From Sporosarcina pasteurii (GTDB lineage Bacteria > Bacillota > Bacilli > Bacillales_A > Planococcaceae): a stretch of 64,000 bases of DNA. This document shows, piece after piece, positions 1 through 64,000 of the stretch. Both the position numbers and the translations under genes were made by a program. The stretch spans positions 2,728,001 to 2,792,000 of the forward strand of contig NZ_CP160452.1 of NCBI RefSeq assembly GCF_041295575.1, read 5' to 3'. The notes under the pieces were generated by a model, which had not been told where the DNA came from, made no database searches, and saw nothing but the letters and a program-made list of their open reading frames with translations. Each line of letters starts with the position of its first letter. The stretch's first letter is position 1.

Positions 1-1
1 A

Positions 2-742
2 GCTTACAAAGAAGCGATGGAAAAGTGGGGACATGAAGTAGCCTGTGTATTAGTAGAACCAATTGTTGGGAACTTTGGAATCGTTGAACCAAACGAAGGA
101 TTTTTAGAACTTGTTCATGAACTAGCTGCAGATAAAGGCGCGCTCATCGTTTATGATGAGGTGATTACAGCTTTCCGATTCCATTACGGCGGTGCACAGG
201 ATATGCTCGGATTAACACCTGACTTAACTGCACTCGGAAAAGTAATCGGCGGAGGTTTACCAATCGGCGCTTATGGCGGTAAAAAAGAAATTATGGAACA
301 AGTTGCACCGCTTGGCCCTGCCTACCAAGCAGGAACAATGGCTGGAAATCCTGCATCGATGCTTGCTGGAATCGCATGTCTTGAAGTGCTACAGACGGAA
401 GGCGTTTATAAAGAGATGGATAGACTTGGTGCGATGCTTGAAGAAGGCATTCTACAATCTGCTAAAATGCACGGTGTTACCCTAACGACAAATCGTCTAG
501 GCGGTGCACTGACACTTTTCTTCACAGACGAAAAGGTTGAAAACTACGAACAAGCAGAAGCAACAGACGGCGAAGTTTTCGGGAAGTTTTTCAAGTTATT
601 ATTGAAAAATGGTATTAATATCGCTCCATCTAAATACGAAGCTTGGTTCTTAACAACTGAACATACTGAAGAAGATATTAAAGAAACGATTTCTGCGGTC
701 GATAAATCATTTGAAGAACTTTCAGCAACACTGAATCAGTAA
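2..742 (+). CDS. gsaB: glutamate-1-semialdehyde 2,1-aminomutase (C-terminal part)
   Basis: This is the C-terminal portion of a PLP-dependent class III aminotransferase; the gene begins outside the window and its frame is open from base 2. The PLP-binding region YDEVITAFR and the Schiff-base lysine motif [17 protein letters not shown] are both present, and [13 protein letters not shown] is typical of glutamate-1-semialdehyde aminomutase. The enzyme converts glutamate 1-semialdehyde to 5-aminolevulinate for haem synthesis. The neighbour downstream is ygaE, as in Bacillus subtilis where gsaB lies beside ygaE and ygaD, so this is probably the second, gsaB-type copy rather than hemL of the hem operon. 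The choice between the two copies rests on synteny. Confidence 0.88.
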
Positions 743-777
743 ATTATCGTATAATAGCTTCAAATAAACTTAGTAGG

Positions 778-816
778 CGCGGATAATTTTGTGTCAATGA
801 TTATCCGCGTTCTTTG
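778..816 (+). terminator. intrinsic terminator after gsaB
   Basis: A 10-bp perfect stem, CGCGGATAAT pairing with ATTATCCGCG, is followed by TTCTTT. It lies 35 bases past the stop of the aminomutase gene. The T tract is short, so termination may be partial. Confidence 0.6.
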
Positions 817-866
817 GAAGTTTTGCAGATTCAGTATTTCATTTTTGAACAGAAAGGAATAACCTT

Positions 867-1946
867 ATGAGACTTGGGGCTCGTATTTTAAAAACAGGTG
901 TTGCAATTGTACTCGCTTTATTCATAGCCGAGTTGCTCAAATTACCAACCACCGTATTCGCTGGTATCGCGGCTATTTTCGCAATTCAACCATCCATTTA
1001 TCGCTCCTACTTAAGGATAGTCGAACAAATCCAAGGAAATATTATTGGCGCGATTATTGCGGTTACTTTCGTTCTAATTTTTGGTCATCAGTTAATCATC
1101 ATTGGTTTAGCAGCTGTTGTCATTATTTTACTCATGAATAAACTCGGTCTAGAAAAGTCGATTTCAATGGCGCTCGTCATGATGATTGCCATAATGGAAA
1201 TTAAAGGCGATGAATTTCTTTCATTTGCACTGCTTCGCTTCTTTACAATTGTAGTCGGTGTCCTTTCAGCTTTTCTTGTAAACTTGTTATTTATGCCACC
1301 AAAATATGAAACAAAGCTTTTCCAATCCATTCACGAAACACAGGATGAAATTATCCGTTGGACACGACTAGCAGGTCGTCAAGCATCTGAACATATTGCG
1401 ACTAAAAAATCAATAAAGAAATTAAAAGATCGTCTGACTGAAATCGATCAAACTTATTTGTTTTTTAAAGAGGAAAGAAGCTATTTCAAAAAAATAACGC
1501 GAACAAAAACAAGGAAACTTGTGATTTACAGGCAAATGATTGCTACCTCAAGAAGTAGTTATGAAGTACTAAAAAAACTACATCAGTATGAAAACGAACT
1601 GATTAATTTACCGGAACATTTCCGAATCATGGTGCAAGAGAGACTGGATATATTACTTACTTTTCACGAACAATTGCATTTAAAGTTTGTTGGCAAATTA
1701 AAAGCTGAAAACCTTGAATCCAACTTGGAAAACTATATTCAGCGTCATGAAGTGATGGAGATTTTCGCGAAGGAAATCAGTGTGACAAAAGAAATTGAAG
1801 ACTTTTCTACTTATCATTTACTTCATATTTTATCAGCAATTTTAAATTACGAAGAACAACTAGAGCATTTGGATAAACTAATTACTTATATCCAAAAGAA
1901 CCATGAAAGTGAAGTAAGTAAAGAAATACAAGAAGATATTTATTAA
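867..1946 (+). CDS. ygaE: aromatic acid exporter family membrane protein (YgaE)
   Basis: A 359-residue protein with about five hydrophobic segments in residues 10-145 (for example IGLAAVVIILLMN) followed by a charged, helical cytoplasmic domain. This layout matches the ArAE_1 / YgaE family of putative aromatic-acid or amphiphile efflux proteins. The start ATG follows AGAAAGGAATAACCTT, a good ribosome site. Position next to gsaB matches Bacillus ygaE. The transport substrate is not known for the family in Bacilli, so the exporter label is a family inference. Confidence 0.8.
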   Translation: MRLGARILKTGVAIVLALFIAELLKLPTTVFAGIAAIFAIQPSIYRSYLRIVEQIQGNIIGAIIAVTFVLIFGHQLIIIGLAAVVIILLMNKLGLEKSISMALVMMIAIMEIKGDEFLSFALLRFFTIVVGVLSAFLVNLLFMPPKYETKLFQSIHETQDEIIRWTRLAGRQASEHIATKKSIKKLKDRLTEIDQTYLFFKEERSYFKKITRTKTRKLVIYRQMIATSRSSYEVLKKLHQYENELINLPEHFRIMVQERLDILLTFHEQLHLKFVGKLKAENLESNLENYIQRHEVMEIFAKEISVTKEIEDFSTYHLLHILSAILNYEEQLEHLDKLITYIQKNHESEVSKEIQEDIY

Positions 1947-1995
1947 AAATAACCCACAAAAGTTGATTGCACCGTCAAACTTTGTGGGTTATTTT
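1946..1995. terminator. bidirectional terminator between ygaE and dppC
   Basis: AAATAACCCACAAAAGTT pairs with AACTTTGTGGGTTATTT across a short loop, with A tracts on the left and T tracts on the right. It sits between two convergent genes and can serve both. Confidence 0.85.
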
Positions 1996-2892
1996 TTAAT
2001 TTTTCATTCTCGGGTCCATTGCATCGCGCAATCCATCACCCATTAAGTTAAAGCCAAGTACCGTCAACATAATCGCAAGCCCTGGGAAAATCATTGTCCA
2101 AGGTGCCGATTGCATATAGTTTTTTGAATCCGCTAGCATTTTGCCCCACTCAGGCATTGGCGCTTGTGCACCTAGCCCTAAAAATCCGAGAGCTGCCGCT
2201 TCAAGAATCGCAGTCGCGATCGCAAGTGTTCCTTGGACAATGACTGGTGCCATTGAGTTCGGAAGGATATGCGCAAATAATATTCTAACATCCCGCATGC
2301 CAATCCCTTTCGCAGCGGTAATGTATTCATCTTCTTTAATACTTAAAACCTTCGATCGAATAAGCCGGCCAAAGTTTGGCACGTTAATAATTGCGATTGC
2401 AATAAGCGCATTTTGTAAGGATGGTCCAAGTACGGCAACAATTGCAATGGCTAATAAAATCGATGGAAACGCAAGCATAATATCAAAGATTCTTGAAATG
2501 ACGACATCCACCCAGCGCCCATAATATCCTGCAACAATGCCGAGAATACTTCCGATAATGACAGAGCCAATGACTGATGAAAACCCAACCCACAGTGAAA
2601 TCCTGGCTCCATGAATAATTCGAGATAAAATATCTCTGCCAAAATCATCGGTTCCTAACCAGTATTCAGCTGAAGGGGGTTGCAGGCGATCAGCCATCAC
2701 TTGGTCGTTAATGCCTTCTTTTGCAAGTAGCGGTCCAAAAACAGCAAGTAAAATAAAAAACAAGACGATAAATGCACCAACAACCGCTACCTTACTTTTT
2801 CGAAATCCTCTCCAAGCTTCACGCCAAGGCCCAACACTTTGACTGACTTCCACTTCAGCAATTCCATCTACCTTCGGAGCTAGTTCAGACAC
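1996..2892 (-). CDS. dppC: dipeptide ABC transporter permease DppC
   Basis: A 298-residue inner-membrane permease of the DppC/OppC type. A first transmembrane helix near residues 37-58 is followed by a periplasmic-facing loop with the family signature LGTDDFGRDILSRIIHGAR, and five further helices. The EAA loop (EYITAAKGIGMRDVRILFAH, about residues 190-210) contacts the ATPases. It is the last gene of the operon and follows dppB by 17 bases. Start ATG is preceded by AAGGGGGAAGCG. Confidence 0.88.
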   Translation of the reverse strand: MSELAPKVDGIAEVEVSQSVGPWREAWRGFRKSKVAVVGAFIVLFFILLAVFGPLLAKEGINDQVMADRLQPPSAEYWLGTDDFGRDILSRIIHGARISLWVGFSSVIGSVIIGSILGIVAGYYGRWVDVVISRIFDIMLAFPSILLAIAIVAVLGPSLQNALIAIAIINVPNFGRLIRSKVLSIKEDEYITAAKGIGMRDVRILFAHILPNSMAPVIVQGTLAIATAILEAAALGFLGLGAQAPMPEWGKMLADSKNYMQSAPWTMIFPGLAIMLTVLGFNLMGDGLRDAMDPRMKN

Positions 2893-2909
2893 ATTCGCTT
2901 CCCCCTTCC

Positions 2910-3923
2910 TTAATCATATTTAATTCTCGGATCGATAAAGCTATATAATAAGTCTACAATTAAGTTAATCATGACGAAAAAGAATGCAACGATTAAAATA
3001 CCTGATTGAATGACCGGATAATCTCTAAAGCCTATTGCATCGTATATATATCGCCCAATGCCTGGCCATGCGAATATGGTTTCCGTTAAAATCGCGCCAC
3101 CAAGTAACATTCCCATTTGCAATCCGATAATTGTTAATACAGGAATAATCGCGTTTTTAAGCGCATGTTTGTACACAACGAAAAACATTTTCTGCCCTTT
3201 TGCTCTAGCGGTTCGAACATAATCTGAACGCATCACTTCAAGCATACTGGACCGTGTCATTCGTGCAATAATCGCCATCGGGATTGTGGCAAGCGCAAGT
3301 CCTGGCAAAACTAAATGTCGTAGCACTTGCACCAATTGATCAAACCGTCCCGCGATAATGGTATCGATCACATATAAATGCGTAATGGCCGTCACTGGAT
3401 CTCGGACCGGCTCTCTCCCTGTTGTTGGCAACCATGATAATTCCAACGCAAATGCCCATTGTCCCATTAATCCTAACCAAAAGATTGGCATGGACACACC
3501 GACAAGCGCAAGAACCATCGCCATATAATCAAACCAAGAGTTTTGAAACCAGGCCGAAATAATGCCTGCATTAATACCAATGACAACAGCAATAATCATT
3601 GCAAATAAGGCAAGTTCAAATGTCGCCGCCAAATAAGGCCATACTTCTTCTGCAACAGGCGCACGCGTTCGCATCGACTCTCCAAAATTACCTGTCAGAA
3701 TTCCTTTTAAATAATCAAAGTACTGTGTATACCACGGTTTATCTAACCCAAGTTTAGCTGTCAATGCCGCAACCGCTTCTTCTGTCGCTTGTTGACCAAG
3801 GATTACTTGTGCAGGATTACCTGGGATTGCCCGGATGATCATAAAGACAATAAACGTCATCCCAAGCAGGACCGGAATTAGCTGCAGTAATCTTTTCCCA
3901 ATATAGCTAAGCATTAACTTCAC
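2910..3923 (-). CDS. dppB: dipeptide ABC transporter permease DppB
   Basis: A 337-residue permease of the DppB/OppB type with an N-terminal helix (LIPVLLGMTFIVFMII), the conserved IPGNPA box and an EAA loop (DYVRTARAKGQKMFFVVYKH). It forms the heteromeric pore with DppC. It is separated from dppA by about 150 bases that contain a hairpin terminator, so expression of the permease pair probably depends on read-through from the upstream genes. RBS GAGAGGTGAAGTTA precedes the ATG. Confidence 0.88.
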   Translation of the reverse strand: MKLMLSYIGKRLLQLIPVLLGMTFIVFMIIRAIPGNPAQVILGQQATEEAVAALTAKLGLDKPWYTQYFDYLKGILTGNFGESMRTRAPVAEEVWPYLAATFELALFAMIIAVVIGINAGIISAWFQNSWFDYMAMVLALVGVSMPIFWLGLMGQWAFALELSWLPTTGREPVRDPVTAITHLYVIDTIIAGRFDQLVQVLRHLVLPGLALATIPMAIIARMTRSSMLEVMRSDYVRTARAKGQKMFFVVYKHALKNAIIPVLTIIGLQMGMLLGGAILTETIFAWPGIGRYIYDAIGFRDYPVIQSGILIVAFFFVMINLIVDLLYSFIDPRIKYD

Positions 3924-3955
3924 CTCTCTAACTCTTCCTATATACCAAAGTGCCT

Positions 3956-3994
3956 AATAAAAAAAGGGGAGAAATCTAGCAGACTTCTCCCCTT
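3956..3994 (-). terminator. intra-operon terminator/attenuator between dppA and dppB
   Basis: On the reverse strand AAGGGGAGAA pairs with TTCTCCCCTT around an 11-base loop and is followed by a T-rich tract. It lies downstream of the binding-protein gene and upstream of the permeases, a common device to make more binding protein than permease. Confidence 0.8.
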
Positions 3995-4076
3995 CTCCAT
4001 TACTAGAGAATCCTAATTCTAGAACGTTTTTAGACAATCTTATAAATTATTCTACCTGACACTTTTCTTCTCACGC

Positions 4077-5714
4077 TTATCTTTCAATGTCAACATTTGA
4101 AAGTAAATCTGACCCTGTTGGATGAGGTAAGAATCCTGTAATATCTTTCGACCCTGCTAATAGTGGAATTGAGTGTGCAAGTGGTACCCATGGTGCTTCT
4201 TCATGAAGAATTTCTTGTGCTTTTTTATAAAGCTCAATACGCTTCTCTTCATCAACTTCTGTTTGTGCTTCAATAAATAACTCGTGGGTTTCATCGTTTT
4301 TGAAATACGTGTAGTTATTACTTCCGATATTATCTTCATCTAGAAGAACGTATAGGAAGTTATCTGGGTCACCATTATCTCCAGTCCATCCAAGCATAAA
4401 TGCATCAGCGTCACCTTTACTTGCAAGCTCTAAATAAGTTGCCCATTCGTGTGACACAATTTTCGCTGTAATACCAATGTCAGCTAAGTTTTTCTGAATC
4501 ACTTCTGCAACTTTCTCGCCGTCTGGCATGTAAGGACGTGGTACAGGCATTGCCCATAGTTCCATTTCAAATCCATCACCATATCCAGCCTCTTCTAAAA
4601 GTTCTTTAGCTTTTTCTGGATTGTATTCATACCCTTCAATCTCATCGTTATAGCCTGAAACGGATGGCGGCATCGGGTTAACTGCAATATCTGCGCGCCC
4701 TTCAAAAAATGCATCGATGATCGATTGTTTATCAATTGCATGGTTCATTGCTTGTCGTACAAGTTTGTTGTCAAACGGTTCACGTGTAACTGTTAATCCT
4801 AAATAACCAACGTTCATAGATGGACGTTCAAATAACTGTAAATCTGGATTGCCTTCGATTGACGCACCGTCAGAAGGGTTAATACCATCCGCTAAGTCAA
4901 TCTCTCCTGCCATTAACGCATTCAATCTAGCAGCGTTATCTGGAATAGAACGGAAAATAACTTTTTCTAACTTAGGAAAATCCTCTTGCCAATAATCATC
5001 GAAACGCTCTATTGTAATGGAATCATTTGGTTTCCACTCAACAAATTTGAATGGACCTGTTCCGACTGGATTTCGTTCAAAATCATCGTCACCTTGTTCT
5101 TCAATCGCTGTTGGACTCGCAATTGCGAACATGTCCATTGCAAGGTTTTTCAAGAAAGGAGCTTGTGGACGCGTTAATTTGATGACGACCGTATGCTCAC
5201 CTTCTGCAGTAACTGATTCAATGACATGCCCTTCGTCACCTTCAAATCCACCAAACATAGAGTTATAGTATGGGAACTTTTCCGCATCTCCTGAAGCCCA
5301 ACGCTCAAAGTTTTTCACAACAGCTTCCGCATTAAAATCAGTACCATCGTGGAACTTAACGCCTTCTTGAAGTTCAAATGTATACGTTAATCCGTCTTCA
5401 GATGGCTCCCAAGACTTCGCAAGTCCTGGTTCAACAGCTGTCCCCTCATCTTCAAAAGTTAATAATGTTTCAAAAAGGTTAATCGTTACTTTAAATGTTT
5501 CTCCCTCTGTCGTTCTTGACGGGTCTAATGAAGTCGAATCCCCACCTCGACCAAATACTAACGTTTCACCACTTCCTGAACTAGATTGCTCTGAAGTATT
5601 CTTTCCTTTGTCCTTCTCCCCGCTCTCATTATCTCCCCCAGAACATGCAGCAAGAACTGTCGAAAAGACAAGTAGCAACATGATTGCTAAAGACCAAACT
5701 TTACCTTTTCTCAT
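4077..5714 (-). CDS. dppA: peptide-binding lipoprotein of the dipeptide ABC transporter
   Basis: A 545-residue extracellular solute-binding protein, family 5. The N terminus is a lipoprotein signal with lipobox LAAC at about residues 21-24, then an acidic/serine linker. WAMPVPRPYMPDG and the later LGWTGDNGDPDNFL match the dipeptide-binding DppA group better than OppA. It captures di- or oligopeptides at the cell surface for DppBCDF. The ATG overlaps the dppF stop by four bases (ATGA), so translation is coupled. The substrate class is inferred from family resemblance. Confidence 0.85.
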   Translation of the reverse strand: MRKGKVWSLAIMLLLVFSTVLAACSGGDNESGEKDKGKNTSEQSSSGSGETLVFGRGGDSTSLDPSRTTEGETFKVTINLFETLLTFEDEGTAVEPGLAKSWEPSEDGLTYTFELQEGVKFHDGTDFNAEAVVKNFERWASGDAEKFPYYNSMFGGFEGDEGHVIESVTAEGEHTVVIKLTRPQAPFLKNLAMDMFAIASPTAIEEQGDDDFERNPVGTGPFKFVEWKPNDSITIERFDDYWQEDFPKLEKVIFRSIPDNAARLNALMAGEIDLADGINPSDGASIEGNPDLQLFERPSMNVGYLGLTVTREPFDNKLVRQAMNHAIDKQSIIDAFFEGRADIAVNPMPPSVSGYNDEIEGYEYNPEKAKELLEEAGYGDGFEMELWAMPVPRPYMPDGEKVAEVIQKNLADIGITAKIVSHEWATYLELASKGDADAFMLGWTGDNGDPDNFLYVLLDEDNIGSNNYTYFKNDETHELFIEAQTEVDEEKRIELYKKAQEILHEEAPWVPLAHSIPLLAGSKDITGFLPHPTGSDLLSNVDIER

Positions 5715-6724
5715 GTAATAACCCCCTCTTTCTCTTTTATATCATTGTCGCTTTCCTCGTTGTATAAATGGCAAGCAACAGAATGACCTTCTCCCAAATT
5801 AACCAACTGCGGAACGACTTGTCCGCAGATATCCATTTTAAATGGACATCTCGTATGAAATGTACAACCGGTCGGTGGATTTGCAGGATTGGGCATATCC
5901 CCTTCTAGTAAAACTTCTCGCTTCTGATGCTCGGGATCTGGAACAGGAACTGCGGATAACAACGCCTGCGTATACGGATGTAATGGCTTCGCGTATAGTT
6001 GTTCACTTTCCGCCACTTCAACCATTTTTCCTAAATACATCACACCGACCCTATCGCTAATATGGCGAACGACCCCTAAGTCATGGGCAATGAAAATATA
6101 CGTTAAATTAAATTCTTTCTGCAAATCTTGCATAAGATTCAAAACTTGCGCTTGAATCGATACATCTAGTGCAGAAACAGGTTCATCAGCAATAATCAAT
6201 TTTGGATTTGTCATCAAAGCCCGGGCAATGCCTATCCTTTGCCGCTGCCCTCCACTAAACTGATGTGGATAACGCCTTGCATGGTAGGCACTTAATCCAA
6301 CAACCTCAAGAAATCTATGCACTTTTTCTCTTCGTTCTTTCGGATCTTTGACACCATGAACGAGTAGCGGCTCACTTAATATTCTTTCGATTGTATGGCG
6401 CGGATTTAAGGATGCATAAGGATCTTGAAACACCATTTGAATATCGCGTCGCGTTTTCCTCATTTCATCCGCTGACAGTGTCGTCAATTCCTTACCATTA
6501 AATTCGACACTGCCCTCAGTAGGTTCAAGCAATCGCATCAGCATACGACCTGTTGTAGATTTACCACAACCTGATTCCCCTACAATCCCTAACGTTTCCC
6601 CTTCATTGACGTGAAATGAAACATCATCAACTGCCTTTACGTGGCCGACCGTTCTACCTAGCAAACCTTTTTTCACAGGGAAATATTTTTTTAAGCCTTT
6701 AACTTTTAATAAGGGCTTCGTCAT
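5711..6724 (-). CDS. dppF: peptide ABC transporter ATP-binding protein DppF
   Basis: A 337-residue ATPase. Walker [10 protein letters not shown] lies near residue 49, the ABC signature [15 protein letters not shown] near 160 and Walker [13 protein letters not shown] near 182, followed by the C-terminal oligopeptide-transporter domain with cysteines ([15 protein letters not shown]) that in relatives bind an Fe-S cluster. It pairs with DppD to power the permeases. It overlaps dppD by 26 bases and dppA by four, so all are one transcription unit. Confidence 0.9.
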
Positions 6725-7718
6725 CCGCCTTCACTCCTTTTTCGTCATACAAGAAACACCGTGTTTTTTGTACAACGGACGTTTCATAGAGTTCAGGATT
6801 TTCGCTGAGACATCGGTCAAATGCAAATTCACACCGCGCCGCAAATCGACACCCTTGCTTTACTGTTCCTGGAATCGGTACATTTCCCGCAATTGAATAA
6901 AGTCGTTCTTTCTTATACCTCATATCTGGTACAGATTGAATAAGTCCCTTCGTATAAGGATGTTGAGGATTTTCAAATATCGTTTTCACAGGTGCTTCTT
7001 CAATAATTTGACCAGCATACATAACGATTACTCGTTCACACGTTTCCGCTACGACCCCAAGATCATGGGTAATGAGCAATACTGCTGTATTTAATCTTGT
7101 ATTCAACTCTTTCATTAACTTCAAAATTTGCGCTTGGATGGTTACATCTAATGCAGTCGTCGGCTCATCTGCAATCAAAACTCTCGGATCACATACGAGT
7201 GCCATTGCAATCATGACACGTTGTCGCATCCCACCTGATAGTTGATGAGGATATTCTTTCATCAAATCATTCGCTCGCGGAAGTCCGACAAGCTTCAACA
7301 TATCTATAGCTCTTTTATGCGCTTGCTTTTTAGACATTTTCTTTTCATGAATTAAAATGGCTTCTACCATCTGACTACCAATTGTAAACAGTGGATTTAA
7401 CGACGTCATCGGTTCTTGGAAAATCATTGCAATCTCATTGCCGCGTACTTGACGCATTTGCCGCTCAGTCATTTTCAATAAATCTTTATCTTCAAATCGT
7501 ATTTCTCCGCCCACTATTTTTCCCGGAGGATTTGGGACTAACCCCATTATAGAAAGCGAAGTTACGCTTTTTCCGCAACCGGATTCACCGACAATCCCGA
7601 GCACCTCACCTTCTTTCACATGAAAATTAATATGATCGACAGCTGGTACTTCTCCCGAATCTGTGAAAAAGGTCGTTTGTAGATTTTTTACACCTAAAAT
7701 GATTTTACGACTCCCCAT
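6699..7718 (-). CDS. dppD: peptide ABC transporter ATP-binding protein DppD
   Basis: A 339-residue ATPase, first gene of the operon. Walker A GESGCGKS is at residues 44-51, the signature LSGGMRQRVMIAMAL near 160 and Walker B VLIADEPTTALD near 180. The C-terminal extension carries CRFAARCEFAFDRC, the cysteine cluster of Opp/Dpp ATPases. The gene sits about 35 bases after a clear sigma-A-like promoter. The order D-F-A-B-C differs from the frequent A-B-C-D-F order but is seen in Bacillales. Confidence 0.9.
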   Translation of the reverse strand: MGSRKIILGVKNLQTTFFTDSGEVPAVDHINFHVKEGEVLGIVGESGCGKSVTSLSIMGLVPNPPGKIVGGEIRFEDKDLLKMTERQMRQVRGNEIAMIFQEPMTSLNPLFTIGSQMVEAILIHEKKMSKKQAHKRAIDMLKLVGLPRANDLMKEYPHQLSGGMRQRVMIAMALVCDPRVLIADEPTTALDVTIQAQILKLMKELNTRLNTAVLLITHDLGVVAETCERVIVMYAGQIIEEAPVKTIFENPQHPYTKGLIQSVPDMRYKKERLYSIAGNVPIPGTVKQGCRFAARCEFAFDRCLSENPELYETSVVQKTRCFLYDEKGVKADDEALIKS

Positions 7719-7753
7719 CTTTTCACCCTTTTCCGACTTATCTTTGTAATATA

Positions 7754-7781
7754 ATTATACGGAGTGTTCGGAAAAATGCAA
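7754..7781 (-). promoter_or_regulatory. sigma-A-type promoter of the dpp operon
   Basis: On the reverse strand TTGCAT (7781-7776), a 16-base spacer and a perfect TATAAT (7759-7754) lie upstream of dppD. No operator-like inverted repeat is obvious. Confidence 0.65.
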
Positions 7782-7895
7782 CATCATTTTTGCTAGGATA
7801 CTATTTTAAAGGATTTTTTCATTGAGTAGGAATGTTATAGTCTGCAAGTTAAGGAAGATTACAACCTAGGGAGTCTTGATGAGTTAATTAGGAAT

Positions 7896-7940
7896 TTAAA
7901 AAACACGCGCTCTACTAGTCCTAGCAGAGCGCGTGTTTTA
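7896..7940 (-). terminator. terminator of ygaD
   Basis: A 13-bp perfect stem, AAACACGCGCTCT with AGAGCGCGTGTTT, directly follows the ygaD stop on the reverse strand and has a T-rich 3' side. Confidence 0.85.
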
Positions 7941-7943
7941 ACT

Positions 7944-9689
7944 TTAAACATGTTGTATTTGGAACAATTCATAATAAATACTTCTTTGAGCCATTAATTC
8001 TTCATGAGTTCCCATTTCTTTTACTTCTCCATCGTCTATAACAAATATTTTATCTGCATGTGTAATGGTAGATAATCGATGCGCAACAATCAATGTTGTC
8101 CGATCTTTAGCCAGTCTCTCAAGAGATTCTTGAATGAGTGCTTCACTTTCTAAATCGAGCGCAGAAGTTGCTTCATCTAAAATGAGTAGAGGTGGATTTT
8201 TCAGGAAAACTCGGGCAATCGCGATTCTCTGTTTTTGTCCGCCTGAGAGCTTTACACCCCGTTCTCCCACTGTCGTTTCATATCCCTCTGGAAGTTCTTG
8301 TATAAAGTCATGTGCATTTGCTGCAATGGCTGCCGCTATTACTTCTTCGTCAGTTGCATCGGGCTTTCCCATTAAAATATTGCTTTTCACGGAATCGCTA
8401 AATAAAATATTATCTTGTAATACGATGCCAATTTGATCTCGTATTGAATTTATTTGTACATCTCTTATATCGTGACCATCAATGAGAACTGCTCCATCGG
8501 TTACATCGTGAAAACGTGGTATGAGGCCAACAATCGTGGACTTCCCACCGCCGCTCATGCCGACAAAAGCGACTGTTTCGCCAGGTTGCACTTGGAATCG
8601 TACATTCTTCAATACATGTTCCCCGTCTTTTTCATAAGCAAAGCTGACATTTTCAAATTCAACTTTCCCTTTAATCGGTGGTAATGTTTTGGCATTTTTC
8701 TTATCGACAATATCATATTTTTCTTCCATTAGTTCCAATACACGATCCATCGATGCAAATGATTGTGTAAGGGCTGTTGATGAGTTTACGAGTCTTCTAA
8801 GCGGACTGTATACTCGTTCAATGAATGCAATGAACGCCACCATCGTTCCAACTGACAAATTCCCGTTAATTACTTGATAGCCTGCGTAACCGAGGACCAA
8901 TAGAGGTGCAACGTCCGTTATTGTATTTACAACTGCAAAAGCTTTTGCATTCCATTTTGTATGGTCAATTGCTTTTTCTAGGAATTTTCCATTTGTTTCA
9001 TCAAACCGTTCTCGTTCCACATCTTCCAATGCAAAACTTTTGATGACACTGACACCAGAGATACGTTCATGTAAATAACTTTGTACGTCCGCCAAAGCTT
9101 GCGAACGTTTTCGGGTCAGCAAACGTAGTTTCCCGAAGAAGTGTTTTACACTATAGCCATAAAACGGAAATGCTAATAACGTTACAATTGTTAGTGGAAT
9201 ATCCATCGTTAACATAATCCCTACGGCGATAAGAATTGTGGCAATGTCTAACCAAACGTTCATAAGGCCAATCATAACGAAATTTCTTGTTTGCTCAACG
9301 TCATTAATAACTCTAGAGATCACTTCTCCTGCGCGGGTATTTGAATAATAGCTAAGGCTTAATTTCTGTAGATGATGATACAAATTTTGACGTATATCGT
9401 ATAAAATTTTATTGCTCACATATTGCGCATAATATTGTCTATAATATTCGACTGGAGGACGAACAATAAAGAATAGTAACATCGTTCCGCCAATCCAGTA
9501 AAATAATTGTCGTGTTGCCTCTTTCGCGGTTAATGTTGTCGAACCTACTATATCATCTATCACAATTTTTATTAAAAGTGGCATAAAAAGAGGAATTGCA
9601 AATTTAATGATCCCAATTACAATTGTCAACGCAATTAACCACTTATATGGCTTTACAAATTTTAAATATCGTTTAATACTATTTCCCAA
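7944..9689 (-). CDS. ygaD: ABC exporter, half-transporter (YgaD type)
   Basis: A 581-residue fusion of six transmembrane helices (residues 15-310) and one nucleotide-binding domain. Walker A GMSGGGKST is near residue 375, the signature LSGGQKQRIAIAR near 480, Walker B LLILDEATSALD near 500 and the switch VAHRLST near 535. It would act as a homodimer in the membrane, exporting a lipid or drug-like substrate. Its place between the dpp/ygaE block and ygaC matches B. subtilis ygaD. The substrate is unknown. Confidence 0.88.
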   Translation of the reverse strand: MGNSIKRYLKFVKPYKWLIALTIVIGIIKFAIPLFMPLLIKIVIDDIVGSTTLTAKEATRQLFYWIGGTMLLFFIVRPPVEYYRQYYAQYVSNKILYDIRQNLYHHLQKLSLSYYSNTRAGEVISRVINDVEQTRNFVMIGLMNVWLDIATILIAVGIMLTMDIPLTIVTLLAFPFYGYSVKHFFGKLRLLTRKRSQALADVQSYLHERISGVSVIKSFALEDVERERFDETNGKFLEKAIDHTKWNAKAFAVVNTITDVAPLLVLGYAGYQVINGNLSVGTMVAFIAFIERVYSPLRRLVNSSTALTQSFASMDRVLELMEEKYDIVDKKNAKTLPPIKGKVEFENVSFAYEKDGEHVLKNVRFQVQPGETVAFVGMSGGGKSTIVGLIPRFHDVTDGAVLIDGHDIRDVQINSIRDQIGIVLQDNILFSDSVKSNILMGKPDATDEEVIAAAIAANAHDFIQELPEGYETTVGERGVKLSGGQKQRIAIARVFLKNPPLLILDEATSALDLESEALIQESLERLAKDRTTLIVAHRLSTITHADKIFVIDDGEVKEMGTHEELMAQRSIYYELFQIQHV

Positions 9690-9825
9690 ATTCGTTCCTC
9701 CTATTTCAAAAAGAAGTCGCCGCCTTCCACTCTATTCGTGAAATATACGCTAGATCATTGAAGAAGGATTACAAAATCACATGAAATTCATATTTAAATA
9801 TCAAGCCTACATACCATGTAGTGCC

Positions 9826-10371
9826 TTACTTTTCCTCTTGTACTGATTTATGAAACTCATAGCGGGCTGTCCATGCTTCTATAAAATCAGATGCAAACGG
9901 TCCCCTTCGTTGTTTTATCCAACCGAGTAATTTATCAAGATTATTATGCAGAATTTGATCAATTACTTCTGGATAGTTCATTTGCTTTTTATGCAGCTTG
10001 TATTCATCTTCGTCTAATATCATATATCCCATGTCTGGAAAAACTTTTACATCCAGATCGTAATCTATGTACTTTAACGTTTTGTTATTATAAACGAATG
10101 GCGAACTTATATTCACATAATAATAAACACCATCTTCGCGCAACATACAAATAATATTAAACCAATGTTCAGCATGGAAATAACAAATTGACGGCTCTCG
10201 CGTAATCCAAGTTCTTCCATCTGATTCTGTCACCAACGTTCGGTCATTTGCACCGATAACAATATTTCTCGTGCCTTTTAATACGGTCGTTTCTTGCCAC
10301 ACACGGTGAATATTGCCGTTATGTTTGTAACTATGTATTTGTATCTTTTCCCCTTCCTTAGGAATTGTCAT
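9826..10371 (-). CDS. ntdP: nucleoside tri-/diphosphate phosphatase (YgaC/NtdP, DUF402)
   Basis: A 181-residue DUF402 protein. The basic N terminus ([13 protein letters not shown]) and the acidic core [12 protein letters not shown]...ILDEDEY fit the metal-binding fold of YgaC/NtdP, which hydrolyses nucleoside tri- and diphosphates in Staphylococcus. It is a single gene flanked by ygaD and the SASP gene, close to the Bacillus arrangement, where a small ygaB gene also lies; ygaB was not found here. The activity is inferred from the family. Confidence 0.8.
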
Positions 10372-10516
10372 CTTTAACCCACCTTTTAGTTGCCTAAAAA
10401 TTTATACGTTCATTTTTATCTCCTTAGTATAGCAATTTTCTAGATAAAGTTAAATGGATTATGTATTTTAATTAGATGCCTTATAGTAGACGGAAGCTTT
10501 TACAAGCCACCACTGA

Positions 10517-10551
10517 TAAAAAAACTGGCAGAAGCCTAATGCTTCTGCCAG
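10517..10551 (-). terminator. terminator of the SASP gene
   Basis: CTGGCAGAAGC pairs with GCTTCTGCCAG (11 bp, 5-base loop) and is followed by seven Ts on the reverse strand, 22 bases after the sspE stop. Confidence 0.9.
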
Positions 10552-10572
10552 CCGGTGTGTACATCCACTTAC

Positions 10573-10806
10573 TTATCTAGAACCGTTTTCAAACTGATTG
10601 GCACGTTGACCTGAAGCTTTATGCTTGTTCGCTTCAGATTGTTGGTTTTGTTGTTTCACATGGTTCACATCAGTTTCAGAACCAAATTCCTCTGCCATGT
10701 TGGTTTGGAATTGTTGTCCTTGCATTCCTTGCTTCTGCATAGACTGTTGATTCTGTTGACGAACTTGTTGAACGTCTGTTTGATTCGGTTGTCGATTGTT
10801 TGTCAA
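10573..10806 (-). CDS. sspE: gamma-type small acid-soluble spore protein
   Basis: A 77-residue, glutamine- and asparagine-rich protein with two imperfect copies of the gamma-SASP repeat, TDVQQVRQQNQQS near residue 10 and TDVNHVKQQNQQSEANK near residue 45. It is an amino-acid store in the spore core, cut at germination by the GPR protease; FGSETDVNHV has the look of a GPR site. The start is TTG, set by GGAGGTG eight bases upstream. A sigma-G-like promoter lies just upstream. It shows that the host makes endospores. Confidence 0.9.
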   Translation of the reverse strand: MTNNRQPNQTDVQQVRQQNQQSMQKQGMQGQQFQTNMAEEFGSETDVNHVKQQNQQSEANKHKASGQRANQFENGSR

Positions 10807-10829
10807 TGGATATTCACCTCCGTGCTAAC

Positions 10830-10858
10830 TATCATGTGCACATAAGGACTATTTATTC
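10830..10858 (-). promoter_or_regulatory. sigma-G-like forespore promoter of sspE
   Basis: On the reverse strand GAATA (10858-10854), a 17-base spacer and CATGATA (10836-10830) match the forespore consensus GHATR and CATXHTA, about 25 bases before the TTG start. Confidence 0.6.
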
Positions 10859-10869
10859 ACTGGAAACTT

Positions 10870-12679
<1,810 letters not shown>

Positions 12680-12868
12680 ATTTTTCTCCTTTAGCATAAC
12701 TGTATACAATTTTTGATAAACTTTTATTGTCAAACGGTGTCGAAACCTGGACCTTTTCGTTTCTTCGTAATCGAAAAAGGGTATATCATATAATATAGGT
12801 TCTTATGTTTTTAAAAACTGTGAGGAAAAGAATTAACTGTCTTCTTCCAAACAAAAGGAGATGATTTT

Positions 12869-13849
12869 TTGGATACCGGTACTCACATCGTTATGGGCGT
12901 GGCGATAAGTGGGATTGCATTAGCGGATCCCGTCATAGCCTCTGAAACAGCAACAATGCATGCCGCAATTGGAGGGATTATGATTGGTTCTTTAATTCCA
13001 GATATTGATACGGTATTAAAATTGCGAAATAATGCGGTATACATTCGCCATCATCGAGGAATTACACACTCCATACCAGCAGTTCTCCTTTGGCCACTTG
13101 TACTCACAATTTTATTGTCACTTTTCATGCCTAGTGCTAATTTTTTACATGTGTGGGCTTGGACACTTCTTGCCGTGTTCCTTCATGTATTTGTAGATAT
13201 TTTTAATGCCTACGGGACGCAAGCATTACGCCCATTTTCCCAAAAATGGGTTGCGATAGGCGTGATTAATACGTTTGATCCTAATATTTTTGTTTTGCAT
13301 GTGTTGGCGATCGGAATATGGAGTTTTGGGATTAATCCACTTCTAGTTTTCACTATACTCTATACGATTATTTTCTTTTACTATTTACTCCGCTTTGCAG
13401 TAAAAGCTGCAGTGAAGCATGCAGTGGCCAACACATTGCCCGATGCTACGGAAATTATTATTTCTCCAACGATTCGATTTTTTCAATGGAGAATCGTCGC
13501 CTCTTCCGAAACATGTCATTACGTTGGACGTGCCTATGGACGAGCCATTACGATTTATGACCGATTTACACGGGACCCAATACCAGACTTACCCGAGGTC
13601 GAGGCAGCCATGCAAGATAGCAACGTAAAAGCATTCACCGAGTTTTCACCGATATACAGATGGGAAATTACAAAGATCCAAGATATATATGAAGTACGTT
13701 TAATCGATTTACGATACCGTAGCAATGACTATTACCCATTTGTCGCAGTCGCCCATATCGATGAAGAATTAAATGTCGTCAATTCATATACTGGGTGGAT
13801 TTTCTCCGAGGCAAAACTAAAGAAAAAACTAAACTTTATACCTTACTAA
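12869..13849 (+). CDS. yfhP: YfhP-type metal-dependent membrane hydrolase
   Basis: A 326-residue protein of the YdjM/YfhP family. Histidines and aspartates of the family core are visible in DTGTHIVMG, GSLIPDID and HHRGITHSIPA, and several hydrophobic helices follow (residues 65-180), then a soluble C-terminal domain. The start is TTG, set by AAAGGAGATGA. It is transcribed away from mutY; TATAAT at 12788-12793 is a possible -10. The family is annotated as metal-dependent hydrolase without a defined substrate. Confidence 0.8.
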   Translation: MDTGTHIVMGVAISGIALADPVIASETATMHAAIGGIMIGSLIPDIDTVLKLRNNAVYIRHHRGITHSIPAVLLWPLVLTILLSLFMPSANFLHVWAWTLLAVFLHVFVDIFNAYGTQALRPFSQKWVAIGVINTFDPNIFVLHVLAIGIWSFGINPLLVFTILYTIIFFYYLLRFAVKAAVKHAVANTLPDATEIIISPTIRFFQWRIVASSETCHYVGRAYGRAITIYDRFTRDPIPDLPEVEAAMQDSNVKAFTEFSPIYRWEITKIQDIYEVRLIDLRYRSNDYYPFVAVAHIDEELNVVNSYTGWIFSEAKLKKKLNFIPY

Positions 13850-13850
13850 T

Positions 13851-14007
13851 GAAAAGCTGAAGGTGCCGGGTAGATACGACAAGCATAAGACGAGACGACG
13901 AAGTGGCGAACTTTGCCACGTAGTCGTATTGGCTTATGACTCGAGTATCTGGCACCTGAAGCTGGATCTAATGAAAGGCTGAAGGTGCCCGGTAGATGCG
14001 AAAAGCT
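13851..14007. repeat. palindromic repeat, one full 122-nt unit plus a truncated second unit
   Basis: A unit beginning GAAAAGCTGAAGGTGCC at 13851 ends in GGCACCTGAAGCTGGATC and restarts at 13973 with GAAAGGCTGAAGGTGCC, exactly 122 bases on; the second unit stops after about 35 bases. Each unit folds back on itself (GGTGCC with GGCACC at the ends, and inner complementary segments). The same period and the same end motifs occur at 31951-32219, so it is a dispersed family. Confidence 0.7.
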
Positions 14008-14034
14008 ATGGATACGTCATCATCCATAGCTTTC
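14001..14034. terminator. hairpin after yfhH
   Basis: AAAGCTATGGAT pairs with ATCCATAGCTTT (12 bp) 18 bases beyond the yfhH stop. The T tract is short on both strands. It overlaps the truncated second repeat unit. Confidence 0.6.
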
Positions 14035-14051
14035 CTTCACCTACTCTGTAA

Positions 14052-14381
14052 TTACTTCCCCGTTTTTACAGACTTCAACATGGATATCGGCAAGGCTTCC
14101 TCGGCAAGCTTTCCACCGAGACGATGCCCCCAAGCGAAACGACCTTTTAAATAATCGACTTGGAAATACATCCCCTCATCACCCTCAATACGGTAAATCT
14201 CGCCAGGTTCTATTGTACTTGGATCGATTAAATAGGATTCGACCATGACCATTTTTCTCTGATACACTGCAAATTCGTTAATAATTCCTAGTTGCTCCGC
14301 TTTTCGAGCCTTTTCACGTAAGTTCGCGATTTCTGTTCTTAATTCATGTTCGGTCATATCACTATAATGCTTCTCAGTCAT
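14052..14381 (-). CDS. yfhH: YfhH family protein (DUF1811)
   Basis: A 109-residue soluble protein. The N-terminal helix MTEHELRTEIANLREKARK and the conserved ending LKGRFAWGHR...EEALPISML match the Bacillus YfhH family. Its ATG overlaps the end of recX by eight bases, so the two are co-translated; the same pairing occurs in Bacillus. The function is not known; a tie to RecX is only suggested by gene order. Confidence 0.85.
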   Translation of the reverse strand: MTEKHYSDMTEHELRTEIANLREKARKAEQLGIINEFAVYQRKMVMVESYLIDPSTIEPGEIYRIEGDEGMYFQVDYLKGRFAWGHRLGGKLAEEALPISMLKSVKTGK

Positions 14382-15183
14382 TTTCTTCGAGCTCCTTTTG
14401 TTCTATAAACATATCAATTTTATCAAACGGAATACCTTTTTGATACATAGACCGTTTGACACGTTGATGTAATTCGTTTCCGCTATATCTAGAACTATAT
14501 CGACGCCAAGCTTTTTCACCAATAGAAGTCGTCACTTCATCCCACTCTTCCTCATCTATTTCAAATTCAATAGACGAGAGAGCATCTTTAATAATGTCAT
14601 AGGAATACCCTTTTCGTAAAAGAGAATTTTGAATGCGCCTTTCTTTTTGTTGCGGAGACTCAGTTCGGTTTCGTCTCGCTTCTTTTTCGGCCATCTTTCT
14701 AGCAACCTCTATCTGTTCCGACTCTGAGTATTCATTAAGCACTTTTTCTTGCAGCTCTTTATCGATTCCTTTTTGTTGAAGTCTTTGCTGAATCGCTCTT
14801 GGCCCTTGTCCAGATGTATTTTTTTGTGTTTCCAATAAAGCCTTAGAAAAGGTTTTATCATTTAAAAAGCCTAAGTTACGAAGCTTTACAATCGCTTCCA
14901 TAATGACCGCTTCCCCGTACCCTAACTCTAAAAGTTTCTGTTTAACTTCATGTTCACTTCGCATTCTAAAGCCTAAATAATGAAGTGCTCGGTTAAAGGC
15001 TTTTTGAATTTCATCTTCATACACCATGTCGTCGACTGACCAATCTTCAAGCGTCATTCCTTTTGTCAAACCAAATTTCACAAGTACTGATTCATGGACA
15101 CTAAATGCATATTTTTCATCTAAAAAAATATTATATCTTTCGGAATCCCTTTTTTGTTGTGTTATCTTAGTAATAACAGGCAT
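14374..15183 (-). CDS. recX: recombination regulator RecX
   Basis: A 269-residue, mainly helical protein built from repeated three-helix modules (FNRALHYLGFRMRSEHEVKQKL, then LRNLGFLNDKTFSKALL, then IQNSLLRKGYSYDIIKDAL). RecX binds RecA filaments and limits or resets them. Length is that of the long Firmicute RecX. RBS CAGGAGGTAATTAGGT precedes the ATG. First gene of the recX-yfhH pair, divergent from yfhF. Confidence 0.9.
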   Translation of the reverse strand: MPVITKITQQKRDSERYNIFLDEKYAFSVHESVLVKFGLTKGMTLEDWSVDDMVYEDEIQKAFNRALHYLGFRMRSEHEVKQKLLELGYGEAVIMEAIVKLRNLGFLNDKTFSKALLETQKNTSGQGPRAIQQRLQQKGIDKELQEKVLNEYSESEQIEVARKMAEKEARRNRTESPQQKERRIQNSLLRKGYSYDIIKDALSSIEFEIDEEEWDEVTTSIGEKAWRRYSSRYSGNELHQRVKRSMYQKGIPFDKIDMFIEQKELEEND

Positions 15184-15275
15184 ACCTAATTACCTCCTGT
15201 TCTTTCATTTAGTATACATGTTCTTTGAAAGCGATTCATCCGAACAGTTTTTCCAATCATTTAATTGGAGGGGTT

Positions 15276-16184
15276 ATGATGAAAATTGTGATTGCTGGCG
15301 GCTCTGGCTTTATTGGGCAAAAACTCACTGAATACTTAGTACAACGTGGACATGAAGTGATGATTTTGTCACGAAATAAAAAAGAACAAGATTCAAAGTT
15401 TAATTATGTACAATGGCTACAACTAGAAAACAATCCTGAAAATGAAATTGGATATGCAGATGTTTTCATTAATCTGGCCGGTGTATCCATTAATAAAGGT
15501 AGTTGGACAACCGCACATCAAAAAGAGATCTACGAAAGTCGAATGACTGCAACACAAGAACTATTACGCATCATTCAACAAATGCCTCAAAAACCATTTA
15601 CGCTTATTAATGCAAGTGCAATTGGTATTTATCCTACATCTGAAACAACCATATATACTGAAAACACCAAAGCAATCGCAAACGATTTTCTAGGAAGAAC
15701 TGTTCATGACTGGGAACAACTTGCTTTAACAGCTAAAAATGATGGCGTACGTGTTGCTTGTCTGCGGTTTGGTGTCGTTCTAGGAAAAGAAGGTGGTGCA
15801 CTTCCGCCCATCGTCTTACCCTATAAATTATACGCAGGCGGTACAGTTGGTTCTGGTCAGCAATGGTTGTCATGGGTACATATTGATGACTTAATTCGAT
15901 CAGTAGAATTTTCGATAATCAATGAGGATTTACACGGCCCAATTAATGTTACAGCACCATTTCCAAAAAGAATGAAATATTTCGGTGAAACAGTTGGTGC
16001 TGCATTAAATCGACCACATTGGCTACCTGTGCCTACTTTTGCTCTTCAACTAGTATTGGGTCAAAAAAGCAAACTCGTCTTGGAAGGTCAATACGTTAAA
16101 CCTCAAAAACTTCAAGATCATCGATTTGAGTTTTTGTACCCGACATTAGAGTCTGCTCTCGATAATTTGCTAAAAAACTATTAA
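15276..16184 (+). CDS. yfhF: TIGR01777-type SDR epimerase (YfhF)
   Basis: An NAD(P)-binding extended SDR of about 302 residues with the Rossmann motif IAGGSGFIGQKL at its N terminus and the family segments NLAGVSI, INASAIGIYP and WLSWVHIDDL, plus a C-terminal DUF1731 stretch (LEGQYVKPQKLQ). The reaction is unknown. GGAGGGG lies just before two consecutive ATGs (15276 and 15279); either may start translation. The open frame upstream to 15225 lacks such a site. Confidence 0.85.
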   Translation: MMKIVIAGGSGFIGQKLTEYLVQRGHEVMILSRNKKEQDSKFNYVQWLQLENNPENEIGYADVFINLAGVSINKGSWTTAHQKEIYESRMTATQELLRIIQQMPQKPFTLINASAIGIYPTSETTIYTENTKAIANDFLGRTVHDWEQLALTAKNDGVRVACLRFGVVLGKEGGALPPIVLPYKLYAGGTVGSGQQWLSWVHIDDLIRSVEFSIINEDLHGPINVTAPFPKRMKYFGETVGAALNRPHWLPVPTFALQLVLGQKSKLVLEGQYVKPQKLQDHRFEFLYPTLESALDNLLKNY

Positions 16185-16198
16185 ACTAGACATTCAAT

Positions 16199-16238
16199 AA
16201 AACCGATTCTTCACTTATGAAGAACCGGTTTTATTGTT
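16199..16238 (+). terminator. terminator of yfhF
   Basis: AAAACCGATTCTTC pairs with GAAGAACCGGTTTT and is followed by ATTGTTT. Confidence 0.8.
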
Positions 16239-16293
16239 TAATACATATTTCGCACACATAAATGGCCAACATTCTAAAAATAAAAAAATAAAT

Positions 16294-16322
16294 GTATAGG
16301 AATTTGGATTATTAGCATCCTA
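16294..16322 (+). promoter_or_regulatory. possible sigma-G promoter of pdaA
   Basis: GTATA (16294-16298), a 17-base spacer and CATCCTA (16316-16322) fit the forespore consensus GHATR / CATXHTA. In Bacillus pdaA is sigma-G dependent. The distance of about 80 bases to the ATG is long. Confidence 0.4.
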
Positions 16323-16409
16323 ATATTGCATAACCTTAGAATGTCACAAAATGCCCCTTATTTACAATCACTTTTTTTAGAAAACACCTAGAGAAAGGAT
16401 GCTATTCCT

Positions 16410-17210
16410 ATGATAAAACAACACGCACAAGGCATTCTTATGGGAATATTGATCATTTTGGTCGGAATATTAATAAATCCTTTTTCCGCCAATGCAGAGG
16501 AATTGCACTGGGGATTTAAAAAAGCAAAAGATGAGGTTCCCTCAGATGCTGGCTCACCGTTTAATGAAATATTAGACAAACACGGAGCTATTTATAAAGG
16601 GAATGCAGAGGAAAAGATACTTTATTTAACGTTCGATAACGGTTACGAAGCTGGCTACACAGAGTCAATTTTAGATACATTGGATAAAGAAGGCGTTCCT
16701 GCAACTTTCTTTTTAACTGGCCATTACTTAACGAGTGCCACTTCATTAGTAAAAAGAATGGTTTCGGATGGACATATTATTGGGAACCATTCCTATGACC
16801 ATCCAAATATGGCGAACTTATCTGCAAAAGGGATGGAAGATGAATGGACACGTTTCGACAAAAAACTAAAAGAACTAACGGGAGTCGAACGGACCATTTA
16901 CGTAAGACCGCCGAAAGGCATCTTCAACGAGAAGCTCTTGTCTGTTGGAAATGAATTAGGCTATCGGCATATTTTTTGGTCCGTCGCTTTTGTTGATTGG
17001 CATGAAGATAAACCAAAAGGAAAAGACTATGCTTATCGTGAATTAATGAAACAAATCCATCCGGGGGCAATTATATTGATGCATACCGTTTCTCCAGACA
17101 ATGCGGAAGCACTCCCTTCTTTTATACAAGATGCACAAAAAGAAGGATACACATTTAAATCATTAGATGACCTCGTCATGGAATATGAAGAAATCTTCCC
17201 CGTATTTTAA
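16410..17210 (+). CDS. pdaA: peptidoglycan N-acetylmuramic acid deacetylase PdaA
   Basis: A 266-residue polysaccharide deacetylase. An N-terminal hydrophobic signal (GILMGILIILVGILI) is followed by the NodB fold: TFDNGYEAGYT near residue 73, the zinc-binding HSYDHPN near 130, VRPPKG near 165 and ILMHTVS near 225. The asparagine in place of the second aspartate of motif 1 is usual for PdaA. It deacetylates muramic acid in the spore cortex so that muramic-delta-lactam can form, the mark read by germination lytic enzymes. Length equals Bacillus PdaA. Confidence 0.92.
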   Translation: MIKQHAQGILMGILIILVGILINPFSANAEELHWGFKKAKDEVPSDAGSPFNEILDKHGAIYKGNAEEKILYLTFDNGYEAGYTESILDTLDKEGVPATFFLTGHYLTSATSLVKRMVSDGHIIGNHSYDHPNMANLSAKGMEDEWTRFDKKLKELTGVERTIYVRPPKGIFNEKLLSVGNELGYRHIFWSVAFVDWHEDKPKGKDYAYRELMKQIHPGAIILMHTVSPDNAEALPSFIQDAQKEGYTFKSLDDLVMEYEEIFPVF

Positions 17211-17218
17211 TTCCCCTA

Positions 17219-17250
17219 TCGAAAAGCGTTCTAATTGAACGCTTTTCCTC
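17219..17250. terminator. bidirectional terminator between pdaA and the MFS gene
   Basis: GAAAAGCGTTC pairs with GAACGCTTTTC with a 5-base loop. It overlaps the last codons of the convergent MFS gene. Confidence 0.75.
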
Positions 17251-18412
17251 TTATTTTTGGTCTAACGCCGACTGAAATAAAGAAAAGTGTTGCTAAAAAC
17301 AATGACACAAGTAATAAAAAGCTGAAAGATACTTCCAACTCTAAAAATAAACCGCCTAAAGTAGGTCCTAATAAGCTTCCCAAACTAAAAAAAATACCAC
17401 AAAGTAAATTCCCGGTCGGTAACAACTCTTTTGGTGCTAAGTCAGACATGTAAGAAATCCCCAAAGAATAAATGGAACCAACAAATAGTCCAGCTGTAAA
17501 GAACATGCCAAGCACACCGATTAATGATGCTTCTAAAAAACTAGCAATTAGAAAGGCTGTTGCTCCGCCACTAAGTGTAATTAAAAAAACAGCCCTTCTT
17601 CCAATTCGATCAGAAAGCATCCCTAAAGGTAACTGTGAGACGAGTCCGCCCACTGAAAATGAGGCTAGTAAAAATGATACCGACGTTTCAGCGAATCCGC
17701 TCCTTAATGCATACACAGGATAGACGGCATTTAGAGAAGACTCCAAAAACCCGTAACCAAACGGCCCCAAAAATGCGAGCCAAGCAACTGCAATCGTCAT
17801 TTTAAAACGCTTAATGGTTCCCCCTTTTTCCTGTTTACCTTTTATGACATCTGGAAAATCATTTTTCAAGAAAAATACGAGTGACCAAGCGAGCATACAT
17901 AAAAACCCTGAAATGATAAAGGGCAATCCTTCAAAAATATTGATAAGCGGAACAAATAAGGGACCTACTGCAAAACCTAGCCCAAATGACAGACCATATA
18001 CGGCAATATTTCGACCTAGACGATGTGTAGGTGAAAAGCTTGTTACCCAAGTTTGCGATGCAAAATGCAGTGCATGGTCCCCAATACCAATCAGTAACCT
18101 TAGTATGTACCAAAAAACAATACTTTTCCATAAAGGAAAAAGCCATAAAGAAATAAATACAATCAATCCACCTATGACAATGACCGGCTTATATCCAAAT
18201 CGACGAAGCGGTGCTTCCATAAACGGTGAAACGAGTAATGTCCCAATATATAACCCTGTTGCATTTAAGCCATTCATTGCACTCGACACGCCATCACGTT
18301 CAAAAATGACAGATATTAATGGCAACAACATCCCTTGCGAAAAACCCGAAATGGCCACAATGATGACCAGGATACTAAATCTACTTTTACTAATTGTTTT
18401 TTCAATCTCCAT
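17231..18412 (-). CDS. major facilitator superfamily transporter
   Basis: A 12-helix membrane transporter of about 393 residues. The MFS motif A is visible in the loop LGMLSDRIGRRAVFL (second half), and helices are regularly spaced from residue 10 onwards. The start at 18412 (MEIEKT) is preceded by GGGAGCGGAATATTT; the open frame further upstream has no hydrophobic or conserved content. Bacillus has an MFS gene, yfkF, in the same neighbourhood, so orthology is possible. Substrate unknown. Confidence 0.8.
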   Translation of the reverse strand: MEIEKTISKSRFSILVIIVAISGFSQGMLLPLISVIFERDGVSSAMNGLNATGLYIGTLLVSPFMEAPLRRFGYKPVIVIGGLIVFISLWLFPLWKSIVFWYILRLLIGIGDHALHFASQTWVTSFSPTHRLGRNIAVYGLSFGLGFAVGPLFVPLINIFEGLPFIISGFLCMLAWSLVFFLKNDFPDVIKGKQEKGGTIKRFKMTIAVAWLAFLGPFGYGFLESSLNAVYPVYALRSGFAETSVSFLLASFSVGGLVSQLPLGMLSDRIGRRAVFLITLSGGATAFLIASFLEASLIGVLGMFFTAGLFVGSIYSLGISYMSDLAPKELLPTGNLLCGIFFSLGSLLGPTLGGLFLELEVSFSFLLLVSLFLATLFFISVGVRPKIRGKAFN

Positions 18413-18550
18413 AAATATTCCGCTCCCAGTTACGATGAAATCTTGTCTCATTCTAACATATCCGAAAGCCAAGTCATGCGCTTTTTTATGCCTGTACACG
18501 GATTTGAGTATCACCGTAACGACGTTTTCACATTATTGAGACAGGTACAT

Positions 18551-18621
18551 TAAAAAAAGAAGACCTTCGTAACTAGTAGACTACTCTAAACTGTAGACAG
18601 AACTAGCAAATGGTCTTCTTG
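18551..18621 (-). terminator. terminator of yfkH
   Basis: AAGAAGACC pairs with GGTCTTCTT around a long loop that contains a smaller CTAGT/ACTAG stem, and the reverse strand continues with seven Ts. Confidence 0.7.
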
Positions 18622-18643
18622 TTGATTGTTCAAAAGCTTCAAC

Positions 18644-19660
18644 TCAAACGATTGCTTTACTTTTTTCTTTTGCGTTTAGCGCTTGCTTTCTCTCACTCAT
18701 AACAGCATTTATTTGTCCACCAAGCATAAGGATGATCGCAGAGAGATAGAGCCACATCATTAATACAATAATTGTACCGATACTTCCATAAGTAGTGGAA
18801 TAATTCCCGTAACTTCCAACATAGAATGAAAAACCTAACGTTGTCACAATCCATCCAATTGTCGAAAAGGCAGATCCAAGTATGACACTTTTATAGTGCA
18901 ACTTCAAATTCGGCACAATCCAGTAAATAAGTGAAAATACAAAGTATATGAGAATCGGCGGGATCACCCATCTTAAACTCGTCCATAACTTTAAAAACCC
19001 TGCCTCTAAACCTAAATATGAAAAGGCAAACACACCAATTTGTCGACCAAATACCGGTAATACAAGCGCTACAACAAGTACGGCGATTAGCATAATGGTA
19101 AACACAACCGACATGCCCCGTGCGATAATAAATGACCGGGACTCTTCCTGGAAATAGGATCGATTCAATGCCTTGGTTAATGCATTCATTCCCTTAGAAG
19201 CAGACCAAATCGTTGCGAGTATACCAAAGGAAAGTAATCCACCATTACGATTATTTAAGATTTCACCTAATGTCTTTTCAATGAGCGTTGCGACGCTTAC
19301 TGGCGCATAGTCTCTTATAAAAAGAAAGATTTCAGACTGATCAAGATTTAAATAGGGCAACAGTGTAATCATAAAGATTAATAGAGGAAATAATGATAAT
19401 AGAAAAAAGAAAGCGAGCTGTGATGCAAGACCAGTCACATCAACTTTCTTAATTCTAGTCAATAATTCCTTCATAAAACCGTTAAGCGTTGTGACATCAA
19501 ATTGGTCAAGCTCGCCATCTTTCACATCATTCAAAAATCTACCGACAGCGGAATCATTCATAAATTTTGCCTTTTGATTTTTAACGTGTTCTTTGTGTTT
19601 AAGTTGTGATGATGCTGATTTCTTTTTGGTCTTAGGAGTTGTTGAAACGTCCCTTTCCAT
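18644..19660 (-). CDS. yfkH: YihY/BrkB family membrane protein (YfkH)
   Basis: A 338-residue protein with a charged N-terminal tail (residues 1-75) and six hydrophobic helices, including LASQLAFFFLLSLFPLLIF and the conserved LLSFGILATIWSASKGMNAL. YihY/BrkB proteins were once called RNase BN, which is no longer accepted; their real role is unknown. It lies 23 bases after the YtxH-domain gene and is probably co-transcribed with it. RBS AGGAGTGGTAAAACG. Confidence 0.85.
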   Translation of the reverse strand: MERDVSTTPKTKKKSASSQLKHKEHVKNQKAKFMNDSAVGRFLNDVKDGELDQFDVTTLNGFMKELLTRIKKVDVTGLASQLAFFFLLSLFPLLIFMITLLPYLNLDQSEIFLFIRDYAPVSVATLIEKTLGEILNNRNGGLLSFGILATIWSASKGMNALTKALNRSYFQEESRSFIIARGMSVVFTIMLIAVLVVALVLPVFGRQIGVFAFSYLGLEAGFLKLWTSLRWVIPPILIYFVFSLIYWIVPNLKLHYKSVILGSAFSTIGWIVTTLGFSFYVGSYGNYSTTYGSIGTIIVLMMWLYLSAIILMLGGQINAVMSERKQALNAKEKSKAIV

Positions 19661-19683
19661 CGTTTTACCACTCCTTTCTTTGT

Positions 19684-20058
19684 CTAGTGCTTTCCTAATT
19701 CGTCTTGGGTTTGTTCATTGACAATTGCTTTATATTCATCTTTCGATTCAACAAAAGCTTCTTTTGTATCAACAACTAACTCTTTCACTTGAGGTGTAAG
19801 CTGCTTGATTTCGTCAACTTTTTCTTTTATATAGGACGCGTCCTCAGAAAACTTCTCATACATAGTTTCGTACTTGTCCTTTTTCTCTTGGATTTTTAAC
19901 TTCAAAGCATCTGTATTTTGTGAATAATAACGAACTGTCGAGAACATTTTCTTGGATTTTCCTACTACTTGATTACGGGTTGATCTGTCTAATAAACTTG
20001 CCGCACCACCAAGAAGTGCACCTAAAACAATATACGTACCAAATTTATTTTTTCCCAT
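19684..20058 (-). CDS. yfkI: YtxH domain-containing protein (YfkI-like)
   Basis: A 124-residue protein with a glycine/alanine-rich hydrophobic N-terminal helix (TYIVLGALLGGAASLL) and a long charged coiled-coil tail. The start at 20058 is set by GGAGGACTTTTA; the frame upstream (to 20097) is not needed. It is upstream of yfkH as yfkI is in Bacillus. YtxH proteins are often stress-related; the specific function is unknown. Confidence 0.75.
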   Translation of the reverse strand: MGKNKFGTYIVLGALLGGAASLLDRSTRNQVVGKSKKMFSTVRYYSQNTDALKLKIQEKKDKYETMYEKFSEDASYIKEKVDEIKQLTPQVKELVVDTKEAFVESKDEYKAIVNEQTQDELGKH

Positions 20059-20220
20059 TAAAAGTCCTCCAATTTTCAACATTTTCAATGATTTCATTAT
20101 ACCCTTTACAAGTCAGAAGAAAACATATTTATCTTATCATAAAAAAAAGCTTGACTACTCACTCAATTTTCGTAAAATTGAAATAAGTTTTCAAGAAATA
20201 GAAGATCAAGGAGGAAGTAT

Positions 20221-20306
20221 ATGAAAATCGACACGAGCTAGAGATATTTCGTTCACCAAAAAACATTATCGGCAAGTTAAGTGATGAGCAGATGATAGAA
20301 ATTTAA
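20221..20306 (+). other. leader with a tiny ORF or one-base-frameshifted small gene
   Basis: AAGGAGGAAGTAT precedes an ATG that opens only six codons (to 20241). One frame over, 20235-20306 reads ELEIFRSPKNIIG then KLSDEQMIEI and a stop, which looks like protein sequence and would join the ATG by a single-base insertion. It may be a decayed small gene or chance. Confidence 0.25.
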
Positions 20307-20329
20307 TAAGAAAACAGGAGGGAAAAAGA

Positions 20330-21679
20330 ATGCTAGAATTACTCGATAGAATCGGTGGGTTTGTATGGGGGCCGCCTTTACTTATTTTACTTGTCGGAAC
20401 AGGTATCTTTTTAACATTTAAGCTCGGTGTCATTCAACTGAGGTTATTACCGTACTCTTTAAAGCTCGTCTTCTCGAAAAACCAAGACAAATCGTCGGAA
20501 GGAGATATTTCCCACTTCCAAGCGTTAATGACCGCAATGGCTGCAACAGTCGGAGTTGGTAATATTGTCGGAGTTGCAACAGCGGTAGTCTTAGGTGGTC
20601 CTGGGGCAATCTTTTGGATGTGGGTAGCTGGATTTTTCGGGATGGCGACGAAATACGGTGAAGCAATATTAGCAGTGAAATACCGTGTGAAAGACGCAAA
20701 AGGACAAATGGCTGGGGGGCCAATGTATTATCTTGAACACGGCTTAAAGCAAAAGTGGTTAGGGGTTTTATTTGCAATATTTGGCGCCCTTGCTGCGTTC
20801 GGGATTGGAAACGGGACACAATCCAAAGCAGTAGCAGACATTATGTCGAGTACATTTTCAGTTCCACATTGGATAACAGGTGTTGTACTCTTTGTCATTG
20901 CTGGAATGGTTCTTTTAGGTGGAATAAAAGTAATTGGACGCGTTACTTCTTTTTTCGTTCCAATTATGGCTCTTTTCTATATCATTGCAGGTCTAATTGT
21001 CATGGTGATGAACATTCACCTGGTGCCTGAAGCATTCGGGATTATTTTCAAGTTTGCTTTCACAGGAGAAGCAGCCGCAGGTGGAGCGATCGGAGCAGCA
21101 ATTCGTTTTGGGGTCGCACGTGGACTCTTCTCCAACGAAGCAGGTCTTGGTTCAGCGCCAATTGCAGCGGCAGCGGCTAAAACAGATTTACCTGGTCGTC
21201 AAGCACTCGTCTCGATGACACAAGTTCTATTTGATACATTAATTATTTGTTCGATTACTGGGGTAACGATTGTCATGTCTGGACAGTGGAAAGATACTTC
21301 AATTCAAGCAGGTGCGCTAACAGCAGAAGCATTTGGAACATTTCTAGGAGGAGCCGGCCCGATCATTGTAGCAATCGGATTAATATTCTTTGCTACATCG
21401 ACGATTTTTGGTTGGGGTTACTACGGGGAAAAATGTTTCCAGTACCTATTTCCAAATGAAAAGGCAGTTATGGGTTATAGAGCCGTATTCGTATGCTTTA
21501 TCTTGGTTGGTGCAACAGCTTCGCTTGACGTCATTTGGGCTTTAGCTGATGTACTAAATGGACTCATGGCAATTCCGAACTTAATTGGACTTCTTGGATT
21601 GTCTGGTGTCATTATTTTAGAAACAAAGCGATTCCAAGACAAACTAAAAGCAGAAAGAGAGAATACTACGAAGGAATAA
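20330..21679 (+). CDS. sodium:alanine/glycine symporter (AGCS family)
   Basis: A 449-residue transporter with about 10-11 helices. Family signatures are visible: the N-terminal WGPPLLILLVGTGIFLT, the Na+-binding helix ATVGVGNIVGVATAV and GGPMYYLEHGL, and the mid-protein GLFSNEAGLGSAPIAAAAA. It imports alanine or glycine with sodium. RBS ACAGGAGGGAAAAAGA. It lies between the yfkHI block and yfkK, not a fixed Bacillus position, so orthology with alsT is not claimed. Confidence 0.88.
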   Translation: MLELLDRIGGFVWGPPLLILLVGTGIFLTFKLGVIQLRLLPYSLKLVFSKNQDKSSEGDISHFQALMTAMAATVGVGNIVGVATAVVLGGPGAIFWMWVAGFFGMATKYGEAILAVKYRVKDAKGQMAGGPMYYLEHGLKQKWLGVLFAIFGALAAFGIGNGTQSKAVADIMSSTFSVPHWITGVVLFVIAGMVLLGGIKVIGRVTSFFVPIMALFYIIAGLIVMVMNIHLVPEAFGIIFKFAFTGEAAAGGAIGAAIRFGVARGLFSNEAGLGSAPIAAAAAKTDLPGRQALVSMTQVLFDTLIICSITGVTIVMSGQWKDTSIQAGALTAEAFGTFLGGAGPIIVAIGLIFFATSTIFGWGYYGEKCFQYLFPNEKAVMGYRAVFVCFILVGATASLDVIWALADVLNGLMAIPNLIGLLGLSGVIILETKRFQDKLKAERENTTKE

Positions 21680-21752
21680 TTTTCAATCTATTTGACAGCT
21701 AATAGAAATCATGTAATGATTAGTAGCAATTAAGGAAAGGTGGCTACGAATC

Positions 21753-21974
21753 ATGGACTTGACAAAACCTACCTATGAGAACATTTCATTTATAGTTGAA
21801 CAAATAAAAGAAAAACTTCGTATGGCTAACGTCGATGCGATGAAACCTGAAAGTTTTAAAACTGAAAAGTATGACGAATTACTGTTCATGTATGAAATGG
21901 TTATGAAACGTCAACACATCAGTTCCAATGAAGTAGAAGCAATCGCTGCCGAACTTGGGGCATTGCGTAAATAA
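21753..21974 (+). CDS. yfkK: DUF1128 protein YfkK
   Basis: A 73-residue soluble helical protein. The pattern KLRMANVDAMKPESF...YDELLFMYEMVMKR matches the DUF1128 (YfkK) family. RBS GGAAAGGTGGCTACGAATC. Function unknown. Confidence 0.85.
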   Translation: MDLTKPTYENISFIVEQIKEKLRMANVDAMKPESFKTEKYDELLFMYEMVMKRQHISSNEVEAIAAELGALRK

Positions 21975-21983
21975 AGTACAACT

Positions 21984-22025
21984 TCACTCAGCGGAGGGGT
22001 TTCATCCCCCACTGAGTGTTAGTTG
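21984..22025 (+). terminator. terminator of yfkK
   Basis: CACTCAG plus GAGGGG pair with CCCCC plus CTGAGTG; followed by a weak T-rich stretch. Confidence 0.65.
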
Positions 22026-22083
22026 AATTTATCGGGCTGTTACAGGCTGTTAATCTTCTACATATGCTTAGCGTCTGCGGAAT

Positions 22084-22142
22084 AAAAAAATAGGGTCGCC
22101 ACCAAGCTGTTCTACTTACGGTTATGGGATACCCTTTTTTTC
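22084..22142 (-). terminator. possible terminator of motAB
   Basis: On the reverse strand AGGGT and ACCCT close a long loop and are followed by a run of seven Ts. It follows the motB stop. Confidence 0.5.
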
Positions 22143-22158
22143 TTCCTAGATCATTGTT

Positions 22159-22926
22159 TTATTCAATTGGATTTATCGTACCATCTTGTAATATAAGTGG
22201 TTTAATTAACACTTCTACACGACGATTTTTACTTCTACCTTCCGCTGTGTCATTATCACCTATCGGTTGAAATTCCCCGTATCCTTTTGCACTAAACAAT
22301 AAAGGATCTACGTGTTCATTTTTCATGATCAGTTTTAATAAATTAACGGCACGCATAACACTCAAATCCCAGTTCGATGAAAACTCCGCACTATTCATCG
22401 GTACATTATCTGTGTGCCCTGCTATCACAATCTGTCGTGGCGGATCGAATACTAACAACTCCGCTAATTCAGCCGCAAGCGGCAAATATTCTTCTTTAAT
22501 AGCCGCACTTCCCGGATTAAATAAAATACTATCCCGAATGGTAACGAGGAGTCCCTCTTCTGTCATTGTTGTTTCAAATTGATTTTCCAGTTCGTGTACT
22601 GCTATATACTCATCTACGCGGTTCCGAATTCCCTCTAAAGATTTCTGATCCTCGATGTAGGAGTTTATCTCTTCCCGATCACTTATATATTCTTTTGGGA
22701 TTGGTGCAGAACTTGGTGCAGAATGATCCATAATCCCCTTTCCGCCATCAAATATTTCATTGAAAACGGCAGACATCTCTTCTAATTTTTCCGCGTCTAT
22801 TGAACTGGATGCAAAAAGGACAATAAATAATGCCAAAAGCAGTGTCATTAAATCAGCATAAGGTAATAGCCAAGATTCATCTATTTTTCCAGAATCCTTC
22901 TTTCTTCTCTTACGTCTCCTCGACAA
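22159..22926 (-). CDS. motB: flagellar motor stator protein MotB
   Basis: About 255 residues: a basic N terminus (SRRRKRRKK), a single transmembrane helix with the proton-binding aspartate in LLPYADLMTLLLALFIVLF, a plug/linker region and an OmpA-like peptidoglycan-binding domain (AGHTDNVPM...SNWDLSVMRA, GYGEFQPIGDN). A TTG start at 22926 was chosen: GGGAGG lies nine bases upstream and the product then aligns with Bacillus MotB from the first residue. It overlaps motA by 17 bases. It anchors the stator to the cell wall. Confidence 0.9.
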   Translation of the reverse strand: MSRRRKRRKKDSGKIDESWLLPYADLMTLLLALFIVLFASSSIDAEKLEEMSAVFNEIFDGGKGIMDHSAPSSAPIPKEYISDREEINSYIEDQKSLEGIRNRVDEYIAVHELENQFETTMTEEGLLVTIRDSILFNPGSAAIKEEYLPLAAELAELLVFDPPRQIVIAGHTDNVPMNSAEFSSNWDLSVMRAVNLLKLIMKNEHVDPLLFSAKGYGEFQPIGDNDTAEGRSKNRRVEVLIKPLILQDGTINPIE

Positions 22927-23725
22927 CTTGGCCAGCCTCCCTTTCATCCCGATCGCTTGTAGCCAATTTGCGTCTTTCTTCCAATGAAAGGTAAGATGAT
23001 AGTTTCTGTTCGATGACACGAGGAGCTTCACCTTCAAGTACGGATAATATTCCTTCAATCATCATCATCTTTTGGCGTGATTCTTCAGCCGATTTTCGTC
23101 GAAGTTTATTCGCAAATGGATGCCAAAGCACATAACCTGTGAAAATCCCAAGTAGCGTTGCAATAAATGCTGCTGAAACTGCTGCGCCTAATACGTTAAT
23201 ATCATTTAAATCCTTTAGCGCGGCAATCAGCCCTACAACCGCACCTAATACACCGAGCGTAGGTGCGTATGTACCGGCTTGTGAAAATATGAGGGCACCC
23301 GAAGCATGTCGATCCTCCATCGCTTCCACTTCTTCACTCAGTACATCTCGAATATAATCCGCGTTTTGCCCATCTATTGCGAGACCAAGTCCATTTTTTA
23401 AAAATGGATCATCTATATCTTCCGTTTTTGCTTCTAAAGATAATAAGCCTTCACGTCGCGCCACATCGGCCCATCTCGAAAACATACGGACAACCTCAGA
23501 ATCTGATGCTAGTTTTTGCTCTTTAAAAAGTATCCCAAATAGTTTAGGCACTCTCTTCAATTCACTTGTCGGAAATGCAATAATGACTGACGCTGCAGTT
23601 CCTAAAAAAATAATGAGAACTGCCGCCATATTAAATAAACTCTCTAGCATAACGCCTTTCATTACCATTCCAACGACAAGCGCAACGATCCCAATTACGA
23701 GACCGATTACTGTTGAAAAATCCAT
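22910..23725 (-). CDS. motA: flagellar motor stator protein MotA
   Basis: About 271 residues with four membrane helices (starting STVIGLVIGIVALVVGMV) and a cytoplasmic loop between helices 2 and 3 containing the torque-generating charged residues. YAPTLGVLGAVVGLIAAL is helix 3. The ATG at 23725 follows GGGGGGCTTCAG; the longer frame lacks this. It forms the MotA5B2 proton channel with MotB and indicates a motile organism. The conserved YADLMTLLL of MotB suggests proton, not sodium, coupling. Confidence 0.9.
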   Translation of the reverse strand: MDFSTVIGLVIGIVALVVGMVMKGVMLESLFNMAAVLIIFLGTAASVIIAFPTSELKRVPKLFGILFKEQKLASDSEVVRMFSRWADVARREGLLSLEAKTEDIDDPFLKNGLGLAIDGQNADYIRDVLSEEVEAMEDRHASGALIFSQAGTYAPTLGVLGAVVGLIAALKDLNDINVLGAAVSAAFIATLLGIFTGYVLWHPFANKLRRKSAEESRQKMMMIEGILSVLEGEAPRVIEQKLSSYLSLEERRKLATSDRDEREAGQVVEET

Positions 23726-23989
23726 CTGAAGCCCCCCAAATATTCCATTCTTATTTTTATTTCGGCTTAAATTCGACATTCTTTAGAACAGTCGATCGAA
23801 TTCGGTATATTTCTTTTTAAAATATGACATTTCATTCACAATATACGTTGCACAGCAACTTTCTAAATTGTACTATTATACTGAAGGAACCAACACTTCA
23901 AGAAAATTAAATGAATCATATCGAACAAGTCCATACAAATCTAGTCAGACTTTTATGTACTTGCCAATAAAGAAGGGAGATATTCATCA

Positions 23990-25222
23990 TTGCCTACATT
24001 TGAACAACAACTTCATCATTATGCCGAATTAGCTGTAGAAGTCGGGGTCAACATTCAACCCGACCAGATTCTTTTTATCAATGCTTCCACAGATTCTGTT
24101 GAATTCGTTAGACTCATTACTGAAAAAGCATACGACGCAGGGGCTCGCCAAGTCATGGTGGACTTTAGTGACGATGTTTTATCACGTCTTCGTTTTGAAA
24201 AAGCGCCGGAGGATTCTTTTGCTGAGTTTCCGGAATGGAAAGTACTTGAACGAGAAAAGCTTGCTGAAAAGGGTGCAGCATTTATGAGCATCGTGTCTCA
24301 AAGTCCTGATTTACTTAGCGGTATCGATCCAACACGTATTGCTACTGCTCAAAAAGCTTCTGGCCAAGCACTTGATAAGTTTCGCCAATTGCTACAAGCT
24401 GATACATTTAGCTGGACAGTAATTGCAGCCCCCTCTCCAGCATGGGCTGCAAAAGTTTTTCCGAATTTACCAACTGAAGAACAAATTCCTGCATTATGGA
24501 ATGCCATTTTTAAAGCTGTGCGCGCCAACACTGAAAATCCAGTGGAAGCATGGGTAGAACACGATAAAACTTTACATGAAAAAGTAGACTATTTAAATGA
24601 TAAACGCTATGCAAAACTACATTATCGTGCACCAGGAACAGATTTAATAGTAGATCTTCCTAAAGGTCATCTTTGGTGTGGCGCTGGGAGTGTCAATCGT
24701 CAAGGTCATTCGTTTATGGCCAATATGCCAACGGAAGAAGTATTCACCGTCCCGCATAAAACAGGTGTAAACGGCTACGTATCAAGCACAAAACCTTTAA
24801 GTTATGGTGGAAACATTATCGATAATTTTAAATTAACATTTCAAGATGGACAAGTTACAGAAATTAAAGCAGAACAAGGCGAAGATGTTCTTCAGCAACT
24901 TATTGATACAGATGAAGGTGCCAAATATCTTGGCGAGGTTGCGCTCGTTCCACATGCATCGCCAATTTCCGAGTCCAACATTTTATTTTTCAACACACTT
25001 TTCGATGAAAATGCATCGAATCACTTCGCATTAGGAAGTGCCTATGCGTTTTGTTTAGAAGGTGGGAAAACAATGCCACGCGAGGAATTGGAAGAACATG
25101 GGTTAAATCAAAGTATTACACATGTGGACTTTATGGTTGGCTCAGAAGATATGGATATTGATGGCATTTTAGAAGATGGAACTGCCGAACCGATATTCCG
25201 TAATGGTAACTGGGCATTTTAA
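23990..25222 (+). CDS. ampS: M29 family metallo-aminopeptidase (AmpS/PepS type)
   Basis: A 410-residue aminopeptidase of the thermophilic aminopeptidase (M29) family. Characteristic parts are YAELAVEVGVNIQPDQ at the N terminus, RAPGTDLIVDLPKGHLWCGA, EEVFTVPHKTGVNGYVSST and the metal-site region GEVALVPHASPIS. It removes N-terminal amino acids in the cytoplasm with two divalent metals. The start is TTG, ten bases after GGGAGA. Single gene with its own promoter region. Confidence 0.88.
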   Translation: MPTFEQQLHHYAELAVEVGVNIQPDQILFINASTDSVEFVRLITEKAYDAGARQVMVDFSDDVLSRLRFEKAPEDSFAEFPEWKVLEREKLAEKGAAFMSIVSQSPDLLSGIDPTRIATAQKASGQALDKFRQLLQADTFSWTVIAAPSPAWAAKVFPNLPTEEQIPALWNAIFKAVRANTENPVEAWVEHDKTLHEKVDYLNDKRYAKLHYRAPGTDLIVDLPKGHLWCGAGSVNRQGHSFMANMPTEEVFTVPHKTGVNGYVSSTKPLSYGGNIIDNFKLTFQDGQVTEIKAEQGEDVLQQLIDTDEGAKYLGEVALVPHASPISESNILFFNTLFDENASNHFALGSAYAFCLEGGKTMPREELEEHGLNQSITHVDFMVGSEDMDIDGILEDGTAEPIFRNGNWAF

Positions 25223-25352
25223 CAGAACGATAACGGGAATGTTTGCATTTTGTCACAATTCTAAAATATATCGTATCCCCCCCTTAATTTTTCCAACATT
25301 CTATTGTATAATAAAATTAAAGAGATTAGGATGATAGAGAGGGGTCAAAGAA

Positions 25353-25493
25353 ATGGGCTTAATGTACTTAACAGTAATCGGATATATGGTATTAATGGGT
25401 CTATCTGCAGGATTTATCATGCACTACCTCATTCAAGCGTTCGATTCTAAGCAAGCGACTATTATAGATTCAAAACCAGATACAGATTACTAA
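25353..25493 (+). CDS. small single-pass membrane protein
   Basis: A 46-residue ORF preceded by GAGAGGGGTCAAAGAA. Residues 4-31 are strongly hydrophobic (YLTVIGYMVLMGLSAGFIMHYL) and the tail is polar and acidic. It is followed by a terminator hairpin. Small membrane proteins of this shape are frequent in Bacillales; no family was recognised. The good RBS, isolated position and terminator support a real gene. Confidence 0.55.
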   Translation: MGLMYLTVIGYMVLMGLSAGFIMHYLIQAFDSKQATIIDSKPDTDY

Positions 25494-25504
25494 TATTTAT
25501 GTAA

Positions 25505-25546
25505 CCGCGTTCATTATCGACTTTTCGATATTGGGCGCTTTTTCTT
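25505..25546 (+). terminator. terminator after the small membrane protein gene
   Basis: GCG...TTATCGA pairs with TCGATA...CGC and is followed by TTTTTCTTTTTC. Confidence 0.65.
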
Positions 25547-25666
25547 TTTCTAGTAACGCTAAATAAACTGAACTCACCAATCGTACACTTTTTTTAATAC
25601 TGTCTCTTTTAATATTTCTTATCTTTTTGTACAATAAAAGAATCACATATAGATTGGAGCACGATT

Positions 25667-26227
25667 ATGGCACTTCTTACAGAAATTCTTCAATTTAACG
25701 AAATGTTCGTGGAAGAAAAACAATATGAACAGTACGTGACAACAAAGTTTCCTGATAAACGCATTGTCATCCTAACATGTATGGATACACGTCTAACTGA
25801 GTTACTTCTCAAATCAATGAATTTTAAAAATGGAGATGTCAAACTGATTAAAAGTGCCGGCGCAGTCGTCACTCATCCCTTTGGCGGTATTATGCGAAGT
25901 CTTATCGTTGCAGTTTACGAGCTTCAAGCTGATGAAGTCTTTATCGTTGGGCATCACGATTGTGGTATGAGCTCAATTGACACAAAGAAAATCATTGGGC
26001 ATATGGTTGACCGCGGTATCGACAGTAGTCTCTTTAATACGCTTAAATATTCAGGTATCGATATGAAAGAATGGCTCCACGGCTTTAATGATGTCACTGA
26101 AAGCGTGAAGAACAGTGTTGACTTGGTAAAAAATCATCCATTAATGGATCCTGAAGTTCCTGTGCATGGCCTCGTGATTGATCCTGAAACAGGGAAATTA
26201 GACACGATCATCAATGGATATGAATAA
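25667..26227 (+). CDS. ytiB: beta-class carbonic anhydrase (YtiB type)
   Basis: A 186-residue zinc enzyme interconverting CO2 and bicarbonate. The zinc ligand and catalytic pair CMDTRL is near residue 38 and the second ligand pair HHDCGM near 97. The long C-terminal part ending HGLVIDPETGKLD is that of Bacillus YtiB. Single gene with a TTTAATATTTCTTATC...TACAAT-like upstream region and a terminator downstream. Confidence 0.88.
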   Translation: MALLTEILQFNEMFVEEKQYEQYVTTKFPDKRIVILTCMDTRLTELLLKSMNFKNGDVKLIKSAGAVVTHPFGGIMRSLIVAVYELQADEVFIVGHHDCGMSSIDTKKIIGHMVDRGIDSSLFNTLKYSGIDMKEWLHGFNDVTESVKNSVDLVKNHPLMDPEVPVHGLVIDPETGKLDTIINGYE

Positions 26228-26334
26228 ATCCCCCTTATTTCTATCTGATATTTCCCGGGAAATCGACAGTAAATTTGCGATTAAATTTATCTGTTCGCCT
26301 AACGACAAACTTGCATACTCTTAAACACTGATTT

Positions 26335-26375
26335 AAAAAGCCGACTCCTCGTTAAAGGAATCGGCCTTTTATTTT
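26335..26375. terminator. bidirectional terminator
   Basis: AAAAGCCGACTCC pairs with GGAATCGGCCTTTT between the convergent anhydrase and acetyltransferase genes. Confidence 0.8.
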
Positions 26376-26408
26376 TGCTATTAATTTCCGTAAAACAGTC
26401 TTACCCTT

Positions 26409-26954
26409 TCAGAAATCATCTTCGAGGATTGCATACATATAATGGTCTTCCCAAACCCCGTTAATATAAAGAATTTTCCTCAATAACCCTTCGCGCAAAT
26501 AGCCCGATTTTTCCAGCACAGCTATCGAGCCAGCATTTCTTGGTGACACATACGCCTCTACCCGATGAAGTGCCACTGAGTTAAATGCAAATGCTGTCAC
26601 CAGGCGTAATGCTTCGGTGCCAATTCCTCGTCCAATTTGTCTTTCATCTATTGAGTAACCGACAAATCCACTTGAAAAAGGAAGCCGCTTAATACTATAA
26701 AGTGATATATGTCCGATTAACTCACTTGTTTTCGCATCAAAAATCCCGAAATTGTATTCTCGCCGATCTCGCATTTGATAAATTGATTCTCTTATTTTCT
26801 CCCGCTGTCTCGATACTGTGTAAAAACCAGGTTCTTGACGAGGTTCAAATACAGACCAATATTTTTTATTGGCGATTAATACTTTCGTAAACATTGTTGC
26901 ATCGTCTTCAGTCAAAATGCGTAAATAACATTTTTCACCTTCTAATAAAATCAT
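26409..26954 (-). CDS. GNAT N-acetyltransferase (RimJ/RimL-like)
   Basis: A 181-residue acetyltransferase. The acetyl-CoA loop QIGRGIGTEAL follows strand GFVGYSIDE near residue 110, and VALHRVEAYVSPRNAGSIAVLEKSGY is the RimJ/L-type C-terminal half. It probably acetylates a protein N terminus or small amine; the substrate cannot be told. It starts five bases after the pepF stop and is likely co-transcribed with pepF. Confidence 0.82.
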   Translation of the reverse strand: MILLEGEKCYLRILTEDDATMFTKVLIANKKYWSVFEPRQEPGFYTVSRQREKIRESIYQMRDRREYNFGIFDAKTSELIGHISLYSIKRLPFSSGFVGYSIDERQIGRGIGTEALRLVTAFAFNSVALHRVEAYVSPRNAGSIAVLEKSGYLREGLLRKILYINGVWEDHYMYAILEDDF

Positions 26955-26959
26955 CTAAA

Positions 26960-28753
26960 TCAACCTTCTTCGGCTGTTAGTTCTAAAAATTCCTCAACGT
27001 CTTTCACACAAAGTGCGACACCTTTTGCCCAAAAAGCTTCTTGTGTGATATCTTCACCGAGGTGCTTCATCGCAAGTTCTTCTACAGTCATCACTGCCGT
27101 GTCGCGCAACAACGCCATATACTTCTCTTCGAAACCTGCGCCTTCTTCAAGTGCTTTTGCATAAATACTTAACGAGAATAAATACCCAAACGTATATGGA
27201 AAATTGTAAAACGGAACTTGAGTAATGTAGAAATGTAATTTTGAAGCCCAGAAATGCGGATGTGTTGTATCAAGCGCATCACCATATGCTTCTCGTTGTG
27301 CTTCTTCCATTAGCGTGTTCAAACGAGCGGCTGAAACAATCCCTTTACGACGTTCTTCATAAAATCTCGTCTCAAACAAAAATCTTGCATGAATGTTCAT
27401 GAAGAATGCAACACTACGTTGAATTTTATCTTCGAGTAATGCAATCTTTTCTTCTTTCGTTTCTGCTGCTTTCACGGCCGCATCTGCAACAATCATCTCT
27501 GCAAAAGTCGATGCAGTCTCTGCAACGCCCATCGCATAGCCTCTATTTAACCAGTGTACAGGACGAAGCACATAGGAGTGGAAAGCATGTCCAAGCTCAT
27601 GAGCGAGTGTCGCAACGTTGGACATCGAGCCACTATACGTCATGAAGATTCGGGATTGTTCTGACATCGGCATCCCTGTACAGAAACCGCCTGGTCGCTT
27701 ATTCGCACGGTCTTCTGCCTCAATCCAACTATCCTCGAATGCCATTCTTGAAAATGATTCAAGTTCAGATCCGAACTCTCCAAAATGCTTAAGGATGAAT
27801 TCTGCTCCTTCTTGGTAAGGCATCGTTTTCGTTGATTCTGTAACCGGTGCCTCTAAGTCATACCAATTCATCTTTTCCGTTCCGAGCATTTCTGCTTTCA
27901 CGTTCAAATAATTTACGAATGGTTCTTTATTCGCTCCGATTGCTCCCCACATCGCATTTAATGTGTCTTCACTCATTCGGTTACGAAGAAGTGGTTCTTT
28001 TAATACGGAATTCCACCCACGTTTTTCATAAACTGCTAATCTGAAGCCAGCTAGGTGGTTAAGTGTTGTAGCAAAGAACTCTTCCTTGTCTTTCCAGGCA
28101 ACTTCTAATTTTTCAAAGGACTCTTTTCGAACAGCTGCGTGTTGACTTGAACTTAAGTTAGACGCTTGACCAACAGATAACTCTTTTACTTCACCATCAA
28201 CTTCAACTTTTACTTTAATATCCGCAACAAGTTGGTCATAAAGTTGTCCCCAACTATGATAACCATCTACACTTAATGCTGTGATTAGACTTTCTTCTTC
28301 TTCAGATAGTTTTATCGCTACCTCTTCCCGCCATTCATTTAACACGAAACTGAATTCGTTCAATTCCGTGGATTCCATTAATTTTGCCCATACATCACTG
28401 TCTACCTTGGCGAGTTTTTGTTGAAATTTCAACATAACCGTCTGAAATTCTGCACCGAGTGCCCCTACTTCACCTTGTAAAAGCAATGCCTTTTTATCCG
28501 TAGTGTCGGCAGCTAAATAACATCCAATGACTGCTCCCGCTTGCCTTAAATTCACGGCTGTGTCTTTTACCAATTCAATTAAGCGAAAGACTTCTTGCGA
28601 TTCATTCACTGATGTTGGTATATCAAATATATCAATATTTTCTTTTACCACATTTATTTTTTCTTTCACATTATCAAGATGTGTACGTAATTCGGGTGAA
28701 CTACTCCCACCTTTAAAGAAAACATCTAAATCCCAAACTTCCGAATACTTCAT
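26960..28753 (-). CDS. pepF: M3 family oligoendopeptidase (PepF type)
   Basis: A 597-residue zinc metallopeptidase of the M3B family. The HExxH motif is in LAHELGHAFHS near residue 385 with the downstream ligand glutamate in GVAETASTFAEMIV. It hydrolyses oligopeptides in the cytoplasm. Start ATG follows GAGGGGGAAAAATACAG. First gene of the pepF-acetyltransferase pair. Confidence 0.9.
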   Translation of the reverse strand: MKYSEVWDLDVFFKGGSSSPELRTHLDNVKEKINVVKENIDIFDIPTSVNESQEVFRLIELVKDTAVNLRQAGAVIGCYLAADTTDKKALLLQGEVGALGAEFQTVMLKFQQKLAKVDSDVWAKLMESTELNEFSFVLNEWREEVAIKLSEEEESLITALSVDGYHSWGQLYDQLVADIKVKVEVDGEVKELSVGQASNLSSSQHAAVRKESFEKLEVAWKDKEEFFATTLNHLAGFRLAVYEKRGWNSVLKEPLLRNRMSEDTLNAMWGAIGANKEPFVNYLNVKAEMLGTEKMNWYDLEAPVTESTKTMPYQEGAEFILKHFGEFGSELESFSRMAFEDSWIEAEDRANKRPGGFCTGMPMSEQSRIFMTYSGSMSNVATLAHELGHAFHSYVLRPVHWLNRGYAMGVAETASTFAEMIVADAAVKAAETKEEKIALLEDKIQRSVAFFMNIHARFLFETRFYEERRKGIVSAARLNTLMEEAQREAYGDALDTTHPHFWASKLHFYITQVPFYNFPYTFGYLFSLSIYAKALEEGAGFEEKYMALLRDTAVMTVEELAMKHLGEDITQEAFWAKGVALCVKDVEEFLELTAEEG

Positions 28754-28933
28754 CTGTATTTTTCCCCCTCTTACGTTTCCAATTTTCTAAATAGATACTT
28801 CTATTGTAGCATGTAATTTCGATATGCGAACCAATACATTTTGCTACGAACTGATATTTGTGACGAAAACTTCACACTTTTTACCGTAAAACACAATTTT
28901 CCTCTGTATACTTATAGATAGGAGGATTTTAAC

Positions 28934-29671
28934 ATGATTCGATTTTTTAGTATGGCAATAATTCTTTTCGTTAGTCTTATCGTTATTGGCACTGCAGAAA
29001 TCGTTCCTTTTAATGGAATCACCGCTATTGAAATTATGAATAGACTCCCTGTGCTGTTAACACCTGCAAGCTATGTGTTTCTGATTTGGATCCTAATATA
29101 TATTTTCTTAGTGACTTGGCTCCTCGGATTCTGGCGACATCAACGACGACAATCAGGAAAAGTGTTCAACATTAGATTTTTGTTTTTCATCATAAGCTTA
29201 CTATTCAATATGCTTTTGATTCTCCTATGGCATTATGAGTTCTTTATGTGGGCAATTATTATAATGGTTGGATTGTTACTTACCATCTCTGCCATTTATT
29301 TTTCATATCCCAAAACCGAAAACCTCATTTTGTTTCGCGTACCAATTTCAATATTTTTCGGTTGGAGTGTATTTTCTTTTATTATTTTAATTAATTATAC
29401 GTTGGTATTTGTCGAATGGAGTGGCTTTGGAATTAGCCAATCATTATGGGCCGTCATCTTTTTAACACTAGCAACCGCAATCGCCCTTCATTTTTTATAT
29501 CATTATGAAGATAAGGCATTTAATATTGTTTTTATGTGGGGATTTATTGGAATCGCAGTAAAAAATGGATTCGATTCTCTATTCGTGACTACTGCTGCAT
29601 TGTTCTTAACCGCCGTCATTGGTGCATGCTTTTATCTATTCAAAAATAAACAGGTATCTGCCAGCGAATGA
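28934..29671 (+). CDS. TspO/MBR-like membrane protein
   Basis: A 245-residue protein with about seven hydrophobic helices. The segment TPASYVFLIWILIYIFL resembles the conserved PxxxFxxxW...Y helix of TspO/tryptophan-rich sensory proteins, and tryptophans recur in the loops. Longer than the classical 160-residue TspO; Bacillales carry such long forms. RBS TAGGAGGATTTTAAC. Function by family only (tetrapyrrole or stress related). Confidence 0.55.
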   Translation: MIRFFSMAIILFVSLIVIGTAEIVPFNGITAIEIMNRLPVLLTPASYVFLIWILIYIFLVTWLLGFWRHQRRQSGKVFNIRFLFFIISLLFNMLLILLWHYEFFMWAIIIMVGLLLTISAIYFSYPKTENLILFRVPISIFFGWSVFSFIILINYTLVFVEWSGFGISQSLWAVIFLTLATAIALHFLYHYEDKAFNIVFMWGFIGIAVKNGFDSLFVTTAALFLTAVIGACFYLFKNKQVSASE

Positions 29672-29686
29672 CACAATATGTATTTT

Positions 29687-29728
29687 AAAAAACGCCTTTC
29701 TCCAAAAGTATAGAGAAAGACGTTTTTT
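29687..29728. terminator. bidirectional terminator
   Basis: AAAACGCCTTTCTC pairs with GAGAAAGACGTTTT between two convergent genes, T runs on both sides. Confidence 0.85.
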
Positions 29729-30288
29729 TATGCTGTTTTTAATAATCTTGGTGCGCTTGTAAATAGCAAACTCGCCACAATGCTACATAATAAAATAGAA
29801 GGTATCATGTAACTTGCATTGTAGACTAAAGAATATAACCAAACCGGCTGGCCAGCAGGAGCATATTCTCCGAAGAATACAATTCCTCCAACGAAATGAA
29901 TAAAGAATCGTAGAAGACCACCAATAACCGAACCGATGACAATCGCTGCAACCATACTCCCTTTGCGCCCTTTGGCCATACTATTTGCTAACCAAATTCC
30001 AGTAATTGCTGCAATCCCAACCAATGTATAAGCTAACGTATAATCCATTAAAGCCTGCGCCCAATGAAATATCGTCCCACCAGTAATCAGTTGTAATAAA
30101 CCGCTTAGAAATCCTGTTAGTAAACCACCACTGATGCCCCAACGGAATGCCATGACAATAATTGGTAGCATAGACAGTGTAATTGAACCACCTTGTGGCA
30201 TGACAAAAACCGTAAGTTTATCTAAAATAAATGATAAAGCCCCGAGTATGGCTACCTCCATTAAAAACTGTAATCTTTTCCTTTGCAT
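29728..30288 (-). CDS. thiT: energy-coupling thiamine transporter subunit ThiT
   Basis: A 186-residue membrane protein with six helices, the S-component that binds thiamine and docks on the shared ECF module. AILGALSFILDKL near the N terminus and the thiamine-site region GGTIFHWAQALMDYTLAYT match ThiT; loop FFGEYAPAGQPVWLYSLVYNA is also typical. The leader contains a TPP riboswitch with a terminator, which settles the substrate class. RBS GGGAGGAAAATTGTT. The ECF ATPases are not in this window. Confidence 0.92.
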   Translation of the reverse strand: MQRKRLQFLMEVAILGALSFILDKLTVFVMPQGGSITLSMLPIIVMAFRWGISGGLLTGFLSGLLQLITGGTIFHWAQALMDYTLAYTLVGIAAITGIWLANSMAKGRKGSMVAAIVIGSVIGGLLRFFIHFVGGIVFFGEYAPAGQPVWLYSLVYNASYMIPSILLCSIVASLLFTSAPRLLKTA

Positions 30289-30476
30289 AACAATTTTCCT
30301 CCCTACATGTCTTGTAGAGATGTAATGAACAAACCCGTTCTCTTATATTTTCTCGACACCATTTATCTTAAAGCCGTAATAAATTGCCTAATGTTTTAAA
30401 TCTAACAGCGCAGTAGGGTACCTACGCACTACATCAAGATTTACAAAGGTATTCCAAACTTTATCGTGTCTTAAGC

Positions 30477-30511
30477 AAAAAAAATAGACATCCCGTGTAG
30501 AACGGAACATC
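30477..30511 (-). terminator. riboswitch-controlled terminator in the thiT leader
   Basis: On the reverse strand GATGTTCCGT pairs with ACGGGATGTC (including G-T pairs) around TCTAC and is followed by TATTTTTTTT. It lies between the TPP aptamer and thiT. Confidence 0.75.
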
Positions 30512-30559
30512 TTCATATAAGGCGAAGTGTGCTTCACTTCGACAACATGTCTGTTTCCA

Positions 30560-30650
30560 TCCACATCCCTACGCAAGTATGAACTTACAGGTTCAAAGGG
30601 TCAGAACAGATTGTTCTTTCTCAGCCAATAGGCTCCCCTTGTGGTAATAC
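30560..30650 (-). ncRNA. TPP riboswitch (thi box)
   Basis: Read on the reverse strand the conserved elements appear in order: GGGGAGCC, GGCTGAGA, ACCCTTTGAACCTG and ATACTTGCGTAGGGA. Together they form the five-helix thiamine pyrophosphate aptamer. Binding of TPP would favour the terminator at 30477-30511 and shut off thiT. The stretch 30289-30735 contains no gene besides this leader and the promoter region of the divergent DUF4870 gene. Confidence 0.95.
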
Positions 30651-30735
30651 TTATCAGTTTAATTGTATAAGAGTTCACTATATTAAGCAAGCTATACTTA
30701 TATGCCCCTAGCTTTGGAAGGAGGTTTTCATTTTT

Positions 30736-31077
30736 ATGTCGAATAAAAAAATATTAAGTGCCCTTTGTTATTTTAGTGTATTCTTTTTTCCTTTATTATT
30801 ACCGTTTGTAATCTATTTCGTTTCTGAGGAACTAGAAGTTAAATATCATGCAAAACGCTCCCTTATTTCACACTTTGTTCCAGTTGTTATATTGATTTGT
30901 GGTGTGATTATTTTCTCCTTTTCCATGCTTACTGTTGAGAAGAGAATGATGACGATTGTCAACGGTAGTTTTGACTTTTGGAGCATAGCCCCTTTTCTAT
31001 TCACGCTTATTTATAGCTTGTTATTTATTGTGATTATTATTTGGAATGTCTTTCAAGGTGTAAAGGTGTTAAAATAA
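30736..31077 (+). CDS. DUF4870-like small membrane protein
   Basis: A 113-residue protein with three hydrophobic helices: LSALCYFSVFFFPLLLPFVIYF, VVILICGVIIFSFSML and FLFTLIYSLLFIVIIIW. The spacing and EVKYHAKRS loop fit DUF4870 proteins of Bacilli. RBS GGAAGGAGGTTTTCATTTTT. Role unknown. Confidence 0.7.
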   Translation: MSNKKILSALCYFSVFFFPLLLPFVIYFVSEELEVKYHAKRSLISHFVPVVILICGVIIFSFSMLTVEKRMMTIVNGSFDFWSIAPFLFTLIYSLLFIVIIIWNVFQGVKVLK

Positions 31078-31097
31078 CAACTTCATTCAAAATTGGT

Positions 31098-31142
31098 CCT
31101 GAACTCTTTTTTTAGAGTACAGGCTTTTTTTATTTCTAATTT
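31098..31142 (+). terminator. terminator of the DUF4870 gene
   Basis: CCTGAACTCT pairs with AGAGTACAGG, then CTTTTTTTATTT. Confidence 0.8.
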
Positions 31143-31199
31143 TTATATGGTATAGTGTAGGATGTAATTAAATGAACGGTAAGAAAGGATTTGTTTTGA

Positions 31200-31946
31200 A
31201 TGATTGCTAAAACAGAACAAGATATAAATGGACTTAAAAAAATCGGTAAAATTGTTGCAGAAATAAGAGATGCAATGAAAAATGCAGCAGTCCCTGGCAT
31301 AACGACAAAAGAATTAGATGAGCTGGGTGGCCGTCTTTTCAAAGAAAAAGGTGCTGTTTCTGCGCCAATTTCCCAATATGACTTTCCGGGATATACATGC
31401 ATTAGCGTTGAACATGAAGTTGCACACGGCATTCCTGGATCGCGCGTGATTAAGGATGGGGACATTGTAAATATCGACGTTTCTGGATCTTGCGATGGGT
31501 ACTTTGCTGATACGGGTATTTCTTTTGTCGTTGGGACGCCAGATGAGCGTAAACAAAAATTATGTGATGTTGCGCAAAGCGCGTTTGATCGTGCAATGAC
31601 ACGTGTAAAAGCAGGATCTAATCTAAGTGGTATTGGAAAAGCAGTTGAGCGAGAAGCGAAAAGCCACGGACTTAACGTAATTCGTAATTTAACAGGTCAC
31701 GGCATTGGTACTGCCTTGCACGAGGAACCTCAACATATTTTAAACTATTATGATGCATGGGATAAAACGCTTTTAAAAGATGGCATGGTTCTTGCAGTTG
31801 AGCCATTTATCTCTGAAAAAGCGGAAAACATCGTTGAACTGGGAGATGGCTGGACATTCGTTACGCCGGATAAATCATTAGTTGCCCAAGTTGAACATAC
31901 AATTATCGTAACAAAAGATAAGCCGATTATTTTAACACAACTATAA
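31200..31946 (+). CDS. mapB: type I methionine aminopeptidase, second copy (MapB type)
   Basis: A 248-residue metalloprotease that removes initiator methionine. Metal-binding residues lie in VNIDVSG (D), YFADTGISFVV (D), LTGHGIGTALHEEP (H) and the C-terminal VLAVEPFIS and VAQVEHTIIV (E). The sequence follows Bacillus YflG/MapB closely (KAENIVELGDGWTF), not the ribosomal-operon Map. Isolated gene; a repeat array begins right after it. Confidence 0.9.
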   Translation: MIAKTEQDINGLKKIGKIVAEIRDAMKNAAVPGITTKELDELGGRLFKEKGAVSAPISQYDFPGYTCISVEHEVAHGIPGSRVIKDGDIVNIDVSGSCDGYFADTGISFVVGTPDERKQKLCDVAQSAFDRAMTRVKAGSNLSGIGKAVEREAKSHGLNVIRNLTGHGIGTALHEEPQHILNYYDAWDKTLLKDGMVLAVEPFISEKAENIVELGDGWTFVTPDKSLVAQVEHTIIVTKDKPIILTQL

Positions 31947-31950
31947 TACC

Positions 31951-32219
31951 AAAAGCGGAAGGCGACGTTTAGCATCGATAGGCACTGGAAGACTTACCAC
32001 AAAAGGCATCTTTTCGCCTTTTTGGAAAGGCTGAAGTGTCCCGAGAGGCTGTCGCCTGGAGCTAGATGAATCAAAAGCGGAAGGCGACGTTCAGCCTCGA
32101 CAGGCACTGGAAGACTTACCACAAAAGGCATCTTTCCGCCTTTTTGGAAAGGCTGAAGTGTCCCGAGAGGCTGTTGCCTGGAGCTAGATGAATCAAAAGC
32201 GGAAGGCGACGTTCAGCCT
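31951..32219 (+). repeat. tandem array of 122-nt palindromic units (two full, one truncated)
   Basis: AAAAGCGGAAGGCGACGTT starts at 31951, 32073 and 32195, i.e. every 122 bases. The two full units differ at only a few positions; each ends CTGGAGCTAGATGAATC and has an inner hairpin (AAAAGGC...GCCTTTTT). The third stops at CAGCCT (32219). No ORF or promoter is supported in 31947-32292. Confidence 0.85.
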
Positions 32220-32230
32220 TTCTACATGTA

Positions 32231-32246
32231 AAAAGCTATCATTGAA
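32231..32246 (-). other. separated half of the yfmL terminator stem (left arm)
   Basis: AAAAGCTATCATTGAA here is the exact reverse complement of TTCAATGATAGCTTTT at 33532-33547, right after the yfmL stop. Put together without the IS they form a 16-bp stem with a T tract on either side, so the IS seems to have split a terminator. A long IS end is the alternative. Confidence 0.5.
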
Positions 32247-32292
32247 ATTCAGGCACTGGGGACCGTTTATGAGACACAAAGAAAACACCTTT

Positions 32293-33132
32293 TTAGGCAA
32301 CCAATTGTCGGTAATCTACCGGCGATTGGTTGTTTAGTTTCGTTTGAATTCGGATATTGTTATAATAGTTAATGTAATCTTCGACGATTTGAATAACACA
32401 GGCATTGGTTGTGCTATGTATGTCGTCGAGATAGAACGTTTCAGACTTTAGGGTGGAATGAAACGCTTCGATTGGGGAATTATCAACAGGCGTGCCTTTG
32501 CGGGACATGCTCATGGTAATTCCTTTTTCTTTTATCTGTTTTTGATACTCATAAGAAGTATAAACAGCTCCTTGATCACTATGTAATATAATATCTTCTG
32601 GTAGTGAATCAAGTTGATTAAGTGTGTCTAAAACACATGATAAATTCTGTTTACCATCAATCGTATAAGCAATAATTTCTCCATTGTATAAATCCATAAT
32701 ACTTGAAAGATATAACATCGATTGTCCAAAAGGCAAGTAAGTAATGTCAGTCACTAATTTCTGTAAAGGTGCTGTGGCGTGAAAATCCCGATGTAGTATA
32801 TTATCCGCTACATAAGCAGGCTGACCTGTAACCTTACGTTTTTTCACCTTAACACGACATGACCAACCATATTTTTGCATCACTTTCTGGACGGTTCTCT
32901 CGCTGATTCCAGGCATTAATGCAGCGATTTTTCTGTATCCATATCTGAATTTATGTTCCGTGCATAGCTTTCCAATCTCTTCATCACGCTTTGCCTTACT
33001 ATTTTCTTTTCTACTCTCTTTTTTCCAACGATAATAAGTTGATCGAGCGACTCCCATGTGTATACAAATTTCCTTAATTGGCATCTTATCTTTAAGTTCT
33101 TCAACCAGTTCTACAAATGCTTGTCCAACCAC
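32293..33132 (-). CDS. IS3-family transposase, orfB (DDE integrase)
   Basis: The catalytic half. After a helix-turn-helix region (KEICIHMGVARSTYYRWKK) comes the HTH_21 segment (YGYRKIAALMPGISERTVQ) and the rve integrase core with DDE residues in VTDITYLPFG, LHSDQGAVYTS and PVDNSPIEAFHSTLKSE. The C terminus NNIRIQTKLNNQSPVDYRQ is standard. A GTG at 33132 opens the frame, but expression is expected mainly as an OrfAB fusion through -1 slippage, since the -1 frame is open from the slip site into orfB. Confidence 0.92.
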   Translation of the reverse strand: MVGQAFVELVEELKDKMPIKEICIHMGVARSTYYRWKKESRKENSKAKRDEEIGKLCTEHKFRYGYRKIAALMPGISERTVQKVMQKYGWSCRVKVKKRKVTGQPAYVADNILHRDFHATAPLQKLVTDITYLPFGQSMLYLSSIMDLYNGEIIAYTIDGKQNLSCVLDTLNQLDSLPEDIILHSDQGAVYTSYEYQKQIKEKGITMSMSRKGTPVDNSPIEAFHSTLKSETFYLDDIHSTTNACVIQIVEDYINYYNNIRIQTKLNNQSPVDYRQLVA

Positions 33133-33434
33133 TTCCTCTCCAACTCTTTGTACTTTTTTAAAACTTCGATTTGTTGCTTCAAATAACGATTTTCGGCTGC
33201 TAAACGTTGTTCGTTTGACCCATATTCTGGTCCCTTTCCAAAACTATATTGCTTGCCAACTGGTTGATAAAGTCGGTGAATTTCGCCCTCTCGATACCAT
33301 TTCATCCAAACTTTTAACTGTGAATGATTTTTGATGTTCAGCTCTTCTAATACTTGTTTTACTGGTACTCCTGCTAAACGCATTTCAATCGCCTTCATTT
33401 TCACCTCATAAGGATAACTCACTCTTGTTCCCAT
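33111..33434 (-). CDS. IS3-family transposase, orfA (DNA-binding subunit)
   Basis: A 107-residue protein with a helix-turn-helix (YPYEVKMKAIEMRLAGVPVKQVLEEL, KNHSQLKVWMKWY) and a C-terminal leucine zipper (RLAAENRYLKQQIEVLKKYKEL). It binds the inverted repeats. The slip site lies inside the zipper at codons for LKK. It overlaps orfB by 22 bases. Confidence 0.9.
   Translation of the reverse strand: MGTRVSYPYEVKMKAIEMRLAGVPVKQVLEELNIKNHSQLKVWMKWYREGEIHRLYQPVGKQYSFGKGPEYGSNEQRLAAENRYLKQQIEVLKKYKELERKWLDKHL
33153..33159 (-). other. programmed -1 frameshift site
   Basis: On the reverse strand the orfA codons read TTA AAA AAG, giving the heptamer A AAA AAG in the correct phase. After slippage the frame reads GTA CAA AGA GTT without a stop into orfB. 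Confidence 0.75.
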
Positions 33435-33548
33435 ACAAAAAGCACCTCCACGTTGTATTTAGGTATGGTATACCCGTTTTTCAACGAAAGGTGCTTTTAT
33501 TTGTCTCATTTTCTTAAGTCAGTGCATTCAATTCAATGATAGCTTTTT

Positions 33549-34676
33549 TTATTTTCTTCTTATATTTGGTTTTTCTTGTAATTTCCCATGTCGCCAAGTT
33601 TTTTCAGTTGGATGTAAACCTTTCGTAAGTTTGCGATAATCTCCTTCTTCGTGAGGCGCAAGTAATGTCAATACTTCTCCATCCTCTCCAGCGCGTCCTG
33701 TTCTTCCTGAACGATGTAAATATTGCTCAATTGTATGGGGTACATCTACATGAATGACATGTGTTAGCCCTTCGATATCTAGACCTCGAGCAGCTAAATC
33801 GGTGGCAATTAAAATGCTTGACTTTCCTTTACGGAAGCTTTCCAATGCTTGTTGTCGCTCAGCTGATCGCATATTAGAATGTAAAACAACAATCGGCGCT
33901 TTATTATAAAGCAGCTTTGCCTCTTTCATCCAAACTTGATCTACATTATTTACAAAAGCGAGCGCATGGATATTTGGTAAGTGAGAAAGCCCTCTTAAGA
34001 GATCCGTTTTATCACGTACTGGTGTTTCGATATATGAATGTGTGACTGTGCCTGCGCGCGGAATATGTTTTGCCGCCAGCTTGATGTGTAGCGGTTCATC
34101 CATAAATTCATTCGCAACACGTTCGATTTCATCCGTAATTGTTGCCGAGACAACGATAACCTGCCTATCTGGATTTGCTCCGCTAATCATGTTTTTAATT
34201 TTAACGCGGTGTTCACGTGATAATAAGACATCACCTTCGTCAAGCACAATATGCCGTATATCAAATAGCTTCAACTTTCTAGATTGACTTAATTCCATTA
34301 ATCGCCCTGGTGTTCCGACAACGATTGTGGGTTTCTTTTTCAAGCGTTCGATTTGGCGTTTAACGTTTGCGCCTCCAATTAATGGTGCAACTGTTATCGC
34401 AGTACCTGCAATCCACTCTCTAATGACATCGGTAATTTGCATCGCGAGTTCTTGGGAAGGCACAACGATTAACGCTTGTGTTTGCTTTTTTGTACCATCG
34501 ACAAGATGCAAAATTGGCAGTACATAAGCGAGCGTTTTCCCTGTTCCAGTTGGCGACTCGGCAACGATATCATTTCCATCAAGTACTTCAGGCACCATCT
34601 TTGTTTGGATGGGCATTTCATTTTTAAACTTCCACTTCTCTTGAAAAACTGTATCCATCTTTTCTACAAAAGACAT
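33549..34676 (-). CDS. yfmL: DEAD-box RNA helicase (YfmL-like)
   Basis: A 375-residue core-only helicase. Motifs: Q-like PIQTKMVPEVL, I SPTGTGKT near 42, Ib TPGRL, II LDEGD (in place of DEAD), III SAT, V TDLAARGLDIEGL and VI HRSGRTGRAGEDG. Length and lack of a C-terminal RNA-binding domain match Bacillus YfmL, implicated in ribosome assembly and cold growth. The DEGD variant keeps the catalytic D and E. Its own terminator is apparently disrupted by the adjacent IS. Confidence 0.82.
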   Translation of the reverse strand: MSFVEKMDTVFQEKWKFKNEMPIQTKMVPEVLDGNDIVAESPTGTGKTLAYVLPILHLVDGTKKQTQALIVVPSQELAMQITDVIREWIAGTAITVAPLIGGANVKRQIERLKKKPTIVVGTPGRLMELSQSRKLKLFDIRHIVLDEGDVLLSREHRVKIKNMISGANPDRQVIVVSATITDEIERVANEFMDEPLHIKLAAKHIPRAGTVTHSYIETPVRDKTDLLRGLSHLPNIHALAFVNNVDQVWMKEAKLLYNKAPIVVLHSNMRSAERQQALESFRKGKSSILIATDLAARGLDIEGLTHVIHVDVPHTIEQYLHRSGRTGRAGEDGEVLTLLAPHEEGDYRKLTKGLHPTEKTWRHGKLQEKPNIRRK

Positions 34677-34740
34677 TGTTATCCCTACTTTCTCCTAGTG
34701 ATTCAATCTTAATAGATCCGCTACATTGAAGCCTTTGCTG

Positions 34741-34787
34741 AAAAAACATCCAGTAACCGACCTTAGGCGCTACTGGATGTCTTTTTT
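34741..34787 (-). terminator. terminator of the racemase operon
   Basis: AACATCCAGTA pairs with TACTGGATGT, T run on the reverse strand; it lies directly after the racemase stop and before yfmL. Confidence 0.85.
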
Positions 34788-35482
34788 TATTTTACTTTAT
34801 AACCACAACGTTGGATTGCTGTTTCCGCTAATACGAGTAATGAATCAATACAATCCTGCAATTGTAACTCTTGACTGACAATGGAGAGTTCTGTACACCC
34901 AAGAATTACTTCATCACATTGAGCGTCTTCCATCGCTTGCCGGATGATTGCCCATTTTTCTGGATCAGCTGGTTTCCCAGCTTTAATATCGTCGTAAATC
35001 ATTGACATGACGACTGCTTGTACGTCTTCATGAGGTACGACTGCCTCCATATCAAAACGCTCACAAGCCGCTTGGTAAATACCTGTTGAGATTGTTCCAG
35101 TTGTACCTAGTATGCCAACACGACGTGCTCCTTTTTCTTTGGCCCTCATCGCTGTTTCTTGAATCATATCGATGACTGGAAGTTCAATCCCTTGCTGAAT
35201 TTCATTCAAAAATGAGTGAGCAGTATTACAAGGAATCGCAAGAATTTCTACACCCGCCTCTTGTAGTCGTTTCGCATCTGATACGATGACTGGAACTGGA
35301 TTTTCTCTACTTTCACCTAAAATAAAAGCTGTTCGGTCGGGGATGTTCGTATTATTTGTAATAACCATATTTACATGGTCTTGGTCCTTCTCTGCGGCTG
35401 TACGCCTTACGATAATTTCGCCGATAAACATGGTTGCAAGCGGACCTACACCACCGATAATTCCTAATGTTTTTTTCTTCAT
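34787..35482 (-). CDS. aspartate/glutamate racemase family protein
   Basis: A 231-residue racemase with the two catalytic cysteines in IPCNTAH near residue 84 and LGCTELS near 195, and the N-terminal IGGVGPLAT. The Asp/Glu/hydantoin racemase family includes aspartate racemase. It starts three bases after the stop of the ATP-grasp gene and so is co-translated with it. Together they would produce D-aspartate and attach it to the cell-wall precursor. The D-Asp specificity is inferred from the partner gene; glutamate or broad specificity is possible. Confidence 0.82.
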   Translation of the reverse strand: MKKKTLGIIGGVGPLATMFIGEIIVRRTAAEKDQDHVNMVITNNTNIPDRTAFILGESRENPVPVIVSDAKRLQEAGVEILAIPCNTAHSFLNEIQQGIELPVIDMIQETAMRAKEKGARRVGILGTTGTISTGIYQAACERFDMEAVVPHEDVQAVVMSMIYDDIKAGKPADPEKWAIIRQAMEDAQCDEVILGCTELSIVSQELQLQDCIDSLLVLAETAIQRCGYKVK

Positions 35483-35485
35483 TTA

Positions 35486-36712
35486 TTAAGACAAACCTTT
35501 GTTGTTAAAATATTTTTTGTATTTCCTGTAGTAATTTAATCTGTTTAGTGTCAATTTAATCCATCTAACAATGTTAAAATCTTTATTGTAAAAAAGCGAG
35601 TTTGTAGACTTGCCTGCTGCAATTAATTGTTTCGCTTTACGTTTTAACGTTGCATTCTGTGTATACTTAAAAAGAACTCCCTTTGGAATAATTAACCATA
35701 AATGCTCATCTTTTGCGTAAGTTAGCGGTAATTCTTTATCATAGATATGGTCTTCTGTTACATACTTCATCAAGTTATGTCCACTAGCGGAGACGTAATA
35801 ACTACTACGACCATTTCTTAAGTTTATCTCGAATAATTTATATTGACCATCACGTTCATCATATTTCATATCGAAATTGGCGAAGCCTGTATACCCGATA
35901 TCCTCCAAAAATATACGAACCTTATCTAATAGTTCCTTATCAAAGGTATTAATAATGGCAGCATAACTTCCAATTCCTTCAGGTGAATGTTCTTCTAATA
36001 TTGGATTTCCAAGAGACATTAACTTAACTTTTCCATCTTTTCCCACATATGCATTTAATACTCGCATATAGGAATCATCCCCCGGAATGAACTCTTGGAT
36101 TGTTAAATTATCTTTATAAGTAGAACTATAAATAGCATCAATGATTGCCTTTTTTTCTGCTTCGTCATGTGCAACAAAAACTTTTTTCTTTCCTGGGAAT
36201 GAACAATTCCAATAAGCAACAGAGTTCGATGCTTTAATAATGATTGGATAATCGAAATTCATTTCAAAAGTATCTTTATTTTCATACGTACAAAGCGTTG
36301 TTTTGGGATAAGCAAAGTTGTATTGCTCACAAATCTCATAAAAATTCTCTTTCAGTACAAGTCGTTCCATTAACGATTTATCAATATAAGGAATTGCAAA
36401 ATGCTGGGTTAACTTTTCCTTATTGTTAATAATCAGTTTTGCATAGTCATCTCCGCATGCCAACAATAATAATTTCCTATCTTTGTACTCCTCTGCAATT
36501 TTTAATATCGCTGGTAAGAATACATCTTGTTCATTTAGCTTCGGAATCTCACGAATTTCAATAATATTACTATTTGCCGTTGCAGTAAGTGTGGCACGCC
36601 CGAGGACGAGCGATTTTATCCCATATGCTTCATGAAACGAACGAGCCATTCCATAAGCATTCATATCCGATCCTAGTAATACAGGAACAAATATTTCGTT
36701 TCCAACTGTCAT
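35486..36712 (-). CDS. ATP-grasp ligase, probable D-aspartate ligase of peptidoglycan
   Basis: A 408-residue ATP-grasp protein. VFVPVLLGSDMNAYGMARSF at the N terminus, LLLACGD, FDYPIIIKASNSV (ATP lysine), IQEFIPGDDSYMRVLNAYV and FANFDMKYDERDG...LFEINLRNGRSS (metal-binding D/E/N) are visible. This is the pattern of Aslfm, the enterococcal enzyme that joins D-aspartate to the lysine side chain of UDP-MurNAc-pentapeptide. The racemase directly downstream supports it. An A4alpha Lys-D-Asp bridge is known for several Planococcaceae. A D-glutamate ligase is the alternative. Confidence 0.8.
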   Translation of the reverse strand: MTVGNEIFVPVLLGSDMNAYGMARSFHEAYGIKSLVLGRATLTATANSNIIEIREIPKLNEQDVFLPAILKIAEEYKDRKLLLLACGDDYAKLIINNKEKLTQHFAIPYIDKSLMERLVLKENFYEICEQYNFAYPKTTLCTYENKDTFEMNFDYPIIIKASNSVAYWNCSFPGKKKVFVAHDEAEKKAIIDAIYSSTYKDNLTIQEFIPGDDSYMRVLNAYVGKDGKVKLMSLGNPILEEHSPEGIGSYAAIINTFDKELLDKVRIFLEDIGYTGFANFDMKYDERDGQYKLFEINLRNGRSSYYVSASGHNLMKYVTEDHIYDKELPLTYAKDEHLWLIIPKGVLFKYTQNATLKRKAKQLIAAGKSTNSLFYNKDFNIVRWIKLTLNRLNYYRKYKKYFNNKGLS

Positions 36713-36966
36713 TTATCGTCACTCATTTCTAAAATAATCGAAAATAATATTTAGGGAAATTAACTTTAAGTTACTATTAGTTTCCTGTATTCTGTTCGTT
36801 AGAATTCAGGATTTTACATTTTACCATTCAGTTAAGATACTATCTAATTTTATCATAAGCAATTCAAGAGCGCTATGTATCTCCTTTCCTGTTTTCTTTC
36901 TTCCATAAGCTGTCGCCTTTCGTCAATAATTGAACGCACTTTTTTACAGTTTGAAGGGATATACTT

Positions 36967-36995
36967 TTCAATTTATAGTCGAACTATACTATAAT
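36967..36995 (+). promoter_or_regulatory. sigma-A-like promoter of the SDR gene
   Basis: TTCAAT (36967-36972), a 17-base spacer and TATAAT (36990-36995) lie 54 bases before the TTG start. The rest of the 337-base divergent region 36713-37049 is AT-rich and shows no gene or strong hairpin. Confidence 0.5.
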
Positions 36996-37049
36996 CAAAA
37001 TTGAGCAATCAGAAGTGGTTGCCTCTCATTCCAATTTGGAGGGATAAGT

Positions 37050-38108
37050 TTGACAATTTTCTTAACAGGCTCAACAGGATTTCTCGGTGGCAAATTACTT
37101 AATAATTTATTACAATCGACTGACCATACATTATATGTACTTGTCCGAAACTTTGAAAGAGCAGAACGAACGATTCGTAAACTACCAGATGGATCTGCAG
37201 AGCGTATTCGTCTTTTTAAAGGTGATATTACGCAAGAAAATTGCGGTTTGTCACAAGCAGACATTGAAGAAATTAAAGGAAACGTGGATATTGTTTACCA
37301 TCTTGCTGCTCTAGTCAAATTTGACGAAGCGTTACGAGACGAACTATTTTCAATTAATTATGATGGGACAAGACAAGTACTAGAACTTGCTAAACAACTT
37401 GGCGTTTCTAAGTTCTATTATATTAGTACAGCCTATACGATTGGGAAACATGATTACGGCGTAGAGAAATTGTATCCAATTGAGGCAAAAGGTCATAATC
37501 CTTATGAGGAAAGCAAAGTAAAATCTGAACATCTAGCGTTTTCTTATGCCAATGATTTTGACGTTTCAATTTTCCGTCCATCCATTATTGTTGGTGACTC
37601 CAATACCGGAGAAGCCGATTCGGAATTTACTTTGTACGGCTTTATGCGTGCACTCGATGTATTTAAAAGACGTATAGCACGGGCATCCGAAAGCACCAAT
37701 ACCGTTTACCATGTAATCGGCAGTAAAGATGCTACCTCTAACTTTGTACCTGTCAATTACGTGGCTGATATATTGGCAATCGCTGAAAGTAAAGCCGAAC
37801 CAAATACGATTTATCATATTACAAACCCTAAGCCGGCTACAAACTATGATATCTTAACGCTTATTAAAAATGCCCTTGATTTTAATCAATTGGAAATTAT
37901 TGAAGACACGAAAAATACGATATTAAGGCCAGAAGAAGAGCGATTAAATGAGATGATTGACGTTTTTAATGTGTACTTGTCTAGGTCATTTGATTTTGAC
38001 GATACAAATACACAAAAACTTATACAAGACACGCAAATATCGCATCTTAATATGTCTCATGATACATTAAAAATGATTATCAATGCCTATTTTGACCTTA
38101 ATGACTAA
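37050..38108 (+). CDS. extended SDR / thioester-reductase-like oxidoreductase
   Basis: A 352-residue NAD(P)-binding protein. The Rossmann motif LTGSTGFLGGKLL opens the protein, FKGDIT and DIVYHLAALVKFDE follow, and the active-site YEESK lies near residue 152 within a NAD_binding_4 (male sterility) type fold. Those domains reduce acyl-thioesters or act as epimerases. The C-terminal third (residues 255-352) has no recognised domain. TTG start after TTGGAGGGATAAGT. No partner genes nearby; substrate unknown. Confidence 0.72.
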   Translation: MTIFLTGSTGFLGGKLLNNLLQSTDHTLYVLVRNFERAERTIRKLPDGSAERIRLFKGDITQENCGLSQADIEEIKGNVDIVYHLAALVKFDEALRDELFSINYDGTRQVLELAKQLGVSKFYYISTAYTIGKHDYGVEKLYPIEAKGHNPYEESKVKSEHLAFSYANDFDVSIFRPSIIVGDSNTGEADSEFTLYGFMRALDVFKRRIARASESTNTVYHVIGSKDATSNFVPVNYVADILAIAESKAEPNTIYHITNPKPATNYDILTLIKNALDFNQLEIIEDTKNTILRPEEERLNEMIDVFNVYLSRSFDFDDTNTQKLIQDTQISHLNMSHDTLKMIINAYFDLND

Positions 38109-38194
38109 ATGCACTCTTGCTCATTTGAGGTGTTTAATTTTTTGCGAATTGGAGAAAGTAATTGTACATCCATAAATAGAATGGAGGTACATTG

Positions 38195-38344
38195 ATGAGC
38201 GAGAATACGAAAAATGATAAATCCGCACATTATGATTGGGCGCAAAACGCAGAAAATGCGGCAAAAAAAGCAGAGGCAGAAATCAATAAAATCAAGAAAG
38301 AAGCACAAGAAGAATTCAATAAAAATAAACCAAACTTAAAATAA
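38195..38344 (+). CDS. small charged helical protein
   Basis: A 49-residue ORF with a strong site (ATGGAGGTACATTG) before the ATG and a terminator right after it. The sequence is alanine-, lysine- and glutamate-rich (NAENAAKKAEAEINKIKKEAQEE), predicted to be one long amphipathic helix. Not recognised as a known family. A single-gene unit or the end of the SDR transcript. Confidence 0.6.
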   Translation: MSENTKNDKSAHYDWAQNAENAAKKAEAEINKIKKEAQEEFNKNKPNLK

Positions 38345-38349
38345 CAAAC

Positions 38350-38383
38350 ATCCAGCACTTTCTATAAGTGCTGGATTTTTTTA
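38350..38383 (+). terminator. terminator after the small helical protein gene
   Basis: CCAGCACTT pairs with AAGTGCTGG, then ATTTTTTT. Confidence 0.9.
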
Positions 38384-38385
38384 TG

Positions 38386-39264
38386 TTAGTCCACCTTCTT
38401 TAATTCATCTCTGTCAAATTGAGCTCTTGAAAATCCACGTCCTAAAATTTCCGATGCATTTAAGAAAATGACAAATGACTCGGGTTCTTCTTCTTGCAGT
38501 AGCTTCTTAAAATAGACCGCTTCTGACTGTTCAACAACGCATAGAATCATTGTTTTTTCTGCATTTGAATAGCCACCGATTGTTTTTACTTTTGTTAATC
38601 CGCGGTTCATTTCATTTTTAATAATGGATTGTATTTTTTCATCCTTGTCCGTAATAATAAGAATTAATTTTGTTGGCGATGTTTGTAACTGAACGAAGTC
38701 AATTACTTTACTTGTCACATAGATTGACATTAAAGCAAACAATGCAAGTTCAAAATCAAATACAAACGCTGATGTGACAACAACAAATCCATCAACAACA
38801 AGTTGTGAAAACCCGCTTGATAGTCCAGTGTACTTCTTTAATATTTGTGCAATGAGTGTCGTTCCGCCCGTTGACCCGTTCCCACGATAAACAATTCCTA
38901 AGCCAACGCCTAAAACAGCCCCACCATAAATGGCACTTAACAAGGGATTCTCAACAGTCAATGCCATGTCCCCCGTTATCCAAATCACAAATGGGACGGA
39001 CAATGTACCAACAAAAGTTTTAACACCAAACTCTCTACCGACAAAAATAACGCCGATAATGAGAAGCGGAATATTAATTAACCATTGAACATACGCAGGG
39101 TTGAATTGAAAGAGCTCATATAGAATCGTACTCATGCCCGACACACCGCCAGCTGCCAGACGTGCCGGCAAATAAAAGATGTTATATGCTAAACCAACGA
39201 GCGCTGCCCCTACGATAATTTGTATGTATTCAAAAGTAACCGATTGTTTAAATTCGCGAATCAT
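38386..39264 (-). CDS. YitT family membrane protein (DUF2179)
   Basis: About 292 residues: five hydrophobic helices in the first 200 residues (EYIQIIVGAALVGLAYNIFY; NPAYVQWLINIPLLIIGVI; GAVLGVGLGIVYRGNGSTGG) and a C-terminal DUF2179 domain (LILIITDKDEKIQSIIKNEM). Typical YitT paralogue; several copies are normal in Bacilli. ATG at 39264 lies after GGAGG; in-frame ATGs to 39300 are possible. Function unknown. Confidence 0.82.
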   Translation of the reverse strand: MIREFKQSVTFEYIQIIVGAALVGLAYNIFYLPARLAAGGVSGMSTILYELFQFNPAYVQWLINIPLLIIGVIFVGREFGVKTFVGTLSVPFVIWITGDMALTVENPLLSAIYGGAVLGVGLGIVYRGNGSTGGTTLIAQILKKYTGLSSGFSQLVVDGFVVVTSAFVFDFELALFALMSIYVTSKVIDFVQLQTSPTKLILIITDKDEKIQSIIKNEMNRGLTKVKTIGGYSNAEKTMILCVVEQSEAVYFKKLLQEEEPESFVIFLNASEILGRGFSRAQFDRDELKKVD

Positions 39265-39417
39265 AAGCCAAAATTCCTCCATTCCATTCAACTTGTTCAT
39301 TTTACCAAAAAAAATGGCCTCCGTCTTTTCAAAAACAAAAAAAGAATAGGATAACTCTTAATTCGAGAGGAATTTGCCTTCACTTCAAATACGAAGTAAT
39401 GAAGGATTAGACACAAA

Positions 39418-39475
39418 AAAGCATTGTCCCGAAAGGACCGAAGTCATTTCGAGGAAACAATGCTTTGATTATGAT
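39418..39475 (-). terminator. terminator of the 224-residue protein gene
   Basis: AAAGCATTGT and ACAATGCTTT close a loop with an inner TTTCCTCGAAA/TTTCGGG fold; six Ts follow on the reverse strand. Confidence 0.8.
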
Positions 39476-39478
39476 CAG

Positions 39479-40153
39479 TTAAAAATCTTCTTCATTCGTA
39501 ATATAAATTAGGTTCCAGCTATCTGATTCAACCAAATCAGCACTCTTCATACGTTCCCCATGACCAAGAACGACTTCATCATCAATCACTGCGACAATCA
39601 TCGCTTTTATGCCATTATCTAAATTGATGTAAATGTCTCCAACGGAAGGTTTTACAGCGGCTTCTTCTGCTGCTTTCTTTTCTAACATACGTTCCTCTTC
39701 ACGTTGTTCCTCAGTAATTTGTGCATGGTCTTTATAATCGATATTGCGGCTATCAGGATCTACTCCTGGAGACATCACCATAAATTCTTTTGGTTTTACT
39801 GTATTCAGCAAAGTGGTATACACTTTGTTATCAATTAATTCAGCTACTTTTTCAAATTCATTTAACGAGTAATTGTCTAAGTGACCTGGATCCGGATGGG
39901 TAATTAAAATATAACCATCTACCTCGGCCTGCTTATCTTTTCGCAATGTATATCTATTCCCTAATAACATGAAAGAGTCCAGATGCTGCGGTCTATGCAA
40001 TGTGAGATTTTCTGCTCTAGACGCTACTTGTTCCATATCTTTGATACGGTACATGAGGACTGGCAGCCTTGAGAGAGGTCGCACAGAATACACTTTGTGT
40101 AGCTCGTTTTTATAATAGACAAATTGTCCTCTTCTTACTTGTAATAAATTCAT
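39479..40153 (-). CDS. conserved-looking protein of unknown function, 224 residues
   Basis: Soluble, acidic. Two similar beta-rich modules stand at the ends: VRRGQFVYYKNELHKVYSV near the start and VGDIYINLDNGIKAMIVAV near the end, both reminiscent of small SH3-like barrels; a charged helix (EEQREEERMLEKKAAEEAA) links them. No catalytic motif was seen. RBS GGAGGAAGATAA. Its own terminator follows. Not recognised as a named family. Confidence 0.65.
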   Translation of the reverse strand: MNLLQVRRGQFVYYKNELHKVYSVRPLSRLPVLMYRIKDMEQVASRAENLTLHRPQHLDSFMLLGNRYTLRKDKQAEVDGYILITHPDPGHLDNYSLNEFEKVAELIDNKVYTTLLNTVKPKEFMVMSPGVDPDSRNIDYKDHAQITEEQREEERMLEKKAAEEAAVKPSVGDIYINLDNGIKAMIVAVIDDEVVLGHGERMKSADLVESDSWNLIYITNEEDF

Positions 40154-40261
40154 TTATCTTCCTCCTATGCACTAAATACTATACTCTCCACATGATTAAG
40201 ATACCATTCATTGTCATCAAATTCGAGATAATGGCCTTTAAAAGTTTTCATGCCTAAACGA

Positions 40262-40930
40262 TCACCATAAATTCCATGGATATTCGCTTGGTGGCGGCGA
40301 TTGTACACTGACCAATTCTTTGGTCGTCGGATGCGGAAATTCAAGCAAATTTGCCCATAATGCAATCTGCTGCCCTTTTTGGTTCTGTTGTTGCCCATAC
40401 TTTTGATCTCCAAACAATGGATGGCCAATTGTAGAAAGTTGAACCCGTATTTGGTGAGAACGACCCGTATGTAGTTTCACCGCTAATAAACTAAGTCCTT
40501 CCCGACTTCCCAACAGCTCATATTCCAGAACGGCTTTCTTCGCTCCTTTATAATTTTCTGGAACGGAACGAACGATATTCCTTGAGGTGTCTTTATATAG
40601 AAAATGTTCTAGTTTCGCCTTTTCCTTTTTCGGCGTTCCTCTTACGACCGCTAAATATCTTCTTTCTAATTGGTTTCTACGAATAACATCCGATAATCTT
40701 GATGCCGCCTTCGACGTTTTCGCAAATACCATGACGCCGCCAACTGGGCGATCCAAGCGGTGAACGAGCGCCAAATAAACATTTCCTGGCTTATTATAAC
40801 GAACTTTAATGTCTTCTTTTAAAATCGTTAGCAGATCTCTATCTCTACTCGCGTCTTCTTGCACCGGAATATTCACCGGTTTTTCTACGACAAGTAGATG
40901 ATTATCTTCATATAAAATATTAATTTTCAT
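40262..40930 (-). CDS. RluA-family RNA pseudouridine synthase
   Basis: A 222-residue synthase without an S4 domain. The catalytic aspartate is in HRLDRPVGG near residue 60, with LHTGRSHQIRVQLS and HPLFGDQKYG later. It isomerises a uridine in rRNA or tRNA. The S4 RNA-binding domain of RluD is absent, so the target may be tRNA-like (as for RluA/TruC). Single gene. Confidence 0.85.
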   Translation of the reverse strand: MKINILYEDNHLLVVEKPVNIPVQEDASRDRDLLTILKEDIKVRYNKPGNVYLALVHRLDRPVGGVMVFAKTSKAASRLSDVIRRNQLERRYLAVVRGTPKKEKAKLEHFLYKDTSRNIVRSVPENYKGAKKAVLEYELLGSREGLSLLAVKLHTGRSHQIRVQLSTIGHPLFGDQKYGQQQNQKGQQIALWANLLEFPHPTTKELVSVQSPPPSEYPWNLW

Positions 40931-41096
40931 TCACTTGATACTCCTTTAATTAATAAACCTTATCTCGCTATTTATTGTAATACAACAAGGAGTTTTTACA
41001 TAAAGATAGCCTTTACTTACAGAAATGTTTTATTGGGTTCGTTTTTCTATTCCCTTAAAGTTCAGTTTGTAACCATTTCACTATGTTTAAACAATC

Positions 41097-41146
41097 AAAA
41101 AAAGTGGGAGAAGGCTATTCTATCACCTTTTCCCACTTTAGCAATC
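41097..41146 (-). terminator. terminator of the dehydrogenase gene
   Basis: AAAGTGGGA pairs with TCCCACTTT, run of seven Ts on the reverse strand. Confidence 0.85.
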
Positions 41147-41154
41147 CCCCTAAT

Positions 41155-42129
41155 TTACTCCCACACTGGGTCTTGCGGTTGATTTCCAGTTAAAACCGCT
41201 ACTAAGTTTTCCGCTGCCCGCATAGCCATTTTTTCTTCTGTTTTTGCTGTCGCAGAGCCAATATGTGGAACTGTGATGACGTTTGGCAACGTTAATAATG
41301 GATTATCCGCATTAACTGGTTCCTTTTCAAACACGTCAAGTCCAGCTGCTAAAATTTCTCCATTTTTCAATGCGCGAATTAATGCTTGTTCGTCAACAGT
41401 TTGTCCTCGTGATACATTAATAAAGACGGCGGATTTTTTCATCACTTTAAACTCTTCTTCCCCAATTAATTGGAAAGTCTCCGACGTTAAAGGTGTCATT
41501 AATATCACATAATCGGATTCCGCTAAAAGTGTTGGTAAATCTCGATACGCCGCCTCATATTTCTTTTCCGCATCAGGTTTTCTCGTACGGTTATGATAAA
41601 GAACATCCATCTCAAAACCGAATTTAGCTCGCCTTGCAATCGCTTCACCGATTCGTCCCATTCCAATAATCCCCAATGTGGCACCATGCACATCTTTTCC
41701 ATATGTATCCGAATAAACAGTTGTAGGCTTCCAATTTCCTGCTTTCACAAATTTATCTAACTCAACAATTCTACGAGCAGACGCTAAAAGTAATGCAAAA
41801 GCTAAATCTGCAACAGTTTCGTTCAATACATGCGGTGTATTCGTGCCGATTACATTTCTTTTACGCATCGCCTCAACATCAAAATTGTTGTAGCCAACAG
41901 ACACATTACTGACGACTTTTAAGTTTGGTGCATGACTTAATAGACGTTCATCGATTCTTCCCGTTGTGCTTCCTGACGTGTAAAGTCCATCAATGTTTTT
42001 TATTTCTTCTAACAGTACTTCTTCAGGTACTCTGCCTTCTCCGTCCCACTTATGAAGTTCACAATGCTCGGCAATATAATTCTCTACCTCTTCTGAAACT
42101 GGATAGGTCAAAAAAACTTTTGGCTTCAT
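41155..42129 (-). CDS. D-2-hydroxyacid dehydrogenase (glyoxylate/hydroxypyruvate reductase type)
   Basis: A 324-residue NAD(P)-dependent oxidoreductase. The nucleotide motif LGIIGMGRIGEAIARRA is near residue 150; catalytic R, E and H lie in INVSRGQTVDE, DVFEKEP and VPHIGSAT. It resembles GhrB/YvcT enzymes that reduce glyoxylate, hydroxypyruvate or 2-ketogluconate. The ATG at 42129 follows GAGGGGAAGAGTACT. Exact substrate cannot be read from the sequence. Confidence 0.85.
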   Translation of the reverse strand: MKPKVFLTYPVSEEVENYIAEHCELHKWDGEGRVPEEVLLEEIKNIDGLYTSGSTTGRIDERLLSHAPNLKVVSNVSVGYNNFDVEAMRKRNVIGTNTPHVLNETVADLAFALLLASARRIVELDKFVKAGNWKPTTVYSDTYGKDVHGATLGIIGMGRIGEAIARRAKFGFEMDVLYHNRTRKPDAEKKYEAAYRDLPTLLAESDYVILMTPLTSETFQLIGEEEFKVMKKSAVFINVSRGQTVDEQALIRALKNGEILAAGLDVFEKEPVNADNPLLTLPNVITVPHIGSATAKTEEKMAMRAAENLVAVLTGNQPQDPVWE

Positions 42130-42219
42130 AGTACTCTTCCCCTCTTCTAAACAAATCTTTAGATAATTGTAACACATCTAATAACCTGACAAAGAAAGGA
42201 ATTCGCGACTCAGCAAATT

Positions 42220-42259
42220 AAAAAAGCGCTAGCACACTTTAGTACCAACGCTTCATTTT
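42220..42259 (-). terminator. terminator of spoVR
   Basis: AAGCGTTGGTAC pairs with GTGCTAGCGCTT (with G-T pairs), six Ts follow on the reverse strand. Confidence 0.75.
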
Positions 42260-42260
42260 C

Positions 42261-43667
42261 TTAACCTACAAAATGTCTAGACACCTTTTTCCCGTCATAC
42301 GAATAGACAATGTCTCTCCCTTTTACAACTGTTTCCATATGCACAATGCGTCCCCATAGCCGATAAATATAAGGCAAAACATTTTCCAAATAAGGAACGT
42401 CGAGCTCTGTCCCTTCATATCTATGCACTAAATACAATTCACCGTTCAATAAATAATCTCCATTTTCAACGACAATATAAGGAAACCCGCCGTTCACACG
42501 CATTGAAACGAGTTGTTCACGTACATTTTCATAATCTTTATCGGTAATTTTATAATCTCCGCCTTGCTTTTGAAACAAATACATATCTTCACGCTGCACT
42601 AATTCTTTTGTTAAATAGTTCCGAATAAATGAAGCATCTGACTCGATCTCTCTTACTTCAAAAATCTTTTCTCTTCCGGAATTTGGGACAATGCCTTTTT
42701 CCTGCATCTCTTTTGTTGGATCATTATAACGTTTTTCAATATCCTCGAATATTTTCAATCCTAAATAATAAGGGTTAATCGAGGTTTTAGATGGTTGTAC
42801 GACATTGGCATTTAATTTGGCAAACTCCACCGTTTCATCTGCAGTTAAATTCATTTCCCTTAAAATTCTTTGATGCCAATAGGAAGCCCATCCTTCGTTC
42901 ATGATTTTCGTTTCGAGCTGAGGCCAAAAGTAGAGCATTTCCTCCCGCATCATGGTCAAAATATCTCGTTGCCAATCCTCTAATTGACGACTATGTTGTT
43001 CAATAAATAATAATATATCTTTTTCCGGTATAAGCGGGAATTTCTTACTCTTTTTCTTTTTTTCATAAGGCTTTTTTTCTGCGTCTAATTGCCACAAGTC
43101 ATCGTATTCCGTTTTACGAACAACATCCTCCGCTATATATTCCTCTTCTTCCTCCGCCGTTAACCTCCGATTGACAATAGAAGGATCGATGTGTTCTTGA
43201 ATCGCAAGGACAGCATCTAAAAAGGTTTCGACTTCCTCTTTTCCATATTCTATCTCATACGCTGCGATTCGTTCTGCCGTCGCGGTCATACTTTCAACCA
43301 TATCACGACGCGTATTCATGAAACGAATATTATTTTTAAAGAAATCGCAATGCGCAAGTACATGAGCAACAATTAATTTATTTTGAATTAAACTATTTGT
43401 ATCCAATAAGAATGCATAACACGGATCGGAATTAATGACCAACTCATAAATTTTACTTAATCCTAAGTCATATTGAAGCTTCATTTTATGGAATTGTTTA
43501 CCAAAGCTCCAATGTGTAAAACGAGTCGGCATTCCATATGCACCAAATGTATAGATAATATCGGCCGGGCAAATTTCGTAGCGCATCGGGTAGTAATCTA
43601 AGCCAAAACCATTTGCAATCTCAGTAATTTCATCGATTGCATTGTGTAACGCTTTTATATCAGACAA
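42261..43667 (-). CDS. spoVR: SpoVR family protein
   Basis: A 468-residue soluble protein, standard length. Features of the family: [24 protein letters not shown] region at the start, [12 protein letters not shown], the charged central stretch and [16 protein letters not shown]. In Bacillus it contributes to the spore cortex; homologues are found with PrkA and YhbH in many bacteria. It starts 13 bases after yhbH, forming one transcript. Confidence 0.92.
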
Positions 43668-43680
43668 TTCATTCCCTCCC

Positions 43681-44844
43681 TTACAAAGACGATAACTCCG
43701 GACGGAAAAAGCATTTCAATGCGTCATAGACATTTCCTTTTTCCTTTAAGACATAATAGCGAAACTTCGGGTCGTCTATCTTTTTAAACGTATTCATCAA
43801 TGTCGAATAGCGGCTATAGGCATTGACTTCTCCATATCCGAACATATTGGAAACTTCCATAATCTGGTTAACTAGTTCAATACATTTTGCATTATCAGAA
43901 GAAATATTTTCACCGTCTGAGAAATGGAAAGGGTAAATATTATAACTAGAAGGATTATATTTTTGTTCAATTAATTCCAACGCTTTTAGATACGCTGAAG
44001 AACATCTTGTGCCACCACTTTCCCCTTTATGAAAGAAGTCATGTTCCGAAACGACTTTCGCTTCTGTATGATGGGCGATAAACTCGATTTCTACTGTTGA
44101 ATATTTGGAGCGTAAAAATTTCGTCATCCAGAAAAAGAAACTTCTTGCAATATACTTTTCAAATGTGCCCATGGAACCACTCGTATCCATCATCGCAAGG
44201 ACAACCGCTTTCGACTCAGGTTTTGTCACATCATCCCATGTTTTAAATCGTAAATCGTCATTATGAATTGGCGTAATTGACGGTTTCCCTTTCATCGCAT
44301 TCCTTTTGATTGCCGTTAAAATCGTTTGTTTTTTATCAATGTTACCAATTAGACCTTTTTTACGAATATCATTAAACTCAACTTTTTCAATGACGATTTC
44401 AGCTTGTTCTTTCCGCTTTAAATTTGGTAATTCAAGCTCTTTAAATAATGCTTCCTCAACTTCCGCCAAAGAAACTTCCGCTTCATAATAGTCTTCACCC
44501 GGCTGTTCCCCAGGTTTACTTCCTTTTCCAGCGCCGCCTTTTCCTTGCTCCCCGTCCCTTGCGACGACATCTCCTACTTCGCTATCCCCATCTCCTTGTC
44601 CGACATGCTTTGAATTGTCAGCATTGTATCTGATTTTGTACTCATCTAACGAACGTATTGGAATTTTAATAACATCTTTTCCATCTGACATAATAATGCT
44701 TTCTTCACTGATTAAATCAGGCAAATTATTCCGAATGGCATCTTTCACTTTATCTAAATGGCGTTGTTGGTCTTGATACCCTTTACGGTGCAGGGACCAA
44801 TTTTCTTGCGAGATAATAAACTGTTCATTTTGTTTTTCATTCAA
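43681..44844 (-). CDS. yhbH: YhbH family protein (DUF444, VWA-like)
   Basis: A 387-residue protein with a von Willebrand A-like fold; the metal-site motif is in MMDTSGSMG near residue 218. A glycine-rich flexible stretch ([19 protein letters not shown]) lies near residue 100. YhbH/YeaH acts with the PrkA/YeaG kinase in stationary-phase and sporulation programmes. It is between prkA and spoVR, separated from prkA by a terminator-like hairpin. Confidence 0.92.
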
Positions 44845-44903
44845 TTTTATCCCTACTTTAATAATAATGTACTATAGTATATGCTTGTGCTTCGCTATAT
44901 GAG

Positions 44904-44946
44904 AGAAAAAACAAGACCAACTACCAAAAGTCGTCTTGTTTTTTCC
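44904..44946 (-). terminator. terminator or attenuator between prkA and yhbH
   Basis: AAAAACAAGAC pairs with GTCTTGTTTTT and T runs follow on the reverse strand. Confidence 0.8.
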
Positions 44947-44957
44947 GTTAAGCTTCC

Positions 44958-46853
44958 TTATCGATTTAGTAAACTTCCAACATAACGCAAAAGTTCATTG
45001 GCAGAAGTTGAATTATAGCCATACTCATCTATTAACCTTGCAACGACTTCATTGATTTTCTTTAATTGCGCTTCATCTGGCATTGCGGAAGACGTTGTAA
45101 TTTTCACGACATCCTTCAAATCACCAAACAATTTCTTCTGAATCGCCTCTTGTAAACGATCGTGGGAACGGAAGTCAAAGCGCTTTCCTTTTCGTGCAAA
45201 CGCGGAAATTCGAATGAGAATTTCTTCTCTAAAGGCTTTTTTGGCATTTTCGGAAATACCGATTTGTTCTTCAATTGAACGCATTAATTTCTCATCTGGG
45301 TTCATTTCCTCGTCCGTTAATGGATCTCGGATTTTATGTTTATTACAAAACGCTTCCACATTATCGAGATAATTGTCCATTAATGTTTTCGCTGATTCTT
45401 CGTACGAATAAACAAATGCCTTTTGTACTTCTTTTTTCGCAATTTCATCAAACTCACGTCTTGCAATTGAAATGTAATTCATATACTTCTCTTTATCTTC
45501 TTTTGAAATCGAAGCATGTCGGTCCAATCCATCTTTAATTGCACGTAAAACATCCAGCGCATTAATTGAAGGGACTTCTTTCCGTATAATTGCGGAAGAT
45601 ATCCGGTTTATGACATATCGTGGGTCAATCCCTTCCATACCTTCATTTGGAAACTCATTTCGGAGTTCGTCAACGCTTATTTGATTAACCCCTTCAACAC
45701 TTTCTCCGTCGTACATCCGCATTTTCTTAACGATATCAATGCCTTGTTTTTTCGAGTCAGATAACCTCGTTAACACTGAGAAAATCGCTGCGACACGAAG
45801 GGCATGAGGTGCAATATGAACGTGCGACATATCACTTTCTTTGATCATTTTTTCGTAAATCCGCTCTTCTTCAGTCACTTTTAGATTGTAAGGAATTGGC
45901 ATAACAATAATTCTCGAATGGAGCGCTTCATTCTTTTTATTCGCTATAAATGAACGATACTCCGTTTCGTTTGTATGCGCGATAATAAGTTCATCAGCGC
46001 TAATTAACGCAAATCTTCCTGCCTTAAAATTCCCTTCTTGCGTCAATGACAATAAATGCCATAAAAATTTCTCATCCAACTTCAAGATTTCTTGGAACTC
46101 CATAATGCCGCGGTTCGCTTTATTAAACTCCCCATCAAAACGATACGCACGTGGATCTGATTCTGAACCGTACTCGGCAATCGTTGAAAAGTCGATACTT
46201 CCCGTTAAATCTGCAATATCTTGTGATTTTGGATCAGACGGGGTAAATGTTCCAATACCGACACGCTTATCTTCTGAGAAGAATATCCTTTCCACTTGGA
46301 CATCTTCAATTCGTCCGCCGTATTCTTGTTCGAGTCGCATCGTATTGAGTGGCGTTAAACTTCCTTCAATTCGAATGCCATACTCTTTAAAGAAATCCTC
46401 TCGTAAATGATGCGGGATGAGATGCAGTGGATCTTCATGCATCGGACAACCTTTAATTGCATATACCGCACCCTCGTCAGTTTTCGAATAAGCCTCTAAT
46501 CCACGTTTCAACATTGTCGCAATCGTCGACTTACCACCACTAACTGGTCCCATTAACAATAAGATTCTTTTTCGCACATCAAGTCTTTTGGCAGCGGGAT
46601 GAAAATACTCTTCTACTAACTTTTCAATTGATTTTTCTAGCCCAAATATCTCGTCATCAAAAAAGTGGTACGTCCTATTCCCATTTTTCTCTGTAATTCC
46701 AGCGCTTTTAATCATATTATAGACACGGGAATGTGACGTTTGTGCAACTTCTTTTCTTTCTCTCACAATGTCCAAGTATTCTGCAAAAGTACCTTCCCAT
46801 TTTAAACTGTCTTCTTCTTCTCTAAATCGCTTCACTTCATTTAAAATATCCAT
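44958..46853 (-). CDS. prkA: serine protein kinase / AAA+ protein PrkA
   Basis: 631 residues, the same length as Bacillus PrkA. The N-terminal AAA+ domain has Walker A GPVSGGKST near residue 105; the C-terminal PrkA kinase-like domain follows. In Bacillus it is made in the mother cell and helps turn on sigma-K genes; protein kinase and Lon-like protease roles have both been proposed. ATG at 46853 follows GGAGGGGATAAG. Confidence 0.93.
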   Translation of the reverse strand: MDILNEVKRFREEEDSLKWEGTFAEYLDIVRERKEVAQTSHSRVYNMIKSAGITEKNGNRTYHFFDDEIFGLEKSIEKLVEEYFHPAAKRLDVRKRILLLMGPVSGGKSTIATMLKRGLEAYSKTDEGAVYAIKGCPMHEDPLHLIPHHLREDFFKEYGIRIEGSLTPLNTMRLEQEYGGRIEDVQVERIFFSEDKRVGIGTFTPSDPKSQDIADLTGSIDFSTIAEYGSESDPRAYRFDGEFNKANRGIMEFQEILKLDEKFLWHLLSLTQEGNFKAGRFALISADELIIAHTNETEYRSFIANKKNEALHSRIIVMPIPYNLKVTEEERIYEKMIKESDMSHVHIAPHALRVAAIFSVLTRLSDSKKQGIDIVKKMRMYDGESVEGVNQISVDELRNEFPNEGMEGIDPRYVINRISSAIIRKEVPSINALDVLRAIKDGLDRHASISKEDKEKYMNYISIARREFDEIAKKEVQKAFVYSYEESAKTLMDNYLDNVEAFCNKHKIRDPLTDEEMNPDEKLMRSIEEQIGISENAKKAFREEILIRISAFARKGKRFDFRSHDRLQEAIQKKLFGDLKDVVKITTSSAMPDEAQLKKINEVVARLIDEYGYNSTSANELLRYVGSLLNR

Positions 46854-47131
46854 CTTATCCCCTCCAATTAGGGCAAGGTTTCTATATCTTATGCCCGAGC
46901 TCTCCGTATCATGCCGAAAGAATTTATACTTTACGACACAAAATATAGCCGATAGCAATAGAGCATGCCCCCTTCCCTCTTACTAAATAAATATATTTCA
47001 AATTGCGTTCATATGATAAAGCACGAGTCACAGTATAAAAGTTTGCAACATTCTTCGAAAACTTCGCAACACTTTAATTAAAGGTCACAACGTTATAATG
47101 AAGTGTTTTTTAAAAAAAAGGGGGGGATAGG

Positions 47132-48652
47132 ATGGAAGCAACTTGGTGGTCAATTGTTCCGCCACTGCTAGCGATTACCTGTGCCATCATCACTCGGGAA
47201 GTTTTATTATCCTTATTACTCGGGGTGCTCAGTGGTGCACTTATCTTGGCGAATTTTTCAATTGCCGGGGGACTAAGTGATTCGTTCCAAACAATCTTCG
47301 TGCAAGTGGCTGATCCAGAGTGGACCGTACCAATCCTTATTTTTGTATTCATGTTGGGGGGAATTACAGCTCTTTTTGGAAAGTCAGGGGCTACAGAACA
47401 GTTTGGAAAGTGGGCGATGTCCAAAGTAAAAACACGTGTTGGTGCGCAGTTTGTGACGATGTTAACAGGTTATGCAATTTTCATCGATGATTATTTTAAT
47501 AGTTTAGCAGTTGGCCAAATTGCACGGCCAATTACAGATGAACACGGTGTATCGAGGTCAAAATTAGCTTATTTAATTGACTCGACAGGTGCGCCGATTT
47601 GTGTGCTCATCCCTCTATCTAGTTGGGGCGCTTATGTGTTTTCTTTACTTGCGGAGCCGATTAAAACATACGGGCTTGGCCATAGTCCAGTGTCCGCCTT
47701 TTTTAGTGTTGTGCCCGCTAATTATTATGCCATTTCTTCTTTATTCATTGTCTTTTTAGTGATTTGGATGCGTGTCGATTTTCCATTAATGAGGAAGCAT
47801 GAGCAGCAGGCAGTTGATAGAAGACACGGCGACAAAAAATTAATGACTGAACATGTACAAATTTCTTTTTCACAAGCATTAGATTTGCTCATTCCTATTT
47901 TTGTATTAATCGTTGCAACAATTGGATTTTTTCTTCATACCGGTGGCTATTTTAAAGGTGGAAATAGTTTAATGGAGGCTTCTGGAGAAGGAAATATTAC
48001 ATTAGCACTCGTTTATGGTGTTGTCGTAGCTGTCATAGTGTCAGCACTGCTTTATGTTCCCCGTAAAAAATTGAAAGCGAAGGAATTTATTTCAACGTTT
48101 ACAAAAGGAATGGAAAATATGCTTGGAGGCGCACTGATTCTCGTACTTGCTTGGTCAATCGGAGATATTGTTGGGCGCCTTGAGACAGGTCACTTTTTAG
48201 CATCTCTCGTCGATGGCAATGTGGCTTTTTGGGTAATTCCTAGTATTTTGTTTGTACTTGGTTGTTTGATGTCATTCGCAACCGGAACATCTTGGGGAAC
48301 TTTTGCCATTATGATTCCAATTGCAGCAACCATTGTTGGTTCAACAAATCCCGAATGGATATTGCCAGCAATAGGCGCTGTTATGGCCGGCGCTGTTTTC
48401 GGTGACCATTGTTCGCCCATTTCCGATTCTACGATTTTATCGGCCATAGGTGCTGAATGTGAATTAATGGACCATGTTTCTACTCAGATTCCATATGCAC
48501 TCACAGCAGCTCTTACTTCTCTCATTGGCTATATCGTATTCGGTTTAACGTCACTCGTTTGGCTCGGCTTAGCAGTAAACCTACTAGCTTTAATTGGTAT
48601 TTTATTGTTAATGAAACAAAGAATGCTCCCCGTAATAGAAGCCACTGATTGA
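47132..48652 (+). CDS. Na+/H+ antiporter NhaC family protein
   Basis: A 506-residue protein of about 12 helices. Family landmarks: FGKSGATEQFGKW, IFIDDYFNSLAVGQIARPITD, IDSTGAPICVLIPLSSWGAY and FGDHCSPISDSTILSAIGAEC. The acidic helix residues (DD, D) are ion-binding candidates. It exchanges Na+ or an organic substrate for protons. RBS AAGGGGGGGATAGG. Some members carry amino acids, so the ion role is by family. Confidence 0.85.
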   Translation: MEATWWSIVPPLLAITCAIITREVLLSLLLGVLSGALILANFSIAGGLSDSFQTIFVQVADPEWTVPILIFVFMLGGITALFGKSGATEQFGKWAMSKVKTRVGAQFVTMLTGYAIFIDDYFNSLAVGQIARPITDEHGVSRSKLAYLIDSTGAPICVLIPLSSWGAYVFSLLAEPIKTYGLGHSPVSAFFSVVPANYYAISSLFIVFLVIWMRVDFPLMRKHEQQAVDRRHGDKKLMTEHVQISFSQALDLLIPIFVLIVATIGFFLHTGGYFKGGNSLMEASGEGNITLALVYGVVVAVIVSALLYVPRKKLKAKEFISTFTKGMENMLGGALILVLAWSIGDIVGRLETGHFLASLVDGNVAFWVIPSILFVLGCLMSFATGTSWGTFAIMIPIAATIVGSTNPEWILPAIGAVMAGAVFGDHCSPISDSTILSAIGAECELMDHVSTQIPYALTAALTSLIGYIVFGLTSLVWLGLAVNLLALIGILLLMKQRMLPVIEATD

Positions 48653-48654
48653 AA

Positions 48655-48694
48655 AAAGAGTGCCCAATTCCATGTTGGGCACTCTTTTAGATTT
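48655..48694. terminator. bidirectional terminator
   Basis: AAAAGAGTGCCCAA pairs with TTGGGCACTCTTTT between convergent genes. Confidence 0.9.
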
Positions 48695-48698
48695 CTTT

Positions 48699-49307
48699 TC
48701 AGCCAACCAATCGATAAATTGAAAACCTTTCTCTCGCATTAATCTCAGATAATCTCGGCATTTTCACTTCTTTAAATAGAGTAAATGGCGTTTTCATTTC
48801 TAGGTAATCAATATATTCTTCTGCCGGATAGTAAAGAATCATATCAACCGTTCGATTGTTTGCTTCGACAGATTGTAGAATACGGTGAATCACTTTTATA
48901 AAGATTGGCAAGGAGAAAGGATTGAACAAAAAGAAACAACTGTCATTGTCCGCAACTCGATAGCTTTCCGCATATTCATGTTCAATTCGAATTGGCTTGC
49001 TTACTTTCTTCTTTTTCTGTAGATAAGTTGCTTCGTTTAATAAAGCTTCACGATATAATTGGACATTCATTTCAATGCCGACAACAGGCACTTGAAATCG
49101 ATGATGAACGTAAAATAAAACACGCCCTTTGCCGCATCCGAAGTCAACAAATGCACCTGCTTGATTGACTGTGTATGCTTTGAATAATTCATCCAACATC
49201 CAATAAGGCGTGGCTTCGTAATGATGGTAATGTGCAGATTGATCAATCCGCTCGCCGACACTCCTCGTTTGGATATGGAGTAAACGATCTCTTTCCTTTT
49301 CATTCAT
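48699..49307 (-). CDS. class I SAM-dependent methyltransferase
   Basis: A 202-residue enzyme. SAM motif I is FVDFGCGKGRVL near residue 53, followed by VVGIEMN (motif II acidic residue); motif IV-like FFLFNPFSLP near 125 resembles the N/D-P-P/F type of N6-adenine or small-molecule methyltransferases, but the exact D/NPPY is absent. It lies 70 bases after jetC on the same strand without a clear terminator between, so it may be read through from the Wadjet operon. Target unknown. Confidence 0.72.
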   Translation of the reverse strand: MNEKERDRLLHIQTRSVGERIDQSAHYHHYEATPYWMLDELFKAYTVNQAGAFVDFGCGKGRVLFYVHHRFQVPVVGIEMNVQLYREALLNEATYLQKKKKVSKPIRIEHEYAESYRVADNDSCFFLFNPFSLPIFIKVIHRILQSVEANNRTVDMILYYPAEEYIDYLEMKTPFTLFKEVKMPRLSEINARERFSIYRLVG

Positions 49308-49377
49308 GAACTTCTCTCCATCCTAACTATTTAATCCATATATTTACAATCAAGTCGAACATATCTGTATCGATTGT

Positions 49378-52300
49378 TCAATCGACTTTGACTTTGGTCT
49401 TCAATCCTACCTTCTTCATCTCTAACCCTCTGATTACACTCTTCAATTGTGCTGGATCGTGTGAGACAATAAAAGCTTTTCGAAACTGCTCATAATATTC
49501 ATTTTCATGTGCTTTAGGTGATAGAATGATCAACTTCCGCGCTAATTTCTCTTCATATAGCTCAAATACTTTCGCTTTACGCGTATCGTCTAATGCACTG
49601 TCAAACTCATCTAGTACGATAAAACCTGCTTGATTTTCAAGGTTTTGCAGGAGCGATAACGCAAATAACAACGAGCTTAAGGATTCTTCTCCGCCTGAAA
49701 CACCTTTTCCAACTCGGCCTCCCCGAGCTTTCAAACTTACATCTACTAGCTTTCCACGATGTCCTTCTTTTCTTACGTGGATAAACAATTTAAATATCGG
49801 ACGTCCTTGCTTGTCCATCAGCTTTTCATATTTTATTTGTCCTTCAAACTGGAACATGCCCATATATTCCCCAAACAGCAAGTTTAACCTTTGAACTTGC
49901 ATCGCAATTGCCGTTTCCAAACGTTGTTCATTTAGCACGGCGCGTTCTTCATTTTCTTCTAATAAGTTTTTGGCGGATTGTAATTCATCTTGTTTACGCG
50001 CAACTTCCGCTTCCAACGTGAAATAGTTTTCAACCGCATTCGGATCGATATTCTTTTCATTTAGCGCATTATGAAATTCAACCTTTGCTTGGTTTTGTCG
50101 ATGTTGTAAGTCGAATTTAGAGTCAGTGCTCTCCTCATCAGCGATTGCGCGATCGACCAAATCAGGAATTAATAAACGTAACTCGTCTAATTCCGTTTTA
50201 TAACCCATTCCTATGTTCGATATTGCAATCCGCTCGTTTTCTTTTTCGTTAATTTGTTCAGTAATCTGACCTTTGACTCTTTCTGCTTGGTCCAATTTAT
50301 CCCCCAAACTTTCGATATCCCGCTGATTTTCTCGTGATTTTCCATGGATGTCATCCAATTGATCTTGAATTGAATTCTCGGTCCGCTTTAACGAAGAGAT
50401 TTCCTGCCTTATCGTTTTACTTTCCTGTTCTAAGCGTTGCAAACGGTCAATTTTGTCCGCTTGTTGCCCGAATTGTTCATAAACCGATAAGTCTGCTTCA
50501 CGAGCTTTTATTTCTTCTCTCTCTTCATACGCTTGTTTCCAAACGTCTTGCGCTTCTTTCTCGAACTCCCTTTTACTGTGCTGCAGCAACGTTAAATGCT
50601 CCGTTAATTTCTCTCGTTGCTCAAGACGATATTGTTGCTCCACTCTTTTGGATAATAATGCTTCAGCTTCCTCCACTTTATGAACGTCTGCATTCCATAA
50701 GCGATATTTTTCATTATCCTCGTCGATTTTTTCAGTCAGTACATCGATTTCCTTCGTAATTTCTTCTATCTTACGCTCAAGTACACTTCTTCTTTCATCT
50801 AAAGCTTTTTCACTTAAAATATACGTATCTCTTTCCTCTGGTCCGCGACTCCCACGCGAATCAATTAACAAACCATTTTGTAGAAAAGGTGCTTCTTCTG
50901 AAAAAAATTGCTCAATCCACCAAAGAACACGGGCTGCATCATTTTGCTCATTGGTAGACAACCCCTCTTGCATCGTTAGCCCATATTGCGGCAACGATGT
51001 AATCGAACGTGTAGGAATTAATTTCTTAAGTGAGACGTGGTATAAATCATTGAAAGGCTGGCAAGTAGATGCATCGTAAAATATTGAATGTTTTATTGCA
51101 TCATATAAACGCTCTTTCTCTATCGACTGATTGTCCATCAATTTTACAAAATGACGTAATGTGTACGCTTGAATACCTTGTCGTTTCAAATAGCGTATCG
51201 CTGCGTGCTGTCTAGGTGATTCGATTTGATTTCGCTGCAACATCATGAATTCTTCCTTGTATTTCTGAAGGCGTCCTCTTAACTCGTCTCGTAGTGCTCT
51301 ATCGGTTTGTAAGGAAGCTTCCAATTCCGCAATGCGGTTATTTAACTGATAACTGGAAGTATATCGTCCAAGAAGTTCGATAGCGCCTTCACTTTGCTTT
51401 TCCCATTGGTCGATGTCCGCTTGGATATTCGATTGCTCCTGTCGAGTAGTTTCCATTTCTTCTTCACAACGCTGAATACGGTCTCGGATTGTTTGCTCAT
51501 TTTCTTGTAAAATGACGACTTGTTTTGTCGCGGTTTCCCATCTTTGCTTTGTTTCCTGTTCAGAAAATGGCAATTTGACATACGCCTCTTGTAGTTCACT
51601 TAATACTTCCTGTAGTGCATCTACTTCCAAAACAACTTCAGCTAACTTATAATCTTTCTTAGTTAAGTCGTTTGCCACTGTAACAAGTTCTTCTTCAGAC
51701 GTTTTTTGGTTCTGCAATAAAACCACTTGCTTTTCTTTCGCTGCTTCCAACTGATTAACAATCAGTTTTTCCTTTTCGGCCAGATCCTCTAATTCAATGC
51801 GACGTTCCTCAATATATCTTTCCATTTCTAAACGTGCCTTTTCTGCGTTTCGCTTCAATTCATTCGTCGTCAATGCATACTGATAGCCATTTTCTTCAAG
51901 CCGACGTTTATTATCTTCAAAACGTTCTTTATGGTCCCTTGCTACATTCAGTTCAAATTCATACCCTTTTTGTTTAATTGTCGCATCGTTAAAAGCTTCT
52001 CTCGCGTCTTTAACGACTTCTAAACTTGTTTCCCAATCTTTTTGAATGCTGTCAATCCGGTGCATTTCACTAAAAATGCGAAATCGCTCTTCTGGAGCCA
52101 TGACCGAGAACTGATTGACTTCTTGCTGATACCAGATTAAATAATACAAATCTGGATGGATTTTATATTTATACTGTAGTTCTCTCCGGTACGCGGTGAA
52201 GTTATTTTTATTCGCATCTCCTGAACGATACGTTTGGCGCAATGCCAGTTCCTCTACTTCATCGCCATCGTAAATTTCATATTGTAATTTTATCGGTTGC

Positions 52301-52608
52301 TTCGGGAGTTGTTCACAAATTAATCGAAATTCAATATAAAGTGGCGCATCGATACGGGATGCACCTTCATTTTTATATAAAAAGTGAATGGTTGCCCGCC
52401 AAGTTTCATCTTCCGGTAGATTTTGAGATTTCAATCCTTCAATATCGACCTTACTTGAGCGTAATACAGCGCCCATACAAAATGAAATAGTAGATTTTCC
52501 AGCACCATTCGGACCGGTAATTAAAATATGCTCATCTGCATTTCCTAAATTCATCTCTGTTGGCCCGTAGTCTCGAATGCCTGAAATCCGTAAGCGTTTA
52601 GGGATCAA
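49378..52608 (-). CDS. jetC: Wadjet SMC-like ATPase JetC (MksB-like)
   Basis: A 1076-residue SMC-type ATPase. Walker A GPNGAGKST near residue 34, two long coiled-coil arms (about 195-430 and 590-850) round a globular hinge (about 440-560), then the ABC signature VSGGEESLSSLLFAL near 965 and Walker B FIVLDEFDSALD near 998. With JetA and JetB it forms a loop-extruding motor that senses small circular DNA. TTG start set by GGGAGGGG; it overlaps jetB by four bases (TTGA). Confidence 0.9.
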   Translation of the reverse strand: MIPKRLRISGIRDYGPTEMNLGNADEHILITGPNGAGKSTISFCMGAVLRSSKVDIEGLKSQNLPEDETWRATIHFLYKNEGASRIDAPLYIEFRLICEQLPKQPIKLQYEIYDGDEVEELALRQTYRSGDANKNNFTAYRRELQYKYKIHPDLYYLIWYQQEVNQFSVMAPEERFRIFSEMHRIDSIQKDWETSLEVVKDAREAFNDATIKQKGYEFELNVARDHKERFEDNKRRLEENGYQYALTTNELKRNAEKARLEMERYIEERRIELEDLAEKEKLIVNQLEAAKEKQVVLLQNQKTSEEELVTVANDLTKKDYKLAEVVLEVDALQEVLSELQEAYVKLPFSEQETKQRWETATKQVVILQENEQTIRDRIQRCEEEMETTRQEQSNIQADIDQWEKQSEGAIELLGRYTSSYQLNNRIAELEASLQTDRALRDELRGRLQKYKEEFMMLQRNQIESPRQHAAIRYLKRQGIQAYTLRHFVKLMDNQSIEKERLYDAIKHSIFYDASTCQPFNDLYHVSLKKLIPTRSITSLPQYGLTMQEGLSTNEQNDAARVLWWIEQFFSEEAPFLQNGLLIDSRGSRGPEERDTYILSEKALDERRSVLERKIEEITKEIDVLTEKIDEDNEKYRLWNADVHKVEEAEALLSKRVEQQYRLEQREKLTEHLTLLQHSKREFEKEAQDVWKQAYEEREEIKAREADLSVYEQFGQQADKIDRLQRLEQESKTIRQEISSLKRTENSIQDQLDDIHGKSRENQRDIESLGDKLDQAERVKGQITEQINEKENERIAISNIGMGYKTELDELRLLIPDLVDRAIADEESTDSKFDLQHRQNQAKVEFHNALNEKNIDPNAVENYFTLEAEVARKQDELQSAKNLLEENEERAVLNEQRLETAIAMQVQRLNLLFGEYMGMFQFEGQIKYEKLMDKQGRPIFKLFIHVRKEGHRGKLVDVSLKARGGRVGKGVSGGEESLSSLLFALSLLQNLENQAGFIVLDEFDSALDDTRKAKVFELYEEKLARKLIILSPKAHENEYYEQFRKAFIVSHDPAQLKSVIRGLEMKKVGLKTKVKVD

Positions 52609-53291
52609 ATTAACCCCTCCCGCTCATACAAATTGTACCGATTAAAAAACTTCATCACGTCTTCCTTTGATAATTGATTGGAATGGCTAAACTCCACCAT
52701 TCTGCGCAAAAACGAATCAGAAAACATGTGAACACCGATTGCTGTTAATCGATACGCATCTTCTTTATCCGATAACTGTTGATTTTCAAGGGCACCGATT
52801 TTCCTTAATGTATCGATTGCGAGTTGAATACGTCGACTGCCTTTCATGACTTCATGCCCGAACGCTTCCAGTAATTGAGTTAATAATGTGTATTCATGTT
52901 TTAACACCTCTTGCTGATAAAACATAAACAATAAGACAGCGAGTGCTTCTGAAGATAACGTATGGCGGGCAGAACGAGCAGGAACACGCAGCATGACAAC
53001 GACTTGGTCACGCCCTTCGTCATAAATGAGTCGATAATACCTACCGACCGCTTGATTGACTCGCGAGAGGAAAGAATGAAAATAATTATCTTCACGGGAA
53101 ACGCCTAGTAATTTTTCCACTTCTTTACGAGGCAATCCAAAATTATTCGCTCGAATGGTCGCACTGGAGGAAAATAAAATCGACATAAATGCTTGTTCTT
53201 CTCGTGTCGTGAGGACACTTCGTAACGTTTGTAAACGATTTAAGGACAAGTCATCATGTTCTTCTTCGTATGCTTGATTTTCTGTCGTCAT
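52605..53291 (-). CDS. jetB: Wadjet subunit JetB (MksE-like, DUF6063 type)
   Basis: About 228 residues, helical with winged-helix elements (VEKLLGVSREDNYFHSFLSRV; SEALAVLLFMFYQQEV; AIDTLRKIGALENQQ). Its size and place between jetA and jetC identify it as the KITE/MksE component. ATG at 53291 follows GGGAGTGGATTCAAG and overlaps the end of jetA by 38 bases. Assignment rests mainly on operon context and fold-like features. Confidence 0.82.
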   Translation of the reverse strand: MTTENQAYEEEHDDLSLNRLQTLRSVLTTREEQAFMSILFSSSATIRANNFGLPRKEVEKLLGVSREDNYFHSFLSRVNQAVGRYYRLIYDEGRDQVVVMLRVPARSARHTLSSEALAVLLFMFYQQEVLKHEYTLLTQLLEAFGHEVMKGSRRIQLAIDTLRKIGALENQQLSDKEDAYRLTAIGVHMFSDSFLRRMVEFSHSNQLSKEDVMKFFNRYNLYEREGLI

Positions 53292-54636
53292 CTTGAATCC
53301 ACTCCCATTCTTTATCAAATTCTTTTACATGTTGCTTCGGCTGTACTTGGACTTTTTTATTCGCTTCAAGCGCTGCGACGCCTAATAATTGGCGAATGGC
53401 ATCGCTCCATGACACCGAACTCGTTTCAATAATTGTTTCTTCTATATCCGCTTCCTGTTTTTGCTCTAAATATCGTTCAATCTTTTCTGTGTCAATGCTC
53501 GCTTTCGTTAACAACCAACTTGCTTCATCCATAAGATTTTCTAACGAATCCGCCTCGATATTTTCCTGGTAGAATGTTGGTTGAATCACCTCTTCAATAT
53601 CCGCAACGGCTGGCTCATAGTTTTCTAGAAAATCAATCCCTTTTTCAATTTCTGTATACGATAACGGACTCGCATATTTTACGGGGATCCAAATGCCATC
53701 CAATTGTTCTCCGTCATATTGTCCTTGGTCCATAAAACTGAATAACTGGTGGGCGTTAGGGATTTCTGATTCTGGAGGCGGATTAAACATTTTCGTAATA
53801 AATAAACGTACCTTTTCCGGTGAAATGGCTGTTTGAAGTGGCGTTTGCTGCACGTTCATAAATTGGAGGTATTTATTAATCATCCCAATCGAAAGGCTTG
53901 TCCCTTCATTTAGCGCGCCTGTTCCAATTTGCATTAAATTACTTAAAACAAGACTATCTTCAATCGTTTCAAATTGCTTTAGCCGCTCATCTAATTTCTC
54001 TGCTAAATCTTCCATTAACGTATGAATTAACTCTAGCTGTGGAAATGCATTCCGGTCTGCCAGCAATTCTAGTTCCCGCTCTCTTAACTTTTCTATTGCG
54101 TCTTTTACATTCCGAATCATACTCGCAATTCGATTTCCACCAGAAATCCCTTTATCATCATACGCTTCACTAATTTCAGCATCTCGTCTCGCCTGAAATA
54201 ATGAGCGCCCGATTTCATCTTCCAAATAATAAGCGAGGGAATCATTTGCCAGTCTTGTTAATGCATCCATCATCCGCTTTCCGACACTCATCATTTTAAT
54301 TTGATGCGTTTGCTTACTTACCCAATTATTTTTCACTAAGATTTTTACAATTTGCGTTATACGCTCTTTCGTTGGCGGTTCTACGTCTTCATAACGCGCT
54401 ACATAACGATAATAAAGCATTTCAGCATCATCAATTTGTTCGGTCAACCCAAATGATTCTTCATGAATCAACTCAATAATTCGTAGAAAACGGAGCATTT
54501 CCAGTGGCGAATCGAATACTGCTTCTGATGAGAGATCCTTCATAACGCCGGCTAAAGAAATAATGTCACGCATTGCCCTCGTCAACTCGGGCTGATGCTG
54601 GGCAGTTTTAAATATGGAAACTACAGACTTATCCAT
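53254..54636 (-). CDS. jetA: Wadjet subunit JetA (MksF-like kleisin)
   Basis: About 460 residues, mostly helical, with winged-helix-like ends and a central coiled coil (VKDAIEKLRERELELLADR). As the kleisin it bridges the two JetC heads. ATG at 54636 (MDKSVV) or the in-frame TTG at 54645 is the start; AGAGG lies upstream of the TTG and GGAGG just before the ATG. It overlaps jetD by 16 bases. The sequence is most like the type II JetA family. Confidence 0.85.
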   Translation of the reverse strand: MDKSVVSIFKTAQHQPELTRAMRDIISLAGVMKDLSSEAVFDSPLEMLRFLRIIELIHEESFGLTEQIDDAEMLYYRYVARYEDVEPPTKERITQIVKILVKNNWVSKQTHQIKMMSVGKRMMDALTRLANDSLAYYLEDEIGRSLFQARRDAEISEAYDDKGISGGNRIASMIRNVKDAIEKLRERELELLADRNAFPQLELIHTLMEDLAEKLDERLKQFETIEDSLVLSNLMQIGTGALNEGTSLSIGMINKYLQFMNVQQTPLQTAISPEKVRLFITKMFNPPPESEIPNAHQLFSFMDQGQYDGEQLDGIWIPVKYASPLSYTEIEKGIDFLENYEPAVADIEEVIQPTFYQENIEADSLENLMDEASWLLTKASIDTEKIERYLEQKQEADIEETIIETSSVSWSDAIRQLLGVAALEANKKVQVQPKQHVKEFDKEWEWIQDDDRKSSIRRRT

Positions 54637-55514
54637 TTCCTCCAATGTTCCTCTCCCCCTAACGTCATTTCCTGTTCTGCATGCGGCACTGTCTGTGACC
54701 AATCAACAAACGCTTCATAGGTCGCAAAAAGATTTCCCTCATTTCCGATAATTCTAAAAGGAAGCTTGCCAATTAAATTGACCAAGTCTCTAGCAATCAC
54801 ATCTCCGGCCTTATCATAATCAACCCAAATCAGTACCTTTTGAATGGATCCGTTACCGCAAAGTTGCTGAATCATTTTTCGGTGTGCTCCTTTAATCTGG
54901 CCATCTACACCTATAATGATAGACTGAGTATCTTCTAAAAATGGAACCTCCATTGCCATTCGAGTTAACACCGCACGGTTTTCAACCAACCATAAAATGC
55001 GCGCGTCCGTGCGAAAATCTTCCTCGGCAACCGCAATATCTGTTGTCGCATGCAAAGTTCCAATACGATACTTTGAATAATTCCCCAATACAGGACCTGT
55101 GAAATAAATAGGAACAATTGACCCAACACTGATAATCCCTAACGTCTGTATGGGCGCCCCAAGCCATTTTTCTAATCGATGAATAAAAACATCACGATAA
55201 CGATCGAACTCTTTAGATCCGCCGATTTTTTGATAATACGTTGCGCCAATTTCCTTGTATTCCATACGTTCTTGTCGTCTTCTCAGTCGCAAATAAGCCA
55301 TTAAGAAGTGAGTGAACTTCCGAACTCTCTCTTTCCCCCACGATTCACTATCGCTCTTTTCAGTCGTAAACTGCTTAAGCTGTTGGACAAAATGCATTGG
55401 TAAATCTTTTTCTGACTTTCTAATTTCCGCTTGCAACATTTCCTTCAAGCTGTCATCCGCTCTCAATTGTTCTTCTGCTTTTAATTTTTGATAGATAAAC
55501 AATCCGGGACCCAT
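54621..55514 (-). CDS. jetD: Wadjet nuclease subunit JetD (Toprim, MksG-like)
   Basis: A 297-residue protein (from the ATG). The C-terminal Toprim-like domain has the glutamate in LVENRAVL (E178) and the DxD pair in IWVDYDKAGD (D232, D234); the N-terminal half is helical. This subunit cuts the plasmid once JetABC has extruded it. The ATG has no RBS; the frame is open 19 codons further, to 55571, with CTG at 55532 after GGAAGA and ATT at 55571 overlapping the upstream stop. The true start is probably one of these. Confidence 0.85.
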   Translation of the reverse strand: MGPGLFIYQKLKAEEQLRADDSLKEMLQAEIRKSEKDLPMHFVQQLKQFTTEKSDSESWGKERVRKFTHFLMAYLRLRRRQERMEYKEIGATYYQKIGGSKEFDRYRDVFIHRLEKWLGAPIQTLGIISVGSIVPIYFTGPVLGNYSKYRIGTLHATTDIAVAEEDFRTDARILWLVENRAVLTRMAMEVPFLEDTQSIIIGVDGQIKGAHRKMIQQLCGNGSIQKVLIWVDYDKAGDVIARDLVNLIGKLPFRIIGNEGNLFATYEAFVDWSQTVPHAEQEMTLGGEEHWRKWISL

Positions 55515-55570
55515 ACGGTACTGTGTAGACAGTGGTGTTCTTCCATCTTTCTTAAACCGTACTTCTTGAA

Positions 55571-55831
55571 TTAACCAGCCTTCTCAAGCGCTTCTTCCTT
55601 CTTACTTTCAGATAAAGATAGTGATTCCCGACGCGAGTTCGGTTTCAAGTTCATTATAGTCACTTCATCATTTGGTGTGATCTCATACGCATTAGCAGCG
55701 AAAACATTGCCCAACGTTTTAAAAGTACGTACTGTCCACTTTTGAATTTCCCACTCATCATCACTGATTTGTACGACGGACTCTCCTGCTTTACATATGT
55801 ACATTTCTAAAAACGCTTTCGTCGTTAGCAT
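55571..55831 (-). CDS. unknown 86-residue protein, first gene of the Wadjet operon
   Basis: A small soluble protein (start MLTTKAFLEM after GGGGTGATTGTC). Central strands (ESVVQISDDEWEIQKWTV, NAYEITPNDEVTIMNL) suggest a beta fold, and the tail is charged (SESKKEEALEKAG). Its TAA stop abuts the open jetD frame, and a TATAAT (55874-55869) lies 38 bases upstream, so it heads the operon. It is not one of the four canonical Jet proteins and was not recognised. Confidence 0.7.
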   Translation of the reverse strand: MLTTKAFLEMYICKAGESVVQISDDEWEIQKWTVRTFKTLGNVFAANAYEITPNDEVTIMNLKPNSRRESLSLSESKKEEALEKAG

Positions 55832-56009
55832 GACAATCACCCCAGTTCTTTTCTACTCTCTTTCTTTCATTATAAAGGATATATGCTTCAGGTAACAGTC
55901 ACCCAAGCATTTCAGATTGAGCCATGTTTTTGTGGGTACTATTTTAAGCAGAGGCTTTCTCTTCTTGAATAGTTAGGTATTCCATTTTTAATAATGTCAA
56001 ATAAACTAT

Positions 56010-56137
56010 GTTGATTTCCGTTTCGAGCGGACGCGTTCCGTGGGGCGGGAGGTGAGCCTCCTCGTCGCTTCGCTCCTGCGGGGTCTCACCTGTCCCGCTA
56101 AATCCCACTGGAGTCGCCGCTCTACACTCCAATCAAC
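56010..56137 (-). repeat. 128-nt dispersed palindromic element
   Basis: GTTGATT at 56010 and AATCAAC at 56137 close a GC-rich element with inner stems (GGAGGTGAGCC / GGGTCTCACCTG; CGTCGCTTCGCTC). Read on the reverse strand it begins GATTGGAGTGTAGAGCGGCG. It is a relative of the 56535-56806 element, inverted. 55841-56009 holds only the jet promoter region. Confidence 0.75.
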
Positions 56138-56320
56138 AGAAATTCCTTAGATATAATTTTTATAAACGCATCTAACACACGAATCTTGTTTATAAATACT
56201 TCGTTAACTCAATATCCCTGGTGTCCTTTTAATTCTTGATAAACAGGCTTTCAAGTTGTCTAAAATCTGTCGACTTTAATGAAAAGAACAGGTCTCCTTT
56301 GTCCTTGAATTAAGAGCAGG

Positions 56321-56437
56321 TCAATCTAGCTCCGTTAAAAGCTGGGTGAACGCGTCTGAATAAGTTTGTTGAAGCGCTCTAAAAAAACCTGTTTCAATCT
56401 CTAACCATATAGGTAAATTCATGTCATATTTAGTCAT
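56321..56437 (-). pseudogene. N-terminal remnant of a transposase
   Basis: A start after AGGAGAGAAACCAC encodes MTKYDMNLPIWLEIETG then FFRALQQTYSDAFTQLLTELD and a TGA, 38 residues. The helix-rich pattern ending LLTELD resembles the beginning of ISLre2-type transposases. The following DNA (56138-56320) shows no continuation, so the gene is truncated. Family call is tentative. Confidence 0.35.
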
Positions 56438-56534
56438 GTGGTTTCTCTCCTGTAGTGTTTGTGTGCAAACTTCACTATACAAGTAGACAGCCTATTTTTT
56501 ATACATCGAATTCAAAACTATTCCATGTGGGTAC

Positions 56535-56806
56535 CAATTAATCGGAGTGGAAATCGGCGACTCCAGCGGGAACAGCTGGGGAAAAGGTAGTTCACTTTTC
56601 CCTGGCCGAAGACCCTAGACTGAGCGAAGCGAAAGCCGTTACGAAGAACGGCTTTTGCGACCAAAAAGCGAAGCGTTTTAGAGCACGGATATAATACTCT
56701 GTATAATTTTTTAAAGAACAAAAAATTATACAAATCGCACTCTTCGTTGTGCGATTGGCTGAGGCCGTGCCCGCGGAAAGCGTCCGATTGGAACGGAGAT
56801 TAATTG
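56535..56806 (+). repeat. 272-nt expanded member of the same element family
   Basis: Ends CAATTAATCGGAG and CGGAGATTAATTG mirror each other. The outer parts (GGCGACTCCAGCGGGAACAG; GCCGTGCCCGCGGAAAGCG) match the 56010 element, but the middle is about 150 bases longer and packed with hairpins: AAAGCCGTTACGAAGAACGGCTTT, a 13-bp AT-rich stem from 56699 to 56730, and CGCACTCTTCGTTGTGCG. The remainder of 56438-56870 has no gene. Confidence 0.7.
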
Positions 56807-56870
56807 TATTATGGCTTTTCTTTTTCCCCCCAAGCATTCACGAATGTTCAATCCTGGAATCCTAGGCACC

Positions 56871-56924
56871 TTTACAAAACCTTTACAGTACCTTTATACT
56901 TCCTCAACAATCTAGCTCTACAAT
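56871..56924 (+). promoter_or_regulatory. PhoP box and promoter of pstB
   Basis: Four hexamers spaced 11 bases apart: TTTACA (56871), TTTACA (56882), TTTATA (56893), TCAACA (56904), matching TT(A/T)ACA-N5 direct repeats; -10 TACAAT at 56919-56924. Confidence 0.85.
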
Positions 56925-56959
56925 AAAGGTATGTTACAAAAAACGAGCGGAGGATTTTT

Positions 56960-57778
56960 ATGACATTATTAATTGACCGAAAAGAAGATAGACAATTTGG
57001 TGTTATGGAAAATAAAAGCTGGCGTAAACCCGTATATGAGACACACGGCCTTAATCTTTGGTATGGAACAACGCATGCGTTAAAAAATATAGATCTTTCG
57101 ATCAATGAAAAAGAAGTCACTGCAATCATTGGACCTTCTGGATGCGGTAAATCAACTTACTTAAAGACACTGAATCGAATGGTTGAAATGGTGCCTAACG
57201 TGCACATTTCAGGTAACCTTTCATTTAAAGGAGAAAACATTTTGGATAAATCGATGCCAGTTGAACTACTTCGTTCGAAAGTCGGCATGGTATTCCAAAA
57301 ACCAAATCCATTCCCAAAATCAATTTTTGAAAATGTCGCATTTGGGCCCAAAATTCACGGCATCCGTAATAAAGCGATGCTCGAAAAAATTGTTCAAGAA
57401 AGTTTAGAAAAAGCGGCCCTTTGGGATGAAGTAAAAGACCGACTTCATACGAGTGCATATGGCTTATCTGGCGGTCAACAACAACGACTTTGTATCGCAC
57501 GTTGCCTAGCAGTAGACCCTGAAGTCATCTTGATGGATGAACCGACCTCAGCACTTGATCCAGTGTCAACACTTAAAGTGGAAGAATTAATTGATTCCAT
57601 TAAAAATGATGTCACGATTGCCATTGTCACGCATAACATGCAACAAGCCGCGAGAATATCTGACCGAACAGCATTTTTCTTAAACGGCGACGTTATCGAA
57701 TGTGATGCAACATCCAAAATCTTTAACAACCCTTCGGACAAACTGACAGAAGACTATATTAATGGCCGTTTCGGCTAA
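56960..57778 (+). CDS. pstB: phosphate ABC transporter ATP-binding protein PstB
   Basis: A 272-residue ATPase. Walker [11 protein letters not shown] near residue 55, Q-loop [10 protein letters not shown], signature [15 protein letters not shown] near 172 and Walker [15 protein letters not shown] near 192, all PstB-specific. It energises PstCA. Unusually it precedes pstS, has its own Pho box and a strong terminator. RBS AGCGGAGGATTTTT. Confidence 0.95.
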
Positions 57779-57786
57779 TGACTACT

Positions 57787-57838
57787 CCCATGATTAAATG
57801 AGCATCTGCACAAGCTCATTTAATCATGGGATTTTATT
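57787..57838 (+). terminator. terminator of pstB
   Basis: A 17-bp stem, CCCATGATTAAATGAGC with GCTCATTTAATCATGGG, followed by ATTTTATTTAC. Confidence 0.85.
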
Positions 57839-57854
57839 TACTTTATTTGGTTCT

Positions 57855-57908
57855 TTTACAATTTATTTACACTATTCATATACTCGCTTAACAATCAGTC
57901 ACTATACT
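57855..57908 (+). promoter_or_regulatory. PhoP box and promoter of pstSCA
   Basis: TTTACA (57855), TTTACA (57866), CATATA (57877), TTAACA (57888), each 11 bases apart, with -10 TATACT at 57903-57908. Confidence 0.85.
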
Positions 57909-57973
57909 AGCAATTAGATAGAGGTTAAAACACTTCTTTCTAATAATAGAGTAATTTGGGGAGGACAATTGAA

Positions 57974-58933
57974 ATGAAGTTCAGAAAGTATCTCTTATTG
58001 CTAGTCATTGCTGCAATCACGATGATTGTCGCAGCATGCGGAACAGAAAAAAACCAGAGCGAAAACAGTAACGCAACAGAGTTAGAAGGCAGCGTCGTCA
58101 TTGATGGATCAGGAACAGTTTATCCTTTAATGGCCAAAATTGCTGAAGAATATATGATAAACGAACAAGAAAATGTTTCAGTTGAAGTAAGCCGTGCTGG
58201 TACAAGCGCAGGATTCAAAAAATTCCTAGTAGAAAACGGAACAGACTTTAATGATGCATCTCGTCAAATTAAAGACGAAGAAGCTGCAGAAGCTGATGCA
58301 CTTGGAATCGAAGTTAAAGAACTAAAAGTGGCACTGGACGGATTAACTTTTGTCATTAACAAAGAAAATGATTGGGCAAAAGAATTAACGCCTGAACAAC
58401 TTATTGCTATTTTCAAAGCGGATGGCGGCGTAAAGAAATGGTCGGATATTAATCCTGAATGGCCCGATGAAGATATTAAGCCAATGGGACCGAATGAAAA
58501 CCACGGAACTTATGAATTCTTCTACGAAAATGTGTTAGAAAAACAAGACTTAGCAGATACAGTAAACTTACAACAAGATTATTCAACACTTGTCAACTTA
58601 GTTGCTGAAGATAAAAACGGAATTGCCTTCTTTGGATTTGGTTACTATGTAAACAACACAGATAAATTACAAGCTGTCCATGTTGACTTTGGTAACGGAC
58701 CGGTTGAACCATCACTTGACACAATCGCAGAAGACGGTGATTACGCAGATTTTACTCGCCCAGTTTTCACATATTTAAATGTCAATCATGCAGCTGATAA
58801 ACCACAAGTACTGGACTATGCGGTTTACTTAATGAACAACGTTAACAATTTTGCTGGTGAAACAGGTTTTGCACCCATTCCTGAAGCTGAGGTTGAAGAA
58901 AATATAGAGTTCTTAAATGGTTTAACAAAATAA
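57974..58933 (+). CDS. pstS: phosphate-binding lipoprotein PstS
   Basis: A 319-residue lipoprotein; signal helix and lipobox VAAC near residues 19-22, then a linker rich in N, S and E. The phosphate site begins at DGSGTVYPLMAKIAEEY and includes SRAGTSAGFKKF. It binds phosphate at the cell surface. ATG at 57974 follows GGGGAGGACAATTGAA; the in-frame TTG at 57956 is less likely. First gene of pstSCA. Confidence 0.93.
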   Translation: MKFRKYLLLLVIAAITMIVAACGTEKNQSENSNATELEGSVVIDGSGTVYPLMAKIAEEYMINEQENVSVEVSRAGTSAGFKKFLVENGTDFNDASRQIKDEEAAEADALGIEVKELKVALDGLTFVINKENDWAKELTPEQLIAIFKADGGVKKWSDINPEWPDEDIKPMGPNENHGTYEFFYENVLEKQDLADTVNLQQDYSTLVNLVAEDKNGIAFFGFGYYVNNTDKLQAVHVDFGNGPVEPSLDTIAEDGDYADFTRPVFTYLNVNHAADKPQVLDYAVYLMNNVNNFAGETGFAPIPEAEVEENIEFLNGLTK

Positions 58934-58946
58934 TTGGTACAAAATA

Positions 58947-58980
58947 GAGAAGATGAGGTCATCAAGCCTTCATCTTCTTT
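58947..58980 (+). terminator. attenuating hairpin between pstS and pstC
   Basis: GAAGATGAGG pairs with CCTTCATCTTC (one bulge), then TTTAAA. A weak terminator that would let more PstS be made than permease. Confidence 0.55.
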
Positions 58981-59008
58981 AAACCTTATAGAAGGAGTGC
59001 ACTACAAT

Positions 59009-59965
59009 ATGCACATCAATCATGATATTACCGAAAACAGCGAGAAAAGTATTCGAGAATTAATTGAACAAAAACGTCAACAACGTAATTTCAAAGAAAT
59101 GTTTGAGAAATCCATTCCAACCTTTCTTTTTCTAATAGCGAGCATATCCATTCTTACAACAATCGGGATTATTTACACGTTATTATCCGAAACAATCGAA
59201 TTTTTCAAGCGTGTACCAATGACAGATTTTTTCACAGGAACCGTATTGAAGCCATTGAGTCAAACACCAGAGTTCGGTGTTCTTCCCCTCATTATGGGGA
59301 CGCTGACTTCTTCAGTCATTGCCATGTTGGTCGCGGCCCCAATTGGATTGATGTCTGCCATTTATTTAAGTCAATACGCTTCAGATAAAGTAAGGAAAAT
59401 TTTCAAGCCGTTATTAGAACTTCTTGCGGGAATTCCTACAATCGTTTATGGGTTCTTCGCATTTACTTTTGTTACACCGTTACTACGTCAATTTATTCCA
59501 GGGCTCGAAGCGACAAATATTTTAAGCCCTGGGATTGTGATGGGTGTCATGATTATTCCAATGATTGCTTCCCTCTCTGAAGATGCGATGAGTTCTGTGC
59601 ATAACGCAATGCGTGAAGGTGCTTTAGGATTAGGTGCAACGAAATTAGAAGTAACGAGAAAAGTTGTGATTCCCGCGGCTTTATCAGGCATTATCGCTTC
59701 CTTTGTCCTTGGCATCTCACGTGCAATCGGTGAAACGATGATTGTAACAATCGCCAGTGGAAGTACAAAAAACTTCACGTTTGATATTACGCAGTCTATG
59801 CAAACAATGACGGCTTATATTGTGGAAGTAACGGGTGGCGATGCAGCGACAGGATCAACAATTTACTACAGTCTTTATGCAGTTGCGATGACACTCTTTG
59901 TTTTCACACTGCTTATGAATCTGTTAGCTAGAAGGATTTCTCGTAAATTTAGGGAGGAATATTAA
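59009..59965 (+). CDS. pstC: phosphate ABC transporter permease PstC
   Basis: About 318 residues with six helices, first FLFLIASISILTTIGIIYTLL, and the EAA loop MREGALGLGATKLEVTRKVVIPAALSG near residue 200, split around ATP-contact residues. ATG at 59009 has AAGGAG eleven bases upstream; an upstream TTG in frame at 58934 directly abuts pstS and would add a non-conserved tail. Confidence 0.9.
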   Translation: MHINHDITENSEKSIRELIEQKRQQRNFKEMFEKSIPTFLFLIASISILTTIGIIYTLLSETIEFFKRVPMTDFFTGTVLKPLSQTPEFGVLPLIMGTLTSSVIAMLVAAPIGLMSAIYLSQYASDKVRKIFKPLLELLAGIPTIVYGFFAFTFVTPLLRQFIPGLEATNILSPGIVMGVMIIPMIASLSEDAMSSVHNAMREGALGLGATKLEVTRKVVIPAALSGIIASFVLGISRAIGETMIVTIASGSTKNFTFDITQSMQTMTAYIVEVTGGDAATGSTIYYSLYAVAMTLFVFTLLMNLLARRISRKFREEY

Positions 59966-59967
59966 CT

Positions 59968-60852
59968 GTGAATCAACAAATTCAAGATAAAATGGTCAGA
60001 AGAACAAAATTTCGTTTAGTACTAGACAATCTTTCAAAGTATATTTTCCTTCTTGCAACACTTTTTGGGCTTCTTGTCCTTTCTGTACTCATCTATCGCG
60101 TCGTCGTTGATGGAATTGGTTGGTTGAATTTTGATTTTCTCACAGGTAAATTATCGACTCAACCTGAACGAGCAGGAATTATGGGAGCCATTTTAGGTAC
60201 ATTTTGGCTCATGCTCGTCGTCACCCCAGTCACAATGTTTTTAGGTGTCGGAACAGCAATCTATTTGGAACTGTACGCCAAAAAAGGAAGAGTACAATCT
60301 TTTATTGAAACAAATATATCAAACTTGGCAGGTGTCCCTTCAATTGTGTACGGAATTTTAGGATTAACGGTTTTTGCTCGTGCAATGAACCTTGGTAATA
60401 TTGCTTTAGCAGGCGGATTAACCATGTCATTGTTAATTCTTCCAATTGTGATCGTCGCAAGTCAAGAGGCGCTACGTGCTGTGCCTAGTCCCTTAAGTGA
60501 AGCTTCTTATGGAATGGGTGCAACGAAATGGCAAACGATAAAGAGCGTCATCCTGCCTGTTGCATTGCCTAGCATATTGACTGGTGCAATCTTATCGCTT
60601 TCACGAGCGATTGGCGAAACCGCGCCACTCGTCGTCATTGGGATTCCAGCTTTATTAATTCCTTTCCCTGGAAGTATTTTTGATAAGTTTACCGTACTTC
60701 CAATGCAGATTTACTATTGGACGCTAGATTCATCTCTGACGGCAGAATACGCAAACTTAGCGGCGGCAACGATTATTGTCTTGTTACTTTGCCTGCTCGT
60801 CTTGAATTCTACTGCGATTATCATTAGAAATAAATTCCAAAAACAATTTTGA
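59968..60852 (+). CDS. pstA: phosphate ABC transporter permease PstA
   Basis: A 294-residue permease with six helices and the EAA loop SEASYGMGATKWQTIKSVILP near residue 175; VPSIVYGILGL is family-specific. GTG start after AGGGAGGAATATTAACT, two bases after pstC. Ends the operon; no phoU follows. Confidence 0.92.
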   Translation: MNQQIQDKMVRRTKFRLVLDNLSKYIFLLATLFGLLVLSVLIYRVVVDGIGWLNFDFLTGKLSTQPERAGIMGAILGTFWLMLVVTPVTMFLGVGTAIYLELYAKKGRVQSFIETNISNLAGVPSIVYGILGLTVFARAMNLGNIALAGGLTMSLLILPIVIVASQEALRAVPSPLSEASYGMGATKWQTIKSVILPVALPSILTGAILSLSRAIGETAPLVVIGIPALLIPFPGSIFDKFTVLPMQIYYWTLDSSLTAEYANLAAATIIVLLLCLLVLNSTAIIIRNKFQKQF

Positions 60853-60891
60853 TGGAATTACACCTAACCATTCAGTTCAACCAGGCCTGCT

Positions 60892-60930
60892 AAAAAACTC
60901 AGCCGCTTTTAAAAATGGCTGAGTTTTTTA
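60892..60930. terminator. bidirectional terminator
   Basis: AAAAAACTCAGCC pairs with GGCTGAGTTTTTT between convergent pstA and sat. Confidence 0.9.
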
Positions 60931-60932
60931 TA

Positions 60933-62675
60933 TTATTTCCTATCTTCATCTGTCGGCTCGTCGCTACCACAGTAACGCTTATACGGCAGGACATTCCACG
61001 TTCGGTATGCTAGATGATGATCATCAAGCGCTGCAGGGATATCTTCCAAAATCTTTTTAGCGACTTCAAGTTCACGTTTCGCTTCTTCTTTATCTTGATA
61101 CATGAATTCATCTGACGCAATCTCTGGCGCTTGTGCCACTTTTTCTTCTAAGTCTTGAATGACCATTTGCTGTTGTTTGTGTAAAGATTCCCGCGCAGAT
61201 GAGATCCATTCCGGCTGCAACCCTCGATTCACATCCCCGACTCTACTAAACTCTTCAAAAATCTCTTGATAGATACGATCCGCATTTGCTCGCACGTCTA
61301 AGTTGACCGTCTCTAAATCAATGTTCGTCAACTCTTCAACTGTGAGAGGAACTGGACGTTTTCGCCCCCCAAGGCTCGTTCTTTCCAAATAGAAAGGGAA
61401 CATACTTTTGATTGTTTTACCGACTGGCGATACGGAATTGCCTTCCTCATCTAGTCCTTTAGGTTGGACGCCTTGCATCGCGATGCGTGCCGACTCAGGA
61501 CGGACAATTTCCTTTGGTGGCATAATGCCGTGACGAAGCATTTCACGAATACCTGTCCCAGAAATATTAATCCGATACTGATTGTCATGGGGACAAGACT
61601 GCTCCGTGGCCGATGCATCACAACGTGTACAATAAAACACTTCATGGAACAATCGAACGTCTATCCCTAATTCTGCTGGATCAAACTCATCAAAAATAGT
61701 ATGACTCGCATACTTGTCATAATACTCGCCAATTCCCGCGTGGTCTCGCCCGATAAGTGCATGCGTGCATCCATAGTTTTTCATAATTAATGCATGTAAA
61801 ACCGTTTCTCGAGGTCCTGCAAAAATATAAGTCACCCTTAAAGGCGCTAGTATCGACCTTCCCTGTGGATAATACGTCTCTAGCACACTTCTATAGGAAA
61901 GCATACGAAATTCATGACGTGTATACTCACGCTTTGCCATTTCTACTAATGGTTGTAACAATAAACCATCTATCTCTTCTAACGCATTTTTATGAATATA
62001 CTCATGCCCGCGGTGTAGCGGATTTGCCCCAGTAATAAAACCCGCTGCCGAACGAAACTTTTTCTCTTCATAAAATTCGCGCCACGTATCTTTCGGTTCC
62101 AATCGAAGCTTTTCGAATGGTCCCCAATCGACACGACGTAATAACTTTATCGGTCCCCCAAGTGCCGTATCCCCCATACGCCTATAAATTGCATCCACGC
62201 CCGGATGGTTTCTATCCGTCGTGCCAAATAAATGTGAGGCACGAAATTCTTTATCATAATCAAAAATATCATCCAATTTCAGAATGGCAATGGCTTGCCC
62301 CTGTTCATCCACAAGTGATACTTCATCCCCTACAGACAATGTTTTAACAATCTTTTCATTACGCTTGCCAATAGGTGCAAAGCTTAGTGGAACCGGCCAT
62401 ACGAGCCCATTGTCCAATCGCCCTTTCATGAGCACGGACTTATAATCGACTTCATTCATAAATCCTTCATTCGGCGATAAAACCCCTGTTGCAATCATCT
62501 CAACTGTAATAACTGCTTCCATATCAATCATAATTTTAGGCAACTGCTCCGCCCTGAGCAATTCCGCTTCAAGTTCTTTACCCTTTACTATTTTATCAAC
62601 CAATTTTCCTCCATGCGGCTGTTGCGGATAATTCTTAAAGTTCATCTTCTCTTGAATTGTAGTTTGTTGTGTCAT
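60933..62675 (-). CDS. sat: ATP sulfurylase-like adenylyltransferase with C-terminal extension
   Basis: A 580-residue protein. Residues 1-370 follow sulfate adenylyltransferase: PHGGKLVDKIV, NPLHRGHEYIH (HxxH), LIGRDHAGIGEYYDKYA, the zinc cysteines CTRCDASATEQSCPH and ISGTGIREMLRHG. The sulfate-binding QxRN motif is replaced (FITGAN). The last 180 residues (from about 400, PVGKTIKSMFPFYLE on) are unrecognised, helical, and lack an APS kinase P-loop. No cys genes adjoin. Start ATG at 62675 after AAGGGGGAAA. The classical role is APS synthesis from sulfate, uncertain here. Confidence 0.7.
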   Translation of the reverse strand: MTQQTTIQEKMNFKNYPQQPHGGKLVDKIVKGKELEAELLRAEQLPKIMIDMEAVITVEMIATGVLSPNEGFMNEVDYKSVLMKGRLDNGLVWPVPLSFAPIGKRNEKIVKTLSVGDEVSLVDEQGQAIAILKLDDIFDYDKEFRASHLFGTTDRNHPGVDAIYRRMGDTALGGPIKLLRRVDWGPFEKLRLEPKDTWREFYEEKKFRSAAGFITGANPLHRGHEYIHKNALEEIDGLLLQPLVEMAKREYTRHEFRMLSYRSVLETYYPQGRSILAPLRVTYIFAGPRETVLHALIMKNYGCTHALIGRDHAGIGEYYDKYASHTIFDEFDPAELGIDVRLFHEVFYCTRCDASATEQSCPHDNQYRINISGTGIREMLRHGIMPPKEIVRPESARIAMQGVQPKGLDEEGNSVSPVGKTIKSMFPFYLERTSLGGRKRPVPLTVEELTNIDLETVNLDVRANADRIYQEIFEEFSRVGDVNRGLQPEWISSARESLHKQQQMVIQDLEEKVAQAPEIASDEFMYQDKEEAKRELEVAKKILEDIPAALDDHHLAYRTWNVLPYKRYCGSDEPTDEDRK

Positions 62676-62793
62676 CATTTTCCCCCTTGTCGATGTTCGA
62701 CGTCCCTTTTTTAACAACACCAAAAACAAATCAAACGATATGGAGCTACTGCTTTCATCATTCAAAAAAATGGTCTCTAGCCATTACTTCGAA

Positions 62794-62833
62794 TAGTAAT
62801 ATATATATTACTACAACCAGACCAAATATTCAA
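62794..62833 (-). promoter_or_regulatory. promoter of sat with a palindrome over the -10
   Basis: Reverse strand TTGAAT (62833-62828), 17-base spacer, TAATAT (62810-62805). The perfect 20-base palindrome TAGTAATATATATATTACTA at 62794-62813 covers the -10, an operator-like position. 62676-62943 otherwise holds no gene. Confidence 0.5.
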
Positions 62834-62870
62834 AATGTTTTCTATATAATAAATTCATTTATTTTTCACC

Positions 62871-62927
62871 GATAAAAGACTGTTTAGCTACCAGTTTTCA
62901 CTGGCTAACGCTAAACAGTCTTTTATC
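62871..62927. terminator. strong hairpin between sat and yqhG
   Basis: An 18-bp perfect stem (GATAAAAGACTGTTTAGC with its complement) encloses a second small stem, CCAG...CTGG. T tracts flank both sides; it ends the yqhG transcript. Confidence 0.85.
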
Positions 62928-62943
62928 ATCATAAACCAACCCA

Positions 62944-63720
62944 TCACCTTAAATAAAACAACCCACCATTAATAATATCTATTTTTATTTTCGGCTCGTA
63001 CTGCTGTTCAAGTGCTTCTTTTTCTACTTCATAACTGTCAGGTTTCACCTCTACCCCTTCATAAAAATGGTCCAACACTCTTTGTTCCCTTACCCATCTT
63101 TTTTTCGCTTCTTCTGCCCAGGAATGATCATCTTGCTGTATAAATCTTTCGACGACATCATTTAACCTGTCTAACGCACGTAACGGTTTTATCGTGTACG
63201 GCAATGTAAATGTATTTTCTGGTGGACGATTCCTTAACTCCTTATCACGTAATACCTCATGAAAATCTTCAATTCGTTGTCCAGTCATTAAATTAATCCC
63301 TAACGAATACAGCATTTCTTTCGTTCGGTTGTAGCAATACGATACTTTATAATTTACCCCTAACCATGGCGTTAATATCGCTTCACGGTTACCGAAGCCC
63401 TCCTCATACAACTGTACAAACGCCCCCATCTCTTTCGTCGTTTGAAATAATTGACTAAGTCTGGGAGAACCAAAATGAACAACTTCTCCAAAAATATTAT
63501 CTGCAATTTTATTTTTATCTGTAATTAATGTCAACTGAGCCGGCTGCGGTTCACCGCCTGTACTCTCTATATAATGCCAGTAAAATGGACGATTCATAAT
63601 CTTTTTATCCATATCAACCGTCAATTGAACAATCATATAATGGTCGTTTTCTGTCAATATGGGACAACCAGTCTCTGTAAAAAAATGTCGTAAATAATCG
63701 TGAATCTGATGGGGATACAT
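62944..63720 (-). CDS. yqhG: YqhG family protein
   Basis: A 258-residue protein of unknown function. IMNRPFYWHYIE near residue 46, GEPQPAQLTL and VHFGSPRLSQLF near 90 are YqhG hallmarks. ATG at 63720 follows AAAGGAGGATATCA. It follows the SNF2 helicase gene by 23 bases, as in Bacillus (yqhH-yqhG), where gcvT lies beyond. Confidence 0.88.
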   Translation of the reverse strand: MYPHQIHDYLRHFFTETGCPILTENDHYMIVQLTVDMDKKIMNRPFYWHYIESTGGEPQPAQLTLITDKNKIADNIFGEVVHFGSPRLSQLFQTTKEMGAFVQLYEEGFGNREAILTPWLGVNYKVSYCYNRTKEMLYSLGINLMTGQRIEDFHEVLRDKELRNRPPENTFTLPYTIKPLRALDRLNDVVERFIQQDDHSWAEEAKKRWVREQRVLDHFYEGVEVKPDSYEVEKEALEQQYEPKIKIDIINGGLFYLR

Positions 63721-63743
63721 TGATATCCTCCTTTCCATAATCG

Positions 63744-64000
63744 CTAGGAAGTTTTTGATTTAGGATTTTGCTGCTCATTCACGAAGGATAAAATATCATC
63801 TAACTCACCCACTACTTTTTCAAACACTCCAATTTTCTTATAAAGCAGATCGAGAATATGATCCTCAATTGTATCTTGGATTGCTAAATTATAAATATGA
63901 ACGTCATTTTCTTGTCCAATTCTGTGCACACGACCTATCCTTTGTTCCAGTTTCATTGGATTCCAAGGTAAGTCATAGTTAATAACATGGCTACAGAACT
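63744..64000 (-). CDS. yqhH: SNF2-family helicase (YqhH), C-terminal end
   Basis: The 3' end of a gene entering from the right edge; the frame is open to base 64000. VINYDLPWNPMKLEQRIGR and VHRIGQ are helicase motifs V and VI of SNF2 proteins, followed by the short tail of YqhH. It is upstream of yqhG in one operon. Confidence 0.85.
   Translation of the reverse strand, partial: FCSHVINYDLPWNPMKLEQRIGRVHRIGQENDVHIYNLAIQDTIEDHILDLLYKKIGVFEKVVGELDDILSFVNEQQNPKSKTS

What the first reader, a model, noticed from the sequence alone, without database searches (positions are those of the whole stretch)
49378..55831. Five-gene Wadjet (JetDABC) plasmid-defence operon with an extra leading gene
JetC has SMC motifs, JetD Toprim residues E178 and D232/D234, and the four jet genes overlap or couple. 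The order D-A-B-C differs from the textbook A-B-C-D of type I, and a fifth unknown gene leads the operon. It is the only clear defence system in the window.
Basis: partly seen in the sequence, partly recalled or inferred. Interest (0 to 1): 0.75.

Follow-up and report, generated by a model that had tools for sequence, protein, structure and literature searches.

The report
Plasmid-defence operon with broken nuclease gene
This is a known kind of bacterial anti-plasmid system (type III Wadjet) whose supposed extra fifth gene is really the front end of its DNA-cutting gene, split by a frameshift, and several related bacteria have also lost that cutter while keeping the rest.

Summary
The operon at 49378-55840 (minus strand) is real and is a type III Wadjet locus: JetC3, JetB3, JetA3 and JetD3 profiles match at 1273, 364, 730 and 386 bits. 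D-A-B-C is the order in every related type III locus where jetD is seen, so it is not unusual.

The "fifth leading gene" (55571-55840) is not a gene. It matches JetD3 positions 5-95, and the next frame continues at 96. A net one-base frameshift splits jetD; all 9 congeneric relatives with a match, including an 85%-identical sister, have one open frame. The break falls in the conserved GWxIxExRF motif of a predicted folded domain, with no slippery site or Shine-Dalgarno sequence to rescue it.

Beyond the window: of 26 type III carriers among 261 genomes of the family, jetC is open in 26, jetB in 26 (one split between contigs), jetA near full length in 25, jetD in only 20. The six without it lie at four or more separate places on the JetABC tree. 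Most likely the window's anti-plasmid activity is lost while an intact SMC motor remains; a sequencing error is the main rival. Whether the motor keeps another role is open.

The parts
49378..52608 (-). jetC (type III), SMC-like ATPase, 1076 aa, intact
   Evidence: PADLOC JetC3 PDLC00580 1272.9 bits over 1-1065; Walker A, signature and Walker B intact
52605..53318 (-). jetB (type III), KITE-type subunit, 237 aa as listed, intact
   Evidence: PADLOC JetB3 PDLC00570 363.9 bits; KITE role from PMC10586767 passages
53254..54702 (-). jetA (type III), kleisin-type subunit, 482 aa as listed (true start probably further in; the profile begins at residue 20), intact
   Evidence: PADLOC JetA3 PDLC00559 730.1 bits; kleisin role from PMC10586767 passages
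54621..55583 (-). jetD part 2: open frame with the rest of the N-terminal domain and the CAP-like and Toprim parts; it opens right after a stop at 55584-55586; its first common start codon is the ATG at 55514
   Evidence: JetD3 profile 96-436, 385.9 bits for 54621-55580; stops; topoisomerase VI A / MksG / JetD fold in the model of a relative
   Evidence: JetD3 profile 5-95, 24 bits, E 4.1e-6; continuous with the Toprim frame in G067
55571..55586 (-). frameshift site: overlap of the two jetD frames, net one-base difference from relatives
   Evidence: DNA alignment of 13 loci; stops of both frames, no slippery heptamer

Best explanation
A chromosomal type III Wadjet locus (order jetD-A-B-C) in a Sporosarcina-like genome. 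By analogy with type I systems, JetABC would load on DNA and extrude loops; on a small circular plasmid the motors would collide and switch on the JetD nuclease (inferred; nothing was assayed here). In this genome jetD carries a net one-base frameshift about 85 codons into the gene, inside the conserved GWxIxExRF motif of the N-terminal domain. Translation would give an 89-aa fragment and stop; the CAP-Toprim part could be made only by re-initiation at an ATG with no ribosome-binding site, and would then lack its N-terminal domain. The likely result is a sensor/motor without its nuclease, so no plasmid restriction. Shown: identity, order, frameshift in the sequence as held, intact JetABC frames. 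Inferred: loss of function.
For: Profile matches of all parts, the two jetD pieces abutting at profile positions 95/96. 9 of 9 congeneric relatives with a match have a single jetD frame of 406-441 aa with no stop, the window's is 320; a DNA alignment of 13 loci shows one base fewer in the window at the junction. jetD is a single ORF of at least 401 aa in 32 of 35 loci found by JetA; of the other three, two are cut by contig ends and one has no jetD. The break lies between a predicted helix (89-97) and strand (101-107), block pLDDT 95-97, within a conserved motif. No slippery heptamer, no Shine-Dalgarno-like triplet before ATG 55514. No second JetC3, and no JetD3, DUF2399 or JetD_C match elsewhere in this genome. 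Single-contig genome, 99.99% complete.
Against: The two fragments still look constrained against G067: dN/dS 0.173 for the Toprim frame; dN 0.117 and dS 0.455 (ratio 0.26) for 80 N-terminal codons, so the break is recent, an error, or the parts still matter. A sequencing or assembly error cannot be excluded: 6 of 300 sister genes tested are split in this genome, 2 of 296 in reverse. The absence of a homopolymer at the junction is weak evidence, because 70% of random 41-base stretches lack such a run too. The CAP-Toprim part with its catalytic residues is intact and might be made at a low level.
Confidence: 0.77

Rival explanations
1. Sequencing or assembly error: jetD is intact in the living strain and this is an ordinary functional type III Wadjet.
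For: A single base; constraint on both halves; a few other split genes in the genome (6 of 300 tested).
Against: Complete single-contig genome, 99.99% complete; no homopolymer within 20 bases of the junction, while 4 of the other 5 split genes have one (weak, since 30% of random stretches have one); jetA, jetB and jetC uninterrupted; five other carriers in the family also lack an intact jetD.
Confidence: 0.16
2. Recoding: a programmed -1 shift or coupled re-initiation makes a working two-part or fused JetD.
For: Overlapping frames 55571-55586, -1 geometry, constraint on both parts.
Against: No X_XXY_YYZ heptamer in frame in the 160 bases scanned, no Shine-Dalgarno-like triplet before ATG 55514; jetD is unsplit in the 32 loci where it is complete and in 9 of 9 congeneric relatives; the break is inside a predicted domain.
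Confidence: 0.05
3. A real five-gene Wadjet variant with an extra leading gene.
For: A small ORF does precede the Toprim ORF.
Against: The small ORF matches JetD3 itself and is fused to the rest in relatives.
Confidence: 0.01

Closest known systems
Wadjet type III (JetABCD, PADLOC JetA3/B3/C3/D3)
   Same: All four families at high score; order D-A-B-C as in the related loci
   Different: jetD interrupted by a frameshift in the window; intact in 20 of 26 family carriers
Wadjet type I / MksBEFG (B. cereus Q1, P. aeruginosa PA14, C. glutamicum)
   Same: Kleisin-KITE-SMC core plus a topoisomerase VI A-like Toprim nuclease; the JetD3 model aligns to MksG 8b7f (Z 11.9, rmsd 7.9, 192 residues) and JetD 7til (Z 10.1, rmsd 3.3, 140 residues)
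JetABC without JetD: MksBEF of P. aeruginosa and the incomplete Wadjet I of Stenotrophomonas maltophilia
   Same: SMC core kept, nuclease absent. The review PMC10586767 says MksBEF likely originated by loss of JetD (passages); PMC11680222 reports a conserved Wadjet I lacking jetD (passages)
   Different: The S. maltophilia case is type I; here the same kind of loss is seen in type III, at four or more separate places in one family

Membership tests
Wadjet type III | JetA, JetB, JetC of the type III families, adjacent | tested here: met
   730, 364, 1273 bits; overlapping genes
Wadjet type III | JetD of the type III family present in sequence | tested here: met
   JetD3 profile covered 5-95 and 96-436 by two frames
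Wadjet type III | JetD encoded as one intact frame (the working four-gene set) | tested here: not met
   Frameshift at 55571-55586; so filed as a type III locus by descent, not as a working Wadjet system
Wadjet type III | Gene order D-A-B-C | tested here: met
   Same order in the related loci where jetD is seen
Wadjet type III | ATPase and Toprim motifs | tested here: met
   JetC Walker A, signature, Walker B; JetD VENRAVL and WVDYDKAG
Wadjet type III | Restricts small circular plasmids | not testable with these tools
   Needs a transformation assay
Wadjet type I | Type I Jet profiles | tested here: not met
   Hits listed are type III, plus weak type II and unrelated ones
MukBEF / MksBEF | MukB/MukE/MukF sequence families | tested here: not met
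   No Muk family among the Pfam or NCBIfam matches up to E 1
Five-gene Wadjet | Conserved separate small gene before jetD | tested here: not met
   The sequence lies inside jetD in 9 of 9 congeneric relatives with a match

The most novel reading that the evidence does not exclude
Type III JetABC is repeatedly freed of its nuclease in this family and is then kept by selection as a nuclease-free SMC complex (chromosome handling, or plasmid silencing without cutting): living intermediates of the path proposed for MksBEF/MukBEF, with the window a very early stage and three species of genus g15 a later one.
Probability: 0.2. Interest if true: 0.65.

Novelty: new member of a known kind. Interest (0 to 1): 0.35.

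Why it matters
It turns a supposed new operon design into a defence system apparently caught losing its cutter, and it corrects an annotation trap in which a broken nuclease looks like an extra gene. The wider pattern, no intact jetD in 6 of 26 carriers with jetB and jetC open in all, gives related pairs (window and G067; G136 and G135) in which one can ask what a Wadjet SMC motor does without its nuclease. That bears on how chromosome-organising MksBEF/MukBEF could have come from a defence system.

Tried and rejected
Programmed frameshifting: no slippery heptamer in frame in the 160 bases scanned. A second jetD in trans: apart from the operon copy or remnants, JetD3, DUF2399 and JetD_C searches found none in G000, G212, G213, G136 or G057; G214 has a stand-alone JetD_C protein of 349 aa at 1.82 Mb, so a substitute there is not excluded. 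A single ancestral jetD loss in genus g15: attractive because the three species form one clade, but the G214 remnant is still 34% and 37% identical to the N-terminus of intact JetD of G094 and G118, within the 20-63% of the eight pairs of intact JetD N-termini compared, so separate, younger losses are not excluded. Homopolymer argument for a true mutation: the stretches scanned were of unequal length; with equal 41-base stretches 4 of the other 5 split genes have a run, jetD and one other have none, and 30% of random stretches have one, so I now give it little weight and moved a few points of confidence to the error rival. A whole-order survey gave the same 261 genomes as the family survey. 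A Fisher test used a rough outside count and is not used. Sequence search found no solved relative of type III JetD (one hit, E 0.15, taken as chance). The original Wadjet paper could not be read (not held). The N-terminal domain was aligned alone but not folded alone; the VIA rows mostly span residues 251-417 of the model, so nothing is claimed about the fold class of the N-terminal domain.
Full report
What is there. On the minus strand at 49378-55840 lie jetD, jetA, jetB and jetC in that order of transcription, overlapping or coupled. PADLOC profiles place all of them in the type III Wadjet families: JetC3 1272.9 bits over 1-1065, JetB3 363.9, JetA3 730.1, JetD3 350.6 for the listed ORF and 385.9 when the frame is read from 55580. 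Pfam and NCBIfam give only generic SMC/ABC ATPase matches for JetC, DUF2399 and weak Toprim for JetD, and nothing convincing for JetA and JetB. JetC keeps Walker A, signature and Walker B; JetD keeps VENRAVL and WVDYDKAG.

The fifth gene. ORF 55571-55840 (89 aa) matches JetD3 positions 5-95 (24 bits, E 4.1e-6) and the next frame takes up at position 96. In the nearest relative, G067, the same stretch is one 410-aa frame. One search covered 68 genomes of the genus, the window's own included: 10 match, G000 and 9 others. All 9 others have one open frame of 406-441 aa without stops; the window's is 320. A DNA alignment of 13 loci shows the window one base short at the junction. The two frames overlap only at 55571-55586. 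So jetD is split by a frameshift and the operon has four genes, not five.

Order. One search examined 46 loci: two of the window itself, 9 of other genomes of the genus and 35 from named genomes. Wherever jetD is seen it precedes A, A precedes B, and B precedes C where C lies within the locus. L043 shows no jetD; the 3- to 4-kb loci L002-L011 and L012 end before jetC. D-A-B-C is thus normal for type III. The types were defined by sequence similarity and operon organisation, according to a passage of PMC10586767.

How bad is the break. A model of an intact relative's JetD (L014, 417 aa, 32-row alignment, mean pLDDT 89.5) puts the junction between helix 89-97 and strand 101-107, next to a nearly invariant glycine at 99. 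Parts of residues 155-417 align to topoisomerase VI A (1d3y, Z 14.9, rmsd 5.1, 225 residues; four more entries Z 14.4-12.5), Spo11 (8uru, Z 12.3, rmsd 6.3, 210), MksG of C. glutamicum (8b7f, Z 11.9, rmsd 7.9, 192) and JetD of P. aeruginosa (7til, Z 10.1, rmsd 3.3, 140, residues 251-416). In Foldseek only one match passes E 0.001, topoisomerase VI A. The ATG that begins the downstream ORF corresponds to the nearly invariant methionine 121, so a re-initiated product would lack the N-terminal domain. There is no slippery heptamer in frame in the 160 bases scanned and no Shine-Dalgarno-like triplet just before that ATG.

Error or mutation. Of 345 ORFs in 400 kb of G067, 300 had at least 80% coverage in 424 kb of the window's genome; 6 of these 300 are split over frames, jetD among them; in reverse 2 of 296 of 374 ORFs. 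Some of the six may be start-site differences. Within 20 bases of the split, 4 of the other 5 have a homopolymer run (5 A/T or 4 G/C), jetD and one other have none, against 30% of random stretches with one (one search had used unequal stretches). This leans only slightly towards a true mutation. The genome is one contig, 99.99% complete. Reads were not available.

Selection (Nei-Gojobori counts on frames read from stop to stop, so a few upstream codons are included). Window against G067: dN/dS 0.060 (JetA), 0.028 (JetB), 0.139 (JetC), 0.173 (JetD Toprim frame); the N-terminal 80 codons have dN 0.117 and dS 0.455, ratio 0.26. JetD ratios in the eight intact pairs examined range from 0.125 to 0.362, so there is no sign of decay: the break is recent, an error, or not fully disabling.

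Beyond the window. Profile searches over 261 genomes of the family find 26 carriers of each of JetA3, JetB3 and JetC3, the same 26, the window's genome included. JetC3 has an open frame without stops in 26 of 26. JetB3 likewise in 26 of 26, one (G199) split between two contigs. JetA3 is covered nearly full length in 25 of 26; G057 (88% complete) has an internal in-frame deletion. JetD3 matches in 25 genomes, of which G040 and G197 are not JetA carriers; G040 holds decayed pieces of jetD and jetC, G197 has weak matches that I did not follow. Among the 26 carriers jetD is an open frame of 398-473 aa in 20; split in G000; reduced to a 77-aa frame in G136; to short remnants in G214; not found in G212, G213 and G057. 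Six JetA matches and five JetD matches in otherwise intact genomes are reported with one stop inside; their open frames are of normal length, so I read these as stops at the edge of the match.

On a tree of joined JetA, B and C (25 genomes; G199 left out because its jetB is split), the tips without intact jetD are G000 (sister G067 intact), G136 (sister G135 intact), G057 (lone long branch) and the clade G212/G213/G214 (support 1.0): at least four and at most six losses. If breaks hit the operon in proportion to gene length, jetD would take 18.6%; four of four has probability 0.0012, four of five (counting the G057 jetA deletion apart) 0.005. This is only indicative: carriers were recognised by JetA, B and C, so losses of those genes are under-counted, and one of the six may be a sequencing error. 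In the D-less clade dN/dS for G212-G214 is 0.137, 0.054, 0.136 for JetA, B, C; for G212-G213 and G213-G214 JetA 0.146 and 0.099, JetC 0.140 and 0.135, with synonymous sites near saturation (JetB not computable). The eight JetD-bearing pairs give JetA 0.048-0.111, JetB 0-0.055, JetC 0.068-0.206. So JetB and JetC are as constrained as with JetD, JetA perhaps slightly less. JetC ATPase motifs are kept in 26 of 26. But the G214 remnant is not much more diverged than intact genes of other genera, so much of this constraint may date from before the loss.

Outside the family. Whether any of these 23 belong to the family by GTDB was not checked. In an even sample of 299 genomes of the class (G000 and G067 among them), 8 match JetB3; the six others, one of them weak (G292, JetB and JetD on opposite strands) and one on a contig of the same length as L037 (G369), all have JetD3 in open frames of 445-517 aa.

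What is known. PMC10586767 (passages) describes JetABC as sensor and JetD as nuclease, all four needed to suppress plasmid transformation in B. subtilis, says MksBEF of P. [quoted passage not shown] PMC11680222 (passages) reports a conserved jetD-less Wadjet I in Stenotrophomonas maltophilia, judged probably inactive. PMC9252829 (passages) shows a frameshifted jetC in a Wadjet locus and warns that such pseudogenes are missed. [quoted passage not shown] My searches listed no paper that I recognised as describing jetD loss in type III; they cover open-licence papers only, I saw listings, and I read passages of only some.

Verdict. A type III Wadjet locus with a probably inactivated nuclease gene, misread as a five-gene variant. 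The recurrent lack of jetD with JetABC kept is the part worth following.

Noticed in passing
L115-L118 (G212, G213, G214, G136) and L043: Type III JetABC operons with long open jetA, jetB and jetC but no intact jetD; remnants remain in G214 and G136.
   Followed up: partly
L119 9554-10603 (G057): JetA with an internal in-frame deletion (about profile 149-268) beside open jetB and jetC and no jetD.
   Followed up: no
L182 1408-2457 (G214, chromosome about 1.82 Mb): Stand-alone 349-aa protein with a JetD_C domain (PF09983, 37 bits) away from the JetABC operon; could it substitute for the lost JetD?
   Followed up: no
L120 8410-9910 (G040): Decayed Wadjet locus: pieces of the jetD N-terminus and the jetC C-terminus remain, no jetA or jetB found.
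   Followed up: no
window 28674-29668: Another gene split over two frames against sister G067, next to T5 and C5 runs; mutation, start-site difference or sequencing error.
   Followed up: no
window 56108-56119 and 56555-56566: Intergenic repeat upstream of the operon: CTGGAGTCGCCG twice in opposite orientations (0.05 expected by chance); DNA at 56003-56143 also matches G067 at a place that corresponds to the right end of the window, not to the operon.
   Followed up: no
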